This document shows, in pieces, positions 1 through 64,000 of a DNA stretch of 64,000 bases; position 1 is the stretch's first letter, and each line of letters starts with the position of its first letter. Where the stretch lies: contig NZ_CP081870.1 of assembly GCF_022170785.1 (NCBI RefSeq), positions 980,001 to 1,044,000 of the forward strand, given 5' to 3'. The notes beneath the pieces are model-generated. The model saw nothing but the letters and a program-made list of their open reading frames with translations. It did not search any database and was not told the origin of the DNA. The translations under genes were made by a program, and so were the position numbers. Source of the stretch: Rossellomorea marisflavi (GTDB lineage: Bacteria; Bacillota; Bacilli; Bacillales; Bacillaceae_B).

Positions 1-861
1 CTCCCGGATGACCCGGGACAATCCATTATTGGCGTTATAAAAATACCCGAAGGAATACGTCTTATAATAAGGCGGGGCGAAGTTCACGAGTACGTATTCG
101 TCGCTTCGGGATAATCCTGCGTCGGTGCGGAAGGCGTAGTCGAAGCCGATGTTGATGGCCGTGTTGGTCTCGAGGGCGAGGCGGATCGTGTCGACGTTGT
201 TGGTGGTGAACAGGATGTCGAAGGGGAGAGAGCTGAAGCCCTTCATGAATTCCTGAATGTACTTGTCGTTGTATAGGACGATGGGCTGGCCGATGAGCAT
301 GTCCTGGGTGATGAGCGTTTCCTTGGCAAGGGGGGAGTGCTTGTTGACGGCGGCAACCATATGACCGTCGACGAGCTTTTTGAAAACGAGATTGCGGTAT
401 CGCTTTTCTTCTTTTTCCGTATAGGTGATGAAGCCGACGTCGACTTCGCCTTCGAGGACGCGGTCGATGATGAACTCGGTACTGTTTTCATAGACGGACG
501 CCTTGACGTTCGGGTATTCCCGCTTCAGCTCCGTGATGACGCGCACGAGGATCTCCATGGGACCGGGATAGGTGGCGACCTTGATCTCGCCGTTCATGGT
601 TTCAGTGTAGGTTTCGACTTCATCCATGAAATCCTGGAGCTTCAAGAGGACAACCTGGGCTTTTTCGATGAGCCGGCGTCCTTCCTCGGTCGGGATCGAG
701 CCTCTTCTGGAACGATGGAAGATGGGGATGTTGAGTTCTTTTTCCAACTGTTTGATTGACTGGCTAAGGGCAGGGAGGGTGATGTGGAGTTGTTCTGCCG
801 CTGCCTTCAGGGAGCCGGTTTTTCCGATTTCGACTATATACTTCAACTGTTCGATTGTCAT
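1..861 (-). CDS. LysR family transcriptional regulator (C-terminus beyond window)
   Basis: Reading from the ATG at 861 gives 287 residues with no stop before the window edge, so only a short C-terminal piece is missing. The start MTIEQLKYIVEIGKTGSLK and the following AAAEQLHITLPALSQSIKQL are a typical LysR winged helix-turn-helix (residues about 1-60); the rest is the periplasmic-binding-like co-inducer domain (from about residue 90). The gene is divergent from bdhA with a 114-base shared control region, the classic LysR arrangement, so control of bdhA is inferred. It is not an obvious AlsR orthologue by eye. The effector is unknown. Confidence 0.93.
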   Translation of the reverse strand, partial: MTIEQLKYIVEIGKTGSLKAAAEQLHITLPALSQSIKQLEKELNIPIFHRSRRGSIPTEEGRRLIEKAQVVLLKLQDFMDEVETYTETMNGEIKVATYPGPMEILVRVITELKREYPNVKASVYENSTEFIIDRVLEGEVDVGFITYTEKEEKRYRNLVFKKLVDGHMVAAVNKHSPLAKETLITQDMLIGQPIVLYNDKYIQEFMKGFSSLPFDILFTTNNVDTIRLALETNTAINIGFDYAFRTDAGLSRSDEYVLVNFAPPYYKTYSFGYFYNANNGLSRVIRE

Positions 862-898
862 AGTAAACCTCTTTTTAGTTACGTTCTGCTTAACAAAC

Positions 899-943
899 GT
901 TAATATTAACTAAATTTAACATAAGTGTCGTTCGTTGTATACT
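899..943 (+). promoter_or_regulatory. bdhA promoter with adjacent palindrome (candidate LysR site)
   Basis: A perfect 12-base palindrome GTTAATATTAAC lies at 899-910, directly before a candidate -35 TTTAAC (915-920), a 17-base spacer and -10 TATACT (938-943). The site sits between the divergent LysR gene and bdhA, where a LysR protein would bind. Binding is inferred. Confidence 0.5.
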
Positions 944-975
944 GAGGGTGTAGACAAGACAGAAGGAGATGGCAC

Positions 976-2025
976 ATGATGAAAGCACTAAGATGGCATG
1001 ACCAGAAAGACATTCGTTTGGAAGAAATCGAAGAACCGGTGACAGGTGCCGGTCAGGTGAAAATGAAAGTGAAATGGTGTGGAATCTGCGGTAGTGATCT
1101 TCATGAATACTTGGGCGGACCGATCTTCATCCCGGTCGATGAGCCCCATCCTCTTACGGGCGAAAAAGCGCCTGTCACCCTCGGACATGAGTTCTCCGGT
1201 GAAGTCGTGGAAGTCGGAGAAGGCGTGAGCAATTATAAAGTAGGCGACCGCGTTGTCGTGGAACCGATCTTCGCCACACATGGCCACCAAGGCGCTTATA
1301 ATCTCGATGAGCAAATGGGCTTCCTTGGACTTGCAGGCGGCGGTGGCGGCTTGAGTGAATACGTGGCTGTCGATGAAGAGCTCCTCTTCAAGCTTCCGGA
1401 TGACCTTTCCTATGAACAGGGCGCACTTGTGGAACCGTCTGCTGTGGCCCTATACGCGGTACGTTCAAGTAAAGTAAAGGCAGGGGATAAAGTCGCGGTG
1501 TTCGGATGCGGGCCGATCGGGCTTCTTGTGATCGAAGCATTGAAAGCCGCTGGTGCAACCGATATCTATGCCGTCGAGCTTTCTCCTGAGAGACAAGCCA
1601 AGGCAGAAGAACTCGGTGCGATTGTCGTCAACCCGGCCGAAGTGGACGATACCGTGGCGGAAATCAGCCGCCTCACCGGTGGAGGTGTCGATGTATCCTT
1701 CGAAGTGACAGGGGTTCCGGTCGTCCTTCGCCAAGCAATCCAGTCAACAGGGATCGGTGGCGAAACGATCATCGTCTCCATCTGGGAACAGGGAGCGGAA
1801 ATCCTACCGAATGACATCGTCATCAAGGAACGGACCGTCAAAGGCATCATCGGTTACCGCGACGTGTATCCGGCCGTTCTTTCCCTCATGCAAAAAGGCT
1901 ACTTCTCTGCCGACAAACTCGTCACCAAACGGATCCCTCTCGATGACGTCATCGAAGAAGGCTTCCAGAGCCTGATCAAGGAGAAGAATCAGGTGAAGAT
2001 TTTGGTGCAATCAGAACAGAAGTAA
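976..2025 (+). CDS. bdhA: (R,R)-butanediol dehydrogenase, zinc-dependent
   Basis: The 349-residue product interconverts acetoin and 2,3-butanediol with NAD(H) in the cytoplasm. It is a medium-chain zinc alcohol dehydrogenase: N-terminal GroES-like domain with catalytic-zinc cysteine in GICGSDLHE (about residues 36-44) and LGHEFSGEVVEVGEG (about 70), a long run YNLDEQMGFLGLAGGGGG typical of BdhA, and a Rossmann motif VFGCGPIGLL (about 177-186). Its length and sequence closely match B. subtilis BdhA (346 residues). An AAGGAG site at 963-968 fits the ATG at 976; the second ATG at 979 is an alternative. It is a single-gene unit with its own terminator. Confidence 0.95.
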   Translation: MMKALRWHDQKDIRLEEIEEPVTGAGQVKMKVKWCGICGSDLHEYLGGPIFIPVDEPHPLTGEKAPVTLGHEFSGEVVEVGEGVSNYKVGDRVVVEPIFATHGHQGAYNLDEQMGFLGLAGGGGGLSEYVAVDEELLFKLPDDLSYEQGALVEPSAVALYAVRSSKVKAGDKVAVFGCGPIGLLVIEALKAAGATDIYAVELSPERQAKAEELGAIVVNPAEVDDTVAEISRLTGGGVDVSFEVTGVPVVLRQAIQSTGIGGETIIVSIWEQGAEILPNDIVIKERTVKGIIGYRDVYPAVLSLMQKGYFSADKLVTKRIPLDDVIEEGFQSLIKEKNQVKILVQSEQK

Positions 2026-2056
2026 GAAATCTAGTACCACAACATGAACAACCAAA

Positions 2057-2096
2057 GGGTTACCCGATCAGTACAAATCGGGTAACCCATTTTTTG
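2057..2096 (+). terminator. bdhA rho-independent terminator
   Basis: Perfect 12-base arms GGGTTACCCGAT (2057-2068) and ATCGGGTAACCC (2077-2088) followed by a T run; outer AACCAAA/TTTGGTT bases extend the stem. Confidence 0.9.
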
Positions 2097-2298
2097 GTTT
2101 CGTTGAACATCAAAATAGCGAAATCTCCATTTCATCCCCAATGAAACTCACATGTTTCAGAGTGGGGAAAGGGGGGCCATTCATGTTCTTAGTTGAGATA
2201 TGTATAGGGTATGCCGACTTAGATAGAAGAAATCGGAAACTTTTCGTCCGAGTTCTTCTATTAAAACATTCTTAACTTGTACTCTACCAATCTAAATT

Positions 2299-3063
2299 CT
2301 ACGACCTCACAACCCGACGACTTGCCATCCCCTTCGACAAGCGCATGAACGGTCGATAAATCAGATACCCGATCAACGAGCCAACCGTACCGAGGATCAC
2401 ATCATCCACATCAAAGCGTCCCAAGTGGAGCACATATTGTGCCAGGTTCACAAGGAAGATGAGGATGGCGGCCTGTTTGACCACCTTCATCATTCTTGAA
2501 CCCTTCATGATGAAGAGCGGCAGGAAGAACCCGAGTGGGATGTAGAGAAGGATGTTGCCGAAAGTGTTCGTCAGGATGATATCGACATTGAAATGGTCCC
2601 ATCTTGTTGTGTATTCATACAGGCTGTGGAACGGGAGGACGTTCGCATTCCGCACCCACGAATCCAGATTGAAATAACCGGCACCCTCGGGTACCCAGAA
2701 GTATCGATTGAAGTAGAAAGGAGTTGAGAAATAGGCCACCATGTTATTCACGATGCGCTGAAGGAGCAGTGTCCATATCAGCACGAGGGCATAGGCACCT
2801 CCGGCCAGCTTCAGGAATAGAAGGACGCCTTTATTGAAAGGGGAATACGACTCCGTCAGTCCGTCCTTCAGGGTTTCTTCATGGCCGAAGCTTTGCAGGG
2901 CGGCTTTTGTTGCGGCTTCGGAATCAAGGCCCTGTGCGATGAAGTCGCTTTTCAACAGGTCGATGTGACCCTTCATTTCTTCTTTCAGCTCGAGTCGGTC
3001 GATCTCGTCCATGTCGAGTTTGTTTACAATGCGGTCGATGTAGTCTTCAATGGTTTGATCCAT
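2299..3063 (-). CDS. VanZ-like membrane protein with N-terminal HAAS-type domain
   Basis: The 254-residue product begins MDQTIEDYIDRIVNKLDMDE, a helical HAAS/permease-prefix domain (about residues 1-70) that usually accompanies PadR-controlled membrane proteins. Hydrophobic segments follow, and a VanZ-like C-terminus carries TNTFGNILLYIPLGFFLPL and DVDDVILGTVGSLIGYLIY. The ATG at 3063 is chosen because GGAGGG lies just upstream; longer in-frame starts would lie inside the PadR gene. It overlaps the upstream PadR gene by 40 bases, so the two are translationally coupled. The function is unknown; some VanZ proteins affect glycopeptide susceptibility. Confidence 0.82.
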   Translation of the reverse strand: MDQTIEDYIDRIVNKLDMDEIDRLELKEEMKGHIDLLKSDFIAQGLDSEAATKAALQSFGHEETLKDGLTESYSPFNKGVLLFLKLAGGAYALVLIWTLLLQRIVNNMVAYFSTPFYFNRYFWVPEGAGYFNLDSWVRNANVLPFHSLYEYTTRWDHFNVDIILTNTFGNILLYIPLGFFLPLFIMKGSRMMKVVKQAAILIFLVNLAQYVLHLGRFDVDDVILGTVGSLIGYLIYRPFMRLSKGMASRRVVRS

Positions 3064-3386
3064 GCGAGTCCCTCCGAACATCTCTTGATTAGGGTGTTGA
3101 CGTTGTTCCATTCTTGCAATTTTCGGCTCAGTTCTGCCTTCCCGTCTTCGGTGACGGCGTAGTATTTCCGGCGTGCTCCTGTATCGGGCTCCTGCCAATA
3201 CGAGCGGATCCATCCCTTTTTCTCCAACCGCTTCAGGGCGGGGTAGAGGGTGCCTTCGCTCATGCTGTAAAGCTCGTCACTGTTTTCTTTCAGCGCCTTC
3301 ACGATCTGATAGCCGTACATATCCTCCGAGCTGATCAGGGATAGAAGCAGGATGTCGATGCTGCCTTTCATGATTTCTTTGTCCAA
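3024..3386 (-). CDS. PadR family transcriptional regulator
   Basis: The 120-residue product has the PadR winged-helix signature: GSIDILLLSLISSEDMYGYQ, then SMSEGTLYPALKRLEKKGWI and GARRKYYAVTEDGKAEL. The first codon is TTG (3386-3384), preceded by AAAGGAGG at good spacing; an internal ATG five codons on is a weaker alternative. The gene overlaps the VanZ/HAAS gene, a common pairing in which PadR represses its own operon. Confidence 0.9.
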   Translation of the reverse strand: MDKEIMKGSIDILLLSLISSEDMYGYQIVKALKENSDELYSMSEGTLYPALKRLEKKGWIRSYWQEPDTGARRKYYAVTEDGKAELSRKLQEWNNVNTLIKRCSEGLAWIKPLKTTSTAL

Positions 3387-3404
3387 GAGTGATGCCTCCT
3401 TTGT

Positions 3405-3431
3405 ATCGTTTTACTATGTACATCGTTTTAC
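3405..3431 (-). promoter_or_regulatory. candidate PadR operator (direct repeats)
   Basis: The 10-base sequence ATCGTTTTAC (plus strand) occurs at 3405-3414 and again at 3422-3431, just upstream of the PadR start codon. It is a likely autoregulatory site; binding is inferred. Confidence 0.4.
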
Positions 3432-3557
3432 GAGGTATATTTGGATTGTATCTCTTTCTATAGAAATTGGCAAGAACATTTAACAATTATTGAAACTTAT
3501 TCCATTCTGAACTGGTATACTAGTGAATTAATAACCCAGTAAAAAGGAAGAATCCCC

Positions 3558-4880
3558 ATGCAATTGACGATCCATACGGCAGACAAGGATGCGAAAGTCA
3601 TCTCCCATCTGCTTGCGAAGAACCCGGCGAACCTCTACGAGCGGAGCCAGAACGGGCATCTCGTCCGGATGTTCTTCAGCACGTTCCGGGAGGATGAGGT
3701 GGAAGTGACCTTCTTCGTGACACCCGACCCGATTGAACTGTCGAGGGACGGTTCGGAGAAGTATGACATCACTTCCTACATCAATGACCGCGAATTTTCC
3801 GTAAGCAGCATCTTCTGTACGTTCCTGCGCACGGCCCTCGGTACGGCCCTGAACGGCAAACCGAAGGAAGCCTACACGGGGTGGGTGGATCATGCCTTCC
3901 CGTTCACGTTCGAGTTCGGCCCCCTCGCATCCTCCCTGTCAGACGGGGCGATCCGCGAGCTATTCGAGCCCCTTGGATTTGCCGTGGGAATCGACCGGAG
4001 TGAAGGGGAGCCGGCCGCCCGGTTCATCACCTTGAAAGGGAGCACGACCCTGAAGCAAGGACTCAGGCAGCTTTACGTCCTCATCCCGGTCCTTGATCAG
4101 TACAAGCACTACTATATCGATGAAAAAGAAATCGACAAGATTGAGAGATACGGGAAAGGGTGGCTCGACGATCATCCTAAACGCTCCTTCATCCTCCAGC
4201 GGGCCCTCCGCTTCAAGGATGTGTACCGCCATGTTCTTCCCGAGGAAGGGAAAGGAAAGTCAGAGCCGGCCAAACCGAGGCTCAATGATACCCGGTATGA
4301 GTCGATCATCCACGTGGTCAAAGACCTCCAAACGAAATCGAGCGTGGTCGACATGGGCTCAGGGGAAGGAAAGCTGGCCGCACGCCTCGGGTTGGTTCCC
4401 GGAATAGAAGAGATCCTTGCCGTCGAGCCGTCGGAGCAGGCTACTCTTAAGGCGCTGAAGCGTTTCGAGAAAGCGGAAAGTCAGCCGGGGTTCCTGAAAC
4501 CGACGACCGTGATGGGGTCGCTATTCTATTATGATGAGCGCCTTCGGAATAAGGATGTGATCATCCTGTGCGAAGTGATCGAGCATATCGATGAACACCG
4601 CCTGCCGAAGATCATGGAGACGATCCTTGGTGCCTACCGTCCACGCACCCTCCTGATCACGACACCGAACGCCGAGTACAACCGGGTGTACGACATGGGG
4701 GAAGGGTATCGTCATCCCGATCACCGGTTCGAATGGACCCGGGAAGAGTTCCAGACCTGGTGCCGGGAGATGGACCATGAAGAAGCGTATGATATCACCC
4801 ATCAGGGAATCGGCGATTCTCATGACACCCACGGGCAGCCGACGCAGTTTGCCATTTTCACACGAAAGGAGGAAGCATGA
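3558..4880 (+). CDS. hen1: Hen1-type 3'-terminal RNA ribose 2'-O-methyltransferase
   Basis: The 440-residue product methylates the terminal 2'-OH at an RNA break before ligation, so that the repaired RNA cannot be cut again. The N-terminal half (about 1-240) is the Hen1 ligase-activating region. The C-terminal methyltransferase has the SAM motif VVDMGSGEGKLAARL, the metal-site motif CEVIEHIDEHRL, TTPNAEYNRV, and RHPDHRFEWTREEFQTWC. AAGGA precedes the ATG. Its stop overlaps the pnkp start (ATGA), so the two are co-translated and the products form the known bacterial Pnkp/Hen1 complex. Confidence 0.95.
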   Translation: MQLTIHTADKDAKVISHLLAKNPANLYERSQNGHLVRMFFSTFREDEVEVTFFVTPDPIELSRDGSEKYDITSYINDREFSVSSIFCTFLRTALGTALNGKPKEAYTGWVDHAFPFTFEFGPLASSLSDGAIRELFEPLGFAVGIDRSEGEPAARFITLKGSTTLKQGLRQLYVLIPVLDQYKHYYIDEKEIDKIERYGKGWLDDHPKRSFILQRALRFKDVYRHVLPEEGKGKSEPAKPRLNDTRYESIIHVVKDLQTKSSVVDMGSGEGKLAARLGLVPGIEEILAVEPSEQATLKALKRFEKAESQPGFLKPTTVMGSLFYYDERLRNKDVIILCEVIEHIDEHRLPKIMETILGAYRPRTLLITTPNAEYNRVYDMGEGYRHPDHRFEWTREEFQTWCREMDHEEAYDITHQGIGDSHDTHGQPTQFAIFTRKEEA

Positions 4881-7471
4881 TGAAGATCATGATCCCACAT
4901 GCCGGCATCGTCCTTCTCATAGGGCCATCCAATAGCGGCAAGTCGACGCTCCTTCGCGGACTGGTCGAGCAGGACACCCTAGTACCCTCCGAGATCGTGA
5001 GCTCCGATGAGTTCAGGAAGCTCGTCGGAGACGTGGAATTCATCGACTGGAAGGACAGGCCGAAGGAAGAAGCCGATACGCTATTTGAAACGTACCAGCA
5101 GATCTCCAAGGAAGCGTTCGGGATGATGGATGCCGTGATCGGGGCACGCTGCCGCATGAACAAGCTGACGTTCGTCGATGCCACCCATCTGCATCCCGAT
5201 GACCGGAAGCGGTATATCGCCATGGCAAAAGAGAACCACGTTCCCATCGTGGCCCTTATCCTCGACACGGATCAGGACGAACTCCTTGAGCGCGATCTCC
5301 ACCGGGACAACCCCCGGGGGAAACGGCGCATCAAGCAGCAGTACCAGGTTTTCAAGAGGGAAAAGCGCTTCGTGAAGAAAGAAGGCTACCGCTTTGTCTA
5401 TACGGTCCGTCCTTCTGATTCCGTCGAGTGGATCAGGGGAGGTAATTCCTTGGAACTTGATGTAGCAAAGGGGGTCGATATCATCGGAGACGTCCACGGT
5501 TGCTTTGATGAACTAATTGACCTTCTTGTGAAACTGGGCTATGAGGAAAATGAAGACGGACTCTATATCCATCCAGACGGGCGCACATTCCTTTCCCTCG
5601 GCGACATCATGAGCCGTGGCCCGAAGTCTTTTGAGACCATGACCTTTTTCCACACGCATGTGGAGCGGGGGCTTGCCCATATGATCGACAGCAACCATGG
5701 GTGGAAGATCGCGCGATATCTTGGCGGTCGGAACGTCACCTTGAGCCACGGAGATGAGTGGATCGCGGAAACGCTTGAGCGATACGAAGCGGAACACGGG
5801 GAAGAGGCGGCAAATGAGCTGAAAGAAACATGGCGTAGCTTCCTGTTGAGGGCCCCGTCCCATCTAGTGTTGAAGCAAAACGAAGTACCGGTCGCAGTCT
5901 GTGTCCATGCCGGCATCAAGGATGAATTCATCGGGAAGGAGTCCCATGCAATCAGTGACTTCTGCCGGTATGGTGATACCGATGGTTTCCATGAAGACGG
6001 GCGCCCGGTGAGGAAGGATTGGACCGTTCATCATCACAATAGCCTTCTGATCCTATGGGGGCATGATCCGAAACCGAGGCCCCTCATGATGAATAACACC
6101 CTGAATATTGATCAGGGTGCCGTTTTCGGAGGAGAGCTTACGGCCTACCGGTATCCTGAGCGGACGCTGTTATCGGTGAAGGGAAAAACGGACTATTCAG
6201 GCAGTGATTCAAATCCTCTCGAAGAGCTCGAGAAGAAGCGACTCAATCCGCCGAATATCGCCCGATTCCTGAACGGCTACAGCGTGGAGACGGAAACGTA
6301 TGGGGAAGTGGCGATACCGAAGGCGCAGATCATCCCGACGATCGATGCCATCTCCCATTACACGGTCCCTGTCGAAGAACTCATCTACATCCCGCCGACC
6401 ATGAGCCCGACGCCGAAAGCATCGACGGTCGACGGGTTCCTCGAACACCCGCAGGACGCCATCGATTACTACCGTAGTCTTGGCATCAACCGGATGGTGG
6501 CCGAGAAGAAGCATATGGGCAGCAGGGGGATCGTGCTCTTATTCAAGGATGAGGAAGCCGGGAAGCGTGTTATAGGAAGACGAACCCTAGGCGTCATGTA
6601 CACGCGGACGGGTAGACGTTTCTTCCAGGAAAAGGTGGAGGATCGTGTACTTCATATCCTTCATGAAGATCTCGTGAAGGGTGGATATTTCTCACGGTAC
6701 GAGACCGAGTATGTGCTCCTTGATGCCGAGATCATGCCGTGGAACCTGAAGGCGAAGGAACTGATCCATCGCCAATACGCCCACGTGTCGGAGCAGGCGC
6801 TCATGGACCGGGGGAGGCTGACGGAGAAGCTCGCAGCCGCCTTAGGTGAGCATGAAGGGATCAGCGCCTGGCTCACGGAGTATGAAGAAAAGCTTCATCA
6901 TGCCGGCGTGTTCAAGGATGTGTATGAAACCTACTGCTGGGACGTCGAAAGCCTCGACGATATCCAGATCGCCCCGTTCCACGTGCTCGCCCACAGCGGG
7001 GAAACGTTCTTTGATCAGACTCATACATGGCATATGGAAAAGAACCGGGAGTTCGCACGCCTCAGTCATCTTTTCGTGGAGACGGAGTTCAAGGTGATCG
7101 ACGATGAAGCATCGGAGCAGGATGTAATCGATTGGTGGCTCAAGATGACAGCGGACGGACATGAAGGCATCGTCATTAAGCCGGAAACCTTCTTAACGCG
7201 GTCGAAAGGCAAGCTCGTTCAGCCTGCCATCAAGGTGAGAGGACAGAAGTACCTCCATATCATCTACGGCATGGACTATTCGGAGCCCGAGAATCTGGAC
7301 CGCCTAAGAAAACGGAATGTGTCCAAGAAACAAAAGCTTGCCCTCCGGCAGTTCGCCCTCGGCCTTGAAGGCATCAGGCGCTTCGTTGACGGAGAGAGCC
7401 TCGAACGCATACACGAGTGCGCCCTCGGCACACTGGCAAGCAATGCCGATCCGGTCGATCCGAGGTTATGA
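4877..7471 (+). CDS. pnkp: Polynucleotide kinase-phosphatase / RNA ligase (Pnkp)
   Basis: The 864-residue three-domain RNA end-healing and sealing enzyme acts with Hen1. An N-terminal 5'-kinase carries P-loop GPSNSGKS (residues 16-23). A metallophosphatase begins DIIGDVHGCFDE (about 200) with GDIMSRGP and LSHGDEW. The ligase domain carries AEKKHMGSRGIV (motif I lysine, about residue 545) and IVIKPE. The C-terminal module ends RGQKYLHIIYG to LASNADPVDPRL, as in Clostridium thermocellum Pnkp. The phosphatase motif usually reads GDxxDRG; here a serine replaces that aspartate. AAAGGAGG at 4865-4872 drives translation. No third gene follows. Confidence 0.95.
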   Translation: MMKIMIPHAGIVLLIGPSNSGKSTLLRGLVEQDTLVPSEIVSSDEFRKLVGDVEFIDWKDRPKEEADTLFETYQQISKEAFGMMDAVIGARCRMNKLTFVDATHLHPDDRKRYIAMAKENHVPIVALILDTDQDELLERDLHRDNPRGKRRIKQQYQVFKREKRFVKKEGYRFVYTVRPSDSVEWIRGGNSLELDVAKGVDIIGDVHGCFDELIDLLVKLGYEENEDGLYIHPDGRTFLSLGDIMSRGPKSFETMTFFHTHVERGLAHMIDSNHGWKIARYLGGRNVTLSHGDEWIAETLERYEAEHGEEAANELKETWRSFLLRAPSHLVLKQNEVPVAVCVHAGIKDEFIGKESHAISDFCRYGDTDGFHEDGRPVRKDWTVHHHNSLLILWGHDPKPRPLMMNNTLNIDQGAVFGGELTAYRYPERTLLSVKGKTDYSGSDSNPLEELEKKRLNPPNIARFLNGYSVETETYGEVAIPKAQIIPTIDAISHYTVPVEELIYIPPTMSPTPKASTVDGFLEHPQDAIDYYRSLGINRMVAEKKHMGSRGIVLLFKDEEAGKRVIGRRTLGVMYTRTGRRFFQEKVEDRVLHILHEDLVKGGYFSRYETEYVLLDAEIMPWNLKAKELIHRQYAHVSEQALMDRGRLTEKLAAALGEHEGISAWLTEYEEKLHHAGVFKDVYETYCWDVESLDDIQIAPFHVLAHSGETFFDQTHTWHMEKNREFARLSHLFVETEFKVIDDEASEQDVIDWWLKMTADGHEGIVIKPETFLTRSKGKLVQPAIKVRGQKYLHIIYGMDYSEPENLDRLRKRNVSKKQKLALRQFALGLEGIRRFVDGESLERIHECALGTLASNADPVDPRL

Positions 7472-7647
7472 GTGAATCGAGAGATGCCCTACCCTGTGGT
7501 CAAAATGAACTATACAAAGCGTGTGTATAGGCCATTAAATGGTGTTTCAATGAATGATCGCATGTATCTCACAATGTATTTAAAGGTATAAGAGTCTTAC
7601 CGTTGAATCTGATAGAGATGAAATTTATTTGGTAGGAGGAAAAGAAG

Positions 7648-8223
7648 ATGGCAGAGGTTTTAATGTTCCATCATGTTTTAGGCCGAACAAAGGGAATTGA
7701 AGCAATAGCGGATCAATTGAGAGGTGCAGGACATATTGTTCATGTGCCAGATTTATTTGATGGTCGCATTTTTTCTACGCTGGAAGATGGCTTGGAATTC
7801 GTAAAGGGGATTGGATTTGGAGAAGTGTCGGCGCGCGGTGTTCAGGCGGCTAACGAACTCTCAAATGATATTGTTTATGCAGGTTTTTCATTAGGTGTCT
7901 CGGCTGCACAGAAGCTCGCTCAAACACGTGCAGGCGCAAGAGGTGCACTATTCTTTCATTCCTGCTTTCCGCCCTCGGCATTCGATTCCGAGTGGCCCAA
8001 AGAAGTACCTGTTCAAATTCACGCCATGAATGAAGATCCTTTTTTTGTTGAAGACGGCGACATTGATGCGGCCCGTGAGCTTGTTAAGTCAACTATTCAC
8101 GCTGACCTTTTTTTATATGAAGGAAAGGAACATCTCTTCACCGAGAATTGTTTACCGTCTTACGATGATGACGCGACGAAGCTTCTCATCAAGCGAGTGA
8201 TCAATTTTTTAGATGAATGTTAA
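7648..8223 (+). CDS. Dienelactone hydrolase family protein
   Basis: The 191-residue alpha/beta-hydrolase has MAEVLMFHHVLGRTKGIEAIA at the N-terminus, the nucleophile-elbow sequence YAGFSLGVSAAQ (serine in place of the cysteine of classical dienelactone hydrolases), an acid region near MNEDPFFVEDGD, and a histidine in YEGKEHLFTEN. TAGGAGG precedes the ATG. It is monocistronic, and its codons are more AT-rich than those of the Hen1/Pnkp genes, hinting at separate acquisition. The substrate is unknown. The 176 bases before it show no other gene. Confidence 0.8.
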   Translation: MAEVLMFHHVLGRTKGIEAIADQLRGAGHIVHVPDLFDGRIFSTLEDGLEFVKGIGFGEVSARGVQAANELSNDIVYAGFSLGVSAAQKLAQTRAGARGALFFHSCFPPSAFDSEWPKEVPVQIHAMNEDPFFVEDGDIDAARELVKSTIHADLFLYEGKEHLFTENCLPSYDDDATKLLIKRVINFLDEC

Positions 8224-8457
8224 CTAAATAAAATGCATTGAGCGCGAGCCATTATACGGATGCACTATCTTATAAGATCAGCACAGCAATTTTTAATAGA
8301 TTAATGGAGTATAGAAGCAATAAAGGTAGGATAACACCTATAAGTGTGATTCAGTAATGGTAGAACATAGCACCTTATTCTTCCGGATTACCTACTCAAT
8401 GAATGTAGAAAAGTTGAAAACCACATTCTGGTCTGCAACTTTTCTATGTCTTCCCGC

Positions 8458-8486
8458 TTGTCAAGAACAACTGTTGAACATACTAT
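8458..8486 (+). promoter_or_regulatory. candidate promoter of the DUF1304 gene
   Basis: TTGTCA (8458-8463), a 17-base spacer and TACTAT (8481-8486) lie 31 bases before the GTG start. Just upstream an 11-base stem (TAGAAAAGTTG 8406-8416 with CAACTTTTCTA 8436-8446) lacks a T run, so it is not called a terminator. The remaining 8224-8405 shows nothing recognisable. Confidence 0.45.
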
Positions 8487-8517
8487 AAAGGGATGTACGA
8501 GTAGAGGAGAGATTATT

Positions 8518-8889
8518 GTGGAAATCATAGCAATTATATTAGTAGGGATCGTGGCGATCGAGCATCTGTTCATCATGATCCTCGAAATGTTCTTTATCCG
8601 ATCAAAGATGGCCAAACGGGCTTTCAATCTGCCGGAGCATCTCCAAGGGGATCCCAATGTGGCAACGATGTTCGCCAATCAGGGCCTGTACAATGGATTT
8701 CTTGCTGCAGGGCTTATCTGGGGATTAATTCTTGGAAGCACATCGACAGGCTATATGGTCCAACTGTTCTTTGTGATTTGCGTGGTGATCGCTGCGTTGT
8801 TTGGCGGGTTCACTTCCAATAAGGGGATCATTGTGAAACAGGGGATGCCAGCTATACTGGCGCTGATTGCTCTGATCATCGTGATGTAA
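8518..8889 (+). CDS. DUF1304 family membrane protein
   Basis: The GTG at 8518 has GAGGAGA at correct spacing and gives 123 residues, the usual DUF1304 length; the longer in-frame ATG at 8446 lies in the promoter hairpin. Four hydrophobic segments are visible: EIIAIILVGIVAIEHLFIMI, an N-terminal family motif with EH, then NQGLYNGFLAAGLIWGLILG, MVQLFFVICVVIAALFG and PAILALIALIIVM. It is a small integral membrane protein of unknown function. Confidence 0.87.
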   Translation: MEIIAIILVGIVAIEHLFIMILEMFFIRSKMAKRAFNLPEHLQGDPNVATMFANQGLYNGFLAAGLIWGLILGSTSTGYMVQLFFVICVVIAALFGGFTSNKGIIVKQGMPAILALIALIIVM

Positions 8890-8894
8890 AGAAG

Positions 8895-8925
8895 AAAACG
8901 CCATTCCTGGAATGGCGTTTTTTTT
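8895..8925 (+). terminator. terminator after DUF1304 gene
   Basis: AAAACGCCATT (8895-8905) pairs with AATGGCGTTTT (8911-8921), followed by eight T in total. Confidence 0.93.
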
Positions 8926-8927
8926 GG

Positions 8928-9115
8928 TCACGGAAGGGCGATTTCATTAAAGTGAGCGACGAGATAATCCAATGATTTCTTGAGCTCGTCACCCTCCATG
9001 TATTCTCCGTGTCCAGTGGGGGGGTTCTTGGTATAGGTGCTGGAGCTCTTCCAACGATGTTTTGGCATCATCCTAGTTCATGGTGAAGTATTTCGGTGGA
9101 ACGCTGATCCAAAAG
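8928..9115 (-). pseudogene. C-terminal remnant of an MBL-fold metallo-hydrolase
   Basis: Read on the minus strand from about 9115, the frame gives SVPPKYFTMN, a TAG stop, then DDAKTSLEELQHLYQEPP. After a frameshift in the run of Gs near 9017-9024 it continues TGHGEYMEGDELKKSLDYL and VAHFNEIALP, then stop (8928-8930). This matches the conserved tail of MBL-fold hydrolases (GHG.PM.GEEL...FDEIALP). The stop probably replaced the usual tryptophan (TGG to TAG). The N-terminal two thirds, including the zinc site, are gone. Confidence 0.68.
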
Positions 9116-9195
9116 AGTAGAAAACATACTGAAATTGGGTGAGTAGGGTTTGAGGATCTATAAAGTAGGGTAATAGTAGTTGTGTCTAATAAAGA

Positions 9196-9220
9196 AGCAG
9201 GGAGATGGGCTCTCCCTGCT
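9196..9220 (-). terminator. terminator of the 9225-9536 gene
   Basis: AGCAGGGAGA (9196-9205) and TCTCCCTGCT (9211-9220) form a 10-base stem directly after the minus-strand stop, followed on that strand by a T-rich tail. Confidence 0.75.
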
Positions 9221-9224
9221 AAAC

Positions 9225-9536
9225 TTACGAGCAGCAATCGCATTCCTTATCCTGTATGAGGATGGAGGAGATACCTTCGCTGTTTGAATGGAGGTAATGT
9301 TGCTTGATGATCACGGCTTCGCTAAACTGCTCAATAATTCCGACCAGTTCAGATAGGTCATCAAGTTCAACATACCATTTCCCTTTGATTTCGTAAGCAC
9401 GATCCAAAGGTTTTTCTTGGTTTCTGCAACCAGTACGTTCGATGTGGAATATCACGTATGAAACACATCCTGAATTTTGACTTGGAAACATTAGTTCCCA
9501 TTCTACTTCAGTGTATCCCACACGAGCAATATTCAT
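9225..9536 (-). CDS. Hypothetical protein, 103 residues
   Basis: I do not recognise this protein. The sequence begins MNIARVGYTEVEWELMFPSQ, has no signal peptide or membrane segment, and ends in a cysteine cluster (CDCCS), which could bind metal. A strong terminator follows. It lies in an AT-rich island downstream of the XRE gene on the same strand, so the two may form one unit. The ribosome binding site (GGGAAATT before ATG) is weak. Confidence 0.55.
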   Translation of the reverse strand: MNIARVGYTEVEWELMFPSQNSGCVSYVIFHIERTGCRNQEKPLDRAYEIKGKWYVELDDLSELVGIIEQFSEAVIIKQHYLHSNSEGISSILIQDKECDCCS

Positions 9537-9590
9537 AATTTCCCATTTATATTACGGTTAAAAGTAGTGAAAATAAGACTTTTTAATTGA

Positions 9591-9619
9591 ATAATTTCCA
9601 ATTGTAAATTGGAAATTAT
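9591..9619. promoter_or_regulatory. Perfect 13-base inverted repeat
   Basis: ATAATTTCCAATT (9591-9603) and AATTGGAAATTAT (9607-9619) are perfect arms around a 3-base loop. It overlaps the stop codon of the XRE gene and precedes the 103-residue gene. No T run follows on either strand, so an operator is more likely than a terminator. Confidence 0.55.
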
Positions 9620-9831
9620 GTCTCTCTGGGTGGCAAGATATCCACCCAGTAAATATTTAGGGCTTTGACGATAATGTCGACCTTGTTAATAGAGGCATTT
9701 GTTTTACCTCTTTCTAATGACGAGATAAAGTTGATTGAGAGTCCGGTTGCCTTGCTCAGTTCTTGAATGGTAATGTCCTGTGTCCTTCGATGGTATCTGA
9801 GCCTTCGTCCTATATATAGTGTAATCTCCAA
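9616..9831 (-). CDS. XRE-family helix-turn-helix regulator (small)
   Basis: From a TTG at 9831 the 71-residue product begins LEITLYIGRRLRYHRRTQDI and contains a clear HTH_3 domain: TIQELSKATGLSINFISSLE, RGKTNASINKVDIIVKALNI, ending DILPPRET. There is no effector domain. The start is uncertain: there is no good ribosome binding site, and a further TTG at 9870 adds 13 unlikely residues. The upstream minus strand has no convincing coding sequence, so an N-terminal truncation is possible. Confidence 0.6.
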   Translation of the reverse strand: MEITLYIGRRLRYHRRTQDITIQELSKATGLSINFISSLERGKTNASINKVDIIVKALNIYWVDILPPRET

Positions 9832-10036
9832 GAAGAACACCCACTTCCAAAAAATAAGAACTAGGTGCAATAGCCCTAATTCTTTTGATTATATCCTTGT
9901 CTTGGGGAATTGCTCGAGGTGGGTATCGAATTATTAATCGAAGTATCAATATCTGTCCAATTGTAGTTTTACCCTTCCATTTTAAACATAAACCTTTTGG
10001 ATGAAATTAATTTTAAAAATATTTTTAATTTTATAT

Positions 10037-10080
10037 ACACAGAAAGGTCATCATCCTTAGAGGTGATGACCTTTCTGTGT
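10037..10080 (-). terminator. Long hairpin downstream of the 10125-10241 small ORF
   Basis: ACACAGAAAGGTCATCA (10037-10053) pairs perfectly with TGATGACCTTTCTGTGT (10064-10080). Read on the minus strand it is followed by an AT-rich tail (ATATAAAATTAAAAATATTTT), which is compatible with termination of a minus-strand transcript. Nothing coding is seen between 9832 and 10036. Confidence 0.5.
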
Positions 10081-10124
10081 GCAGGTGACTAATACATTGG
10101 ATTGGGCAAAGAACCATTGTGAAA

Positions 10125-10241
10125 TTAATAACTCAGCATCTTCGGTGTTTCATAGCCATTGGGTGTTGCTTTAGAAAGCTTTGGTACCCCTCCAAATTGA
10201 CATGGCTGCTCAACGTAATTGTTTTGTCCATGGTAAAACAT
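10125..10241 (-). CDS. Possible small protein, 38 residues
   Basis: An ATG at 10241 preceded by GGGAGATG opens a 38-residue frame: MFYHGQNNYVEQPCQFGGVP then KLSKATPNGYETPKMLSY, stop. The composition (Tyr, Asn, Gly, Pro, one Cys, few charges) recalls small spore proteins, and a strong hairpin follows on the same strand. No family is recognised. Treat it as a candidate only. Confidence 0.35.
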   Translation of the reverse strand: MFYHGQNNYVEQPCQFGGVPKLSKATPNGYETPKMLSY

Positions 10242-10443
10242 GTTGAACATCTCCCGATTGATGTGACTGTCTACTTTATTCCATTGTGGCTTGGGCGTCG
10301 AGGTGGTGAGGTGAAATGCCAGTTTTCATTTAACAGCGAAGCCTGTAAAGAAAAAATGGCATGAAATTAGACGGAACCCCTAGACCCGTTTTGTCCTCTT
10401 CTCAATAAGATGTATGGATGACAGGATAAGGAGGGGTTTAGGT
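10242..10443 (+). other. Leader region of the giant repeat-protein gene
   Basis: This 202-base stretch has no convincing gene. It holds the presumed promoter of the 10444 gene. No sigma-A type promoter of good quality is visible, which would fit a sporulation sigma factor (inference). Confidence 0.3.
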
Positions 10444-13400
10444 TTGGCGTTTCCTAGTAACAATCAATATACTGCGATAGAGGTTGGTGGCGTCCCGCTC
10501 TTTGACGTTTTGGGGGATGAATCCCCCGCTTCGACGGACCTTGTCGGGAATTCGACGTTCCCGACCGGCTTTTTTGCCTATGATGGGACCAACGTTTATT
10601 TCAGGCTACGACTGGAGGCAGATCCGCGTAACACGCAGCTGACTGGTTTCAGGAACTTTTCTTGGGGCGTACTGATCAACACGACAGGCGTTGCAGGAAC
10701 ATACAACTGGCTATTCAATGTGGATGGACTGAACAATCGGGTCAGCTTGATCCAGAACACGATCGTTCAATTCAATTCTTGGACAGATCAGGCGGAAGGG
10801 ACCAATGGCAATGGGGCTCCCAATGTGTCAAGGACCATAACCAATTTCGACTTTGCAAGGGTGGTTCCCGCTGATTCGTCGATCGGAGGTACTCCGGATT
10901 TCTTTTTGGACTGGTATTTACCGGCCAGTGTGTTTTTCTCCACCCTGGGGATCACAGAGGCTTCACTGTTGCGCACCATATATTTTTCATCGGCGAATGC
11001 GAATAATTATAACAAGGACTCCTTGCGTACAAGTGAAGGGTTTTCGTTTGTCAATGCTTTTAGTAATCCCATATCTGCTCAGGATGCTGATATCCGTGCC
11101 CGTCTTGAAACAAATAAGCAGCTCACCGGTGGCCCGACCAGCCTGCTGCTCGGGCAGCAAGCCACGTGGACCGGGACCATCACCGTGAGGAACAATGGGC
11201 AGTCAGCGGCCAATGCCGTGTCTCTGGTTGATCTCATCGGGACAGATGTGGTCAGTTCGTTTGTGGTGGACAGTGTCTCCCAAGGGTTGATCAGTTATAA
11301 TGCACTGACGAAGCAGTTGACGTGGAATGTAGGAAATCTTCCTGCCAACATCCAAGCTACTTTGACGTTCACTCTTACAGGTTCCTACACACTGAGCGGA
11401 CAAAGGCTCCTTGATCGCGTAGTGGCTACGGGACTGGATAGTTTCTCGGGAGGGGTGGTGACTTCCAATACGACCGTTGTGAACGTAAATGTAACAGCTT
11501 CTGCTACGATCAATGGCGTTGTCACCGATCAGGCTACGGGGCTTTTCCTGCCAAATACTACGGTCAATCTCCTACAGGGGGTCACGGTTGTGGCCTCGAC
11601 GATTACGAATGCCATCGGCTTTTATTCCTTCACCAATCTGGTACCGGGGAACTATACAATCGAAGCAGCCAGGGCGACGTATAATACCGCCAGTGTTAAC
11701 ACATCTGTAGCCCCTGGTGCTTCTAATACGGTGAATATCCCGCTACAGCCTCAAACAAGTAGCATTTCGGGGAATGTTTCAAGCGGTGGTCCGATCCTCG
11801 GGGCGACGATCGTCCTCACGAATTCTTCAGGTGTCATCGTGGGTACCACGATCACGGATGCTTTAGGAAATTACTCGTTTGTGGGACTCATACCGGGGCC
11901 ATACAATCTAGCGGTTTCCGCCCCGGCTTTTCAATCTCAGACGATTGGCGTCACGACGGTGGCCAATCAGGCATCGGTCGTGAATGTTACCTTAGTGCCG
12001 AACCCCGGTGCCCTTTCCGGTACGGTACAGGATAGCGTGACCAGTGCACCACTTCCCGGTACCACGGTGGAATTGCTTACATCTACGGGGATCCTCCTCA
12101 ACTCGACGACGACGGATGCAGGGGGCGTCTATACATTCGATGCACTAGCTCCCGGGCTTTATCAGGTAAGGGCGTCGGTTTCAGGATATTCCACGGGTAT
12201 CGTATCGGCATTGGTTGTCTCGGGGTTGACGGCGACAGGGAATCTTCTCCTTTTGCAAAACCCGGGAACGGTGACGGGGCAGGTAAGGGATGCGGCGACT
12301 CTGCTGCCGATACAGGGGGCCACGGTTCAAGTGATCGACGGACAGGGGGTCGTATCGGGGACACTGTCGACCGATGTGACGGGAGTGTATACCTTTGCCT
12401 CCTTGCGTCCAGGTTCGTATTCTCTTATATTTTCGGCACCTGGATATGGAAGTGTAACCAATGGAGCCGTGGTGACGTCCAATGCCATCACGGTTGTGGA
12501 TGCTCCATTGACACGGATAGCAGGAACGTTATCGGGTACCGTGACTGGCCCGGGCAGCCTGCCAATCCCTGGTGCGGTCGTAACGGTGTACGCTAATAAC
12601 GTCCAGATCGCGAGCGTGTTGACGGATCTGGCAGGGAATTACACCGTTCCGGGGCTTTCTCCAGGTTCCTATACCGTCGTGATCGGGGCCAATACGTTCA
12701 CGTCGGCCTCTCTAGGGACATCCATATCAGGTGGAAAGACTACAACGCTTGACGCACTCCTGACTCCAAATCCAGGTACGTTGACTGGAACCATAACCGA
12801 TCAGGGTGCCAATCCCCTATCGGGCGTCTCGGTGACGGTGGCAGCAAGCTCGGGTACGGGAATCATTGTCGCAACGACGGTGACAGGAAATGACGGGACG
12901 TATACGGTCACGGGTCTTGCTCCCGGAAACTACATCGTGGTGGCAAGCAGTCTCAATTTCCAACAAGTTTCGGCTGGCGCCAGTATCGCAGCTGCCGGAA
13001 CGACCGTATTGAACCTATCTCTTGCCAGTGATCCTGGGACCATCTCCGGGGTGATTCTCGACGCCCAGACTGGGAGTCCGATTGCAGGAGCGAATGTACA
13101 GATACGGGTTTTGGATGCAGGGGGCTCTCTTGTCGCCACGGTTCAATCTGCCCCGGACGGTCAATACGTTTTGGGGAATCTTGCACCGGGGGTGTATACC
13201 GTTGTCGCCTCTGCGGTGGACTTCCAGACCAATAGCGCTACGGTACAAGTGTTCCCGAATCTGACGACGGTCGGGAATGTGGCCCTTTTGCCAAATCCGG
13301 GAAGTATTTTCGGCACGGTCACAAGCAGTATCGGCTCAACGCCGATTGGAGGGGCGGTAGTATCGGTCCTGAATAGTAGCGGTCAACTGGTCACGTCCGT

Positions 13401-16400
13401 GCTGACGAACATTGCCGGGAACTTCACCGTATCCGGACTTGCGCCGGATCAATATACCCTATCGGTCCTTTCTCCCGATTTTCAAAATCGCAGTGTGGGC
13501 GCGATCGTCGTTTCGGGCGTCACCACGCCGGTAGCCGTTCAACTGATCCCTGATCCTGGGAGTATTACCGGGTTAGTCACCCCGGCAGTACCGAACACGA
13601 TCTTACAATTAAGGGATAGCAATAACGTCTTCATCGATTCGTTTGCAGCGAACCCTGATGGAACCTTTTCTTTTAATAACTTGGCACCAGGTGTGTACAC
13701 AGTCACGGCGAGTGCACCGAACTACTCTTCCGCACAAGCAGGTGCCGTGGTGGTTAGTGGGGAGACAGATGTCATCGCACTGACCATCTTACCGAATCCC
13801 GCCACCATAACGGGCACCATCACGACAACCGGCGGGGTGCCGCTTCCGACCTCATTCGTTCAAGTGTTGAATCCGATAGGCATCTTGGTGGCTTCAGGTT
13901 TTTCTGACGCCAACGGAGTCTATACGGTGGGGAATCTTCCGGCGGGCTCTTATACGGTAGTGGGCAATGCGGTCAATTTTGGTCAGGCGTCACAAGGCGT
14001 AACGCTGACAGCAGGGCAAATCCTGCCGGATGTGAACTTCACGCTCCTGGCGGATACAGGGGGCTTGACTGGTCAGGTAACGGATGCGTTTACGGGTACC
14101 CTCTTGTCAGGAGCCACGGTTGTCATATCGGATGCCACGACACAGCTTCCCGTTATCACCACCACCACCTCTTTGTTCGGGAACTTCCTTGTGAGTGGTC
14201 TGGCTCCTGGAACCTATATTGTGACAGCTTCCCTGACCGGATATGCCTCCCAACAAGTCGGAGCGATCGTTGTCAGCGATCAGAACGGCATCGTCCACTT
14301 ATTCCTCACCCCTGATCCAGGGACCATTGAAGGGACGGTGGTGGATACGCTGGGGAATCCTGTATCGGGCACAAATATTCTGATCACCGTCGTGAATGAA
14401 GACAATGTCATTGTCGCTACAGTCCTGGCCAATTCAGATGGGACGTATCAGATTCCACAGTTGCTGCAGGGGACGTATTTTATCACAGCAAGTGCTACTG
14501 GATTTGCATCTTCAACGGTTTCAGCGATTGTAACAAGTGCACAGACCATCCCAGTCACGAATGTCCTTACTCCGAATCCTGTTGCCGTTACAGCAACCGT
14601 CCTTATAGTGGGATCGTCTACACCAATTGGAGGATCCCAAGTACAGGTCAAATCATCAAACAATATTGTCATTGCCTCTGGAACGACCGATTCTTCAGGT
14701 CAGGTGACGTTTCAAGGTCTTCCTGCAGGTACCTTATACTTTACAGCGGATGCTGTAGATTTTGGGACCGATTCCAAAACGGTCTTTGCAGGACCTGGAG
14801 ATGTTCTGACGGTTGAACTATTCCTGCGAGATGATCCGGGTCAAGTGGTAGGGATTGTGACCAATTTGCCTACAGGAGCATCCGTCCCGAACGCTACCGT
14901 GACCCTTAGGAATGTAGCCGGGGTCAATGTATCCACTGCATTGACAAATGATTCTGGCCAATACTCCTTTACAGGAGTGACTCCGGGCACTTACACCGTT
15001 ATAGCCAATGCCGCGAATTTCGGACCTGAGTTGTCAGGTGTAACGGTTGCGCCCAATATCGTAAGCAATGTCAGCTTTGCCCTCCAGCCTAATCCGGGGG
15101 TGATTCAAGGAACGGTGCGTGATGCGGGAACCAATCTGCCGATCCCGAATGCCACCGTGACAATCCGGCAGTTCTCTGGAGATGGGCCGATCATAACAAC
15201 GACTCTCACGGATGCGAATGGGTTCTTCCGATCCACTCAATTATCACCAAGGTCCTACGTGGTCGTATCCGGTATCGATGGATATGGGTCAGCCGCCGTG
15301 TCAGCCGATGTCGTCAGCAGTCAGGTGACGACGGTTGAGGTATTCCTCACGCCGAATCCGGGTGCCATCCAAGGAACCATCCTTGATGCTGAGACCCTGC
15401 AGCCGCTAGGCGGGACACTCGTGCGGGTCATCAACAACCAAGGAACCATTATTGCTTCAGTGAATACGGATGCGAATGGCTTCTATTATGCAGGCGGGTT
15501 GCCTCCGGGGGATTATACGGTAGGAGCGGTCAACCCTGTGTACCAGGCGGGCCTGAGTGAAACGTTGATTCAACCGAACGTGACCAATACGGTGAACTTG
15601 CTCTTGCAAGGGAACCCTGCTACGTTGAACGGCCTCGTTTATGATGCCGTGGACGGATCTCCATTGCCGGGTGCGGTGATTGAAATTAGAGTGAGCGGCA
15701 CCAATATCCTCGTTCGGCGAGTGGTATCAGATGGAACTGGTAGATACATTGTTTCCGGATTACCACAAGGTACATTCGACGTAGCGGCACAACTTCAGAA
15801 TTATAAGATCAGTACCAATACGGTGTTCCTTAGCCCTGGTGAAGTGGAGGGTCTTAATATTCCATTAAGTCCATTCCCTGCAACAATCATTGGAACGGTG
15901 GCCGATGCCCTCACGCTAACCCCGATTGCGGGTGCACTTGTCCGTTTGGTCATTCCGAACACGGATATTGAAGTAGGAAGCGTATTGACCGGTGCCGATG
16001 GAACCTATACGTTGAGCAATATACCTGAAGGACAGTATACCCTGACTTTCTCAGCTAATGCCTTTGCTAGTGACGTACAATCCATCACGCTTGAAGAAAA
16101 TGAAGTTGCAACCATCAATGCATTCCTGGACGCTAATCCTTCTACTATTTCTGGCAGGGTGACGGCTCAGGGATCGGGGGCAGGGATTCAAGGGGCTCTT
16201 GTGAGGGTCTTTACTCAGAATGGTGCCTTTGTGACGAGTACGTTGACGGATGCAAATGGCTTTTATGAACTACCGGGTATCAGGGAAGGAACCTATTCCG
16301 TGATCTACAGCGCGACCGGATTTGGAACGACTCTCAGGACGATTCCCTTACCTGCCGGAACGAGTGTTACCGTGGATGTATCCCTTGTGCAGGATACTGC

Positions 16401-18036
16401 CTCCATCCAAGGCACCGTTCGGGATGCTGCGAACGGACTTCCACTTCCATCGGCACTCGTACAGATATTCGTGGTAGGGACCACAATCCCTGTTGCATCC
16501 GTCCTGACGAACCAACAAGGGGGCTACACCATTGATGGTCTCTTACCCCAAGAATATCGGGTCGTCTATAGTGCCACAAATTATCAATCCCAGACGAACC
16601 TCCTTTTATTCAATCCGGGAGAAGTAAAGACGAATGATGTGGCTTTGGATCGACTTCCATCAAGGATTGAGGGCACCGTCACAGAGGCCGCCAGTGGACT
16701 TCCGATTGCCAATGCATCGGTGACGCTCCTATACAGCGGCTCAGGTATCATTGCGGCAACAGGATTCACCGACCCGAACGGGAATTATGCATTGGATGGG
16801 TTGTCACCAGGTGAGTATACTCTCCGTTTCCAAGCCCCAGGATATGTCACGGGAACGGTCCCGATTGTTCTCGGGCTGAATGAGCGGGTCGTGGTCAATC
16901 AGGCATTGGGACTTGGTTCTGGTACTATTGCGGGATCAGTGAGACGGGCAAGCGACGGTACTCCGATTGTGAACGCACTCGTTCTTGCCTTCACGGTCGC
17001 CGGGCAGCCGATTGGAAGTACCTTGACAGATGTCAATGGGGCATATTTGCTGAGTGGTCTTCCTCAGGGACCGGTGGTCTTGGTTGTAAGGGCCACAGGT
17101 TTTCAATCTGAGAGAAGGGATGTTGCCATCAGGGCTGGTCAAACCGCTCAAGAGGATTTCGCCTTAGTAGCGAATCCTGCAAGCCTAACAGGTTTCATCA
17201 CGGATATCGGGACAGGTGGACCGGTTCCGGGGGCTCTTGTGCAAATCCTTCCCGTTGGTTCAGAAGTTCCTTTCAAATCCACACTGTCCCTTCAAGATGG
17301 GGTCTATCTTCTAATCGGGTTGCCGGCTGGCCGATTTGTGGTACGGGTCAGGGCAGAAGGATATGAAGAGAGGCGGATTGAGGTCACTCTGACAGAGGGG
17401 CAGGTACTTGATCTTGATATTCAACTGGGAGAGATTCCACCAACTCCCCCTCCAACTACACCGCCTGTGATCGAACTGAATGCGGAATGCATCAACGTAA
17501 GCAAAGTCTATGACTGGGTGTTTGCTCCATTCCGGGAAAGTCAAAAGGTCATGATCCCGCCTGACTGCAGGGGAATCGTAGAAGACGCCCTCGCCCTCGG
17601 CGAAGACGTGACAATCTCCTGTAGCACCGGAGCCACAACCTGCCGCGTGATCGGGTACGAGAATGGAAGTCCGGGTGTCGTGAATGTCAGGATTGAGATC
17701 CCGGTCAGCCTGACCCTTGAAACGGAGGACGGGGGCTCGTGCACCATCGACTACCGGGCTTACCTCGACCGTTCCCTTGCCGTTTGCATTCCTGATGGCC
17801 TCAACGCCGGGAACATCGACTGCTCGCTCCTTGAAGTAAAATGCATGGCAGATGGCGGAGTCCTCACCGATCAGTTCTTCGAGATCAACCTCTTGGCCTG
17901 CCTGCAGATCGAGGTCCATGCCAACGTCACCCTGGAGGTTCTCGCTGAATTCTGCTTCCCTCGTGGAAACCCTGAATTCGTCGATCAGGATGCCAATTCC
18001 AGCTGTGACTTTCCGGAATGGCCTCCAAATTGCTAA
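10444..18036 (+). CDS. Giant surface/spore-type protein with 23 carboxypeptidase-regulatory-like repeats
   Basis: The start is TTG at 10444, with AAGGAGGGG correctly spaced, giving MAFPSNNQYTAIEVGGVPLF and 2530 residues; the ATG at 10414 lies upstream of that site. The protein has no signal peptide or anchor. Residues 1-220 form an N-terminal domain (STDLVGNSTFPTGFFAYDG), and about 225-350 a DUF11/CARDB-like beta domain. About 352-2329 holds 23 tandem beta-sandwich repeats of some 86 residues (consensus PGTI.GTV.D...PI.GA.V...TDA.G.Y...L.PG.YTV). A PTPPPTTPP linker and a C-terminal domain of about 190 residues follow. That domain has 12 cysteines, while none is seen earlier. Lack of export signal plus clustered cysteines suggests a mother-cell-made, disulfide-linked spore coat or exosporium filament; this is inference. 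Confidence 0.88.
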   Translation: MAFPSNNQYTAIEVGGVPLFDVLGDESPASTDLVGNSTFPTGFFAYDGTNVYFRLRLEADPRNTQLTGFRNFSWGVLINTTGVAGTYNWLFNVDGLNNRVSLIQNTIVQFNSWTDQAEGTNGNGAPNVSRTITNFDFARVVPADSSIGGTPDFFLDWYLPASVFFSTLGITEASLLRTIYFSSANANNYNKDSLRTSEGFSFVNAFSNPISAQDADIRARLETNKQLTGGPTSLLLGQQATWTGTITVRNNGQSAANAVSLVDLIGTDVVSSFVVDSVSQGLISYNALTKQLTWNVGNLPANIQATLTFTLTGSYTLSGQRLLDRVVATGLDSFSGGVVTSNTTVVNVNVTASATINGVVTDQATGLFLPNTTVNLLQGVTVVASTITNAIGFYSFTNLVPGNYTIEAARATYNTASVNTSVAPGASNTVNIPLQPQTSSISGNVSSGGPILGATIVLTNSSGVIVGTTITDALGNYSFVGLIPGPYNLAVSAPAFQSQTIGVTTVANQASVVNVTLVPNPGALSGTVQDSVTSAPLPGTTVELLTSTGILLNSTTTDAGGVYTFDALAPGLYQVRASVSGYSTGIVSALVVSGLTATGNLLLLQNPGTVTGQVRDAATLLPIQGATVQVIDGQGVVSGTLSTDVTGVYTFASLRPGSYSLIFSAPGYGSVTNGAVVTSNAITVVDAPLTRIAGTLSGTVTGPGSLPIPGAVVTVYANNVQIASVLTDLAGNYTVPGLSPGSYTVVIGANTFTSASLGTSISGGKTTTLDALLTPNPGTLTGTITDQGANPLSGVSVTVAASSGTGIIVATTVTGNDGTYTVTGLAPGNYIVVASSLNFQQVSAGASIAAAGTTVLNLSLASDPGTISGVILDAQTGSPIAGANVQIRVLDAGGSLVATVQSAPDGQYVLGNLAPGVYTVVASAVDFQTNSATVQVFPNLTTVGNVALLPNPGSIFGTVTSSIGSTPIGGAVVSVLNSSGQLVTSVLTNIAGNFTVSGLAPDQYTLSVLSPDFQNRSVGAIVVSGVTTPVAVQLIPDPGSITGLVTPAVPNTILQLRDSNNVFIDSFAANPDGTFSFNNLAPGVYTVTASAPNYSSAQAGAVVVSGETDVIALTILPNPATITGTITTTGGVPLPTSFVQVLNPIGILVASGFSDANGVYTVGNLPAGSYTVVGNAVNFGQASQGVTLTAGQILPDVNFTLLADTGGLTGQVTDAFTGTLLSGATVVISDATTQLPVITTTTSLFGNFLVSGLAPGTYIVTASLTGYASQQVGAIVVSDQNGIVHLFLTPDPGTIEGTVVDTLGNPVSGTNILITVVNEDNVIVATVLANSDGTYQIPQLLQGTYFITASATGFASSTVSAIVTSAQTIPVTNVLTPNPVAVTATVLIVGSSTPIGGSQVQVKSSNNIVIASGTTDSSGQVTFQGLPAGTLYFTADAVDFGTDSKTVFAGPGDVLTVELFLRDDPGQVVGIVTNLPTGASVPNATVTLRNVAGVNVSTALTNDSGQYSFTGVTPGTYTVIANAANFGPELSGVTVAPNIVSNVSFALQPNPGVIQGTVRDAGTNLPIPNATVTIRQFSGDGPIITTTLTDANGFFRSTQLSPRSYVVVSGIDGYGSAAVSADVVSSQVTTVEVFLTPNPGAIQGTILDAETLQPLGGTLVRVINNQGTIIASVNTDANGFYYAGGLPPGDYTVGAVNPVYQAGLSETLIQPNVTNTVNLLLQGNPATLNGLVYDAVDGSPLPGAVIEIRVSGTNILVRRVVSDGTGRYIVSGLPQGTFDVAAQLQNYKISTNTVFLSPGEVEGLNIPLSPFPATIIGTVADALTLTPIAGALVRLVIPNTDIEVGSVLTGADGTYTLSNIPEGQYTLTFSANAFASDVQSITLEENEVATINAFLDANPSTISGRVTAQGSGAGIQGALVRVFTQNGAFVTSTLTDANGFYELPGIREGTYSVIYSATGFGTTLRTIPLPAGTSVTVDVSLVQDTASIQGTVRDAANGLPLPSALVQIFVVGTTIPVASVLTNQQGGYTIDGLLPQEYRVVYSATNYQSQTNLLLFNPGEVKTNDVALDRLPSRIEGTVTEAASGLPIANASVTLLYSGSGIIAATGFTDPNGNYALDGLSPGEYTLRFQAPGYVTGTVPIVLGLNERVVVNQALGLGSGTIAGSVRRASDGTPIVNALVLAFTVAGQPIGSTLTDVNGAYLLSGLPQGPVVLVVRATGFQSERRDVAIRAGQTAQEDFALVANPASLTGFITDIGTGGPVPGALVQILPVGSEVPFKSTLSLQDGVYLLIGLPAGRFVVRVRAEGYEERRIEVTLTEGQVLDLDIQLGEIPPTPPPTTPPVIELNAECINVSKVYDWVFAPFRESQKVMIPPDCRGIVEDALALGEDVTISCSTGATTCRVIGYENGSPGVVNVRIEIPVSLTLETEDGGSCTIDYRAYLDRSLAVCIPDGLNAGNIDCSLLEVKCMADGGVLTDQFFEINLLACLQIEVHANVTLEVLAEFCFPRGNPEFVDQDANSSCDFPEWPPNC
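11496..17431 (+). repeat. 23 tandem repeats encoding carboxypeptidase-regulatory-like domains
   Basis: In-gene tandem array of roughly 258-base units. Protein repeats are clearly homologous (shared GxY/GTY and LxPGxY positions) but DNA identity between units is low by eye, implying old duplications under selection on structure, not recent expansion. Confidence 0.85.
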
Positions 18037-18042
18037 CACATG

Positions 18043-18070
18043 ACCGATCCCGTTTTGGGATCGGTTTTTA
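18043..18070 (+). terminator. terminator of the giant gene
   Basis: ACCGATCCC (18043-18051), loop GTTTT, GGGATCGGT (18057-18065), then TTTTA. Confidence 0.9.
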
Positions 18071-18211
18071 TTTTCAAGTACGTCTTGGTTATAAGGCTCA
18101 GAGTGAATAGTGAAAACGGTATGGGATGAAATATCCATTTCCCAGTAAAGATTTTCCTTAAGTAGCCGATAAAAAGAATGTTGGAGATTTATACTATCTG
18201 GAGGTTTTAGC

Positions 18212-19666
18212 ATGAATAGAGAGTCATTGGGAAAACAATTCATCGGAGGCGAGTGGAGAGACGGGAACAGCACCGGTGAAATGGTTGACATCAACCCGTA
18301 CAACGGTGAATCCATCGTTACCTATAAGCTTGCAGATACAGAAGACATAGATGCAGCCTACCAAGCAGCCGCAGAGGCGAAGCTTCAGTGGGATAAAGTA
18401 AACCCGTTCAAGAAGCGCGACATCCTAGAAAATGCTGTGAAATACATTGAAGAAAATGAAGAAGAAATCATCTCGATCATCATCGATGAGCTCGGTGGAA
18501 CAAGATTGAAGGCCGTATTCGAAATCGGTCTTGTGAAAAACATGATCAAAGAAGCAGCCACCTTCCCGATCCGCATGGAAGGCAAGATCCTGCCGTCTAC
18601 GATTGATGACGTGGAAAACAGACTGTACCGCATCCCGGCTGGGGTTGTGGGCGTCATCAGTCCGTTCAACTTCCCGTTCTTCCTATCCGTTAAATCCGTG
18701 GCACCTGCACTCGGAGCCGGAAATGGCGTCGTCCTGAAGCCACATGAAGATTCCCCGATCACAGGCGGAACACTCATCGGGAAGATCTTTGAAGAAGCAG
18801 GGGTGCCAAAAGGTCTTCTGAATGTTGTCGTTGCAGACATCAAGGAAATCGGGGACGCGTTTGTGGAGCATCCGATTCCGCGCATCATCTCGTTCACCGG
18901 GTCAACGGGCGTCGGAAGCTACATCGGTCAAGTGGCCGTGAAGAACTTCAAGAAGCCTCTTCTTGAGCTCGGTGGAAACAGTGCCTTCATCGTACTCGAA
19001 GACGCAGATCTTGAGTATGCCGTCAATGCAGCGGCCTTCAGCCGTTTCACCCACCAGGGGCAGATTTGCATGTGTGCGAACCGCGTGCTCGTCCAGCGCT
19101 CGGTCTATGATGAGTTCGTGACTAAATTCACGGCAAAGGTGTCGACATTGAAAACGGGTGATCCGAAAGATCCGGACACCATCATCGGGCCTGTCATCAA
19201 CGATCGCCAGGCGAAAAACCTATCCGCCCTTATCGAAAAAGGAATTGAAGAAGGAGCAAACCCTGTGCTCAGAGGATCCAACAGCGGCCGCCTCTTCGAA
19301 CCGACCGTGCTTGCGGATGTGACGACGGATATGACCGTTGCCCAGGAAGAGCTCTTCGGTCCAGTCGTGTGCATCATCCCGTTCGACACAGAAGAGGAAG
19401 CGATCGCTATCGCCAACGAAACCCGCTTCGGGCTGAGCGGAGCCGTGCATACATCGAATCTGGAGCGCGGAGTGGAATTTGCGAAGAAGGTCCATACCGG
19501 CATGATTCATGTGAATGACATTACGATCAACGATGAGCCGATCGTGGCTTTCGGTGGAGAGAAACAATCCGGTATCGGACGCATGAACGGCGAATGGAGC
19601 CTGGATGAATTCACAACCCTTAAATGGATTTCTGTCAACTACGGACAGCGTCAACTACCATATTAA
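18212..19666 (+). CDS. yfmT: Aldehyde dehydrogenase, YfmT-like (vanillin/benzaldehyde dehydrogenase type)
   Basis: The 484-residue NAD(P)-dependent aldehyde dehydrogenase oxidises aldehydes to acids. It has the cofactor region GVISPFNFPFFLSVKSVAPAL (about 150), FTGSTGVGSYIG, the catalytic glutamate in LELGGNSAFIVLEDAD (about 255) and the catalytic cysteine in HQGQICMCANR (about 290). GGAGG precedes the ATG. It is followed after 14 bases by a soluble chemoreceptor, the same order as yfmT-yfmS of B. subtilis, which is the reason for the symbol. Substrate preference for aromatic aldehydes is by analogy. Confidence 0.87.
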   Translation: MNRESLGKQFIGGEWRDGNSTGEMVDINPYNGESIVTYKLADTEDIDAAYQAAAEAKLQWDKVNPFKKRDILENAVKYIEENEEEIISIIIDELGGTRLKAVFEIGLVKNMIKEAATFPIRMEGKILPSTIDDVENRLYRIPAGVVGVISPFNFPFFLSVKSVAPALGAGNGVVLKPHEDSPITGGTLIGKIFEEAGVPKGLLNVVVADIKEIGDAFVEHPIPRIISFTGSTGVGSYIGQVAVKNFKKPLLELGGNSAFIVLEDADLEYAVNAAAFSRFTHQGQICMCANRVLVQRSVYDEFVTKFTAKVSTLKTGDPKDPDTIIGPVINDRQAKNLSALIEKGIEEGANPVLRGSNSGRLFEPTVLADVTTDMTVAQEELFGPVVCIIPFDTEEEAIAIANETRFGLSGAVHTSNLERGVEFAKKVHTGMIHVNDITINDEPIVAFGGEKQSGIGRMNGEWSLDEFTTLKWISVNYGQRQLPY

Positions 19667-19680
19667 TAGAAAGAATGTGA

Positions 19681-20526
19681 ATGAAGATGGCAAACGAAAG
19701 AATAATCGAATCCTTCGTCCAAGTTGCACCCTTCCTTAACGGACTGCTTCAGGATGATGTAACAGTCGGAATCTATGATACCGAAAAACTCATTCTGAAC
19801 ATTCCTGGCAAAACGTTCTCCTTGAACGTGAAACCTGGAGATCCCCTCATGGATGAAGACATTGTCACGAAGGCCATTCGTGGAGACGAAGAGCTGACGG
19901 CAGTCGTCCCAAAAGAACTGTTCGGATTTCCGCTGATTGCCCGCGCAATCCCACTCCACGATGACGATGGGAATGTCATCGGCGGTGTCGGAATTGGAAC
20001 TAGCCTTGAGAAAGCAAGTGCCCTGTTTGAAATGGCCGAAAGTTTCTCGGTTATCGTCGAACAGACTGCGGCTTCAATTGAGGATATCAGCGCATCCGTC
20101 ACTCAATTGTCTGGTCGTGTCACGGATATGACTGAGCAGATGAAGGACGTCAGCTCAAGTGCAGAAGAGATTGGAGAAATCTCCGGGGTCGTCAAAGGCA
20201 TCTCGGATCAAAGTAACCTTCTAGGCTTGAACGCGGCCATTGAAGCTGCCCGCGCCGGTGAAGTCGGAAAAGGCTTCTCTGTCGTCGCCAACGAAATCCG
20301 CAAGCTTGCCACGAATTCAAAAGAGAACGTGACCCAGATCAACGATATCACCAAGAACATCCAGGGACTCCTTCTCTCCCTTAACCAATCATTCCAGGAA
20401 GTCTACACGTTGACTGACACCCAATCAGGATCCATCCAGGAATTCTCAGCTACCATTCAGGAAATCAGCGCCAAAGCTCAAGAACTTGCCCAACTTGCTG
20501 AGAAGACCTTATACACCGACAACTAA
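19681..20526 (+). CDS. yfmS: Soluble methyl-accepting chemotaxis protein, YfmS-like
   Basis: The 281-residue cytoplasmic receptor has no membrane segment. The N-terminal part (1-115, [20 protein letters not shown]) is a sensor-like domain. The C-terminal half is a short MCP signalling hairpin with the conserved tip [20 protein letters not shown] then [17 protein letters not shown]. It would bind CheA/CheW. In B. subtilis YfmS is a switch-type soluble receptor linked to the adjacent dehydrogenase, suggesting sensing of a metabolite or redox state of that enzyme; that link here is inferred from synteny. Confidence 0.85.
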
Positions 20527-20531
20527 AATAC

Positions 20532-20569
20532 AAAAAAAAGAAGAAGCACATGTGTGTTTCTTCTTTTTT
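20532..20569 (+). terminator. terminator after yfmT-yfmS
   Basis: An A-rich arm AAAAAAGAAGAA..GCACA pairs with TGTGTGTTTCTTCTTTTTT, a long stem ending in a T run. Confidence 0.85.
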
Positions 20570-20583
20570 GTGGGGAGGTGAAG

Positions 20584-20637
20584 CATGGGGACGGTTCATG
20601 TGCGCCATTTTTTTGGCGCATAAGAATCGTCCCCATG
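20584..20637. repeat. REP-like palindrome, copy 1 (GGGGACGGTTC family)
   Basis: CATGGGGACGGTTC at the left and GAATCGTCCCCATG at the right form an imperfect inverted repeat with an inner TGCGCCA/TGGCGCA stem. The same core recurs at 26435, 31681 and 32411 in this window, always between genes. Confidence 0.7.
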
Positions 20638-20705
20638 AACCGCTATTGAGATACCCCATCACTTCCTTTACACTTACTACTATCGGATGAGAGAAGGAGT
20701 AAGAA

Positions 20706-21665
20706 ATGAAAATGACAAGAGAACAGCTGGAAAACCAGCAAATTTGGATTTATGCCATTGCCCTCCTCATCGGTGGGACAGTGGGGCTTCTTAGTCCTAG
20801 AGCAGGGAGGAGTCTCGACGCGGCCATCTCGCCGTTGATCGCGATCCTCATGTACGGGATGTTCACGCAGATCCCGTTTTTGAAGCTCCGTGAAGCCCTG
20901 TCCAATCTGAGATTTATGACGGCTTTATTGATTGCTAATTTCATTGCCGTACCCGTCCTCGTCTGGATATTGATTTCGCTATTTCCGTTGACCACACCCG
21001 TGCTGCTGGGGGTGTGCCTCGTGCTTCTCACGCCGTGCATCGATTACGTGATCGTATTCACCCAGCTCGGGAAAGGGAATGAAAAGCTCATGCTTGCGTC
21101 CACGCCGGTGCTGTTCGTCGTGCAGATGCTCCTGTTGCCGGTATACCTATGGCTGTTCATAGGGGGAGAGATGACCGGAATCGTGCGCGTTGGTCCCTTC
21201 CTCGAAGCCTTCCTCTTCCTGATCGTGGCGCCGCTTATCTTGGCGATCCTCACTCAAGTGTGGGCAGGCAGGAAGACCACCAGAGCCCGGTTCCTCGATT
21301 GGACGGCGTGGCTTCCCGTCCCGTTCATGGCCATTGTCCTCATCGTCGTTGTCGCTTCGCAGATCGGCAAGGTGTACAGCGATCTAGATGTAATCGTCCG
21401 TGTCATCCCGATCTACGCGCTTTTCCTGGTCGTGAGTCCGCTCGTCTCCCGTTCCACCGTTGCCCTGTTCAAGCTCAATACGGGGGAGGGGCGAGCCCTC
21501 ATCTTCAGCGCCGGCACGCGCAATTCACTGGTCGTGTTGCCCTTCGCCCTCGCTCTGCCAGGGGACTGGGCAAGGATCGCTGCCGCCGTCGTCGTCACCC
21601 AGACGATCGTCGAGCTCGTGGGGGAGCTGGTGTATATCAAGGTTGTACCGAGATTGATGAAATAA
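20706..21665 (+). CDS. ACR3/bile acid:sodium symporter-family transporter (arsenic resistance type)
   Basis: The 319-residue, roughly ten-segment membrane protein includes WIYAIALLIGGTVGLLSPRAG, ISPLIAILMYGMFTQIPF, LLTPCIDYVIVFTQLGKGN, ending VTQTIVELVGELVYI. It belongs to the BASS/ACR3 superfamily; such short proteins are usually annotated as arsenic resistance proteins. The cysteine in TPCIDYV is near the position of the ACR3 cysteine needed for arsenite export. No arsR or arsC lies next to it, so the substrate is unsettled. GAAGGAG precedes the ATG, and the gene is monocistronic. Confidence 0.8.
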   Translation: MKMTREQLENQQIWIYAIALLIGGTVGLLSPRAGRSLDAAISPLIAILMYGMFTQIPFLKLREALSNLRFMTALLIANFIAVPVLVWILISLFPLTTPVLLGVCLVLLTPCIDYVIVFTQLGKGNEKLMLASTPVLFVVQMLLLPVYLWLFIGGEMTGIVRVGPFLEAFLFLIVAPLILAILTQVWAGRKTTRARFLDWTAWLPVPFMAIVLIVVVASQIGKVYSDLDVIVRVIPIYALFLVVSPLVSRSTVALFKLNTGEGRALIFSAGTRNSLVVLPFALALPGDWARIAAAVVVTQTIVELVGELVYIKVVPRLMK

Positions 21666-21671
21666 TGGAGG

Positions 21672-21708
21672 GACCCCCTGAAGGCGTAAGGTATAGGGGG
21701 TCTTTTTT
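21672..21708 (+). terminator. terminator of the ACR3-like gene
   Basis: GACCCCCT (21672-21679) pairs with AGGGGGTC (21695-21702), followed by six T. Confidence 0.88.
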
Positions 21709-21756
21709 AGGTGGGGGGATGGATGGTGGTCATTTCTGAATGGGCCGCATGCAGCT

Positions 21757-22190
21757 TATTTGCGACTTTTTCCCGATATCGTTAACAATCTAAATTTATA
21801 CGAGAATTGCCCTGATTTACCATGCGTTTACCAGTCGTAATTTCAACGGATCTGTTCAAAAAGGTCTTGAATCATTCAAACAAGCTGTGAATTTGGTCGA
21901 ACCTTGTCGAACGGGAAGATTCGGAACTGTTAAAGATCGATTTACTTGCGAAAATCAAAAAAATACTTGCGACTTTTAAAAATTTATTTGCGAAAAACGA
22001 AAATCTATTTGCGAACTCCCGGGTCTACGATTTTTCTATTTTGCGACATTCCAGTCAAATCAGCGATTGAATGCTGTTCCATATGAATCTGCTTGGTTAT
22101 TTGCGAACGCCCAGCCTCACCGTTTTTCCACTTGCGACATTCCAATCAAATAAGCGATTGAATGCTGAATCGGCCACGTTATGTGCGAAC
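21757..22190. repeat. Non-coding stretch with phased TTGCGA repeats
   Basis: TTGCGA occurs at 21760, 21946, 21967, 21988, 22009, 22041, 22101 and 22132, with a GTGCGA at 22182. The four copies from 21946 are exactly 21 bases apart (two helix turns) in AT-rich DNA. Two 36-base near-identical copies (TTGCGACATTCC.. to ..GCGATTGAATGCTG) lie at 22041-22076 and 22132-22167. No convincing ORF, promoter or terminator is seen in 21709-22397; the region 22200-22380 is C-rich and non-coding by appearance. Confidence 0.72.
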
Positions 22191-22397
22191 GCCAACAACC
22201 ACTAACGGGCACTCACCGATAGACCGCATCCATCATTCCAACCCCGAGCCACCACCGCCATCCCCCCTGAACGACCGTCCACCATTCAAGCTCCGATCCA
22301 CACCACACTCCCCACAAAAACTCGCAGCCATCACCCAACCTATTCCTCCCAAACCCCCAACACCAAAAAAATACAGGCGATACCAAAAGAGTGCTAG

Positions 22398-22435
22398 TGA
22401 AAGCGATTACATTCATGATAAAGGACCCATATAAT
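22398..22435 (+). promoter_or_regulatory. cre box and promoter of the sugar ABC transporter
   Basis: TGAAAGCGATTACA (22398-22411) matches the CcpA consensus TGWAANCGNTNWCA at every position. It overlaps a candidate -35 TTACAT (22407-22412), with 17 bases to a perfect -10 TATAAT (22430-22435). CcpA bound here would repress the operon when glucose is present. Confidence 0.85.
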
Positions 22436-22470
22436 CAAGATGTACCAACACGTTAAAGGGGGATTCAAGT

Positions 22471-23598
22471 GTGAAAAAGATGTGGAGAATGGCTTCATTT
22501 TTAATGGTTCTGGCTTTATTCATGGGGATGCTGGCCGCTTGTGGCAGCAGCAGTAGCTCAGGCGGTGGAAAGAGCAAATCCGGCGTCGATATCGGGATCG
22601 TTCTTCCGACGAAGGATGAGCCGAGATGGGTTCAGGATGAAAAACGCTTTAAGGATGCGCTGAAGGATTCGGACTACAACGTTGAGATTTTGTTCAGTCA
22701 GGGTTCATCTGCCAAGGAAAAAGAAAATGTGGAAACATTGCTGAATAAAGGCATCGATGTCCTGATCATCACGCCTCAGGACGGGGACGCTGCAGCAGCG
22801 GCTGTCGAGTCTGCGAAGAAAGAAGGCGTAACGGTCATCTCGTACGACCGTTTGATCACGAACACGGATGCCGTTGATTACTACGTGACATTCGATAGCG
22901 TCGCGGTTGGGGAAGCTCAAGGCCAATACTTGATCGACCACGCAACAGGCAAGGATGTACCGCTTTACCTGTATGCCGGGGCAGCGTCAGATAATAACGC
23001 GTTCCTATTCTTCGAAGGAGCTTGGAAAGCCCTTCAACCGAAAATCGCCGATGGCACATTCAAGATTGCCAACTCAAGTGAAGCAGAAGGCCTGAAGGAT
23101 ACGGCAGAACTCAGCCGTGATCAGATGAGTAAGATCCTCGGTCAGGTCACAACGAACTGGGATCCAAACGAAGCCAAGAACAAGGCTCAAACGCATTTGA
23201 CAGCAGTCGGAGCGGACATGAAGGGTGACGTAGCCGTACTTGCACCGAATGATGGTACGGCACGAAGCATCGCGGATGTATTCGGTTCCGATTCAGAAGT
23301 GAAGAGCTTTGTGGTCACAGGTCAGGATGCAGAGAAAGCATCGATCCAATATGTGATCGACGGCAAGCAGTCCATGACGGTCTTCAAGGATGTCCGCACA
23401 CTTGTAACGGATGCCATGGGTATCGCAGTCGACGTGCTTGATGATAAGAAACCTGAAACAACCGGTTCTTACGATAATGGGAAGAAAGAAGTAGAAGCGA
23501 AGCAAACGGAAGTCATCGTGGTGGATAAAGAAAATGTGAAAGAAAAGCTGATTGATTCCAAATACTATGAAGCTAGCGAATTCACAGGTTTGGAGTAA
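22471..23598 (+). CDS. Sugar ABC transporter substrate-binding lipoprotein (ChvE/multiple-monosaccharide type)
   Basis: The 375-residue lipoprotein starts at GTG with AAAGGGGG upstream. A signal peptide ends in the lipobox MLAAC (cysteine about residue 24), followed by a Ser/Gly linker. The rest is a periplasmic-binding-protein type 1 fold: DIGIVLPTKDEPRWVQDEKR, GIDVLIITPQDGDAAAAAVE, VTVISYDRLI, APNDGTARSIADVF. This is close to ChvE/XylF proteins that bind xylose, arabinose, galactose or glucose. It is first in an operon with the ATPase and permease. The cre box implies catabolite repression. Confidence 0.9.
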   Translation: MKKMWRMASFLMVLALFMGMLAACGSSSSSGGGKSKSGVDIGIVLPTKDEPRWVQDEKRFKDALKDSDYNVEILFSQGSSAKEKENVETLLNKGIDVLIITPQDGDAAAAAVESAKKEGVTVISYDRLITNTDAVDYYVTFDSVAVGEAQGQYLIDHATGKDVPLYLYAGAASDNNAFLFFEGAWKALQPKIADGTFKIANSSEAEGLKDTAELSRDQMSKILGQVTTNWDPNEAKNKAQTHLTAVGADMKGDVAVLAPNDGTARSIADVFGSDSEVKSFVVTGQDAEKASIQYVIDGKQSMTVFKDVRTLVTDAMGIAVDVLDDKKPETTGSYDNGKKEVEAKQTEVIVVDKENVKEKLIDSKYYEASEFTGLE

Positions 23599-23670
23599 GA
23601 AGGATGTGGTGGCGGGGCAATCCCGCCACTTTTCCACCTGTCATTGCTTTTGTTAAAGGGGGTTAACGAA

Positions 23671-25194
23671 TTGAAGAAGTATTTGCTGGAGATGAATGAT
23701 ATCTCCAAGGAGTTTACAGGGGTCAAAGCACTGAGCGATGTGAATTTCAAAGTCGAGGAAGGCGAGATCCACTGTCTGATCGGGGAAAACGGGGCTGGGA
23801 AGTCCACGCTCATGAAGGTGCTGAGCGGCGTCTATCCATATGGGACCTACACGGGGGACATCGTGTTCGAAGGGGACGTTCAGCAATTTAACAAAATCAG
23901 TGACAGTGTGCAGGCAGGCATCGCCATCATCTATCAGGAACTCGCTCTCTTCCCGGATCTCACGGTCTATGAAAATATCTTTGCAGGGAATGAAGTGAAA
24001 GTCGGCGGGTTCATCGACTGGAACCGCACGATCGTGGAAGCCCAGAAGCTTCTGAAGAAAGTGAAGCTCGATGTGAATCCCGATACGCTCATCCGCGACC
24101 TCAGCGTCGGGAAGCGTCAGCTCGTGGAAATCGCGAAGGCACTCAGTAAGGACGTCAAGCTCCTCATCCTCGATGAGCCGACGGCGGCCCTGAATGAAGA
24201 CGACAGCGAAAACCTGCTGGAGCTCTTGAAGGATCTGAAGGCACAGGGCATCACGTGCATCATGATCAGCCACAAGCTGAAAGAGGTCATCCATATCGCC
24301 GACAAGGCGACGGTCATCCGGGACGGGCAGACGATCTGCACCCTCGATGCCTCAACGGGCCAGATCACAGAACCCGTCATCATCAAGAACATGGTCGGGC
24401 GCGATATCCAGGATATCTATCCGAAGCGTCCGAACAAGAAGCACGGCGAGAACATCCTCGAGCTTCATAACTGGTCGGCGTATGATCCGCAGCTCGGCCG
24501 CCAGGTGATCAAGAACGTCAATCTGTCGGTGAAAAAAGGCGAGATCGTCGGGATTGCAGGACTCATGGGCTCCGGGCGCACCGAGCTTGCCATGAGCATT
24601 TTCGGCAACGCCAAGCACTACAAACTAGAAGGGGATCTCATCTGGAACGACACCCTCACCGTCCTGAAGCATACGCGTGATGCCATCAAGGCGGGCATCG
24701 CCTACGTGACGGAGGATCGGAAGGATGATGGACTATTCCTTCTCCAGGATATCAAGAGCAATATTTCCGCTGCGAACCTCGGGGGCATTTCCTCCAAGGC
24801 CGGCGTGATCAATGAAAACGAAGAGATACGGGTAGGGGAGAAATATCATAAATCCCTTCATATCAAGGCATCATCCCTTGAACAGCTCGTCGGGAACCTG
24901 AGCGGGGGGAACCAGCAGAAGGTGTCCATCGGGAAATGGCTGTTCGTCGGACCGAAGCTGCTCATCCTCGATGAGCCGACGCGGGGAATCGACGTTGGGG
25001 CGAAGTTCGAGATCTACACGGTGATGAATGAGCTCATCGAACAGGGCCTCAGTATTGTCATGATCTCATCGGAACTCGGGGAGGTCCTCGGCATGAGCGA
25101 CCGCGTATACGTCATGGCCCAGGGCCAGATCAAAGGCGAGCTTCAAGTCGAAGACGCCAATCAGGAAAAAATCATGGAGCTAGCAACGCAATAA
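23671..25194 (+). CDS. Multiple-monosaccharide ABC transporter ATP-binding protein (GguA/MmsA/XylG type)
   Basis: The 507-residue protein has two fused ABC ATPase domains. Domain 1 carries Walker A GENGAGKST (about residue 37), a signature-like LSVGKRQLVEIAKAL and Walker B LLILDEPTAAL. Domain 2 has GLMGSGRTEL, LSGGNQQKVSIGKWL and LLILDEPTRGID. TTG at 23671 is chosen because AAAGGGGG lies eight bases upstream; the earlier in-frame TTG at 23644 precedes that site. It energises sugar uptake together with the adjacent binding protein and permease. Confidence 0.92.
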   Translation: MKKYLLEMNDISKEFTGVKALSDVNFKVEEGEIHCLIGENGAGKSTLMKVLSGVYPYGTYTGDIVFEGDVQQFNKISDSVQAGIAIIYQELALFPDLTVYENIFAGNEVKVGGFIDWNRTIVEAQKLLKKVKLDVNPDTLIRDLSVGKRQLVEIAKALSKDVKLLILDEPTAALNEDDSENLLELLKDLKAQGITCIMISHKLKEVIHIADKATVIRDGQTICTLDASTGQITEPVIIKNMVGRDIQDIYPKRPNKKHGENILELHNWSAYDPQLGRQVIKNVNLSVKKGEIVGIAGLMGSGRTELAMSIFGNAKHYKLEGDLIWNDTLTVLKHTRDAIKAGIAYVTEDRKDDGLFLLQDIKSNISAANLGGISSKAGVINENEEIRVGEKYHKSLHIKASSLEQLVGNLSGGNQQKVSIGKWLFVGPKLLILDEPTRGIDVGAKFEIYTVMNELIEQGLSIVMISSELGEVLGMSDRVYVMAQGQIKGELQVEDANQEKIMELATQ

Positions 25195-25208
25195 GGGGGT
25201 AGACAGAG

Positions 25209-26381
25209 ATGAATATTTTTCAAGAAACAAGGATGCTGATCCGGGACAACATCCGTGACTACGGGATGTACATTGCATTATTCGTTATCATTCTAACATT
25301 TACATTCATGACCGACGGGCTGTTCATGACGTCGAGGAACATTAGTAATCTATTGGATTCCGCTGGATACATCGCGGTCCTTGCCGTGGGGATGACCCTC
25401 GTCATCGTCATCCGCCACATCGATCTATCGGTCGGGTACGCTGCGGGATTCCTGGGCGCCATCGCGGCGATCCTATTGACCCAGGCGGGCTTGTCCCCGT
25501 GGTTGACCATTCCCATCATCCTCGTCCTCGGGGCGGTCGTGGGACTCTTCAACGGACTTCTTGTGGCACAAATCGGCATCCCGTCCTTCGTGGCGACCCT
25601 TGCCGGCATGCTGATCTTCCGCGGAGCGCTCCTCCAGGTGACGGAGAAGACCGGGACGATCATCATCCAGGATGACAAGTTCAATGCCATCGGGAACGGG
25701 TTCATCCCGTCCCTGACACAGGTGAACGGTCTTCACCTCCTCTCCTTGTTGGTCGGAGTCGTGGGTATCCTCCTGTACATCTACAGCGAATTTTCCACAC
25801 GACGCAACAAGATCAAGTACGAGTTCGAAGTCATTTCAGCGCCGATCTTTGCCCTGAAGCTCGTGTTCGTCTCAGCCATCATCGGCTACGTAACATGGAT
25901 CCTTGCCGGATACAACGGTTTCTCCTGGACGATGGTCATCATCCTCCTCGTTGTGGTGGTGTATCACTTCCTATCGACGAAAACTGTCCTCGGGCGTCAC
26001 ATCTACGCCGTCGGAAGCAATCCGGAAGCGGCTCACCTGAGCGGGATCAACGTCAAGAAAATCACGTATATCGTGTTTGGCTCCATGGGGATGCTGGCCG
26101 CCCTATCGGGAATCCTCTTCACCTCCAGGCTCCAATCGGCCACGACAACGGCCGGGACCTTGTTCGAGCTTGATGCCATCGCCGCGGCTTACGTCGGCGG
26201 TGTATCCAGTGCCGGAGGAGTAGGGAAAGTGACAGGCGCCATCATCGGTGCCATCGTCATGGCCTCCCTCACAAGCGGCATGAACCTTCTCGGAGTAGGG
26301 ATCTCCTACCAATACATGATCCGCGGAGGCGTACTCGCAGGCGCCGTCATCTTCGACGTGCTTACCCGCAAAAAACGCTGA
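25209..26381 (+). CDS. Multiple-monosaccharide ABC transporter permease (GguB/MmsB/XylH type)
   Basis: The 390-residue membrane protein of the BPD_transp_2 family begins IALFVIILTFTFMTDGLFMT, with VGMTLVIVIRHIDLSVGYAA, a motif of carbohydrate permeases, and GSNPEAAHLSGINVKKITY, the loop contacting the ATPase. It lies 14 bases after the ATPase gene with AAGGGGG upstream. A terminator follows directly, so the transporter is a three-gene operon. Confidence 0.92.
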   Translation: MNIFQETRMLIRDNIRDYGMYIALFVIILTFTFMTDGLFMTSRNISNLLDSAGYIAVLAVGMTLVIVIRHIDLSVGYAAGFLGAIAAILLTQAGLSPWLTIPIILVLGAVVGLFNGLLVAQIGIPSFVATLAGMLIFRGALLQVTEKTGTIIIQDDKFNAIGNGFIPSLTQVNGLHLLSLLVGVVGILLYIYSEFSTRRNKIKYEFEVISAPIFALKLVFVSAIIGYVTWILAGYNGFSWTMVIILLVVVVYHFLSTKTVLGRHIYAVGSNPEAAHLSGINVKKITYIVFGSMGMLAALSGILFTSRLQSATTTAGTLFELDAIAAAYVGGVSSAGGVGKVTGAIIGAIVMASLTSGMNLLGVGISYQYMIRGGVLAGAVIFDVLTRKKR

Positions 26382-26387
26382 CGCACC

Positions 26388-26415
26388 AGGACGGCCCCAA
26401 AAGGGTCGTCCTTTT
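26388..26415 (+). terminator. terminator of the sugar transporter operon
   Basis: AGGACGGCCC, loop CAAAA, GGGTCGTCCT (one G-T pair), then TTTT. Confidence 0.82.
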
Positions 26416-26434
26416 GGGCGTTTGGTGAGTGAAG

Positions 26435-26612
26435 CATGGGGACGGTTCCGGTGAGGCATTCGAGAGGGAATGAAACAAGGGAACGGTTCCGAAGCGTCAG
26501 CCAGAATGCTTTAACCGAAGGGTGTGGCAGGGTGTGGCATGACGAACAAGAACCGTCCCCGTGCACCACCCGCGGATAAACGTGGCACATAGGAACCGTC
26601 CCCGTGCACCAC
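26435..26612. repeat. REP-like palindrome cluster, copy 2
   Basis: The cluster begins CATGGGGACGGTTCCGGTG at 26435 and contains AAGGGAACGGTTCC. Two inverted copies follow, AGAACCGTCCCCGTGCACCA (about 26551) and GGAACCGTCCCCGTGCACCA (about 26592). It lies between two operons and no coding sequence is seen in it. Confidence 0.75.
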
Positions 26613-26692
26613 CCAAAAAATAGGAAGCACACGGGGCATTGCCGTGCTATGATAGGCATAGGAGATTTGGCATGTACGGGAGGTGATGGGAC

Positions 26693-27670
26693 GTGAGGAA
26701 GATCGGGTTGGTGGTGCTGTGTGTGGGGGTGCTGATGCTGTGTCATCTGACGTTCCTGTCAGCGAAGAAAGTATTTTTGGCCGATGAGGGGCCCCTGCGG
26801 GAAACGATGCCTGCTGCCAAGGAGCAGCGCCGGCTCGTCCTGATCACCCAGGATACGCAGACGCCGTTCTGGGATCAGGTGGCGACGGGGGCGAAGGAGC
26901 AGGCGAAGAAGGAAGGCGTGAGTCTCGAGGTGTGGGGGACATACGGTAAGAATGAAGAAGAATTTTTGAAGAACATCGAGATCGCGATCCAGTCGAAGGT
27001 CGACGGCATCCTCATCCAGGGCATGGACACGCCTGAGTTCAAGGAGCTGACGAAGGTGAAAGCCTCCTTCAACGGGATCCCCGTCATCACGGTTGCCAAT
27101 GACGTTCCCATGAGTGAGAGCCTCCGCCGCACCTACATCGGCTCCGATCCATTCGAAGCGGGCAAGCTCATGGCCGATGCATTGGTGAAGGAAATGGGCG
27201 GTGCCGGCAAGGTCGTCCTCATGGTGGATGCCGAGCGTGAATACAATCAGAATGAGAGAATACGAGGCATCCGCTCCGTCCTTGATGACTACCCATCCAT
27301 CACAATCGTGGAGGGGGAGACGGGCAGCGCACGGGATCAGATCATCACGGCGACCCGTGAGGTCATGAACCGTGAGCCCGATGTCGATGCGTTCATCTCC
27401 GTGAATGCGGGGAACCTCGGGGCCATGATCGAGGAAATAAGTAAGCGCTCTCAAGAAGAAGGGTATCTCATCTACTCCTTCGATGACGGTCCTGAATCCA
27501 TGACGCTCCTTGCCCAGGGCAAGATTAACGCCGTCGTCGAACAGGAACCCGAACGCATGGGGGAGTGGAGCGTGCAGCTCATGGAGGAATGGCTGAACGG
27601 GGAGACGGTACCCCTTGACCCCGCCGGCTATATAACCGACGTAAAGATCGTGAAAGGTGACGACCGATGA
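26693..27670 (+). CDS. Membrane-anchored sugar-binding sensor protein (AraP/XylFII-like)
   Basis: The 325-residue protein starts at GTG with AGGTGA upstream. Residues 1-23 form an uncleaved anchor (IGLVVLCVGVLMLCHLTFLS), with no lipobox. A periplasmic-binding-protein type 1 domain follows: LVLITQDTQTPFWDQVATGA, SKVDGILIQGMDTPEF, TYIGSDPFEAGKLMADAL, SVNAGNLGAMIEEI. The stop overlaps the histidine kinase start (ATGA). This order is known from Geobacillus AraPST and clostridial XylFII-LytS systems, where the binding protein presents the sugar to the kinase. The ligand is probably a pentose (inference). Confidence 0.85.
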   Translation: MRKIGLVVLCVGVLMLCHLTFLSAKKVFLADEGPLRETMPAAKEQRRLVLITQDTQTPFWDQVATGAKEQAKKEGVSLEVWGTYGKNEEEFLKNIEIAIQSKVDGILIQGMDTPEFKELTKVKASFNGIPVITVANDVPMSESLRRTYIGSDPFEAGKLMADALVKEMGGAGKVVLMVDAEREYNQNERIRGIRSVLDDYPSITIVEGETGSARDQIITATREVMNREPDVDAFISVNAGNLGAMIEEISKRSQEEGYLIYSFDDGPESMTLLAQGKINAVVEQEPERMGEWSVQLMEEWLNGETVPLDPAGYITDVKIVKGDDR

Positions 27671-29127
27671 CCTACATACAGAAGAAGATCCTTACCCTCA
27701 TCACGGTCGTCATGATCATCATGTCGGCGATCTGGCTCGCCCTGACCTATTACAATTACCGCACACACGAACAATACAATGATATCCTCCAGCGCTACCT
27801 CGGCATGAATGAGGTATCGCGGAACAGCCAGCAGGTGGTCACGGATCTCAATAACTATATGGTCGAGACCACCGATGGGAATCTAGCGAAACTGCAGGCA
27901 AGCAAAGAAAAGATGAAGGACGGGAAAACCGTCGTGGACGGCCTGCGGAACCAGGATAATGATTTCACCCTATCAAACTATCTGAATCTCATCGACAGTC
28001 TCGTTGAGACGACGGACCGTTTCCTCCTTTTCCAGGAAGAGAACGATGCGGAAGCGTCGGCAAGGGAGTTTGCCGAGGCGAACCGGATCTCGGGATATAT
28101 TTCCGAAATGACCCTCACCCTGATCGATAAGGAGCTCACGACGTACAATGTGCGCTACCGGGGGATCATGGAGCAGTCCGCCGAAGTGATCAAGCTCGGG
28201 ATCTGGGTGCTCCTCCTCATCACCTGTCTGTTGCTGATTGCTTCGTACTGGTTCTCCCTTGGCATCACGCGCCCTGTCTTCAAGCTGACAAAGGCCGCCA
28301 ACGAGCTGTCCCGTGGGAATTTCAGTCAGGAGGTGAAGGTGGAGGGGAATGACGAGATCGCCTTCCTCGCGAAAACCTTCGACCGGATGCGGATCAACAT
28401 CAACAACCTCATCTCGGAGATGAAGCAGAAGGCCGCCTTAGAGAGGGAGCTGCAGGAAAGCAAGCTCCTCCTGCAGGAAAGTCAGTTCAGGAGCCTTCAG
28501 AGTCAGATCAATCCCCACTTCCTCTTCAATACGCTGAATACATTGTCGAAGAAGGCCTATATGGAAGGGTCCGAGGAGACGAGTGACCTCCTCGTGAGCG
28601 TGGCGGGCATCCTGCGCTACAACCTGAAGCGCCAGAACCGCTCCGTCACCCTCGGGGATGAGATCGCTGTGCTCCTTCAGTATATGGATATCCAAAAGGC
28701 CCGGTTTGCCGACCGCCTTCAGTTCACCACCGACATCGCCCCCTCTTGCCTGGACGCAAAGATCCCGGCCCTCACCCTGCAGCCCATCGTGGAGAATGCC
28801 GTCATCCATGCCGTCGAACCGCAGGAAGACGGAGGCAGCATCCGCTTCCGGGTGTATGAGGAGAAAGACGGGATTGCGGTTGAAATCAGCGATGACGGAG
28901 CGGGCATGCCCCGGGAAAAAATCCGTCAGATCGTCGAGGAAGAAGCGCTGCCGGAAGGGCATTCCACCGGCATCGGATTCAGCAATGTCGTGAAGCGCCT
29001 CCGCCTCTTTTATGGGGTCGAGGATGTGATTGCGATCGAAAGCGAAGAAGGAAAGGGAACGACCATCACACTGCGAATCAAACGGGAAGGAGCGGAGAAT
29101 CATGATCAAATTGCTCATCGTGGATGA
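27667..29127 (+). CDS. Sugar-sensing histidine kinase (YesM/LytS/AraS-like)
   Basis: The 486-residue kinase has TM1 at about 8-28 (ILTLITVVMIIMSAIWLALT), an extracytoplasmic helical sensor, TM2 at about 178-200 (GIWVLLLITCLLLIASYWFS) and a HAMP linker. The His_kinase domain carries the phosphorylated histidine in SQINPHFLFNTLNTL. The HATPase_c domain has VENAVIHAVEP, DDGAGMP and TGIGFSNV. It overlaps the genes on both sides, so sensor, kinase and regulator are translated as one unit. Confidence 0.92.
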   Translation: MTYIQKKILTLITVVMIIMSAIWLALTYYNYRTHEQYNDILQRYLGMNEVSRNSQQVVTDLNNYMVETTDGNLAKLQASKEKMKDGKTVVDGLRNQDNDFTLSNYLNLIDSLVETTDRFLLFQEENDAEASAREFAEANRISGYISEMTLTLIDKELTTYNVRYRGIMEQSAEVIKLGIWVLLLITCLLLIASYWFSLGITRPVFKLTKAANELSRGNFSQEVKVEGNDEIAFLAKTFDRMRININNLISEMKQKAALERELQESKLLLQESQFRSLQSQINPHFLFNTLNTLSKKAYMEGSEETSDLLVSVAGILRYNLKRQNRSVTLGDEIAVLLQYMDIQKARFADRLQFTTDIAPSCLDAKIPALTLQPIVENAVIHAVEPQEDGGSIRFRVYEEKDGIAVEISDDGAGMPREKIRQIVEEEALPEGHSTGIGFSNVVKRLRLFYGVEDVIAIESEEGKGTTITLRIKREGAENHDQIAHRG

Positions 29128-30622
29128 TGAACCGATGGAAAGGGAAGGGATGCAGCTCATCCTGGAGAAGCATTTCCCCGATCTCGTCATCCAACAGGCG
29201 AAAAACGGAAGGGTGGCCGTTGAGATGGCGGCCACATTCACCCCTGATCTCATCCTCATGGACATCAAGATGCCGGGGATGAACGGCCTTGAAGCCATCG
29301 AGGCCATCACGGCGGAACAGCCCCATATCAAGTTCATCATGGTGACGGCCTATGATACCTTTTCCTATATGAAAGCAGCCATCAAGCTCGGGGCGAAGGA
29401 CTACATCCTGAAGCCGAGCAAGGCGGCGGAGATCGTGGCGACGATCGGAAAGGTCCTCGGTGAAATCGAGTCGGAGCGCAGTAAGCACGTGGCGAGCCTC
29501 GATCAGCAGGAGAAATGGGAGAGGGCACGGATGCTCGTTGAAACCGACGTCGTGACCCAGCTCCTTTTCGACCACGTCCACGATGTGCATGTGGATCTGC
29601 TCATGGGGATGTTGGACGTTCCGGCAGAAGGGGATCTGTTCGTCATGGTCCTCCTCCTTCCGGAAAATGGGGATGCCCATTACTCCGAGATCCGTCAGGC
29701 GATCCGCCAGCGTGGCTGGACCGGCGCCTTATATGGCCGGCAGCTTCCCCTCATCATCTTCAGGGAGCCCGGGACCACGTACCGTTCACAGGCGACGGCT
29801 CTTGCACGGGAGCTCCTTTCCCTCGGTTCGGAGCAGGACTGGTTCATCGGGATCGGGACCGTCTGCTCCTCCCTGGATGACGTGAGGCGTTCCTATCAGG
29901 AGGCGATGCTCGCCACCGTCGACACACAGGGACGGAAACGGTACCGCTTCTTCGAGGAAATCCCCCTAAAGCCCGAAACCCGGGAGCAGGCGATGACCGA
30001 CCAGAAGGAGCTCATGGAAAACATCCGCCTCGGCCAGTGGGACCGGGTCCACACCCAGGTGACCAACGCTATCACTACCCTGGAGAAAGAAGGGACGCCG
30101 ATCATCTATTCCCAGCAGCGGATCCTCCAGGTACTGTGGATGACGTCCCGTGTTCTCAGTGAGAGCGGAATCGACACGCAGGAGCCCCTCTTTTCCGTAC
30201 AGCCGACGGACTACCGCACGCTGCGGAAGGAAGCGGAGCGCCTCCTGGATGATATGAAGGAAGGCTACCGGACTCATTTCAGCCATACGGAAGCCGATAC
30301 GTTCCAACAGATCAAGCAGTACATCCAGGATCACTCCCACGAGGACATGTCACTCGACACCCTGGCCCAGACCGTCCATCTCAGCCCGATTTACATCAGC
30401 AAGATGTTCAAGGAGAAGCAGGGGATGAACTACATCGATTTTCTCACGGAATGCCGCATGGACAAGGCGAAGGGGCTCATGAAGGATCCCGAGAAGAGCA
30501 TCAAGGAAATCAGCTACGAAGTCGGGTATCACGATCCGAATTATTTCAGTAAGGTATTCAAGAAAATGACGAAGCACTCCCCGAAAGAGTACCGGAGGAG
30601 CCTGCTCGGACAACATGTGTAA
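29102..30622 (+). CDS. AraC-type response regulator (YesN/AraT-like)
   Basis: The 506-residue protein starts at ATG 29102 with AAGGAG upstream; the longer frame from 29030 lies inside the kinase gene. The receiver domain has LLIVDDEPMEREGMQL, the phosphoacceptor aspartate in LILMDIKMPGMNGLEA (about 54) and KDYILKPSKAAEI. A central linker precedes a C-terminal double helix-turn-helix of the AraC family: DTLAQTVHLSPIYISKMFKE and ISYEVGYHDPNYFSKVFKKM. It probably activates the adjacent sugar transporter genes. Confidence 0.93.
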   Translation: MIKLLIVDDEPMEREGMQLILEKHFPDLVIQQAKNGRVAVEMAATFTPDLILMDIKMPGMNGLEAIEAITAEQPHIKFIMVTAYDTFSYMKAAIKLGAKDYILKPSKAAEIVATIGKVLGEIESERSKHVASLDQQEKWERARMLVETDVVTQLLFDHVHDVHVDLLMGMLDVPAEGDLFVMVLLLPENGDAHYSEIRQAIRQRGWTGALYGRQLPLIIFREPGTTYRSQATALARELLSLGSEQDWFIGIGTVCSSLDDVRRSYQEAMLATVDTQGRKRYRFFEEIPLKPETREQAMTDQKELMENIRLGQWDRVHTQVTNAITTLEKEGTPIIYSQQRILQVLWMTSRVLSESGIDTQEPLFSVQPTDYRTLRKEAERLLDDMKEGYRTHFSHTEADTFQQIKQYIQDHSHEDMSLDTLAQTVHLSPIYISKMFKEKQGMNYIDFLTECRMDKAKGLMKDPEKSIKEISYEVGYHDPNYFSKVFKKMTKHSPKEYRRSLLGQHV

Positions 30623-30635
30623 AGGGTGATGGGGC

Positions 30636-31679
30636 ATGGGGAAAGCGATGCGTCACCTGGCGTGGCTCCTCCTCTTCGGGATGATCCTCGCCGGATGCGA
30701 AGAGAAAGCACCGGTTGTTCCGGTCCATAAAGAAAAAAAAGAAGCGCCAGGCTCCGTGAAGATCGGATTCTCCATGGATACGCTTGAGGAGGAGCGATGG
30801 GTGCGGGACCGGGACCTCTTCAAGCAGGCCGTGGAGGACCAGGGAGCGGAAGTGTTGATCACGGAGGCCCGTGGGGATGATGCCCTCCAGGTGCTGCAGG
30901 CGGAAACCCTCATCGCAGAAGGAGTCGATGTCCTCGTGATCGTCCCGTATAACGCAGAAGCCGCCGCGGCCATTGTCCAAAAAGCCCATAAAGCCGGCAT
31001 CCAGGTCGTCTCCTATGACCGCCTCGTCCGGAATGCCGACATCGATCTGTACGTATCTTTCGATAACGAACGTGTCGGGGAGCTTCAGGCCGGTGCCATC
31101 ACCGAACTTGTGCCGAAGGGCAAATACGTTTATATCGGCGGGGCGGAAACGGACTACAACGCCCACCTCTTGAAGAAAGGCGTCTTTGACGTACTGAAGG
31201 AGCCCATCGACCGCGGAGAGATCCAGGTGGTGTACGATGAGTGGACCGACAACTGGCTGCCCGAGAACGCCTATGACAATATGAAAGAGGCCCTCAAAGC
31301 GAGTGATGGTGACATCGATGCCGTCATCGCGGCCAACGATGCCACCGCCGGCATGGCCGAGAAGGCGCTGGAGGAAGCGGGACTCGCCGGGAAGATCCCC
31401 GTCGCCGGCCAGGACGCCGAGCTCAATGCCGTCCGCCGCATCGTCCAGGGCACCCAGGCCATGACCGTCTACAAGCCGATCAACATCCTAGCAGAAGAAG
31501 CGGCAGCCCTCGCCATCTCCATCGCCCGCGGCGAATACATCGACACCGACAAAAAAATCAACAACGGCAAAATCGAAGTCCCATCCGTCCTCCTCCAGCC
31601 CACCGCCGTCAACAAAGCCAACCTCGACACCACCATCATCGCCGACCACTTCCACACCCGGGAGGAAGTGTATGAGTGA
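30636..31679 (+). CDS. XylF-like sugar-binding lipoprotein
   Basis: The 347-residue lipoprotein has signal peptide MGKAMRHLAWLLLFGMILAG and a lipobox cysteine at 21. The type 1 binding fold closely follows XylF: VKIGFSMDTLEEERWVRDRD, GVDVLVIVPYNAEAAAAIVQ, VVSYDRLVRNADIDLYVSFD, DAVIAANDATAGMA, GQDAELNAVRRIVQGTQAMT. It lies 13 bases after the response regulator gene. It duplicates the function of the ChvE-like protein at 22471 but has no ATPase or permease next to it, so it may feed the upstream transporter. Confidence 0.88.
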   Translation: MGKAMRHLAWLLLFGMILAGCEEKAPVVPVHKEKKEAPGSVKIGFSMDTLEEERWVRDRDLFKQAVEDQGAEVLITEARGDDALQVLQAETLIAEGVDVLVIVPYNAEAAAAIVQKAHKAGIQVVSYDRLVRNADIDLYVSFDNERVGELQAGAITELVPKGKYVYIGGAETDYNAHLLKKGVFDVLKEPIDRGEIQVVYDEWTDNWLPENAYDNMKEALKASDGDIDAVIAANDATAGMAEKALEEAGLAGKIPVAGQDAELNAVRRIVQGTQAMTVYKPINILAEEAAALAISIARGEYIDTDKKINNGKIEVPSVLLQPTAVNKANLDTTIIADHFHTREEVYE

Positions 31680-31680
31680 A

Positions 31681-31702
31681 GCACGGGGACGGTTCCGGTG
31701 CG
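31681..31702. repeat. REP-like element, copy 3 (half-site)
   Basis: GCACGGGGACGGTTCCGGTG starts immediately at the stop codon of the XylF-like gene. It shares the core of the other copies. Confidence 0.65.
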
Positions 31703-31744
31703 TCAAAACAGTCAGACGTAAAAATGCTAAGACCAGCGTGAGTA

Positions 31745-31795
31745 AGAAAGGGAAGGTTCCGATCGGCTGATGCCTGAACGGAACCTTCCCTTTCT
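31745..31795 (+). terminator. terminator/long hairpin after the sensor operon
   Basis: AGAAAGGGAAGGTTCC (31745-31760) and GGAACCTTCCCTTTCT (31780-31795) form a perfect 16-base stem with a T-rich downstream side. GGTTCC resembles the REP core, so it may be derived from one. Confidence 0.65.
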
Positions 31796-31918
31796 TTCAG
31801 ATGATAGGGTCGTTCATTCTCACATTTCTTTAGCTAAAATGGATAAAAAGATCCTTTTATGGGTAAAGGAATCCATGTTATAGTGGTAAATGTTGTAAAG
31901 TGTAGGGTGGAACCGCCT

Positions 31919-32409
31919 ATGAAGAAACTATTTTAGCCTGCTTGGCCACGATGGTCCTAGCCGGATGCAGCGTGGATTATACGTTCTTTACGTATAAAAG
32001 CCAAAAAGAATTGATTGCCTTCATCAATGAAGATCTGGTTGAGCTGGGGTCCATGGAGGCGGACGCCAGAAAATCGATGATCGAAGCATCCAAGGGTCCG
32101 AACAAGGATCTTGGTCAAGTGATAGCTGCCATCGGAAATGATGCCATACCGGGGTATGAGGATATTCTTGATGCCATAGAAGGCTGGAGCTATAAAAAAT
32201 CTGAAATGAAGAAGTTGGTGAAAGAGACACGGGAGGTAGAGGAAGTCTATCTTGAATTCCTTCATAAACGAAAGGACGCATTGGAGGCCACCGATGATGC
32301 CTTGATGGAAGAATCCGATGACCTGCTGGCAGACTATAATAAAAAGGTCAATACGCTAAACAAACACATCGAGGAACTGGCGGAGGACTGGGAAGTAGAA
32401 TTGAAATGA
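31919..32409 (+). pseudogene. Small lipoprotein with frameshifted signal peptide
   Basis: An ATG at 31919 with GGGTGG upstream reads MKKLF and then TAG. Adding one T to the run at 31931-31934 would restore MKKLFLACLATMVLAGC, a complete lipoprotein signal peptide joined to the open frame that runs to 32409. As written, translation could begin only at TTG 31942, giving a truncated signal (LATMVLAGC). The mature part (about 150 residues, helical, charged) resembles the lipoprotein at 41975. This is either a one-base deletion or a sequencing error. Confidence 0.7.
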
Positions 32410-32410
32410 C

Positions 32411-32468
32411 GAATAGGGACGGTTCCGATGCACCGAACAATCGATGGGTGGGAACAGTCCCTATTTTA
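32411..32468. terminator. Bidirectional terminator formed by REP-like copy 4
   Basis: AATAGGGACGGTTCC and GGAACAGTCCCTATT are arms of a hairpin with one internal mismatch, sitting between two convergent genes. It has the same GGGACGGTTCC core as the other REP-like copies. Confidence 0.7.
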
Positions 32469-32473
32469 TCGCC

Positions 32474-33496
32474 TTAACCTGCCGTATATTTCTTAACCGC
32501 CGGCATGATGTCGGTAGCGATGAGCTCAATATTCTTCTTGATTTGGTCAAGCGGTATTCCCCCGAGATCGATTTCTCCGAGGAAGCGCTGATGGCCGTAA
32601 AGTTCATACTGATAGAGGATCTTCTCGATGATTTGCTGGGGGGAGCCGATCATCAGGGCATCGCGGTGATCCGTGGCTGCGGTGAACTGATCCTGCGGGT
32701 AACCGCCACCCTTCAGTTGGATCATGGCGCTGTTAAGGTGAGGATAGAATTCCCTCAGTGCCGTCTGACTGTCCTTGGCTGTATAAAGGAAGCCCGCCGT
32801 GGCAAGGGGAAGGGAAGCGGGATCGTGACCAGCCTCTCTGGCTGCGTTCCGGAACCCTTCCACAGCTGGAAGGAAGCCGGTGGAAGGTCCACCGAGTGTC
32901 GTGAGCATCATGGGGACCCCTGCTTTTCCCGCCTTAATGGCACTCTCCGGCGGTCCCCCGACTGCCCGCCAGATCGGCATGGAGCCACGGAGCGGCTGCG
33001 GAAGGATCGTGGCCTTGCGGAGCGGGGCGCGGAATCTGCCTTCCCACGTCACGTTCTCCTCTCTGTTGAGCTGCATGAGAAGCTCGATTTTCTCTTCAAA
33101 TAAGTCTTCATAATCCTCTATATCATACCCGAAGAGCTCATAAGCACCCGCACGCGATCCCCGGCCGGCAACAATCTCCGCGCGGCCGTTCGAGATCAGG
33201 TCGATGGTGGCGAAGTCCTCGTACACGCGAACCGGATCGGATGTACTGAGAACCGTTGCGGAGCTTGCGATCTTGATGTTTTTCGTGGCTTGGGCGATGG
33301 CACCGAGGATGACCGTATGGGCTTGGGTCGTGAACAGGCGCTGATGGCTTTCCCCGACGGCAAAAACGTCCAGCCCGGCTTCATCTGCGTAGGCAGCCGT
33401 TTCAATTAATTCCCGGATCCGTTGCTGGGCAGAAATATAATCCCCGTTCATGGGATTCCTCACATGTTCCCCGATTGAATACAATCCGATTTCCAT
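32474..33496 (-). CDS. LLM class flavin-dependent oxidoreductase
   Basis: The 340-residue luciferase-like monooxygenase is FMN-dependent and cytoplasmic. Family features include MEIGLYSIGEHVRNPMNG, DEAGLDVFAVGESHQRLFTT, IASSATVLSTSDPVRVYEDF, GRAEIVAGRGSRAGAYELFG and IWRAVGGPPESAIKAGKAGV. GAAGGAA precedes the ATG. It follows a DUF896 gene after 24 bases, and both lie behind an MhqR-type operator, which suggests induction by quinones or other electrophiles. The substrate is unknown. Confidence 0.9.
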   Translation of the reverse strand: MEIGLYSIGEHVRNPMNGDYISAQQRIRELIETAAYADEAGLDVFAVGESHQRLFTTQAHTVILGAIAQATKNIKIASSATVLSTSDPVRVYEDFATIDLISNGRAEIVAGRGSRAGAYELFGYDIEDYEDLFEEKIELLMQLNREENVTWEGRFRAPLRKATILPQPLRGSMPIWRAVGGPPESAIKAGKAGVPMMLTTLGGPSTGFLPAVEGFRNAAREAGHDPASLPLATAGFLYTAKDSQTALREFYPHLNSAMIQLKGGGYPQDQFTAATDHRDALMIGSPQQIIEKILYQYELYGHQRFLGEIDLGGIPLDQIKKNIELIATDIMPAVKKYTAG

Positions 33497-33520
33497 GTCG
33501 ATTCCTTCTTTCTTCTATGA

Positions 33521-33760
33521 TTAAAACGGAAGTGAATTCCGATACTGAATGGCTTTTTCGATGACAAAGGCTGTAGGGGTGACGTCCTCGCCGTCTTCAT
33601 TCACGATGGTCAAACTGCTCATGGTGGAGGAGACCTGACCGCGGATTTCCTGCAGGTAATCTGCCCTCAATGCCGCTCTTTCTTCGACTTCCCCTGGGGT
33701 CAATCCGTCCTCACGTGCTTTACGGGCCAGCTCATTGATTCGCTGCAAGCTCCTGATCAT
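33521..33760 (-). CDS. DUF896 family protein (YnzC/YneL-like)
   Basis: The 79-residue cytoplasmic protein with family core INELARKAREDGLTPGEVEE and RAALRADYLQEIRGQ matches small Firmicute DUF896 proteins; the C-terminal part (VTPTAFVIEKAIQYRNSLPF) is longer than usual. It is first in a two-gene unit with the LLM oxidoreductase. B. subtilis relatives are linked to the SOS response, but here the operator is of MhqR type. The function is unknown. Confidence 0.82.
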   Translation of the reverse strand: MIRSLQRINELARKAREDGLTPGEVEERAALRADYLQEIRGQVSSTMSSLTIVNEDGEDVTPTAFVIEKAIQYRNSLPF

Positions 33761-33788
33761 GTTCTCTTCCTCCTTTTTATCTTATATT

Positions 33789-33814
33789 CATTTATCTCGA
33801 ATTCGAGATAAATG
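33789..33814 (-). promoter_or_regulatory. MhqR-type operator (26-base perfect palindrome)
   Basis: Arms CATTTATCTCGAA (33789-33801) and TTCGAGATAAATG (33802-33814) are perfectly complementary with no spacer. The core TATCTCGAATTCGAGATA is the known binding motif of MhqR, the MarR-type repressor of quinone-detoxification genes in B. subtilis. A -10-like TATAAG lies just downstream (33786-33781, minus strand). No mhqR gene is in the window. Confidence 0.8.
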
Positions 33815-33847
33815 TAGTTTACCACCAGAATGTGGGAATGTCAACAC

Positions 33848-33888
33848 GAAAAAAAGGACGAATCCCGTAAGGTAGGGGATCGTCCTTT
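33848..33888 (-). terminator. terminator of the BceB-like permease gene
   Basis: On the minus strand AAAGGACGATCCCC pairs with GGGATTCGTCCTTT (one bulge), followed by a run of T. Confidence 0.8.
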
Positions 33889-33931
33889 GTCATCATTTCG
33901 AATAGAGTGGAGCACCGGAACCCGCCACCCG

Positions 33932-35875
33932 TCAAAGGGATTCCCGGATGATGCGGCGGGAGTAGAGGGTGGAGAGGACGCCGAATGCCGAGTAGAGGAC
34001 GGTGTAGAGTCCCATGACGATCAGGAGTGGCGTCCAGAGTTCGCTACCGAACCAGAACCAGCCGGATTTGACGGCGAAGTAGCTGTGCAGGAGGCCGACG
34101 GCGAGCGGAATCCCGAAGTTGAACAGCTGCTTGAAGCGGATGCCTTTCTGCAGGTCATGTCGTGAATAGCCGAGCTTGCGGAGGATCGTGTAGTTCGGAC
34201 GTTCCTCTTCGCTTTCATCCATCTGTTTGAAGTAAAGGATGCAGCCTGATGTGATGAGGAAGGTGAGTCCGAGGAATCCGACGATGAACACGGAGATCCC
34301 CATATTGGCTTTTTGGTACTCGATATAGATCGGACGGGAATCAGACAGGTTTTCTTCTTTTCCGAACAGGCTCACGTACAGATCGTTCGCTTTCTCCAGT
34401 TGACGGTCATCCTTGATGTTGACGCCCAGATTGATATTGGACGTACCCTGAAGCCCGGGATCCAGATGTTCCTTCATCGTTTGAAAGACGGTATCGTTCA
34501 CGATCACCACCGGGAATCCGCCACCTGTGAATTTCCAGGAAATATAGTGATTATCCTTCGTTTTGATTAGATCAAGCGGCTGCTTCGTTTCTTTGTTCTG
34601 GAGGACGATTTCCCCTTTCTCCTTCATCGGCATGAAGTTCTTCAGCATATCACTGTACCCCGTCAGGATCGCTTCATCCTCGTTAAGCTTTAACCCGGCA
34701 TCATCTGCACGGATGACGGCCATATGCGCTTTGCTTAGATCCATGGCGATCCCGTCCACTTTACCGGACACGATGCCTTCCAGATCGACCGCCACCTGAA
34801 GCACGTCGATGCGGTTTTCGCTGTAATCGATGCGATGGTCACCAAGGGCTTTCTCGAATTGATTCAACCCGTCCTCCTGGAGGAAGGTGAAATCATCCGG
34901 GAGCTGCTTCTCGGCAGACGCCTCGGTTGAATAGTACGAAATGTACGTGAGGGACAGGAGCCCGATGGCCAGTGCCGAGACGGTCGTGATGATCGTCAGG
35001 AGCATGGAATTCGTCTTCATGCGGAACATGATGGAGGACAGGGACAGGACTTCCCGCACGTTCAGATACCCTTTCCGCTGCTTGCGGATCACGTTGAACA
35101 CAAAGCTCACAGACCCTTTATAGAAGAAATACGTCCCGATGATGACCGAACCGAGGATGAACATCATGGCACCCATCAGTTCGATCGTCGACGTGAAATC
35201 CCCGCCGAACAGCTTCGTTGACACAAAGTACCCCGACGATACAAGGCCAAGGCCGAGGATCCCCATCAGGATCTCCCATACGGATTGCTTCTTCACATTC
35301 ATTTCAGAAGCAGATTTGACTTTGAACAGGCTCAAAATGCTCTGTTTCTTGATGAAGGCGGCATTGATGAGCAGGATCAACAGGAAGATCACAGAGAAGA
35401 CGATGAGGGTCCGCTCCATGGCGGCCATGGAGAAATGAAGCTTTGCGACAGCCGTGATCCCCACTGCCTTGAAGAGGATCGACGTAATCAGCTTCGAAAA
35501 GGCAAATCCCACGCCAATTCCGAGCGCGGTGGCCACGGCATACAGCAGGAAGTTCTCCGCGCTCAACAGGAACACGATTCGCTTTTTCGACATTCCGATC
35601 AACTGCAATAACCCGATTTCCTTGCTGCGCCGTTTGATGAAGATCGCATTCGCATAGATGAGGAAGACGCCGATGATGGCGATCAGCATGAAGGACGCCA
35701 CCTGGATGGCGGCCCCTCCCTTGATCGACCCGTTCGTCGCATCCATGGACGGATCATACTGCAGGGTGACAAAGGCAAAGAACAGCGACACCCCGAAGGT
35801 CAGGGCAAAAATATAAAGATAGTAGTTTTTGAGATTCTTCTTGAGATTCTTTCCGATAAGAGAGTACATGTTCAC
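33932..35875 (-). CDS. BceB-type ABC transporter permease (FtsX family), without adjacent ATPase
   Basis: The 647-residue product is a permease of the peptide-antibiotic 7-exporter type. It starts MNMYSLIGKNLKKNLKNYYL (GTG at 35875 with AGGAGG seven bases upstream). Several membrane segments with an FtsX domain near IFIKRRSKEIGLLQLIGMSK come first, then a large extracellular domain (about 320-530) and a last helical bundle with EERPNYTILRKLGYSRHDLQ. Such permeases normally follow their ATPase gene, but here the gene upstream encodes a DUF2812 protein. A BceR-like site and a TATAAT box directly precede it, so it seems to be transcribed alone. Confidence 0.88.
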   Translation of the reverse strand: MNMYSLIGKNLKKNLKNYYLYIFALTFGVSLFFAFVTLQYDPSMDATNGSIKGGAAIQVASFMLIAIIGVFLIYANAIFIKRRSKEIGLLQLIGMSKKRIVFLLSAENFLLYAVATALGIGVGFAFSKLITSILFKAVGITAVAKLHFSMAAMERTLIVFSVIFLLILLINAAFIKKQSILSLFKVKSASEMNVKKQSVWEILMGILGLGLVSSGYFVSTKLFGGDFTSTIELMGAMMFILGSVIIGTYFFYKGSVSFVFNVIRKQRKGYLNVREVLSLSSIMFRMKTNSMLLTIITTVSALAIGLLSLTYISYYSTEASAEKQLPDDFTFLQEDGLNQFEKALGDHRIDYSENRIDVLQVAVDLEGIVSGKVDGIAMDLSKAHMAVIRADDAGLKLNEDEAILTGYSDMLKNFMPMKEKGEIVLQNKETKQPLDLIKTKDNHYISWKFTGGGFPVVIVNDTVFQTMKEHLDPGLQGTSNINLGVNIKDDRQLEKANDLYVSLFGKEENLSDSRPIYIEYQKANMGISVFIVGFLGLTFLITSGCILYFKQMDESEEERPNYTILRKLGYSRHDLQKGIRFKQLFNFGIPLAVGLLHSYFAVKSGWFWFGSELWTPLLIVMGLYTVLYSAFGVLSTLYSRRIIRESL

Positions 35876-35909
35876 GATGATTCCTCCTGACTCGTTGTTG
35901 GTACTTCCC

Positions 35910-35984
35910 ATTATAGGGAGGAGTCAGGCGGGAATCGTTTCATTCGGCGAACAAAATGGGGGATGGTGTGACATTGTTGTCACA
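35910..35984 (-). promoter_or_regulatory. BceR-type operator and promoter of the permease gene
   Basis: TGTGACA (35967-35973), TTGT, TGTCACA (35978-35984) is a perfect inverted repeat of the TGACA-N4-TGTCA type bound by BceR-like response regulators. A minus-strand -10 TATAAT lies at 35915-35910, placing the site about 70 bases upstream of the likely start, where such activators bind. Confidence 0.62.
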
Positions 35985-36024
35985 TGGGGAAGGAAAGAAA
36001 AAAGATGCGGGGACTCACCGCGCA

Positions 36025-36615
36025 TCAAGCTTCCTTGAACAACTCATACTTTTTATACGCTCTGTAATAACTGCCAATGAACAAAATCACCATGATCCCA
36101 GGCAATGCTTTCAACAGGGCGAACGGTGTTTCAAAAATGAACGCTTTCCAGAATAGTGAGCCTTCCATGCGCCATAGACCGTCGTGGTAAAGGCTGTAGT
36201 CCTGATTGAAAAAATACATGGCCACGATGCAAAACATGGTGATCCCTAACCAAAAGGAATAGCCCATCAACCGCTGATAGTATTTAGCCAGGGACTCGCG
36301 GTCGGAGAAAAGCTCATCGTGACCGTCCGCTTCTTTCTGCCAATACCGGATTCCGACTAACTTAGAACCATCGATGTTACTCCAGCCGAAATCTTCATAC
36401 ATGTCCGTATACTCGAGGTGTTTTTCCTTTTTCATCCGGTCACGGTAATCCAATCGAATCACATGCTTTTTGTCCGTTTCCTCGAACGTATAGACACCCA
36501 ACGAACTGATCTTTGTGCAGCGGAATCCTTTCGCCAGCTGCTCATTCAGCCACTTTTCTTCTCTCTCGATATCAAAAAAGATCTTAACCTTTTTCACCCG
36601 ATCCACTTCCTTCAT
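36025..36615 (-). CDS. DUF2812 domain membrane protein
   Basis: The 196-residue product has an N-terminal soluble DUF2812 domain (VKIFFDIEREEKWLNEQLAK, GFRCTKISSLGVYTFEE, VIRLDYRDRM) and two membrane helices (FWLGITMFCIVAMYFF and LLKALPGIMVILFIGSYY). It overlaps the upstream PadR gene by 32 bases, the usual PadR-DUF2812 pair. The domain is thought to act as a ligand-free partner or effector of the PadR protein; the function is unknown. Confidence 0.85.
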   Translation of the reverse strand: MKEVDRVKKVKIFFDIEREEKWLNEQLAKGFRCTKISSLGVYTFEETDKKHVIRLDYRDRMKKEKHLEYTDMYEDFGWSNIDGSKLVGIRYWQKEADGHDELFSDRESLAKYYQRLMGYSFWLGITMFCIVAMYFFNQDYSLYHDGLWRMEGSLFWKAFIFETPFALLKALPGIMVILFIGSYYRAYKKYELFKEA

Positions 36616-36901
36616 ATAAGGATAAAATATGCTGCAATCGTTTTTTTTCTACATTTAAAACGGCATTTCCGTCATACGTGATCTGATAGACCTTCCTCCG
36701 GCCTTCTTCCCCGACCGGTTCGATCCAGCCGTGCTTATTCAGATTTTCAACGGCGCCGTACAGGGTACCCGCTGCGAGTACGACCGCGCCATCACTCATT
36801 TCTTCGATCTTCTGCATGACAGCATAGCCATGCAGGGGCTCGCGCAGTGCGAGCAGGATATAGTGCATCGTTTCTGACAGGGGTAATAATTTATGCTTCA
36901 T
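36584..36901 (-). CDS. PadR family transcriptional regulator
   Basis: The 105-residue winged-helix repressor has LPLSETMHYILLALREPLHG, YAVMQKIEEMSDGAVVLAAG, TLYGAVENLNKHGWIEPVGE. It begins at an ATG at 36901 just downstream of repeated AGTTCAACT sites, and is translationally coupled to the DUF2812 gene. It is a second, independent PadR-membrane protein pair in this window, besides 2299-3386. Confidence 0.9.
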   Translation of the reverse strand: MKHKLLPLSETMHYILLALREPLHGYAVMQKIEEMSDGAVVLAAGTLYGAVENLNKHGWIEPVGEEGRRKVYQITYDGNAVLNVEKKRLQHILSLYEGSGSGEKG

Positions 36902-36918
36902 CGTCTCATCCTTTATTC

Positions 36919-36965
36919 AGTTCGACTATATAGTTCAACTTACTAAAAGATAATACAGTTCAACT
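36919..36965 (-). promoter_or_regulatory. candidate PadR operators upstream of the PadR/DUF2812 pair
   Basis: AGTTCGACT (36919-36927), AGTTCAACT (36932-36940) and AGTTCAACT (36957-36965) are near-palindromic 9-base sites in the promoter region. Autorepression is inferred. Confidence 0.5.
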
Positions 36966-37061
36966 GAATAGTCAATGCTTTATTTCCAAATTCATCAAAA
37001 AAGCCGGTTTCCACTGAGGGAAGTACCGGATGTCAATCGTCATGTGCGTATGTACCAGTCA

Positions 37062-37241
37062 TTAAGGATTCCTAGCTTCCAACCAGGAAATGAACAGGAC
37101 CAACGTGGCCAGGCTTGAAACCAACCCGATGGGTAAGAAAATACATTGTCCCCAAGATGGCATACTGTCATACGTTACCATTAAAATCAGCGAAACACTA
37201 AAAGTTAGAAGGTTAAGAGAGGACATTTTATCTCTAGTCAT
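37062..37241 (-). CDS. Small two-helix membrane protein, 59 residues
   Basis: ATG at 37241 (MTRDKMSSLNLLTFSVSLIL) has GGGGAG upstream and opens a 59-residue frame with two hydrophobic segments, LNLLTFSVSLILMVTYD and CIFLPIGLVSSLATLVLFIS. No family is recognised. The longer frame starting at 37274 adds a polar extension without its own binding site. Confidence 0.6.
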   Translation of the reverse strand: MTRDKMSSLNLLTFSVSLILMVTYDSMPSWGQCIFLPIGLVSSLATLVLFISWLEARNP

Positions 37242-37510
37242 GCTACCATCTCCCCTTTCAAAAAAGCCGATCATTCACACATAATCGGCATCTTTTATCC
37301 AACATCCTTTAATGTTAATATAAACCTTTTGTTGTGTGGACCTTCACTGGATTTTCACAAACGTAGAAAAACGGAAGCAAGTTTGCCGAACAGTCTGTCC
37401 ATCAGCGCATCAATTAGAAGTACGCCCACGTCTACACAGGAAGAAACTACCTCCATGTCGAATCTAGTGGAGAGCAATGCACGCACCACTTCAAACAAAG
37501 GAGAGGACAT

Positions 37511-38248
37511 ATGACCGAATACAGAGGTTCGACCGTTTATGATAATGAAGCGTTTTTTGATCAGTACACAAAGCGAAGGGGCAGGCGAGACAGTCCAAAT
37601 AATGCCATCGAAGGACCGGTGATGGTGGAGCTGCTGGGGGAGTATGAGGATGCCCGGATCCTGGACCTCGGCTCCGGTGACGGGGCGTTCGGGACGGCAC
37701 TCCTTGAAGGCGGAGGAGGCTCCTATACCGGGGTGGACGGATCGAGCCAGATGGTGGAGGCGGCAAGGGCATCTCTTGCCGGTCACCCCAAAGCGACTGT
37801 CCTTCATGAAACCCTTGAGACCTATGCATTCCCTGAAGCAAGCTTTGACCTGGTCACTTCCCGTTTTGTCCTTCACTACATAGAAGACATCGAGAGCATC
37901 TTCAGGAGCATCCACTCGACGCTGACACCCGGCGGGCGCTTCATTTTCAGCCTTCAGCATCCCCTCACCACGTCCTCTTTCGCCAGCAAGGAGAACGGAG
38001 AACGTCGCGGAAGCTGGATCGTGGATGATTATTTCCGTACAGGGGAACGGAAGGAACCTTGGATCGATCAGACCGTGGTGAAATATCACCGCACGACCGA
38101 GCAGTATTTCACAGCGCTGACCGAAGCAGGCTTCCGCGTGGATACCCTCCGGGAAGGCCATCCTCAGCGGGAGCATTTCTCGAGTGATGAGGAGTATGAG
38201 CGGCGCCTGCGAATTCCTGTCGTGTTGCTATTCTCGTGTGAAAAATAA
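37511..38248 (+). CDS. Class I SAM-dependent methyltransferase
   Basis: The 245-residue soluble methyltransferase has SAM motif I ILDLGSGDGAFGTALLEGGG (about 49-68), motif II acidic TGVDGSSQMVEAA, and post-motif FDLVTSRFVLHYIEDIESIF with TPGGRFIFSLQHPL. The family (Methyltransf_11/25) acts on small molecules; the substrate is unknown. AAAGGAGAGG precedes the ATG, and a terminator follows. It is a single gene between unrelated neighbours. Bases 37275-37510 before it show no gene. Confidence 0.85.
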   Translation: MTEYRGSTVYDNEAFFDQYTKRRGRRDSPNNAIEGPVMVELLGEYEDARILDLGSGDGAFGTALLEGGGGSYTGVDGSSQMVEAARASLAGHPKATVLHETLETYAFPEASFDLVTSRFVLHYIEDIESIFRSIHSTLTPGGRFIFSLQHPLTTSSFASKENGERRGSWIVDDYFRTGERKEPWIDQTVVKYHRTTEQYFTALTEAGFRVDTLREGHPQREHFSSDEEYERRLRIPVVLLFSCEK

Positions 38249-38259
38249 TGAACAAAAAT

Positions 38260-38291
38260 AGATTGCCGGCGCATCAGGCAATCTTTTTTTG
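38260..38291 (+). terminator. terminator of the methyltransferase gene
   Basis: AGATTGCC (38260-38267) and GGCAATCT (38277-38284), then seven T. Confidence 0.88.
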
Positions 38292-38310
38292 TTTCTTTAT
38301 TGTGAATAGG

Positions 38311-38700
38311 TTATTCATCCACCATTTGGATCTTGAACGTAATCTCAATGGAGGATATGACCGATTGAATCATGCCGCAGTTAGTCAGAACGAGCTGTGA
38401 GATGCGCTCTGCCTGCTTTTTCGTCAGGGTATTTCCAGTTTTAACAAGTGCAGTGAAATGGATTTCCTCAATTCGGTTCGCTCTATCAGGATTTCTCACG
38501 TAGTCTGCTTCGAGTTCCATGTGAGCAACATCCATCCGCTTTTTCGTTAAGATGGTGCGAAGCAATGTCCCGCTGCATCCAGCAAGGGAAGCGATGAATA
38601 ATTGAAACGGGCGATATCCTTCCTCTTCATTGGTCGATACGGAAAGATTCCCGAAGGTGGTATCGGTTGTGACAGAGTCTTTATTAATGGTGTACTTCAT
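38311..38700 (-). CDS. OsmC family protein
   Basis: The 129-residue product has the two conserved cysteines of the OsmC/Ohr fold, in ASLAGCSGTLLRTILTKKRM (about residue 42) and LVLTNCGMIQSVISSIE. This suggests thiol-dependent reduction of organic peroxides or a related activity. ATG at 38700 (MKYTINKDSVTTDTTFGNLS) is preferred, with AAAGGGG upstream; an ATG six codons earlier is less likely. It belongs to the OsmC-like (YhfA/YkuT-like) branch and is not a clear Ohr. It converges with the methyltransferase gene. Confidence 0.85.
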   Translation of the reverse strand: MKYTINKDSVTTDTTFGNLSVSTNEEEGYRPFQLFIASLAGCSGTLLRTILTKKRMDVAHMELEADYVRNPDRANRIEEIHFTALVKTGNTLTKKQAERISQLVLTNCGMIQSVISSIEITFKIQMVDE

Positions 38701-38784
38701 GAATAGCACCCCTTTCATAGAGCTATAAATGATATACCCTTGTGAGTATTAAATCAAAACGCTTGGAAAGAAATACAGTAGTGT

Positions 38785-38813
38785 CATGAGGGATCCACCT
38801 CATGCTTTTTTTT
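38785..38813 (+). terminator. Plus-strand terminator without an obvious gene upstream
   Basis: CATGAGG (38785-38791), loop GATCCA, CCTCATG (38798-38804), then C and a run of T. On this strand no ORF precedes it; the OsmC gene runs the other way. It may end a small RNA or act as an attenuator for the lipoprotein genes that follow. Confidence 0.7.
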
Positions 38814-38852
38814 CTTTAAATGTAATAAAAAGGATTTAATACGTGGAAAATG

Positions 38853-38890
38853 GGTAAATCAAAATGAGTAATTGGAATCATTATGGAAAA
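38853..38890 (+). repeat. Repeated lipoprotein-gene leader, copy 1
   Basis: GGTAAATCAA at the left and GGAATCATTATGGAAAA at the right; related segments precede the lipoprotein genes at 40509 and 41306. It is likely a duplicated promoter region. Confidence 0.55.
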
Positions 38891-38943
38891 ATATGAGTGC
38901 TGTGATCGGACACATAGGTGGAAAAGGAAAGGTGATGGATGGG

Positions 38944-39603
38944 ATGAAGAGGATAGTGATGGTAGTATTCGTAGCAATCATGCTGAGCGGATGCTCGCTG
39001 ACGAAACTTGGAAAGGTGTTTCCGTCCAGTTCCCAGGCAGAGGAAACCGGCGGAGAGGAAGCAACCGAGACAGCTCAAGAAAAGTCTGATCAGCCATCGA
39101 ATTTAGACAAAGCCAATGCACTTGTGGAAGAAGCGAATAAGAAGCTCGATGAGATCGAACAGGGAGATGAACCAGTCAAAGGGGAAGGCGAACTGCTGCT
39201 TTTCATTGAACAGGAAGTGTTTCCGATCGGCCAACGGGAAGCGGCTGTAGAGGAAAGATTGTATGAGGCAATGTCTGCTTTCGAAATGAATGGAGACAAG
39301 GAGGCCGCGTTTGAGACGGTGGATTGGGCCATGAAGGAATACGAATCCATCCTTGAGGATGCGAAAAATGTCCGGACCTACATGGATGAACAGGAACCGC
39401 TCAAAGAAGAATTGATCCATGGCGTGATGCTCTTCCAAGAATACCTCAGGATGATCAGGGATGCCATCGATGATCCTTCCGAGTGGACCGGAGCGAACAT
39501 CATGGGCGCGGAATATGATGCATCCGTGAAAAAGTACCATCGCATGGTCACAGAGCTCAGCGAGAAGTATGGCATCAACTATCAGGTCGGCCAGCCTGAA
39601 TAA
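38944..39603 (+). CDS. Lipoprotein of tandem paralogue cluster, member 1
   Basis: The 219-residue lipoprotein has signal MKRIVMVVFVAIMLSGCSLT, lipobox LSGC. AAAGGTGAT seven bases upstream fits ATG 38944 better than the earlier in-frame ATGs. A polar linker rich in Glu/Ser/Thr (about 25-65) precedes a helical domain: LLLFIEQEVFPIGQREAAVE, EYESILEDAKNVRTYM, AIDDPSEWTGANIMGAEYDA, ending ELSEKYGINYQVGQPE. The family is unknown to me; DDPS and the final KYG(I/Y) region are shared with members 2-4. Confidence 0.8.
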   Translation: MKRIVMVVFVAIMLSGCSLTKLGKVFPSSSQAEETGGEEATETAQEKSDQPSNLDKANALVEEANKKLDEIEQGDEPVKGEGELLLFIEQEVFPIGQREAAVEERLYEAMSAFEMNGDKEAAFETVDWAMKEYESILEDAKNVRTYMDEQEPLKEELIHGVMLFQEYLRMIRDAIDDPSEWTGANIMGAEYDASVKKYHRMVTELSEKYGINYQVGQPE

Positions 39604-39665
39604 GAAAGTCTGGCAGTGCAGAGGTTGAACGACAAAAGACGAAACAGGATGGGTGGGTCACCGAG

Positions 39666-40280
39666 ATGAAGAGGTTACTAGTTTTTGTGCTGATTGCCTT
39701 CTTACTGAGCGGATGCAGCTTGATGAAGGTGGGAAAGGTGAGCTCGTCAAACGAAGAAGCGGAGGATGCAGAGGTGACAGCAACCGACGAAAAAGGGAAA
39801 GACAAGGATCAAAAGATGGAAGCCAATGCAGCTGCCGATGATTCTTCCAAGAAGGGAAGCATGACCCCGGCAGAAGAGTTTACCTCTTTCATAGAGGGGG
39901 ATATGAGTGACATTTCAGTAATGGAATATAACGTACAAGTCAATCTATCCCAAGCCCAAAGGGAATCTGCCGAGGATAAGGATCAGGATCAGGCGATGAA
40001 AGATGCACTGGAAAGAGCCATCGCAGGATACGAGCAGCTGATCGTGAAGATGGAGGCCATCGAAGTGGAATCGGATGAGCTGGTCAAGCTGAAGCAAGAG
40101 GCGCTTGATGGATTCAGTATCTATCAGGAGTATCTCATTCTTAACAGGGAATTGATCGATGACCCTTCAAAAGACGAGGAGATGATTGCAAAGAACCTTG
40201 AGTATCAACGGGCAAAAGGGACTTATCAGTCTCATCTTGAGGATCTTGCCGATGAGTATGGGTATTCGTTTGAACAATGA
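39666..40280 (+). CDS. Lipoprotein of tandem paralogue cluster, member 2
   Basis: The 204-residue lipoprotein MKRLLVFVLIAFLLSGCSLM has the same SGCSL.K.GKV start as member 1. An acidic, lysine-rich linker (about 25-65) precedes a predicted helical domain with FTSFIEGDMSDISVMEYNVQ, YEQLIVKMEAIEVESDELVK, LIDDPSKDEEMIAKNLEYQR, ending LADEYGYSFEQ. The gene lies 62 bases after member 1 without a terminator between them, so they may be co-transcribed. Confidence 0.82.
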   Translation: MKRLLVFVLIAFLLSGCSLMKVGKVSSSNEEAEDAEVTATDEKGKDKDQKMEANAAADDSSKKGSMTPAEEFTSFIEGDMSDISVMEYNVQVNLSQAQRESAEDKDQDQAMKDALERAIAGYEQLIVKMEAIEVESDELVKLKQEALDGFSIYQEYLILNRELIDDPSKDEEMIAKNLEYQRAKGTYQSHLEDLADEYGYSFEQ

Positions 40281-40440
40281 TGGTTAGTTGAAAAGCAGCG
40301 CGGTTGGGCGATTGTGACGATCCCAAGCTTTCAGGTTCCCACATGTCGACACGGCCGCCACTCGAATTTTATGACCAGGAATCCAGATCAAAAGTCATCG
40401 GTAAAAAGTTACAAAAATAGGGTTATCCTCTCAAAATATA

Positions 40441-40474
40441 GGTAAATCAAAGCAATTGCCAACATTATGGAAAA
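40441..40474 (+). repeat. Repeated lipoprotein-gene leader, copy 2
   Basis: GGTAAATCAAAGCAATTGCC then AACATTATGGAAAA, closely matching copy 1 at 38853. Confidence 0.55.
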
Positions 40475-40508
40475 ACCTGTAAAGGTGGGGAGTGTGGTCA
40501 TTCACACA

Positions 40509-41149
40509 ATGAAGAAATTCCTGTTGCCCGTCCTGTTCCTCTTCCTATTGAGTGGATGCGGGGGCATGGAGACTGAGAAGACGGAGTCTCATCCAAAGGA
40601 TCCGGATGACGCGTCATCGAAGAATGAGACTGCACCGAAAGAGCAAGAGGAAGTTAGGAAAGATCCTGCTGCCTCCACTGAGAGAAAGGACGGCACGAAT
40701 AAGGGTGAAAAAGGAGAGGAATCGGAAGGAAAGGCACAGTTCATGCAGTTCATCGCCGTGAGCATCCCTGCCATCGGTCAACAGGAAATGGCGATTCGCC
40801 AGAAGGTGCAGACCGGGGTCGATCTCTATGAGATGAACGGGGACAAGGCAGCCGCCCGGAAGGCTATGGATGAGGGCATCTCGGAATATGGATCCCTGAT
40901 CGAACAGGCAGAAAGCCTTCCCGCAGAATCCGATGAATTGAAGCCTGTGAAGGAGGAGCTCGTCAAGATTCAATCTGTACAGAGATACACTGGATTCTCC
41001 TCCGGAAGACCATTGATGATCCATCCTTGAGGACAAAGGTGGAAGAAAAGACGCTGGAATACGGAGAGTCAGTCGAGCAATACCGTACGCTGGTGGATGA
41101 CATCAGTAAGAAATACGCAATTGACTATGAGTTGGCACCCCCTTCATGA
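40509..41149 (+). pseudogene. Lipoprotein of tandem paralogue cluster, member 3, broken by two frameshifts
   Basis: Signal MKKFLLPVLFLFLLSGCGGM and a helical domain (QFIAVSIPAIGQQEMAIRQK) are intact to about 40970. The frame then ends early at 41030. Shifting frame after VKEELVK gives FNLYRDTLDS, and a second shift near 41000 gives LRKTIDDPSLRTKVEEKTLE and on to YAIDYELAPPS with a stop at 41147-41149. That restores the family tail (compare member 2 IDDPSKDEEM). Two small indels within about 35 bases are needed, so this is a recently inactivated copy, or a read error. A GTG at 40494 is an alternative start. Confidence 0.8.
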
Positions 41150-41224
41150 TTCACGCTATTCCTTCTTTAAGGTTTCTGGGAAAAAAGACACAAGGGAGAG
41201 CAGTCCCGAATGGACGGCTGAAAC

Positions 41225-41254
41225 AAAATGAATCGATGGAATCATTATGGAAAA
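41225..41254 (+). repeat. Repeated lipoprotein-gene leader, copy 3
   Basis: AAAATGAATCGATGGAATCA then TTATGGAAAA; GGAATCATTATGGAAAA is identical to copy 1. Confidence 0.55.
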
Positions 41255-41305
41255 CCCAGAGAAATGGTATTATGTGAAAGGTTTAGAAATTGGAAGGGAT
41301 TGGGT

Positions 41306-41947
41306 GTGCAACAGGAAATGAAGAAGATACTGATCATCATGCTACTTGCACTGTTATTGAGCGGATGCGGGTTACAGAAGGCGGCAAAGGTCCTTACAGC
41401 TGATTCGGAGGCAGAGGATAAAACCGCAGAAGCAGAAGCAAAATTGGAAGAATCGAAGAAAGAGCTTGAGAGACTGAAAGAAGAAATGGACGGTTCACTG
41501 GGGGATGCCCTCAAAGAGGATAGCGATGGTGCGGCTTCTCCAGGTACTCCTGAGGAACAGTTCGAGCACTTTGTGGATGTAGATATGGCAGAAGTCGGTG
41601 AACTGGAAATGGACATTCAGGATCGCATCCTGCAAGCAAGCGAACAGCCTGGAGAGGAACTGATCGAGGTCCTGGATCAGGCCATCATCGATTATGATGA
41701 AGTGATCGAGAGGGTCGAAGCCATCAAGGTGGACTCGGAAGAACTACAGAAAGCGAAAGAAGGAGCACTAGAGGGAGTGAACCTGTATAAAGAATCCCTC
41801 GTCCTCTACAGGGAAACCTTTGATGACCCCTCGAAAGAAGCAGAGATGAATGCCAAAGGGGACGAATTCGAAAAGTCTGCGGCAGCGTTCCATGACGATC
41901 TAAATGAGCTCGCGGCGAAGTATGGGTACACGTATACACAACCATAA
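41306..41947 (+). CDS. Lipoprotein of tandem paralogue cluster, member 4
   Basis: The 213-residue lipoprotein starts at GTG 41306, with AAGGG seven bases upstream; the ATG at 41318 gives the core signal MKKILIIMLLALLLSGCGLQ. A coiled-coil-like stretch (EAKLEESKKELERLKEEMDG) follows the lipobox. The shared domain follows: FEHFVDVDMAEVGELEMDIQ, YDEVIERVEAIKVDSEELQK, TFDDPSKEAEMNAKGDEFEK, ending LAAKYGYTYTQP. It is the member most like member 2. Confidence 0.82.
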   Translation: MQQEMKKILIIMLLALLLSGCGLQKAAKVLTADSEAEDKTAEAEAKLEESKKELERLKEEMDGSLGDALKEDSDGAASPGTPEEQFEHFVDVDMAEVGELEMDIQDRILQASEQPGEELIEVLDQAIIDYDEVIERVEAIKVDSEELQKAKEGALEGVNLYKESLVLYRETFDDPSKEAEMNAKGDEFEKSAAAFHDDLNELAAKYGYTYTQP

Positions 41948-41974
41948 AACAGAACTTTACAAAGGGGAATTAGA

Positions 41975-42466
41975 ATGAAGAAACTTATGTTAGCATCAGC
42001 ACTACTTTTTCTTTTATCAGGGTGTAGCCTTGGTGTATTTGGGAGCGGCAAGGCGGATGAACTGGTCGAGTTCAATAATGAACAACTGAATAAGATCATT
42101 GAAATGGAAGAAAAAGCGAATGAGCCCATTTTAGAGGCAGTGACCAGTTATGATATCGAAGCACTCATTGCCGGAATCCAAGATGCCAAGCCGGAATACG
42201 ATAAGATGCTGAAGGAAATCGATTCGTGGAAGTTCAAGACAGATGAGGTAGAGGCGAAAGCAAAGCAGTTGCGTGAAGTCGTGAAAATGAGCAGGGAAAA
42301 CCTCGACGTTCAGCAAGAAGCCTTCGAGACAGAGGACGAGGAACTGATGACGAAAGCAGATGAGACTCAGATGAAAATCGAAGAGAAAGCGGTCAAATTC
42401 GATAAAGATCTGAAGAAGCTTGCGGACGAGTGGGACGTAGAGATCAATGATCAGGAATTGGATTAA
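41975..42466 (+). CDS. Small lipoprotein of second subfamily, member 5 of cluster
   Basis: The 163-residue lipoprotein has signal MKKLMLASALLFLLSGCSLG. The mature part is almost entirely predicted helix: LVEFNNEQLNKIIEMEEKAN, YDKMLKEIDSWKFKTDEVEA, REVVKMSRENLDVQQEAFET, ending LKKLADEWDVEINDQELD. The tail (LADEWDVE) and spacing match the frameshifted gene at 31919 (LAEDWEVE). The pattern recalls YkyA-type cell-wall lipoproteins, but the assignment is not firm. AAAGGGG precedes the ATG, and a strong terminator closes the cluster. Confidence 0.82.
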   Translation: MKKLMLASALLFLLSGCSLGVFGSGKADELVEFNNEQLNKIIEMEEKANEPILEAVTSYDIEALIAGIQDAKPEYDKMLKEIDSWKFKTDEVEAKAKQLREVVKMSRENLDVQQEAFETEDEELMTKADETQMKIEEKAVKFDKDLKKLADEWDVEINDQELD

Positions 42467-42474
42467 GAAGAATC

Positions 42475-42518
42475 GAAAAAAACCGACAGCTGGATCATCA
42501 TCCTGCTGTCGGTTTTTT
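42475..42518 (+). terminator. terminator of the lipoprotein cluster
   Basis: AAAAAACCGACAGC pairs with GCTGTCGGTTTTTT around a 14-base loop. Confidence 0.93.
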
Positions 42519-42639
42519 GTTGTGTATCATCCCGTGAAGCGATCAACCGGCCAGCAGATTCCTGTCGACGGTGGAAGGGTGTATAGGCTCCGCCATGCAG
42601 AGGGTTCCTTGTATAAACAAGAGCCTTCATGAATTTTTC

Positions 42640-43407
42640 TTATACAGATGTCGCACCCTGCCCACCGTCAATGCGGTAGTAGGATCCTGTGATAAAGGAG
42701 GCGCGGTCGGAGGAGAGGAAGAGCATAAGATCGGCAATTTCCTCCGCTGTTGCATAGCGGTTCATCGGCACGCTTGCTTCGAATCCTTTACGTGCTTCTT
42801 CTTCGTGGCCTTTCGCTGCATTTGTTTCAATGGAGCGCATCATGGCTGTATCTACGCCTGATGGTGCCACAGCGTTGACCCGGATTCCATAATCGGCGAC
42901 TTCTAGAGCAGCAGACTTATTGATTCCAAGGAGAGCGTGTTTGGAGGCAACATACAAGCTCATGCCTGGAGCGCCTAACAGTCCTCCATTGGATGCTGTG
43001 TTCACAACGGAACCGCTTTTTTGATCAATCATGACTTTCAGCACATGTTTCAATCCGAGGAAAGCGCCTACAACATTGACAGAAAAGACTTTATCCAAAT
43101 TCTCGACGGTTTGATCCACGATGTTCTTGAAGTCGCCATTGATGCCTGCATTATTGATGAACACGTCAATCCGACCGAATCGTTCTTTTGTCTGGCGTAC
43201 GTAGTTTTCCACTTCTTCTTCCTTCGTTACATCGGCCCCCAGCAGTAATTTCTCTGCATCGATTTCACCAGCCGCTTTTTCAAGGGCTTCCTGAGACAAA
43301 TCAACCAGAGAAAGCTTGGCTCCTTGCTCCGCGTATTTTTTTGCAGCAGCCAACCCAATTCCTCCTGCAGCACCTGTGATCAATACAACCTTGTCTTTGA
43401 ATTCCAT
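42640..43407 (-). CDS. SDR family oxidoreductase
   Basis: The 255-residue classical short-chain dehydrogenase has NAD(P) motif TGAAGGIG (about 12-19), NNAG in FINNAGINGDF, catalytic serine in VVNTASNGGLLG and YVASKHA (Tyr and Lys), and a C-terminal GSYYRIDGGQGA. ATG at 43407 (MEFKDKVVLI) is chosen for AAGGAG at correct spacing. It resembles glucose/ribitol dehydrogenase types; the substrate is unknown. It is downstream of xylR on the same strand but has its own promoter region. Confidence 0.9.
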   Translation of the reverse strand: MEFKDKVVLITGAAGGIGLAAAKKYAEQGAKLSLVDLSQEALEKAAGEIDAEKLLLGADVTKEEEVENYVRQTKERFGRIDVFINNAGINGDFKNIVDQTVENLDKVFSVNVVGAFLGLKHVLKVMIDQKSGSVVNTASNGGLLGAPGMSLYVASKHALLGINKSAALEVADYGIRVNAVAPSGVDTAMMRSIETNAAKGHEEEARKGFEASVPMNRYATAEEIADLMLFLSSDRASFITGSYYRIDGGQGATSV

Positions 43408-43433
43408 GATGGACATCTCCTTCAGAAAATAGT

Positions 43434-43463
43434 TGTTATACTAATTACATAATTTATTGTAAT
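43434..43463 (-). promoter_or_regulatory. candidate promoter/operator of the SDR gene
   Basis: ATTACA-N8-TGTAAT inverted repeat at 43444-43463 lies next to a minus-strand -10-like TATAAC (43439-43434). A MarR/HxlR-type site is possible; this is low-certainty inference. Confidence 0.35.
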
Positions 43464-43532
43464 GCAAACTAGTGTGTATTTTCTAATGATTTGCTTCGAA
43501 AGACTCAAGAAAATGTTTCCGTTTTCCGCTTT

Positions 43533-44702
43533 TTATTCCTTAGCCTTTTCAAAACCCTTCCGTCCCTTCAGGAATTCATCCACCATCAACCCTGATACCC
43601 CTAGAGAAGCGACAGGGAGCCGGGTATCGAGAAAGACAAGATCAAGATCGTCCCGGTAATGGGGGAGGGCTTTTGCTCTCACGGTATCGCGTACCGCGTT
43701 TTTCATCCACTCACCACCACGGCTGGCGATGATGATATGCTTCGTATCGTATGCGTGAATCGCGCTGACGACCCCGCTCCCGAGTGCGCGGCCGGCTTCC
43801 GTGAAGAGTGAGAGGGCCAGTTCATGGCCATTCGCTGCACTGTTCACCAAGGAGTCGAAATCCTTACAATTCTCCAGGCCGGCTCCCATGGCCTTTTCCG
43901 CGAGTGCAGGTTCCGATGCGTACAGTTCCAGGCATCCACTGTTGCCACACGTGCAGCGTGGTCCCTGGAAGTCGAGGGTCATATGCCCGATTTCACCCGC
44001 ATAGCCGCTTTGTCCCCTGTAGAGCGATCCGTTGAGCACGATCCCAGCGCCGATCCCGGTTCCGATGCTGATATAAACGAGGCTTTCATCGGCGTCTGGC
44101 CGTGTCTGATATTCCCGGTAGGCGCCTGCATTGGCTTCATTTTCGATCAACACGGGCAGCTTCAGCCTATCTTCCAAATCGTGCTTTAATGGGCGATCAC
44201 GCCACTGCAGGTTAGGGGCGTTCAACACGGTGCCCGAGCGATCAATCATGCCGGGAACGGCGACGCCGACGCCGATGATGCCATGGGGAGAAGCGGGTAC
44301 CACCTTCTGTGCCCAATCCAGCGCTTCCTCCATGGTGCGGAGTGTGGATTCATAAGCCGTATCACCAGCCGGGAACGTTTCTTGGGAAATGATTGTCCCC
44401 TTCAGATCGGTAAGCGCGGCCTCCACCGTTGCCGCTTCCACATTCAGTCCAAGGGCATACCCGGCTTCTCGGGAGAAATAGAGCAGGACGGGACGGCGAC
44501 CGCCACTCGATTCGCCGATGCCGGCTTCCTTTACAAGGGAGTCGTCCATGAGCTCCGCCACAAGGGAAGAGACGGTGGCTTTATTGAGACCGCACCGCTT
44601 GGCGAGATCCGCACGCGAGATCGGTTCGTCTGCGATGATCTGCTGCAGGACGAGTCGTTTGTTTTCATGTTTCATACTGCTTTGATTCCACGATTGCTTC
44701 AT
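43533..44702 (-). CDS. xylR: Xylose operon repressor XylR (ROK family)
   Basis: The 389-residue repressor has an N-terminal winged helix-turn-helix (ISRADLAKRCGLNKATVSSL, about 25-45) and a ROK sugar-kinase-like domain with SIGTGIGAGIVLNGSLYRGQ, AGEIGHMTLDFQGPRC and the zinc-binding CTCGNSGCLELYAS. It senses xylose and represses xylA-xylB. GGAGGAC precedes the ATG at 44702. It is divergent from xylA across a region with a XylR-type operator. Confidence 0.93.
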   Translation of the reverse strand: MKQSWNQSSMKHENKRLVLQQIIADEPISRADLAKRCGLNKATVSSLVAELMDDSLVKEAGIGESSGGRRPVLLYFSREAGYALGLNVEAATVEAALTDLKGTIISQETFPAGDTAYESTLRTMEEALDWAQKVVPASPHGIIGVGVAVPGMIDRSGTVLNAPNLQWRDRPLKHDLEDRLKLPVLIENEANAGAYREYQTRPDADESLVYISIGTGIGAGIVLNGSLYRGQSGYAGEIGHMTLDFQGPRCTCGNSGCLELYASEPALAEKAMGAGLENCKDFDSLVNSAANGHELALSLFTEAGRALGSGVVSAIHAYDTKHIIIASRGGEWMKNAVRDTVRAKALPHYRDDLDLVFLDTRLPVASLGVSGLMVDEFLKGRKGFEKAKE

Positions 44703-44759
44703 TGATGTCCTCCTGTTATCCGTTTCGTGATCTCATTATATCATTTTTTTAGAAAACTT

Positions 44760-44799
44760 AGTTTGTTTATTGAATAAACGAAGTAGGTTGATTTATAAT
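44760..44799 (+). promoter_or_regulatory. XylR operator and xylA promoter
   Basis: AGTTTGTTTATT (44760-44771) and AATAAACGAAGT (44773-44784) form an inverted repeat with 10 of 12 pairs matching, like known Bacillus xyl operators (AGTTTGTTT half-sites). It covers the -35 TTGAAT (44770-44775); the -10 TATAAT is at 44794-44799. Confidence 0.82.
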
Positions 44800-44847
44800 G
44801 AGTAAAGAATGCGTATACAAGAACCAATCTTAAGGAGGAAAAATGAT

Positions 44848-46164
44848 ATGCCCGAGTTCAAAGAGATTCCCGTCATCCGCTATGAAGGAGCCGATTCTGA
44901 TAGCCCGTTTGCATTCAAGCAGTATAATCCTGAAGAAATCATCGCAGGAAAGTCCATGAAGGATCATTTGCGTTTCTCCGCTGCCTACTGGCATACGTTC
45001 AACGCAGATGGATCGGATCCGTTCGGTGCGGGGACGATGAGGCGCTCATGGGATGCCCTTGGCGGATTGGATCGTGCAAAAGCGCGGGTGGAGTCTGCGT
45101 TTGAATTTTATGATCGGCTTGGCTTTCAGTATTTCGCTTTCCATGATGTGGACATCGCCCCGGAAGGAGCAAGTCTTTCGGAAACGAACCGGAATCTGGA
45201 TGTGATCGTCGCCATGATCAAGGAGTACATGGAGTCGAGCGGCGTGAAGCTTCTGTGGAATACGGTTAATGCCTTTACACATCCGCGCTATGTGCACGGG
45301 GCTGCCACAAGCTGTTCTGCCGATGTATTCGCGTATGCGGCGGCGAGCGTGAAGAAGGGTCTTGAGGTCGGGAAAGAGCTTGGAGCGGAGAATTATGTGT
45401 TCTGGGGTGGCCGCGAAGGCTATGAAACGCTCCTCAATACGGATCTGAAACTGGAGCAGGATCATTTGGCCGCGTTCCTGCAGATGGCGGTGGACTATGC
45501 AGGGGAGATCGGTTTCGATGCCCAGTTCCTCATCGAGCCGAAGCCAATGGAGCCGACAAAGCACCAGTATGATTACGACGTGGCTACTAGTCTATCATTC
45601 TTGCAGCAATACGGTCTGGCAGAGCACTTTAAATTCAATATCGAGGCCAATCACGCGACCCTTGCCGGTCATACATTCGAGCATGAACTCAGGGTGGCAA
45701 GGATCCGGGGTATGCTCGGATCTGTCGATGCCAACCAGGGCGATCCCCTCATCGGCTGGGACACGGACGAATTCCCCACCGACCTGTATGCCACCACTCT
45801 TGCCATGTATGAAATCCTTCAGAACGGCGGACTGGGAAGGGGCGGGTTGAACTTCGATGCGAAGGTGAGGCGTGCCTCCTTCGAGTCGGAGGATCTCATC
45901 CATGCCCATATCGCCGGGATGGACGCCTTTGCCGTCGGAGTGAAAGCGGCGGCGAAGCTCATGGAGGACGGCGTGCTGGAGAAAAACATCGGGGAGCGCT
46001 ACGAGAGTTTCACCTCCGGCATCGGCCTTGAGATCCATGAAGGGCGGACGGATTTCAAGAAGCTGGAGTCATATGCCCTCGGCCTGAAGGAGATCCGAAA
46101 TCGTTCAGGCAGGCAGGAGCGCCTGAAGGCCATCGTCAATCAGGCCATTTTGGGGGTGCGTTGA
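44848..46164 (+). CDS. xylA: D-xylose isomerase
   Basis: The 438-residue TIM-barrel enzyme converts D-xylose to D-xylulose with divalent metals. Active-site segments include [10 protein letters not shown] (catalytic His about 101), [49 protein letters not shown] and [11 protein letters not shown] at 44848 is supported by AAGGAGG; a 13-codon longer frame has no ribosome binding site. It is the first gene of the xylA-xylB-udh operon. Confidence 0.96.
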
Positions 46165-46168
46165 TCCA

Positions 46169-47671
46169 ATGGAATATGTGATCGGAGTGGATCTCGGAAC
46201 GAGTGCGGTGAAATGCCTCCTCGTCGATCGTGCCGGGAACGTGGTGAAGGAAGCCGAGCGGTCATTTTCCGTCATGCGCCCGGCGCCCGGCTACAGCGAG
46301 CAGGATCCCGATGACTGGGTCAGGGGGACTGTGCAGGCACTGAAGGAGCTCGCTACAGTAGAAGGAGACGTGAAAGGCATTTCATTCTCCGGACAGATGC
46401 ACGGCCTCGTCCTTCTTGATGGAAAGGGGGACGTGGCCAGGCCGGCAATCCTGTGGAATGATACAAGGACGACGAATCAGTGCCGCTTCATTGAAGGGAC
46501 GGCCGGTCTCCATGAGCTTCTGCGTGTTGTGAAAAACCGTCCCCTTGAGGGATTCACCCTTCCAAAGCTTCTGTGGGTAAAGGAGAATGAACCGCAACTC
46601 TTTGAGCATGCGTCTGTTTTCATGCTGCCGAAGGACTATGTCCGCTACCGCCTGACCGGGGAGATCGCCACGGATCCGTCCGATGCAGCGGGAACGCTTC
46701 TTCTGGAAAGCAGAATGGGCGAGTGGAGCAAGAATCTTCTCGATCTCTTCGGTATCCCAGTAGCACTGTGCCCGCCGATCCTTCCGTCTGACGAAAAGGC
46801 AGGGAACTTGAATGCGGAAACCGCTGCGGAGACAGGTTTGATCGAAGGAACACCGGTCTTCACGGGCGGCGCAGACAATGCGTGCGGAGCGATCGGGGCC
46901 GGCATCCTTATGCCGGGAGATACGATGTGCAGCATCGGGACCTCCGGTGTCATCGTGAGCTACGAGGAGGATGCCGACGTCGACTACGAAGGGGCGCTCC
47001 ATCATTTTCACCATGCCGTCCCGGGGGGCTATTATGCCATGGGCGTCACCTTATCTGCAGGGCACGGCCTGAGCTGGTTCCGTGATACATTCGCTGCCGG
47101 TGAATCATTCGACCATCTTCTACAGGAGGCGGCCACTGTACCTCCCGGAGCCAACGGGCTGCTGTTCACCCCGTACTTATCAGGCGAACGCACGCCCCAT
47201 GCCGATGCCCTCATCAGGGGCAGCTTCATCGGAATGGATGCTTCTCAAACGAGAGGGGACTTCGTGAAGGCGGTGATGGAGGGGATCACATTTTCCCTGA
47301 AAGAATCCGTCGAGATCCTGCGGTCAAAAGGGAAGACCATCGACACGATCGTGAGCATCGGCGGAGGAGCGAAAAGCGACGCCTGGCTCCAGCTCCAGGC
47401 CGATATCTTCGGCGCCGAGGTGGTGAGCCTTGTCACCGAGCAGGGACCGGGTCTCGGGGCAGGGATCCTCGCGGCAACAGGTTCTGGATGGTTTTCTTCT
47501 ATAGAAGAGGCGGCAGAAACCTTCATCCGATACGGAAAACGGTATAGTCCCTTCGCAGAAGCCGCAGCCACTTATGAAAAGGTGTATACCATTTACAAAC
47601 AAGTGTATCCTAACACCCGACTCATCAACGAACAGCTTTACCCATTCCGGAAAGGAGGAAAAGAAACATGA
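46169..47671 (+). CDS. xylB: Xylulokinase
   Basis: The 500-residue FGGY kinase phosphorylates D-xylulose to xylulose 5-phosphate for the pentose phosphate pathway. N-terminal GVDLGTSAVKCLLVDRAGNV, substrate motif SFSGQMHGLVLLD, LPKDYVRYRLTG, and C-terminal SIGGGAKSDAWLQLQADIFG are clear. It starts four bases after xylA and overlaps the next gene by four bases. Confidence 0.95.
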   Translation: MEYVIGVDLGTSAVKCLLVDRAGNVVKEAERSFSVMRPAPGYSEQDPDDWVRGTVQALKELATVEGDVKGISFSGQMHGLVLLDGKGDVARPAILWNDTRTTNQCRFIEGTAGLHELLRVVKNRPLEGFTLPKLLWVKENEPQLFEHASVFMLPKDYVRYRLTGEIATDPSDAAGTLLLESRMGEWSKNLLDLFGIPVALCPPILPSDEKAGNLNAETAAETGLIEGTPVFTGGADNACGAIGAGILMPGDTMCSIGTSGVIVSYEEDADVDYEGALHHFHHAVPGGYYAMGVTLSAGHGLSWFRDTFAAGESFDHLLQEAATVPPGANGLLFTPYLSGERTPHADALIRGSFIGMDASQTRGDFVKAVMEGITFSLKESVEILRSKGKTIDTIVSIGGGAKSDAWLQLQADIFGAEVVSLVTEQGPGLGAGILAATGSGWFSSIEEAAETFIRYGKRYSPFAEAAATYEKVYTIYKQVYPNTRLINEQLYPFRKGGKET

Positions 47672-48432
47672 GAAAAGTCGTGATGGTGGGAGGAGCCGGT
47701 ACGGTCGGAAAGGTCCTCCACGATGGTTTGAGTGATCGGTTTGAAATGGTCATCCTGGATCAGGAGGTTCCCGAGTGGGTAGAAAATGGTGTGAAGGTCG
47801 ACGCCACGGACGAAGCGGAGCTGAAGAAGAGCATTCCGGAAGACACGGATATCCTCATCAACCTTCTCACTGTGAGCGGAGAGAAGGACCTCCAGGACAC
47901 GGATGAGTTCATGAAGATGACCCGCGTCCACTTCATCTCAAGCTTTTACCTGATGAGGGCCGCCATGGAGCTCGGGATTCCGAAGGTGATTTTTGCGAGC
48001 AGCAATCATACGACGGATGCGTATGAGGAAGGTGGGGACTCCCTCCTTGGCCGTGAAATCACCGTTGAAGAAAAGCCGCGATCCAAGGGGCTTTATGGGG
48101 TGCTGAAGTACGCGTCCGAGCAGATCAGTGAGATCATTTCCCGGGAAGAACCCGGAGGACCGGCCGTGTTCAATATCCGCATAGGAAGCGTCCATGCTGA
48201 CGAGGAGAAGGATGTGCAGGAGGATCCACGTCTCATGAAGACGCTTCTTTCACACGAGGATCTGATCGGGCTTTTTGAGAAGGCGATGGAATCATCACGG
48301 GCCGGGGGCACCTACTACGGCGTGTCGGATAACCCTGGGAAACCCTGGTCCATCGACAATGCCAGGAGCGAGCTCGGCTATGAGCCGAAGCGGAATGCCG
48401 AACAGGTGGTACGGAGGGAAGGGGGGCAGTAG
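47668..48432 (+). CDS. udh: NAD-dependent epimerase/dehydratase, uronate dehydrogenase-like
   Basis: The 254-residue extended SDR has NAD motif GGAGTVG (about 8-14), IFASSNHTTDAY (catalytic Ser region), GLYGVLKYASE (YxxxK), NIRIGSV, LLSHEDLIGLFEKAM and LGYEPKRNAEQV. These match the Agrobacterium/Pseudomonas uronate dehydrogenase pattern (FASSNHT, GLYGVSK, RIGS, LS.WFSHDD, PKDNAE). That enzyme oxidises galacturonate or glucuronate to the aldarolactone. It overlaps xylB (ATGA). With the nearby pectin operon, galacturonate is a plausible substrate; no aldarate dehydratase is seen in the window. Confidence 0.72.
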   Translation: MRKVVMVGGAGTVGKVLHDGLSDRFEMVILDQEVPEWVENGVKVDATDEAELKKSIPEDTDILINLLTVSGEKDLQDTDEFMKMTRVHFISSFYLMRAAMELGIPKVIFASSNHTTDAYEEGGDSLLGREITVEEKPRSKGLYGVLKYASEQISEIISREEPGGPAVFNIRIGSVHADEEKDVQEDPRLMKTLLSHEDLIGLFEKAMESSRAGGTYYGVSDNPGKPWSIDNARSELGYEPKRNAEQVVRREGGQ

Positions 48433-48592
48433 CCCTTCTTTTCTTTTTGAAAAAAAGGAAATTCCCCCAGGCGTATACCCGAGTGGAAATCATTGTGATA
48501 CGATATAAATGTGCTATTATTCAGAATACTTTATAGAGAAAAAGGATCACGCAATGTGATGCCGCCATGGATCTTGATGGGGGAGAGGGAGC

Positions 48593-50809
48593 ATGTTCAA
48601 GAAATCGAGAGTCTTTTATCGCCTATTCGTCCCGTTCTTCCTTTTAGGAGTGGGGCTTGTCTTGGGCTTCTGTATTTTCATTTATACAACCACCTACAAT
48701 TCGGTGGAGGAATCATTCCTGAAGGACAAGCGTGATTATACGCTGCAGGTCCTGCATAATGTGGAGCAAAAGGTGAGAACCATCGAGTACGGTTTCACCG
48801 CCTACAGCTCGACGTCGAGCTTTGAGGAAACGTTCAAAACGCCCTTTTATGAATCGGAATTCGATCGCTATCAGGACATCCGGAAGGAAATGAGCTACAT
48901 CGAAATGCTCGGAATCGAGGGGAGTGCGTACAATCTCATCAGCCTCGATCAGAAATGGGGCATCATCAACGGATCGTTGAAAACGCTTACGGAGCAAGAA
49001 CTAGACGGCTTCAAGGAGAAGTATGTAGAAGGCAAGACCCAAAGCCTTTTCTGGCGTCCCGACGAGGAACAGATCGAGATGATCATGACGCTTCCCATTT
49101 ACCGGAGTGAGAAGTTCGCCATGGGGACGGCGAGCATCCCGAAGCGGAGCATCGATCAGATTGTCGGTGATAAAGAGCAATACGTGGAAATCTACAATAA
49201 GCAGGATGAGCTCCTCTATTCCAATCAGGAAAAGGATAGCAGCCTCACGAGCGGAGAGTTCAAACGTCTCAAAGAAAAAGCCGCCAACGGCATGACCATG
49301 ATGCGGGCCAAGGACGGGCGCACCTATGTGTATGCCCTGTCCGACTACAACCAGTGGCTCTACATGGTGGAAGTGAACCAGGGGGAAATCGGCACGATCA
49401 TCCGCAATACGGCGATCGGGCTTGTGATCACTTCACTCCTCCTCATCCTCTTGGTCGGCTTCATCTCGTACCGCCTGGCAGAGTCCTACTCAAAGCCGAT
49501 CAGGAAAATTCAGGAAAAACTCGCCCTTCCCCGGGTTCCATCGAAGGAAAACGAGCTTTCCCTCCTGGCCGCTTCCATTGAGCAGGTGGTGGATCAAAAT
49601 GAGCTTCTCACTGAAGATCTCACCAGGCAACAGCCGCAGCTCGAGACCCTGTTCGTCCTTAGTCTGTTCCGGAACCGCCTGTCGGAGAAAGAAGTGCAGA
49701 ACCGCCTGGAACAATTCGGCTATGATGTGAATCAGAAGGTCTTCTACACAGCGGTGATCCAGATGGACACAGATTTTGAAGAGCAGGGAGTGGAACGGGA
49801 TCTCTTCCGCCTGGCCATCAATCAGGTGGTGGCAGAGTGCATCCCGGAATCGGAGCGCTTCATCCCCATCGTCCTGAATGATGAGATGCAGGCGACGATC
49901 CTCGTGTTCCCGGAATCGGAAGAAGAACCGGAGCGGAAGATCGCCCAGTACTACGAAAGCATCCAGCAGGCGGTGAAGGAAAACCTCCATGTCACCTTGA
50001 GCGCCGGAATCAGCGCCCCTTATGACGCTATCGTCAAGAGCAAGGAGGCCGTGGACCTTGCGAAAGAATCCCTGTATTATCGCGTGAACGTCGGGGCTGA
50101 ATCCATCATCTTCTTCTCGGATATCTCGCAGATGGTCAATGATGCCACGCTTTCGAAGTTTCCACTGGATCTCCACAACCAGCTCCTCGGGGCGGTGCGA
50201 TCGGGAGAGGAAGACGAAGCCGTGTCCCATATGGACAACCTGATCGCGGACATCTTCAAAACGAATAAAAATCCTGTCAGCATCGGTGTGACCCTGACCC
50301 GCATCATCAACGATCTCGTCCAGCTCGGGCAGCTCCTCGGGGCGGACTTCGCCATCTTCGACCGGATCAAGCCCCTTTACGAAGAGGCCATGAATGCCTA
50401 CAGTCCGGACAGGATCAGGAAGCGGCTGACGGAGGATCTCCTGAAGCCGGTGATCCGTTCGACCCATGATAAAAAGGAGCAGTCCATCAAGTCCCTTTCC
50501 CAGAAGATCGTCTACATCGTGGAAACGGAGTTTGATCAGGATCTCTCCCTCGATCAGATCGCGGACCGGCTCCATTACAACCCGAATTACCTCAGCAATG
50601 TGTTTAAGAAGGAGTACGGCGAGAGCTTTGGTGATTACCTCATGAACTACCGTCTCCAGAAGGCCCAGAGGTGGCTCGTGGAAACGGAGTGGACGGTGAA
50701 GGAGATCGCCGAGAAACTTCAGTACCGCAATTCCCAGAACTTCATCCGCTTCTTCAAGAAGCGCCTCGATATGACCCCGGGCGATTACCGGAAGAAACAT
50801 CGGCATTGA
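48593..50809 (+). CDS. Membrane-bound AraC family regulator, YesS/YtdP-like
   Basis: The 738-residue regulator has TM1 at about 9-31 (YRLFVPFFLLGVGLVLGFCI), an extracytoplasmic Cache-like sensor (about 32-275), TM2 about 278-300 (AIGLVITSLLLILLVGFISY), a cytoplasmic linker, and a C-terminal AraC double helix-turn-helix (LDQIADRLHYNPNYLSNVFK, VKEIAEKLQYRNSQNFIRFF). Architecture and length match YesS (761) and YtdP (772), which control pectin and rhamnogalacturonan genes. GGGGGAGAGGGAGC precedes the ATG. It converges on the LplC-type permease gene and probably activates the importer operon. Confidence 0.9.
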   Translation: MFKKSRVFYRLFVPFFLLGVGLVLGFCIFIYTTTYNSVEESFLKDKRDYTLQVLHNVEQKVRTIEYGFTAYSSTSSFEETFKTPFYESEFDRYQDIRKEMSYIEMLGIEGSAYNLISLDQKWGIINGSLKTLTEQELDGFKEKYVEGKTQSLFWRPDEEQIEMIMTLPIYRSEKFAMGTASIPKRSIDQIVGDKEQYVEIYNKQDELLYSNQEKDSSLTSGEFKRLKEKAANGMTMMRAKDGRTYVYALSDYNQWLYMVEVNQGEIGTIIRNTAIGLVITSLLLILLVGFISYRLAESYSKPIRKIQEKLALPRVPSKENELSLLAASIEQVVDQNELLTEDLTRQQPQLETLFVLSLFRNRLSEKEVQNRLEQFGYDVNQKVFYTAVIQMDTDFEEQGVERDLFRLAINQVVAECIPESERFIPIVLNDEMQATILVFPESEEEPERKIAQYYESIQQAVKENLHVTLSAGISAPYDAIVKSKEAVDLAKESLYYRVNVGAESIIFFSDISQMVNDATLSKFPLDLHNQLLGAVRSGEEDEAVSHMDNLIADIFKTNKNPVSIGVTLTRIINDLVQLGQLLGADFAIFDRIKPLYEEAMNAYSPDRIRKRLTEDLLKPVIRSTHDKKEQSIKSLSQKIVYIVETEFDQDLSLDQIADRLHYNPNYLSNVFKKEYGESFGDYLMNYRLQKAQRWLVETEWTVKEIAEKLQYRNSQNFIRFFKKRLDMTPGDYRKKHRH

Positions 50810-50816
50810 TACAAAA

Positions 50817-50865
50817 AAATCCGAACCCAGCCGCTTGAGCGGATGACGTTCGGATTTCTTCTTTT
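50817..50865. terminator. Bidirectional terminator between regulator and permease
   Basis: AAATCCGAAC (50817-50826) pairs with GTTCGGATTT (50848-50857), with an inner CCGC/GCGG stem and T runs on both strands. Confidence 0.88.
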
Positions 50866-50871
50866 TCCCCT

Positions 50872-51756
50872 TTATCCCTTCACGGAACCGACAAGGGCCC
50901 CTTTGACAAAGTACTTCTGGACGAATGGGTAGGCAACCAGCATCGGCACCGTGGCGATCACGATGACGGCCATCTTGATCGTCTGGGCAGGGGGCACAAC
51001 GTCAACGGACGACCCTTCTGCCTGCATCCCACTTGAGACGATGACGATCTGGCGCAGGAGCACCTGGATCGGCCATTTCGATGAATCATTGATATAGAGG
51101 ATGGCAGTCATATACGTATTCCAGTATGTGACGGCATAAAAGAGTGAAATCGTCGCGATCGACGGCATGGCAAGCGGCAGCATGATCCGCATGAACACAC
51201 CGAAATCCGTGCATCCATCCATCTTCGCCGACTCCTCCAGACTGTCGGGAAGCGCTTGGAAGAAGTTCCTCATGATGATGAGGTTAAAGGCATTGATGGC
51301 GACAGGCAGAATGAGAGACCAGTAGGAATCAATGAGTCCGAAGCTTTTCACCACCAGGAACGTCGGGATCATCCCGCCGCTGAAAAGCATGGAGAATACG
51401 ACGAGGAAGTTGATGAACCCCCTGCCGAACAAGTAGCGTCTCGACAGCCCATATGCCATGAGGGCTGTGAGGACCATGCTGACCAGGGTCCCGATCCCCG
51501 TCACCCCGATCGATACGACAAGTGATTTGAAGAGGGTGGGGGTGGACAGTATGTAATGGTAGGCATCGAGTGAAAAGGTTTTCGGGAATAAGATGAATTT
51601 CCTTTCGATCACTTCTTGTGTCGATGCGAATGAACTGGCGATGACGTTCACGAACGGAATGAAGCAAGCAAGTGCGACGAGAACAAGCAGCGTGTTGTTC
51701 ACGATGGAGAAAGCAACCCCGCTTTTTGAACGCCGCTTCCATTTAGGCTCTTTCAT
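50872..51756 (-). CDS. Carbohydrate ABC transporter permease (LplC/YtcP-like)
   Basis: The 294-residue MalG-type permease starts MKEPKWKRRSKSGVAFSIVN at ATG 51756 with AAAGGAGG. Six membrane segments are present, with the EAA-type loop LPDSLEESAKMDGCTDFGVF (E..A..DG) that contacts the ATPase, ending VQKYFVKGALVGSVKG as in YtcP/LplC proteins. It is transcribed away from its partner permease at 52009, across a shared 252-base promoter region, instead of together with it as in B. subtilis. Confidence 0.9.
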   Translation of the reverse strand: MKEPKWKRRSKSGVAFSIVNNTLLVLVALACFIPFVNVIASSFASTQEVIERKFILFPKTFSLDAYHYILSTPTLFKSLVVSIGVTGIGTLVSMVLTALMAYGLSRRYLFGRGFINFLVVFSMLFSGGMIPTFLVVKSFGLIDSYWSLILPVAINAFNLIIMRNFFQALPDSLEESAKMDGCTDFGVFMRIMLPLAMPSIATISLFYAVTYWNTYMTAILYINDSSKWPIQVLLRQIVIVSSGMQAEGSSVDVVPPAQTIKMAVIVIATVPMLVAYPFVQKYFVKGALVGSVKG

Positions 51757-51920
51757 AACAGATCCTCCTTTAGATACGTAGCGTACGTTCACTGTAGCAT
51801 CGGCGGTTTCATTCCGTATATAATCACTTTCCCAGTAGGGGGTGGCGCCCCTGATAAGGAATGTGCCCCGGATAATCACCTGGGGGAGTCATGACACGTG
51901 AAAGGTTGATGCACCAACGT

Positions 51921-51950
51921 TTGTAAGCGCCATCATCAAATGATTATATA
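51921..51950 (+). promoter_or_regulatory. cre box and promoter of the pectin-oligosaccharide operon
   Basis: TGTAAGCGCCATCA (51922-51935) fits the cre consensus with one mismatch. It overlaps a candidate -35 TTGTAA (51921-51926), 18 bases from -10 TATATA (51945-51950). Catabolite repression of the operon is likely. Confidence 0.62.
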
Positions 51951-52008
51951 CGTAATCCTCCTGAAATCAGTATGCTTGGAACAAGAAAGTGGTCAAAGGG
52001 GGAGACGA

Positions 52009-52986
52009 ATGGAAACTGTAGTGAAGACGGAGGATTCCTCGCTTCCGGTCCTGTCGGCGAAACAGGAGCGGATCATCAGGAGGAAGCAAATCTGGGCAGG
52101 CATCAAGACAAACAAAATCCTGTACCTGATGATCCTCCCGGGAATTCTTTATTTCGTCATATTCAAATATCTGCCCATGGCGGGCCTGGTCATTGCGTTC
52201 CAAGATTATCAGCCGTATCTCGGAGTCCTGGAGAGTCCGTGGGTCGGGATGAAGCACTTCGTCCGGCTGTTCACCGAGCCGACCTTCTACATGCTATTGA
52301 AGAATACGCTCATCCTGTTCGGACTCAATATCTTCATCTTCTTCCCGCTGCCGATCATCCTCTCACTCATGCTCAATGAGGTGAGGAACAGGTACTTCAA
52401 GGCGGGGATCCAGACGCTCATCTACATTCCGCACTTTATGTCCTGGGTCATCATCGTATCGATCTCCTATGTGTTCCTGAATGTGGACGGAGGCATCATC
52501 AATGAACTCCTGGCATCCCTCGGGTTCAACAAGATCAGCTTCCTGACTTCACCCGACTGGACGCGTACGATCTATATCGGACAGGTGATCTGGAAGGAGC
52601 TCGGCTGGTCGACGATCATTTATCTCGCTGCCATCACCGCCGTCGATACCCAACTCTATGAAGCGGCCGAGATGGACGGGGCAGGCAGATTGCGCAAGAC
52701 GTGGCATGTGACGCTTCCGGCCATCCGCCCGGTCATCATCGTTCTATTAATCTTGAAGATCGGTTCCACCCTCGACCTTGGGTTCGAACACGTGTATCTT
52801 CTATTAAACTCCCTGAATCGTCAGGTGGCGGAAATCTTCGATACGTATATCTATACGGCTGGTCTCCGGAACGGTCAGCTCAGCTTCAGTACAGCCGTCG
52901 GCCTGTTCAAGGGATTGGTGGGACTCGTTCTCGTGATCCTGGCCAACAAGCTTGCCAAGAAATTCGGCGAAGACGGGGTGTATTAA
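52009..52986 (+). CDS. Carbohydrate ABC transporter permease (LplB/YteP-like)
   Basis: The 325-residue MalF-type permease starts METVVKTEDSSLPVLSAKQE at 52009 with AAAGGGGGAG; a longer frame from 51940 overlaps the promoter. It has six membrane segments, FKYLPMAGLVIAFQDYQPYL and the ATPase-contact loop YEAAEMDGAGRLRKTWHVTL. It pairs with the divergent permease and the lipoprotein at 53633. No ATPase gene is near; as for YtcQP-YteP and YesOPQ, the shared MsmX ATPase elsewhere is expected to power it. Confidence 0.9.
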   Translation: METVVKTEDSSLPVLSAKQERIIRRKQIWAGIKTNKILYLMILPGILYFVIFKYLPMAGLVIAFQDYQPYLGVLESPWVGMKHFVRLFTEPTFYMLLKNTLILFGLNIFIFFPLPIILSLMLNEVRNRYFKAGIQTLIYIPHFMSWVIIVSISYVFLNVDGGIINELLASLGFNKISFLTSPDWTRTIYIGQVIWKELGWSTIIYLAAITAVDTQLYEAAEMDGAGRLRKTWHVTLPAIRPVIIVLLILKIGSTLDLGFEHVYLLLNSLNRQVAEIFDTYIYTAGLRNGQLSFSTAVGLFKGLVGLVLVILANKLAKKFGEDGVY

Positions 52987-53004
52987 CATGGGGAGGCAGA
53001 CGAG

Positions 53005-53664
53005 ATGAAGTCCGTTGAGAAGCTCAATGCCTTCTGTATCCTGTTACTGAAGCTTGTGTATGTGAATGCCCTTTGGCTCCTGTGCACCCTGTGCGGTGGC
53101 GTGATCTTCGGCATCGGTCCTGCAACATATGCAGCGGTGAGCGTCTGCCGTCAGTGGGTCCGGGGGAAGGACGTTCCTGTTGCTTCGACGTTCTGGCAGT
53201 ACGTAAAGGAAGGGTTCCGGGAATCGACGGCTACGAGCCTGCTGTACATGCTCGCAGGCACGGTCCTGATCGTTGATCTTCTTTTCGTGACGCAGTGGTA
53301 CGTGAAGGGACTCCTCTTCCTTCTGCTGTTCGCATATGGATTGTCCCTGCTGTTCATCTTCCCGGTCATGGCGAACTACGATGTGAAAGGGATGTTCTTC
53401 AAGATCAAAACGGCCTTCTGGATCGGCCTGTCATTCCTGCAGTACTCACTCGTGACGACCCTGATCATAGCCGTGTTTTATGGTCTATTCTGGTCGATCT
53501 TTCCTGGTATTCTCGTATTCTTGGGAGCAAGCCTTCCACTCTTCCTGCTTGCATGGATGGGCAATCAGGTGTTCACAAGAATGGAAGCGCTTCATCATAA
53601 TGAAACCAAACAATTAAAAAGGGGGAAACACAATGAACAAACGCATGATCTCAAGATTGGGTAG
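53005..53664 (+). CDS. DUF624 family membrane protein (YesL/YteU-like)
   Basis: The 219-residue protein has about five membrane segments: LVYVNALWLLCTLCGGVIFG with IGPATYAAVSVCRQWVRGKD (family core), LLYMLAGTVLIVDLLF, GLLFLLLFAYGLSLLFIFPV, LVTTLIIAVFYGLFWSIFPG. DUF624 genes nearly always accompany Lpl/Yes/Ytc-type sugar importers; the function is unknown. It starts 18 bases after the permease gene and overlaps the next gene by 32 bases. Confidence 0.87.
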   Translation: MKSVEKLNAFCILLLKLVYVNALWLLCTLCGGVIFGIGPATYAAVSVCRQWVRGKDVPVASTFWQYVKEGFRESTATSLLYMLAGTVLIVDLLFVTQWYVKGLLFLLLFAYGLSLLFIFPVMANYDVKGMFFKIKTAFWIGLSFLQYSLVTTLIIAVFYGLFWSIFPGILVFLGASLPLFLLAWMGNQVFTRMEALHHNETKQLKRGKHNEQTHDLKIG

Positions 53665-55129
53665 CGTCGGACTTGCCGGGATGCTGCTTCTTGCCGGCTG
53701 CAGTGGGGAAAAAGGGTCCAGCTCTTCATCGGAAGGAGGGGACGGGAAGATCACATGGATGAACATCCTGCACACCGCCTCGCCGCCTACAGACACCATC
53801 GTGGATGAAATCGAGAAGAAGACCGATACGAAACTCGAATTCTCTTGGGTGCCCGATGCGTCAAAGGAAGAGCGGATCAACACCGCCATCGCGTCTGATT
53901 CCCTGGCCGATATCGTGACGATCACCATGATGGATAATTCCTCGGTGCGAAACGCCATGAAGTCCGGCATGTTCTGGAATGTAGAGGACTATCTTGATGA
54001 TTACCCGAATCTGAAGGACATTTCGGAGGATGTAAGGAAGTCGGCATCCATTGAAGGGAAGCTGTACGGGGTGCCATTCCAGAAAGATTTGTCGCGGATC
54101 GGGATTGTCATCCGCAAAGACTGGCTCGACAATCTCGGACTCGACATGCCGAAAACAACAGAGGATCTCATGAAGGTGGCCCAGGCGTTCACCGAGGATG
54201 ATCCCGACGGGAACGGCAAGGACGATACGGTAGGATTGCTCGACCGGAGCGACCTGGTGTATAGCTCGTTCAAGACGCTTGCCACCTACTTCGGAGCCCC
54301 GAATAAATGGGATGTCGACGAACAAGGCAACTTCACACCGGAATTCGAAACAGAAGGATATGTCAAAGCCATGGACTACCTGAAGAAGATGTATGACAAC
54401 GGTTGGGTGAACAAGGACTTTGCCGTCATGGCGAAGACCGACCAGCAGCAAACGTTCGCCCAAGGGAAAGCCGGGATCTACTTCGGTGGATTATTCGACG
54501 GGCAGAACTTCCAGAACATGGCCAAAGGCATCCAGGATGATATGGAGCTTGATCTCATCAACGACATGACGTCAACAGACTACAACAAGCGCGTGATCTG
54601 GTCTGAAGGGAACGGTGTCGGCGGCGTTCTTGCCTTCCCTCGCTCTGAAGTAAAGGACGAAGCCGAGTTGAAGAAGATCCTTCAGTTCGTCAATGATCTC
54701 CATGATGAAGAGCTGTATAGCCTGATGACCTATGGAATCGAAGGAACGCATTATGAAGAAGATGCCGACGGCCTGTACAAAATCATCGACCAGAATCTTT
54801 GGCAGCAGGAAGTACAGCCACTTGCAGCTTCAAGGCCGCGGGAAACGGGATATGAATCAAAAGATCCAAACCCGATCAAGCAGAAATCCAATGAAATGAT
54901 TGCCGAAAATGCTGACTATGCCGTCCTGAACCCGGCCGTCCCACTCGAGTCTGGAACCTACTCAAGCCAAGGAACCGAGCTTCAGAAGATCATCACCGAT
55001 GCCACCTATCAGTACATCCTCGGCGAGATCGACATGAAAGGATTCAAGAAAGCCGTCCAATCATGGGAAGACCAAGGCGGTAAAACCATCAAGGAAGAGT
55101 ACAAAGAAGCCTACAAGGCGAGTCAATGA
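53633..55129 (+). CDS. Extracellular sugar-binding lipoprotein (LplA/YtcQ-like)
   Basis: The 498-residue lipoprotein has signal MNKRMISRLGSVGLAGMLLL, lipobox LLAGC, and a Ser/Gly linker. The SBP_bac_1-type domain has ITWMNILHTASPPTDTIVDE, GVPFQKDLSRIGIVIRKDWL, DDPDGNGKDDTVGL (typical of LplA proteins) and FAQGKAGIYFGGLFDGQNF. Its length equals YtcQ. It binds pectin- or rhamnogalacturonan-derived oligosaccharides by context. AAAGGGGG precedes the ATG. Confidence 0.9.
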   Translation: MNKRMISRLGSVGLAGMLLLAGCSGEKGSSSSSEGGDGKITWMNILHTASPPTDTIVDEIEKKTDTKLEFSWVPDASKEERINTAIASDSLADIVTITMMDNSSVRNAMKSGMFWNVEDYLDDYPNLKDISEDVRKSASIEGKLYGVPFQKDLSRIGIVIRKDWLDNLGLDMPKTTEDLMKVAQAFTEDDPDGNGKDDTVGLLDRSDLVYSSFKTLATYFGAPNKWDVDEQGNFTPEFETEGYVKAMDYLKKMYDNGWVNKDFAVMAKTDQQQTFAQGKAGIYFGGLFDGQNFQNMAKGIQDDMELDLINDMTSTDYNKRVIWSEGNGVGGVLAFPRSEVKDEAELKKILQFVNDLHDEELYSLMTYGIEGTHYEEDADGLYKIIDQNLWQQEVQPLAASRPRETGYESKDPNPIKQKSNEMIAENADYAVLNPAVPLESGTYSSQGTELQKIITDATYQYILGEIDMKGFKKAVQSWEDQGGKTIKEEYKEAYKASQ

Positions 55130-55135
55130 TCATCT

Positions 55136-55164
55136 AGGAGGGTGGGGCACGAGACCTCCCTCCT
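55136..55164 (+). terminator. weak hairpin between binding protein and GH105 genes
   Basis: AGGAGGG (55136-55142) and CCCTCCT (55158-55164), followed by TT only. It could protect the upstream mRNA or reduce read-through, lowering hydrolase expression relative to the binding protein. Confidence 0.4.
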
Positions 55165-55195
55165 TTCCTACTTTGCTAAAGGAGAGTGTGAAGGC

Positions 55196-56359
55196 ATGAC
55201 CAACGAAACATGGGCAACGAAAACAGCGGACTCCATCATGGAACGGACGCCGAGGCTTTATGGAGAAAGGGGCTATAACGAAAAGTGGTCCTATGATTAC
55301 GGCGTCATTCTGAGAGGGTTTGAGTGCCTCTGGAAGCGGACGGGGGACGAACGGTATTTGGCGTACATCCAAGAGAATATGGATCACTTTATAAAGGAAG
55401 ATGGAAGCATCCTTGGCTACCGGCTGGAAGAATTTAATATCGATCACATCAACAACGGCAAGCTCCTCTTTCTGCTCCACAAGGAAACAGGCGACGAGAA
55501 ATACAGGAAAGCGGCGGACCTTTTAAGGGAACAGTTGTCCCGGCATCCGCGGACGTCGGAAGGGGTGTTCTGGCATAAACAGATTTATCCTCATCAAATC
55601 TGGCTCGACGGACTGTATATGGGAACGCCGTTCTATGCACAGTACCTCCTGACGTGGAACGGCAGGGAAGGGATCGAGGACATTATCCGTCAGTTCCGTG
55701 TAAGCTACGGGCGGTTGTTGAACCGGGAGACCGGCCTTCTGCATCACGCGTGGGATGAGAAAAAGCAGCAACCATGGGCCCATGAAGGAACTGGTTTGTC
55801 AGCCAACATCTGGGGAAGATCCGTCGGCTGGTACGTCATGGCCCTTGCCGATACGCTGGAGATCCTGCCGGAGGACACGGCGGGAAGGGACGATCTGGCG
55901 ACGATGCTCGAATCCATCCTCACAAAGGTGAAATCACTGCGGGACGAAACCGGCGTCTGGTATCAGGTGCTCGATCAGGGCGGACGGAAAGGGAATTACC
56001 TTGAAGCTTCCTGCAGCAGTATGTTCGTCTATGCCATGGCCAAAGGGATCCGTCTCGGAGTATTGGATCGTGAGGAGTGGGAAGCAGATGTCGCCGCATC
56101 CCGGAAAGGCCTTATATCAGAATTCGTCCTCCTGACGAATGAAGGGTTGGTGAACCTGAACAAAAACTGTCAGGTCGCCGGGCTCGGCGGCGCTGATCAA
56201 AGGGACGGTTCCTACGCGTACTACATCAGCGAGCCGATCATCTGCAACGATCAAAAAGGACTCGGGGCATTCCTCCAGGCCCTATGCGAATGCGAAGCGG
56301 TACTGGAAGGGGGAGACGCGTCATGTCTGTCTACGACATCACCGAGTTTGGAGCAGTAA
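55196..56359 (+). CDS. GH105 unsaturated rhamnogalacturonyl hydrolase (YteR/YesR-like)
   Basis: The 387-residue cytoplasmic enzyme removes the unsaturated galacturonyl residue from rhamnogalacturonan lyase products. Family motifs include YDYGVILRGFECLWKRTGDE, HINNGKLLFLLHKETGDEKY, HQIWLDGLYMGTPFYAQYLL (catalytic Asp), WGRSVGWYVMALADTLEILP and LEASCSSMFVYAMAKG. ATG at 55196 has AAAGGAG and gives a length near YteR (373). There is no signal peptide. It overlaps the GH28 gene by 37 bases. Confidence 0.92.
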   Translation: MTNETWATKTADSIMERTPRLYGERGYNEKWSYDYGVILRGFECLWKRTGDERYLAYIQENMDHFIKEDGSILGYRLEEFNIDHINNGKLLFLLHKETGDEKYRKAADLLREQLSRHPRTSEGVFWHKQIYPHQIWLDGLYMGTPFYAQYLLTWNGREGIEDIIRQFRVSYGRLLNRETGLLHHAWDEKKQQPWAHEGTGLSANIWGRSVGWYVMALADTLEILPEDTAGRDDLATMLESILTKVKSLRDETGVWYQVLDQGGRKGNYLEASCSSMFVYAMAKGIRLGVLDREEWEADVAASRKGLISEFVLLTNEGLVNLNKNCQVAGLGGADQRDGSYAYYISEPIICNDQKGLGAFLQALCECEAVLEGGDASCLSTTSPSLEQ

Positions 56360-57651
56360 GTAAAGGCAGAATCTGTACCGAAGCGATCCAGCGGGCCATC
56401 GATGAAGCGGAGCGTCATGGCGGGGGAAGGGTGGTTGTCCCTGCGGGTGAATTCCTGACGGGCGCCCTTTTCCTGAAGAGTCACATCGAGCTCCACCTGA
56501 TGATGGGGGCGACCCTTCTGTTCTCCGATCGCCAGGAGGATTATCCCGTCGTGGCATCACGCTGGGAAGGCGTGAACCGCGATGTTTATGCCTCGTGCCT
56601 GTACGCGGAGGATGCCGAACAAATCGCGGTCACGGGATACGGGACGATCGACGGGAACGGGGAAGAATGGTGGCATGTGTTCCGCAACGAACCGGACCGC
56701 CTCCTCTACCCGCGACCGAAGCTCATCAGCTTTGACCGCTGCAAGGGAATCACCCTTCGTGATGTGCATCTGAAGGACTCCCCGAGCTGGACCGTCAATC
56801 CCATCCGTTCCGAGAACATCACCATCGACAATGTGACAATCCTGAACCCTGCCGACTCCCCGAACACCGACGGGATCGATCCCGAGTCGTGCAAGAATGT
56901 GCGGATCAGCAACTGTCACATCGATGTCGGGGACGACTGTATCGCCATCAAATCCGGGACCGAGGATTCCCCGGACCGCACTCCGTGTGAAAACATCACG
57001 ATCACGAACTGCACGATGGTCCACGGACACGGTGCCGTCGTCCTTGGGAGTGAGATGAGCGGTGATATCCGCAACGTCACCATTTCAAACTGCGTCTTCC
57101 AGGACACCGATCGCGGCATCCGCCTGAAGTCGAGACGGGGAAGGGGCGGCATCGTCGAAGACATCCGCGTGACGAATATCGTCATGGACAATGTGATCTG
57201 TCCGTTCATATTGAATCTTTATTACTTCTGCGGTCCGCGCGGGAAGGACCAATACGTGTGGGACAAAAATCCGTATCCAGTCACGGTAGAAACGCCGATG
57301 TTCCGGCGCATCCACTTCTCCCATATCACGGCGAGACGGGTCCATGCGGCAGCGGGATTCATCTACGGACTCGCCGAGCAGCACGTATCGGTCGTCAGCT
57401 TCCAGCACATCGAAATCTCCATGGCAGACGATGCCATCCCGGGTAAGCCGGCCATGATGACCGGTATTGAGGATATGGCAAAACGGGGCTTTTTCATCGG
57501 CTGCTCAAGCGACCTCCATTTCGACCGCGTCACGATCGAGAACCATGAGGGCCCGCCGTTCCACGTGGAAAACAGCGGTACAATCACTGTCAGGGACTGC
57601 CTGTCGAAGACTGCAAGCGGCAGTGAAGCGGTGGAGGTGACGCTCTCATGA
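56323..57651 (+). CDS. GH28 family glycoside hydrolase (exo-polygalacturonase-like, cytoplasmic)
   Basis: The 442-residue right-handed beta-helix protein has the GH28 catalytic set: SPNTDGIDPESC (NTD), HIDVGDDCIAIKSG (DD), VHGHGAVVLGSEM (GHG) and GIRLKSRRGRGG (RLK). ATG at 56323 (MSVYDITEFGAVSKGRICTE) follows AAGGGGGAG. No signal peptide is present, so it acts on imported galacturonides. Its stop overlaps the next ATG (ATGA). Confidence 0.9.
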   Translation: MSVYDITEFGAVSKGRICTEAIQRAIDEAERHGGGRVVVPAGEFLTGALFLKSHIELHLMMGATLLFSDRQEDYPVVASRWEGVNRDVYASCLYAEDAEQIAVTGYGTIDGNGEEWWHVFRNEPDRLLYPRPKLISFDRCKGITLRDVHLKDSPSWTVNPIRSENITIDNVTILNPADSPNTDGIDPESCKNVRISNCHIDVGDDCIAIKSGTEDSPDRTPCENITITNCTMVHGHGAVVLGSEMSGDIRNVTISNCVFQDTDRGIRLKSRRGRGGIVEDIRVTNIVMDNVICPFILNLYYFCGPRGKDQYVWDKNPYPVTVETPMFRRIHFSHITARRVHAAAGFIYGLAEQHVSVVSFQHIEISMADDAIPGKPAMMTGIEDMAKRGFFIGCSSDLHFDRVTIENHEGPPFHVENSGTITVRDCLSKTASGSEAVEVTLS

Positions 57652-58547
57652 CAGCCTCTCTGCGGGAAAAACTCCTCGTGCTCCTCGGAGATCCGCCTCC
57701 GGAAGCCACGCTTCAAGGGACCACGCTTTCAAAAGAGAAGGGGGATGCATATGAAACGGAGCATCTCATGATCGACCTGAACGGGATGGAGAGCGTCCCT
57801 GCCATCCTCCTCACACCGTTGAACCGCTCGGGGCCGCACCCTGTCGTCGTCTACCAGCATTCACATGGGGGCGACTTTGACAGGGGTAAACACGAGCTGA
57901 CGGAGAGTGCCGGCTACCTTCAGGATCCTTCTTTTGCTAGGGAGATTACGGCCATGGGATATGCCGTCCTGGCCATCGATCATTGGGGATTCGAAGAGAG
58001 GAAAGGAAAGCTTGAAAGTGAACTAGTGAAAGAGATGCTGTTATACGGCCGCACCCTTTGGGGCATGCGCCTGTTCGATAGCATGAGGCTCCTGGATTAC
58101 ATCGCAACGAGGGAAGACCTTGATGACACCCGTATCGCCACCATCGGGATGAGCATGGGCGGACTACTGAGCTGGTGGCTTGCGGCCCTCGATGAGCGGG
58201 TGAAGGTGACAATCGATATCGCAGCCCAAGTGGATACGGAGACCCTTCTTGAGAAAAGGGGGCTCGATCATCACGGCTTCTACTATTACGTCCCGGGACT
58301 GCTGAAGGCATGTTCCACCTATGAAATCCAGGAAATGATCGCTCCGCGTCCCCGCCTCAGCCTCACGGGGGAAAGCGACCGGATGTGCCCGGTGGAAGGG
58401 GCGCGATATCTGGATAGAGAACTGACCAAGGCTTACGCCGGTGAGGGATGCCCCGATCATTGGGAGGGCAGGATCCTGACCGGGGGCCACCAAGAGACGA
58501 AGGAGATGAGGGAAACATGGAAAACCTTTCTGAGAAAACATCTGTAA
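57648..58547 (+). CDS. Alpha/beta-hydrolase, probable carbohydrate (acetyl) esterase
   Basis: The 299-residue cytoplasmic hydrolase has oxyanion region PVVVYQHSHGGDFDRGKHEL, nucleophile elbow IGMSMGGLLSWWLAALDERV (Ser), acid SLTGESDRMCPVEGA and histidine in LTGGHQETKEM. The fold is of the dienelactone hydrolase/acetyl xylan esterase group. Between GH28 and pectin methylesterase genes it probably removes acetyl groups from imported pectic or xylan oligosaccharides (inference from context). It is not related to the SGNH esterase YesT. Confidence 0.82.
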   Translation: MTASLREKLLVLLGDPPPEATLQGTTLSKEKGDAYETEHLMIDLNGMESVPAILLTPLNRSGPHPVVVYQHSHGGDFDRGKHELTESAGYLQDPSFAREITAMGYAVLAIDHWGFEERKGKLESELVKEMLLYGRTLWGMRLFDSMRLLDYIATREDLDDTRIATIGMSMGGLLSWWLAALDERVKVTIDIAAQVDTETLLEKRGLDHHGFYYYVPGLLKACSTYEIQEMIAPRPRLSLTGESDRMCPVEGARYLDRELTKAYAGEGCPDHWEGRILTGGHQETKEMRETWKTFLRKHL

Positions 58548-59461
58548 AAGAAACGCGCATGGTTGTAGGGAAAGCCGGTGTTGGCACCGTATCGACGATC
58601 GGGGAAGCACTGGAGCGCTGCAAGGGGATCGAGGGGCCGGTCCGCATCACGATTCTGAGCGGAGTCTACAGGGAGCGCCTGGCCATTTATCAAAACAACC
58701 TGATCCTGAGCGGGATCGGCGACGTGGAAATCGTCGATGGCCGCTATGCGAGGGAGCCTGATGGAAACGGCGGAGAAATCGGCACATTCCGGACCGCCAC
58801 CGTATTCATCAATGCCGAGAACGTACTGGTTGAAAACATCACGATCACCAATGACGCAGGACCGGGAGAAGTGGTCGGGCAGGCCGTCGCCATGTATTCA
58901 GAAGGGGATCGTGTGACATTCAACAACTGCCGCTTCAAAGGCTATCAGGATACGATCTGTCTTGGACCCCTTCCCGAAGTCCAGAAAACCGGCCTTCCCT
59001 TTTGCACCCCCCAGCTGAAGGTCCGCTTCGAGAAAAGCAGGGCCGAATTCCACTCCTGCATGATCGAGGGGACGATTGATTTCATTTTTGGGGGAGGGGA
59101 AGGGCTATTCCAACAGTGTGAAATCAAATCCCTCAAGCGACCCGATGACGGGGTCGGCTTCATTTCCGCAGCGTCGACACCAGAAGGGCAGGAACGCGGA
59201 TTGATCTTCGAGGAATGCTACATCACGGCAGAAGAAGGAACGGGGAACGTCTACCTTGGACGGCCGTGGCGGGCGTATGGAAAGACCGTCTTCTCCCGCT
59301 GCTGGATGGGGGCCCATCTTCACCCGGAACGATGGGATGATTGGGATAAAGCATCGAACCGCCTCACCGCCACCTACGTGGAAGACCGCAACCACTACGA
59401 AGGAGCCGGTGCGTTCATCATCCCGGATTGGATCACCTTCATCGAGGAGGAAGAGGGGTGA
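58517..59461 (+). CDS. Pectin methylesterase (CE8), cytoplasmic
   Basis: The 314-residue beta-helix esterase has the CE8 signatures: VGQAVAMYSEGD, YQDTICL (Gln/Asp), GTIDFIFGGGEGLFQQCEI (catalytic Asp) and VYLGRPWRAYGKT (Arg). ATG at 58517 (MENLSEKTSVKETRM) is used; an ATG 42 bases later is possible. It overlaps the esterase gene by 31 bases. The lack of a signal peptide is unusual, because most pectinesterases are secreted; here it would demethylate imported oligogalacturonides before GH28 action. Confidence 0.92.
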   Translation: MENLSEKTSVKETRMVVGKAGVGTVSTIGEALERCKGIEGPVRITILSGVYRERLAIYQNNLILSGIGDVEIVDGRYAREPDGNGGEIGTFRTATVFINAENVLVENITITNDAGPGEVVGQAVAMYSEGDRVTFNNCRFKGYQDTICLGPLPEVQKTGLPFCTPQLKVRFEKSRAEFHSCMIEGTIDFIFGGGEGLFQQCEIKSLKRPDDGVGFISAASTPEGQERGLIFEECYITAEEGTGNVYLGRPWRAYGKTVFSRCWMGAHLHPERWDDWDKASNRLTATYVEDRNHYEGAGAFIIPDWITFIEEEEG

Positions 59462-59883
59462 CAAGGAAGCGGGAGCTCCTCATCACCCTGTCCGGGGGCT
59501 TCCTCTGCCTCTTTTTCCTCGGAGGGTTTGCCCTCACGATCCTGCCCATGGACGAAGCGACCTATGCCGACAAGGTATTCCCCCTTTTGCAGGGGAACCT
59601 TCCGGGGGATGAGCTCGACCGGAATTTCGAGGCGGTCAAAACGCTGTCAACATGGTTTGCCATCACCCTTCTCGTGGTCCTCTGCCTGATTGCCCTTGCC
59701 TCTTTCTTCCTGAAAGGAAACCGGAATCCGGGAAGGGCCGGGATCATCTTGATAGTAGCGGGAGGAGCCACGCTGATCGGCACCCAGCTCGTTGCCTTCC
59801 CTTTGGCGTTCCTCTTCTTCCTCTCTGCCGCCCTCTGCTTCTTCCGAAAACAACCGAACAAGAAAGGAGTCATACATGCCTAA
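59458..59883 (+). CDS. DUF4064-like membrane protein inside the pectin operon
   Basis: The start is GTG at 59458, overlapping the pectinesterase stop (GTGA) with GGAGGAAGAG upstream, giving 141 residues. Four hydrophobic segments are visible: LLITLSGGFLCLFFLGGFAL, STWFAITLLVVLCLIALASF, GRAGIILIVAGGATLIGTQL and FPLAFLFFLSAALCFF. The pattern (RELLITLSGG.. GIILIVAGG) recalls DUF4064 proteins. Its role in the operon is unknown. Confidence 0.7.
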   Translation: MTRKRELLITLSGGFLCLFFLGGFALTILPMDEATYADKVFPLLQGNLPGDELDRNFEAVKTLSTWFAITLLVVLCLIALASFFLKGNRNPGRAGIILIVAGGATLIGTQLVAFPLAFLFFLSAALCFFRKQPNKKGVIHA

Positions 59884-61483
59884 AACCATCATCACCAATC
59901 CCGTATTGCCTGGATTTCATCCGGATCCGAGTCTCCTCCGGGTGAAGGACACCTATTACATCGCCGTCTCCACATTCGAGTGGCTTCCAGGCGTCCGTAT
60001 CTATGAATCACGCGATCTCGTTAACTGGGAACACAAATCCGATCCCCTCACCGATCAGGTGGACCTCCGGGGAAACCCGAAGAACGGCAGCATCTGGGCC
60101 CCGCAGATCAGCTACTCGGACGGACTCTATTATCTCGTCTATACCGATGTGAAAAGCACGAGGCGACCGTTCAAGGACAGTCATAATTATGTCATCACCG
60201 CTCCCGACCTCAGCGGCCCGTGGTCGGATCCCGTCTACCTCAACAGCAGTGGCTTCGACCCATCGCTCTTCCACGATTACGACGGCAAGACCTGGCTCCT
60301 CAATGAAATCTGGGATTACCGGATGACGACGGGGAATAAGTCGGCAGGAATTGTTTTACAAGAATACGATCGTATTAGGCAAGCGCTCACGGGTCCGGTC
60401 CATAAGGTGTTTGACGGCACCGAGCTTGCCAAAACGGAAGCACCCCATCTGTATCGCCACAACGGCTATTACTATCTGATCACGGCAGAAGGAGGGACGG
60501 GTTCCGGCCACGCCATCACCGTCTGCCGGTCCCGTGCCATCACGGGTCCATATGAAGTGGACCCGGAATACCCGATGCTCACGGCCCGGGATAAGCCGGA
60601 ATCGCCCCTTCAATGCGCCGGCCACGGCAGCATCATCCAGTCACCCGAGGGCAACTGGTATATGGCCTATCTGTGCACGCGTCCCCTCGGTGGGAGCGGG
60701 GCGATCCTCGGTCGCGAGACGGCGATCCAGGAAGTGACGTGGAGCGAAGACGGGTGGCTAAGGCTGGCAGACGGCGGAAACGGTCCGAGTCTGCAGACGG
60801 CCATTGAGACGAAAGAACCCGTCCGTCAGGTCAAACCCACCGATTTCCACGATGAGTTCCAAGGGAACCTTCACCAGGAGTGGAACACTTTGCGCATTCC
60901 CCAGGACCCTTCATGGTGCGACCTGACGAGCAGGAAAGGAGCTCTCCGCCTACGGTCCGGCGGCTCGCCGCACTCCCTGTTCGACCATCACATCCTCGCC
61001 GTGCGCCAGAAGGATTTCTTTTACGAGGCCGAGACGAGGATCGAATACGAGCCGGAGACGTTCAATCAGCTCGCAGGTCTCATGCTTTATCTCGATGATG
61101 AGAATTATCTCTACTGCTATCTTACCCTGGATGAATCCGGACGGGTGCTGCGACTGCTTTCCTGTGATGGAGGGGAATCGACGCTTCATCCGGTCATGAT
61201 CGATCTCGGAGATGGCGCCATTGATCTCAAGGTGGAAGGACTCGGGAGCGAGGCAAGGTTCTACTATCGCAGTAACGCAGAATGGCTGCCCGTAGACGAT
61301 GCCATCCCGGTCCACTTTTTATCAGGCGGCTTCACCGGAACCTATATCGGCATCGCCGTCCACGACATGGATACCCAATCCGGTTCCCATGCCGACTTCC
61401 ATCATTTCACGTACCGGGGAAAAGACGAAGCGAGAGGAATTGGAGAATCCGGAGAGTGGATGGTGAATTTCAGCGATTCGTGA
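59876..61483 (+). CDS. GH43 family beta-xylosidase/arabinofuranosidase
   Basis: The 535-residue cytoplasmic enzyme begins MPKTIITNPVLPGFHPDPSL, where the Asp in HPDPS is the catalytic base. Further sites are SSGFDPSLFHDYDGKTW (pKa-modulating Asp) and LAKTEAPHLYRHNGYYYL (acid Glu). The C-terminal beta-sandwich (about 335-520, YLDDENYLYCYLTLDESGRV) is the domain typical of XynB-type beta-xylosidases. AGAAAGGAG precedes the ATG at 59876, which overlaps the previous gene by eight bases. It links xylan side-products to the xylA-xylB pathway. Confidence 0.92.
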   Translation: MPKTIITNPVLPGFHPDPSLLRVKDTYYIAVSTFEWLPGVRIYESRDLVNWEHKSDPLTDQVDLRGNPKNGSIWAPQISYSDGLYYLVYTDVKSTRRPFKDSHNYVITAPDLSGPWSDPVYLNSSGFDPSLFHDYDGKTWLLNEIWDYRMTTGNKSAGIVLQEYDRIRQALTGPVHKVFDGTELAKTEAPHLYRHNGYYYLITAEGGTGSGHAITVCRSRAITGPYEVDPEYPMLTARDKPESPLQCAGHGSIIQSPEGNWYMAYLCTRPLGGSGAILGRETAIQEVTWSEDGWLRLADGGNGPSLQTAIETKEPVRQVKPTDFHDEFQGNLHQEWNTLRIPQDPSWCDLTSRKGALRLRSGGSPHSLFDHHILAVRQKDFFYEAETRIEYEPETFNQLAGLMLYLDDENYLYCYLTLDESGRVLRLLSCDGGESTLHPVMIDLGDGAIDLKVEGLGSEARFYYRSNAEWLPVDDAIPVHFLSGGFTGTYIGIAVHDMDTQSGSHADFHHFTYRGKDEARGIGESGEWMVNFSDS

Positions 61484-61531
61484 AACCTTGCACGACCCTT
61501 TTTCGTAAAGGTAGAAAAAGGGAGGGAAACC

Positions 61532-61846
61532 ATGAACCGGTTCAAAACAATCCTGTTTTTCCTGGCCGCCCTGATCATCCTCTCCGGATGTCGCGTCGAA
61601 TGGACCAGCTCGAATGGCAAGGTGGAAAAAGAAGAGCAGGGGTTCACCCTCGACCTGTTCAACGATCTTGAAAAAGGCATGACCTATCCGGAAGTCGTGG
61701 ATGTCATCGGTCAACCTGGCGTACCGGAAGGCGAGGAAGACAACGGCGAAAACGATTCAGTCTACAGATGGGAAGATGAGGAGAAGATGGTTAGGCTTGT
61801 GTTTGAGCGAGGGAAGCTTACAGTGAAAGAACAGTTCGGGTTATGA
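61532..61846 (+). CDS. Small lipoprotein, SmpA/BLIP-like domain
   Basis: The 104-residue lipoprotein has signal MNRFKTILFFLAALIILSGC. The mature part FNDLEKGMTYPEVVDVIGQP then YRWEDEEKMVRLVFERGKLT fits the short alpha-beta SmpA/OmlA-BLIP fold (GM(T)Y.EV...G.PG......Y.W......V.F..GK...K). The function is unknown. It follows GH43 by 48 bases with GGGAGGG upstream and ends at a terminator, so it could be last in the operon. Confidence 0.78.
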   Translation: MNRFKTILFFLAALIILSGCRVEWTSSNGKVEKEEQGFTLDLFNDLEKGMTYPEVVDVIGQPGVPEGEEDNGENDSVYRWEDEEKMVRLVFERGKLTVKEQFGL

Positions 61847-61848
61847 AG

Positions 61849-61882
61849 AAATGCACCGTCAGATGACGGTGCATTTTCTTTT
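61849..61882. terminator. terminator at the end of the pectin operon
   Basis: AATGCACCGTC (61850-61860) pairs with GACGGTGCATT (61865-61875), followed by T-rich sequence; it also faces the convergent gene at 61888. Confidence 0.9.
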
Positions 61883-61887
61883 GCGGC

Positions 61888-62121
61888 TTACCAGCGCAGC
61901 ATGGTCTCAAACGAGGTATAAAAGATAAATAGACATACCGCGATGAGCAAACTAGCTAAAACCTTTTTATTATTCTTGTACTCTTCAATCCCCATGATAA
62001 GGATCATACCGCCCATGAACAAAAGCATAAGGGGGACATAAGTGAAATCATCCGCCAGCATTCCGTAAAGAGCGAATGACCCGGTGAGGATAGCAAGCAG
62101 GATCCGCAGGATCTTTAACAA
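61888..62121 (-). CDS. DUF3953-like small membrane protein (YczI-like)
   Basis: TTG at 62121 with GGAGG seven to eight bases upstream gives 77 residues beginning LLKILRILLAILTGSFALYG; the ATG at 62142 would bury that ribosome binding site in the coding sequence. There are three hydrophobic segments, including FTYVPLMLLFMGGMILIMGI and then EEYKNNKKVLASLLIAVCLF. The arrangement matches the YczI/DUF3953 family of unknown function. Confidence 0.72.
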   Translation of the reverse strand: MLKILRILLAILTGSFALYGMLADDFTYVPLMLLFMGGMILIMGIEEYKNNKKVLASLLIAVCLFIFYTSFETMLRW

Positions 62122-62232
62122 GGAAAGGCCTCCAATCAACATACTGTTCTCACACTATCATACATGACGACTTTTAAAAATCCCCTTGAAAAACATTTTA
62201 TACCATATTACCTTCAAGTGGAGGAGATTGAT

Positions 62233-62676
62233 ATGATGATAGAAGAGATTCCAGAGATGAGAATCGCCTATTTCAGGAACATAGGCCCGTATGGAGGAGA
62301 AGCAAATAAGGAACTCATGGAAAAGGTGAAATCGTGGGCAAGAAAGAATGACATTCTGGAGAATTCGTTGATACTCGGAATTCCACAGGACCACCCGGAT
62401 CTCACGCCACCGGAAGCCTGCCGCTACGACACAGCCGTGGTGATCGCCTTGGATTTCGAGGTGAGAGGAGAGGCCATGGAGGGCACATTTCCAGGAGGGA
62501 CTTACGCGGTCTTCACACTGGACCACACCGAAGAAGCCGTAACGGAATGGTGGAAGCACATGCCATCGGATATTGAAAAGAGCGGATTATCCATAAGAAA
62601 CCGTCCCATCGTCGAACGATACACCGATGAACTGATCAAGCAGCATCGGTGTGAAATGCTAGTTCCTATTGAATAA
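62233..62676 (+). CDS. GyrI-like/AraC effector-binding domain protein
   Basis: The 147-residue soluble protein consists only of a small-molecule-binding (SHS2/GyrI-like) domain: MMIEEIPEMRIAYFRNIGPY, LILGIPQDHPDLTPPEACRY, FPGGTYAVFTLDHTEEAV and the C-terminal RPIVERYTD. There is no DNA-binding domain. TGGAGGAG precedes ATG 62233; a longer frame from 62164 overlaps the promoter region. The role is unknown. Such proteins bind drugs or hydrolyse cyclopropanoids in some cases. Confidence 0.85.
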   Translation: MMIEEIPEMRIAYFRNIGPYGGEANKELMEKVKSWARKNDILENSLILGIPQDHPDLTPPEACRYDTAVVIALDFEVRGEAMEGTFPGGTYAVFTLDHTEEAVTEWWKHMPSDIEKSGLSIRNRPIVERYTDELIKQHRCEMLVPIE

Positions 62677-62829
62677 GAAGTAGTGGTGGCAAAGACCGAC
62701 ACCTATCCTGTCGTGAACCATGAGAAACCACCATGATCAAAAAGTGCAATGAAGCGGGCGCCCGCAGCGGAATGAAACGGCCTTCTACTTTTTTCACATT
62801 TCCTTCAATCATTGGAGGAGTTTCTCCCT

Positions 62830-62859
62830 TTGACACAAAGAATTGATATTCAGTTTATA
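62830..62859 (+). promoter_or_regulatory. candidate promoter of the MMPL gene
   Basis: TTGACA (62830-62835), 18-base spacer, TTTATA (62854-62859). The rest of 62677-62829 shows no gene. Confidence 0.5.
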
Positions 62860-62917
62860 TTCCCTTGATAGAATGATCCCGTAAGCTTAATCATTCTGTT
62901 CATAGGAGTTGTCATAC

Positions 62918-64000
62918 ATGAAGAAAGTATTAGCACCCATCACCGACTGGGTATCGACCAAGCGGGGGATGTGGATCACGATCATCACATGGCTCGTAGT
63001 CATGATTGCCTTGAGTGCCGGTCCTAAGCTCTCGGACTACAAGGTGACGGATTTTCAATCGCTGCCCGATGATGCTCAGTCCATCATTGCAGATCAAAAA
63101 GTAGAGAAATACTTCCCAAATGACCAGGGAACTCCGGGGATCCTCGTCTTTCACAATGAAGATGGAAAGGTGAAGATAGAGGATGCCAATGAGATCCTAA
63201 ATGCGATCCGTGCTGAAAAGATCGAAGGGATCGATTCCATCGTGGACATCAGCAAGCTGCCGCCACCTGCCCTGGAAGGGTTCACGTCGGAAGACGGTTC
63301 CACGATGATCGTCCCGATGAATCTCGAGAAAGGCCTCGGGAATGACGAATACTCGACCATCAACGATGAAGCCTCCGAGATCGGGAACGACGTGGCGAAA
63401 GGCCAGGATGGCACAGACTTCTATATCACAGGTCCTGCCGGGATCGCAGGAGATACGGTGAAGCTATTCGAAAGCGCCGACTTCGTTCTGTTGATCGCGA
63501 CCGTGCTCATCATCCTTGTACTCCTGATTGCCATTTACCGCTCGCCGCTTCTAGCGATCATCCCGCTCCTCGCGACGGCCATCGTCTATCAGGTTGCCAA
63601 TCAGGCCATCGCCCTCATGGGGTCGGCCGGTCTTGAGATCAACAACTCGACGACGTCGATCATGAGCATCCTGCTCTTCGCCGCCGTGATCGACTACTCG
63701 CTGTTCGTGTTCTCACGCTACCGTGAAGAGCTCAACCGCTATGAAAGCAAGTATGAGTCAATGAAGCAGGCTATGAGGGCTACGGGAGAACCGGTCTTTT
63801 TCGCCGGTGGTACCGTGCTCGCCGCCATGCTCATCCTGTTCTTCGCGAATTTCCGTGATTACTCGAACTTCGCGCCGGTGTTCGGAATGGCCATGCTCGT
63901 GATCATGCTCGCGTCCATCACCCTTGTTCCGGCCTTGTTCACCCTGTTCGGACGAAAAGCCTTTTGGCCGAAAGTACCGAAATATGGCCAGGAAAAAGAA
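62918..64000 (+). CDS. MMPL family transporter (YdfJ-like), C-terminus beyond window
   Basis: The first 361 residues of an RND/MMPL-type membrane transporter run off the window edge. The start MKKVLAPITDWVSTKRGMWI has TAGGAG upstream. TM1 (WITIITWLVVMIALSAGP) is followed by an extracytoplasmic domain (about 40-185). A run of membrane helices follows: FVLLIATVLIILVLLIAIYR, IMSILLFAAVIDYSLFVFSR (the family's YSLF/Y..F..SRYRE region) and VFFAGGTVLAAMLILFFANF. Members export lipids, siderophores or drugs; the substrate here is unknown. Confidence 0.9.
   Translation, partial: MKKVLAPITDWVSTKRGMWITIITWLVVMIALSAGPKLSDYKVTDFQSLPDDAQSIIADQKVEKYFPNDQGTPGILVFHNEDGKVKIEDANEILNAIRAEKIEGIDSIVDISKLPPPALEGFTSEDGSTMIVPMNLEKGLGNDEYSTINDEASEIGNDVAKGQDGTDFYITGPAGIAGDTVKLFESADFVLLIATVLIILVLLIAIYRSPLLAIIPLLATAIVYQVANQAIALMGSAGLEINNSTTSIMSILLFAAVIDYSLFVFSRYREELNRYESKYESMKQAMRATGEPVFFAGGTVLAAMLILFFANFRDYSNFAPVFGMAMLVIMLASITLVPALFTLFGRKAFWPKVPKYGQEKE

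Follow-up and report, generated by a model that had tools for sequence, protein, structure and literature searches.

A giant leaderless repeat protein of Rossellomorea marisflavi with a BMQ_0737-like tail: a candidate shaft of the spore surface

To our knowledge, the known hairs of spore surfaces are either collagen-like (BclA) or polymers of subunits (Ena, whose domains are named DUF3992/DUF4183). BclA is made in the mother cell and has a rod that joins an anchor to a head, and the exosporium-targeting motif of BclA-like proteins is of the PTLPP type. Coat and exosporium proteins need no export signal, since the forespore lies inside the mother cell. For the B. megaterium coat protein BMQ_0737, a GFP fusion was placed in the outer layers and was strongly bound by anti-GFP serum, a result that its authors take to mark outermost proteins (PMC4656864), while the anchoring of spore hairs where BxpB is not needed is treated as an open point (PMC4674009).

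The gene described here belongs to the 4.31 Mb genome of Rossellomorea marisflavi. The window analysed is a 64-kb stretch of the forward strand of contig NZ_CP081870.1, and coordinates are positions in that window (Table 1). The encoded protein has a molecular weight of 259 kDa and a pI of 4.1. A preliminary description of the window had assigned it 2,530 residues and a TTG start, and the reading frame from that TTG to the stop codon is indeed intact. The open frame reaches further upstream to an in-frame ATG (10414..18036, + strand, 2,540 aa counted from this ATG); TTG 10444 is preferred as the start because it is preceded by AAGGAGG and because a start codon is aligned in all 20 Rossellomorea copies of the gene, the 19 others having ATG, GTG or TTG at the matching codon, directly before [A/T/P/Q]FP. 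A signal peptide, which according to the preliminary description a corrected start might have revealed, emerges neither from the position of the start codon nor from the hydropathy of the start region, where the highest 19-residue value within the first 60 residues is 0.63. The protein contains no LPxTG, nor does any of the 19 unsplit Rossellomorea copies within its last 100 residues. Its overall hydropathy maximum (1.91 over 19 residues) is found at residue 586 within a repeat, and it is this position, rather than the score, that argues against a membrane anchor; the earlier statement that signal peptide, sortase motif and membrane anchor are all missing thus stands. None of ten neighbouring genes scanned matched a sporulation family, and the gene neighbourhood is common only within clades. 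Upstream of the gene, adjacent Hen1_L and PNKP-ligase genes (3558-7471, + strand) form an RNA-repair pair of the bacterial Pnkp/Hen1 type.

Table 1. Features of the long-protein gene and its flanks, with positions in the window.
Feature	Position	Strand	Basis
Sigma-K-like promoter motif	10384..10412	+	AC (10384-10385), 18 nt, AATAAGATG (10404-10412)
Ribosome-binding site AAGGAGG	10428..10434	+	Sequence; region conserved in the Rossellomorea alignment
Long-protein gene, 2,530 aa	10444..18036	+	TTG start, TAA stop; single intact ORF
Head domain, residues 1-215	10444..11088	+	Conserved across the family; without convincing Pfam match; AF2 model of residues 1-360
DUF11 / Ig-like domain, residues 218-351	11095..11496	+	DUF11 E 8.4e-08 (window); VIA-align to integrin alpha-IIb
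Shaft of 23 tandem CarboxypepD_reg-like repeats, residues about 355-2330	11506..17433	+	Pfam, repeat HMM
Proline-rich linker	17434..17487	+	Sequence
Cys-rich BMQ_0737-like tail, residues 2349-2530, 12 Cys	17488..18033	+	NF052457 match
Intrinsic terminator, 11 pairs, T tail	18042..18066	+	Sequence, 3' of the stop codon

As noted in the preliminary description, the gene has no clear sigma-A promoter: its upstream region holds a single, weak sigma-70-like candidate (9 of 12; 0.5 expected in shuffles). It also holds a motif that, with the letters of the sigma-K consensus as yardstick, looks like a sigma-K-type promoter. The pattern [CA]ATANNNT[AG], which was relaxed post hoc after sight of the alignment, is present at -39 to -51 in all 20 Rossellomorea copies (shuffles of the same 110 upstream bases: mean 3.5, maximum 8 of 20), with AC located 15-18 bases 5' of it in 13 of the 20 (shuffles: mean 0.7, maximum 3); the strict sigma-K form AC-N15-18-CATANNNTA is found in none of the 20. 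Among the 24 other genes of the window, one has the motif between -60 and -35 and five have it anywhere in the 110 upstream bases. The motif is shared by 26 of the 34 named long-gene loci, a set that overlaps the Rossellomorea copies (shuffles: mean 7.0, maximum 13), and is absent from four loci of Fictibacillus, three of Alkalihalobacillus and that of B. horikoshii. Upstream of the short BMQ_0737-type genes discussed below, ACC...[CA]ATA[GA]GAT[AG] was found in 13/13 loci, these being 13 of 29 loci after 15 minus-strand loci and L021 were left out. Because of the post hoc relaxation and the relatedness of the copies, the motif is taken as support rather than proof. A spacing of 14-16 is given for sigma-K promoter elements in PMC517825.

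Behind the head, DUF11 is matched in 20/20 members at E up to 1, and residues 218-351 align with integrin alpha-IIb at a VIA-align Z of 13.5 (rmsd 2.6, 126 aligned). No fold was assigned to the head itself: the VIA-align rows mostly cover residues 218-351 instead, and the label 'DOMON-like', a guess from appearance, was dropped. The 23 CarboxypepD_reg-like units counted earlier were recovered both by Pfam (23 stretches, E 6.8e-301), which also gave matches to SdrD_B and SpaA, and by a purpose-built repeat HMM, at a spacing of 82-88 residues. The repeats are on average 31% identical to each other, with a maximum of 45%. Of the roughly 1,970 shaft residues 6 are Lys, while Cys, Trp and Met are absent, and all 12 Cys of the protein are located in the tail, which bears out the earlier remark that Cys is confined to the protein end. 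Lys is likewise scarce in relatives from other genera (0.15-0.83% in 11 of the 12 checked; 1.85% in L148). Lys-Asn isopeptide cross-links in the shaft were set aside, Lys being nearly absent, and a rod that is both Cys-free and Lys-poor argues against isopeptide or disulfide links along its length and so points to the tail as the likely fixing point.

The tail matches the NCBIfam profile NF052457, 'BMQ_0737 family morphogenetic spore coat protein', at 59.9 bits (E 3.8e-16, hmmscan of the protein), which as a single protein is below the curated cut-off of 71 bits; in the genome search its score was 65.7, or 71.1 with neighbours in frame included. The domain is nearly whole and in order, with profile positions 2-193 of 199 aligned over the tail residues listed in Table 1. 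By this match, the tail and the BMQ_0737 outer-spore-coat domain are related, though divergent. Twenty-two columns are invariant over 19 Rossellomorea tail sequences, two of which are identical. An AF2 model of the tail (pLDDT 81) gave no Foldseek match at E up to 0.001, and no coat or appendage structure is among the structure rows listed for the tail, an absence that carries no weight against such a relation; the alpha-crystallin domain, the best VIA-align candidate, reached a Z of only 4.6 (rmsd 4.8, 85 aligned) and was not assigned. By sequence, no solved structure matched the tail, nor did any Pfam family at E up to 1, and the tails of other members gave weak Pfam matches to DUF5848, DUF3019 and RNaseH_like, none of them an Ena family. 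A relation of the tail to SPOCS (SipL), which looks right by eye, did not stand out from shuffled columns: the hhalign score, obtained with four SPOCS sequences of which one was wrongly cut, was 14.7 vs a mean of 10.8 and a maximum of 17.9 for shuffled columns.

A stand-alone BMQ_0737-type gene is present in the same genome, about 0.99 Mb from the long gene. It encodes 393 aa and scores 76.2 bits; unlike the long protein, its product has neither shaft nor head (as seen in this one sequence). Across Rossellomorea such short genes have open frames of 377-436 aa, and they occur in 18/18 genomes with the long gene vs 10/18 without it (hypergeometric 0.0014, phylogeny not corrected for). The short gene of the present genome is followed by a coiled-coil-looking gene (L070, 7346-8407); likewise, in Cytobacillus spongiae (L201, 9923-20585), the gene after a BMQ_0737-type gene, which is located near glycosyltransferases, miaB, ricA and cotE, has weak coiled-coil-type matches.

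Within Rossellomorea, the head domain was found in 18 of 36 genomes (20 copies), and the other half of the genus is without the long gene. One genome (G012) carries two long copies in tandem, another (G018) one split and one intact copy; in R. marisflavi JCM 11544 (L053/L101) the gene is a single intact frame. Seventeen of the 19 unsplit copies measure 2,515-2,530 aa and the other two 2,069-2,071 aa; the former have 11-12 Cys each and the two short ones 5. All Cys lie within the last 215 residues in 18 of the 19, the remaining copy (L061) having one outside, and all 19 end in a BMQ_0737-type tail.

At larger distances, the head profile was found in 34/397 genomes of the order (31 over nearly the full head), in 20/398 of the class (16 over nearly the full head, 12 of these Brevibacillus) and in 10/299 of the phylum, namely the own genome, G928 (4.5e-50) and eight at 8e-14 or weaker. 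The 34 loci from named genomes belong to Rossellomorea, Metabacillus, Priestia, Thalassobacillus, Sediminibacillus, Fictibacillus, Pseudalkalibacillus, Alkalihalobacillus, Brevibacillus and Bacillus species. Co-occurrence with SpoIVA is uninformative: it is present in each of the order's 34 head-positive genomes, but also in 382/397 overall, which leaves the test without power. One of the 34 named loci is on a 6.9-kb contig filed as a Moorena MAG (L116), which encodes a head 60% identical to the query and is perhaps a misbinned Bacillales contig. Six plasmid records of P. megaterium have the head domain, and plasmid pB of P. megaterium HT517 (L199, 18001-37014) shows three consecutive carboxypeptidase-regulatory-like CDS over >19 kb, perhaps one giant gene in several frames. 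Searches of the literature on BMQ_0737, carboxypeptidase regulatory-like domains, the exosporium, spore appendages and the Rossellomorea spore surface did not return the family among the matches listed.

The tails differ between lineages. Outside Rossellomorea, BMQ_0737-type tails were found in four further genera: L135 (49.5 bits) and L139 (67.7) have them in normal order, and in L136 (86.8) and L144 (85.9), both above the cut-off, the profile match is broken into two stretches and the start motif stands at the end instead, an arrangement read as a circular permutation of the domain. The tails of G145 and G196 resemble this two-stretch type by eye. An HYR tail was identified in L133 by Pfam, and those of L111 and L115 look alike; L141 has another Cys-rich tail, and almost no tail is left in Brevibacillus L119 and L124 or in G195 and G220. 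Fictibacillus and others have a short tail of about 65 residues, for which one alignment gave an hhalign probability of 38% with CotZ/CotY (PF10612) and a score of 28.7 (100 column shuffles: mean 11.0, maximum 24.3), and two further alignments scored 19.3 and 15.7; four single short tails of the Fictibacillus/Alkalihalobacillus type had no Pfam match. In L148, L150 and L151 the last 250 residues hold 1/11, 1/8 and 3/12 of the Cys, respectively, and the shaft of L148 holds 10 Cys.

The leaderless head is a general feature: a start codon lies at most one residue from the head's first position in 76 of 77 head-bearing frames (some genes being counted from two sources), the exception being the outsider L154. 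In L144, the open frame continues for 69 residues ahead of the head and includes a hydrophobic stretch and possible starts, and a start codon is found at the head too. L154 and L192, two distant outsiders whose heads are related, seem by eye to have signal peptides, and L154 ends in a membrane-like segment. A head scan of nine loci identified L186 and L200 as ordinary leaderless members and L191 as a minimal form, and gave no head match at E up to 10 for L163, L164, L187 and L190, despite weak matches in the genome searches. The minimal form (L191, from G928 of another class of the phylum) is a leaderless protein of 372 aa composed of the head, one repeat and a Cys-rich tail, and its gene is flanked by a SPOCS (SipL) gene and another Cys-rich gene. 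Given the outsiders with apparent signal peptides and the leaderless form beside a SPOCS gene, the head is probably an ancient surface domain that, in two lineages, has a leaderless form associated with spore-type genes. The second Cys-rich gene at L191 (2594-3400) encodes, to the eye, an end much like that of the minimal head protein, so that there may be a small family of coat-type tails rich in Cys.

Unbroken frames contain 18, 20, 21, 23, 26, 27, 30, 35, 36, 74 or 76 repeats; a broken Priestia frame (L146/L129) has 37, and two frames with 39 run off the locus. The largest forms (G145, G195, G196 and G220; 74-76 repeats) have frames of 6,778 to 7,162 aa, and a length of exactly 6,778 aa is found in two genomes of one genus. 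Each of the 23 repeats of the R. marisflavi protein pairs best with the repeat of like position in L053, L055, L067, Metabacillus L111, Thalassobacillus L115 and Sediminibacillus L133, at a mean in-register identity of 49-69% vs the 31% found between repeats of the one protein, as in an old array whose repeats are counted. Register is kept for 20/23 repeats in P. abyssalis, for 16 and 15 of 23 in two 18-repeat forms, and for 5 to 15 of 23 in nine other proteins. The alignment with L111 covers 2,335 residues at 52% and ends at the last repeat, which places the exchange of the tail at that point. In three giant forms, a lag of eight repeats gave the highest similarity among the eight lags compared (0.38-0.44 vs 0.31-0.36), which suggests that giant arrays grew by an eight-repeat unit; spread of the array by horizontal transfer between genera is compatible with these data.

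We consider it fairly probable that the protein is a shaft of the spore surface, a single chain of fixed length that is made in the mother cell and anchored by its tail. It would be synthesized late in sporulation from the sigma-K-type promoter to which the upstream motif points and, with the forespore lying within the mother cell, would need no export signal. The C-terminal tail would dock on the outer coat layer, the expected site of the stand-alone BMQ_0737-type protein, and would probably be locked there by disulfides; the 23 beta-sandwich repeats would form a rod of about 90 nm, at about 4 nm per repeat, that keeps the head and the DUF11/Ig-like domain at a distance from the spore, for adhesion or as a spacer. 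The site on the spore, the filament, the disulfide tether and the orientation of the protein are thus what we infer, the filament and its protrusion being read from the architecture. The preliminary description had proposed a disulfide-tethered filament on the spore surface; its location is favoured by the tail relation, the promoter motif, the leaderless heads and the relative beside a SPOCS gene, while the disulfide tether, though plausible, is not general, because two Rossellomorea copies have only 5 Cys, the Brevibacillus copies read are nearly tail-less and in some copies of the Alkalihalobacillus group most Cys lie outside the tail. To the broader reading, that such proteins are a separate class of spore-surface fibre with giant leaderless chains, a conserved head, an inherited and count-controlled array of 18-76 beta-sandwich repeats and lineage-exchanged tails, we would give an even chance; there the array would set the reach of the head, and the tails (BMQ_0737-type, permuted, HYR, possibly CotZ-like) would fit the local coat.

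The spore evidence (tail relation, promoter motif) applies equally to a coat or exosporium protein that stays within its layer as a cross-strut or ruler between coat layers, and the lineage-kept repeat number and cross-genus spacing fit a spacer that bridges a set distance; however, 18 to 76 repeats are large for layer spacing and some members are almost tail-less, so that we hold this arrangement to be unlikely. Less probable still is a vegetative cell-surface adhesin or S-layer-like protein that gets outside via lysis or an unknown leaderless route. CarboxypepD_reg-like repeats are common in exported surface proteins, the Pfam matches to SdrD_B and SpaA point the same way, and of the two outsiders with apparent signal peptides one has a membrane-like end, but this view has to contend with the missing start signal, the lack of LPxTG at the end of the unsplit Rossellomorea copies, the spore-coat-type tail and the sporulation-type promoter motif. 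A repeat gene in decay or drift, with no function of its own, might be seen in the patchy presence within Rossellomorea, in the split copy beside an intact one in G018 and in the split copies of Metabacillus halosaccharovorans (L106) and Priestia (L146); we give this view hardly any credence in light of the near-constant length of 17/19 unsplit Rossellomorea copies and of repeats in register at about 50% identity across several genera.

If the spore-surface shaft is real, it makes testable how spore hairs anchor where BxpB is not needed, and why the array keeps exactly 23 repeats when sequence identity has dropped to about 50%; a natural length series is provided by species with 18, 23, 27, 36 and 74-76 repeats. 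Among known systems, the SdrD_B / SpaA / Cna-B repeat adhesins have the repeat fold class in common with the long protein, which differs in having neither signal peptide nor LPxTG, and its 6 Lys per 23 repeats are too few to provide most repeats with Lys-Asn isopeptide bonds. The anammox S-layer glycoprotein Kustd1514 (NF052345) also comprises many CarboxypepD_reg-like repeats, and the long protein matches its profile with 387.9 bits in 17 stretches, far below the cut-off of 1400 and with the best stretch within the repeats. As a shaft, the protein would resemble the BclA-type nap as a mother-cell-made rod between anchor and head; unlike the collagen nap, it lacks any run of 4 or more Gxx and any PTLPP-type motif, and its proposed anchor is C-terminal, whereas in BclA1 the N-terminal domain directs localisation (PMC4674009). 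The Ena appendages of the B. cereus group are likewise spore-surface fibres, as the fibre proposed here would be, but are helical or ladder-like polymers of subunits (PMC8619143), whereas the long protein would be one giant chain, and the Pfam matches of the family tails, as mentioned above, include no Ena family. If true, a beta-sandwich shaft made of a single chain, with a coat-docking tail that can be exchanged, would represent a further design of spore hair, outside the B. cereus group.
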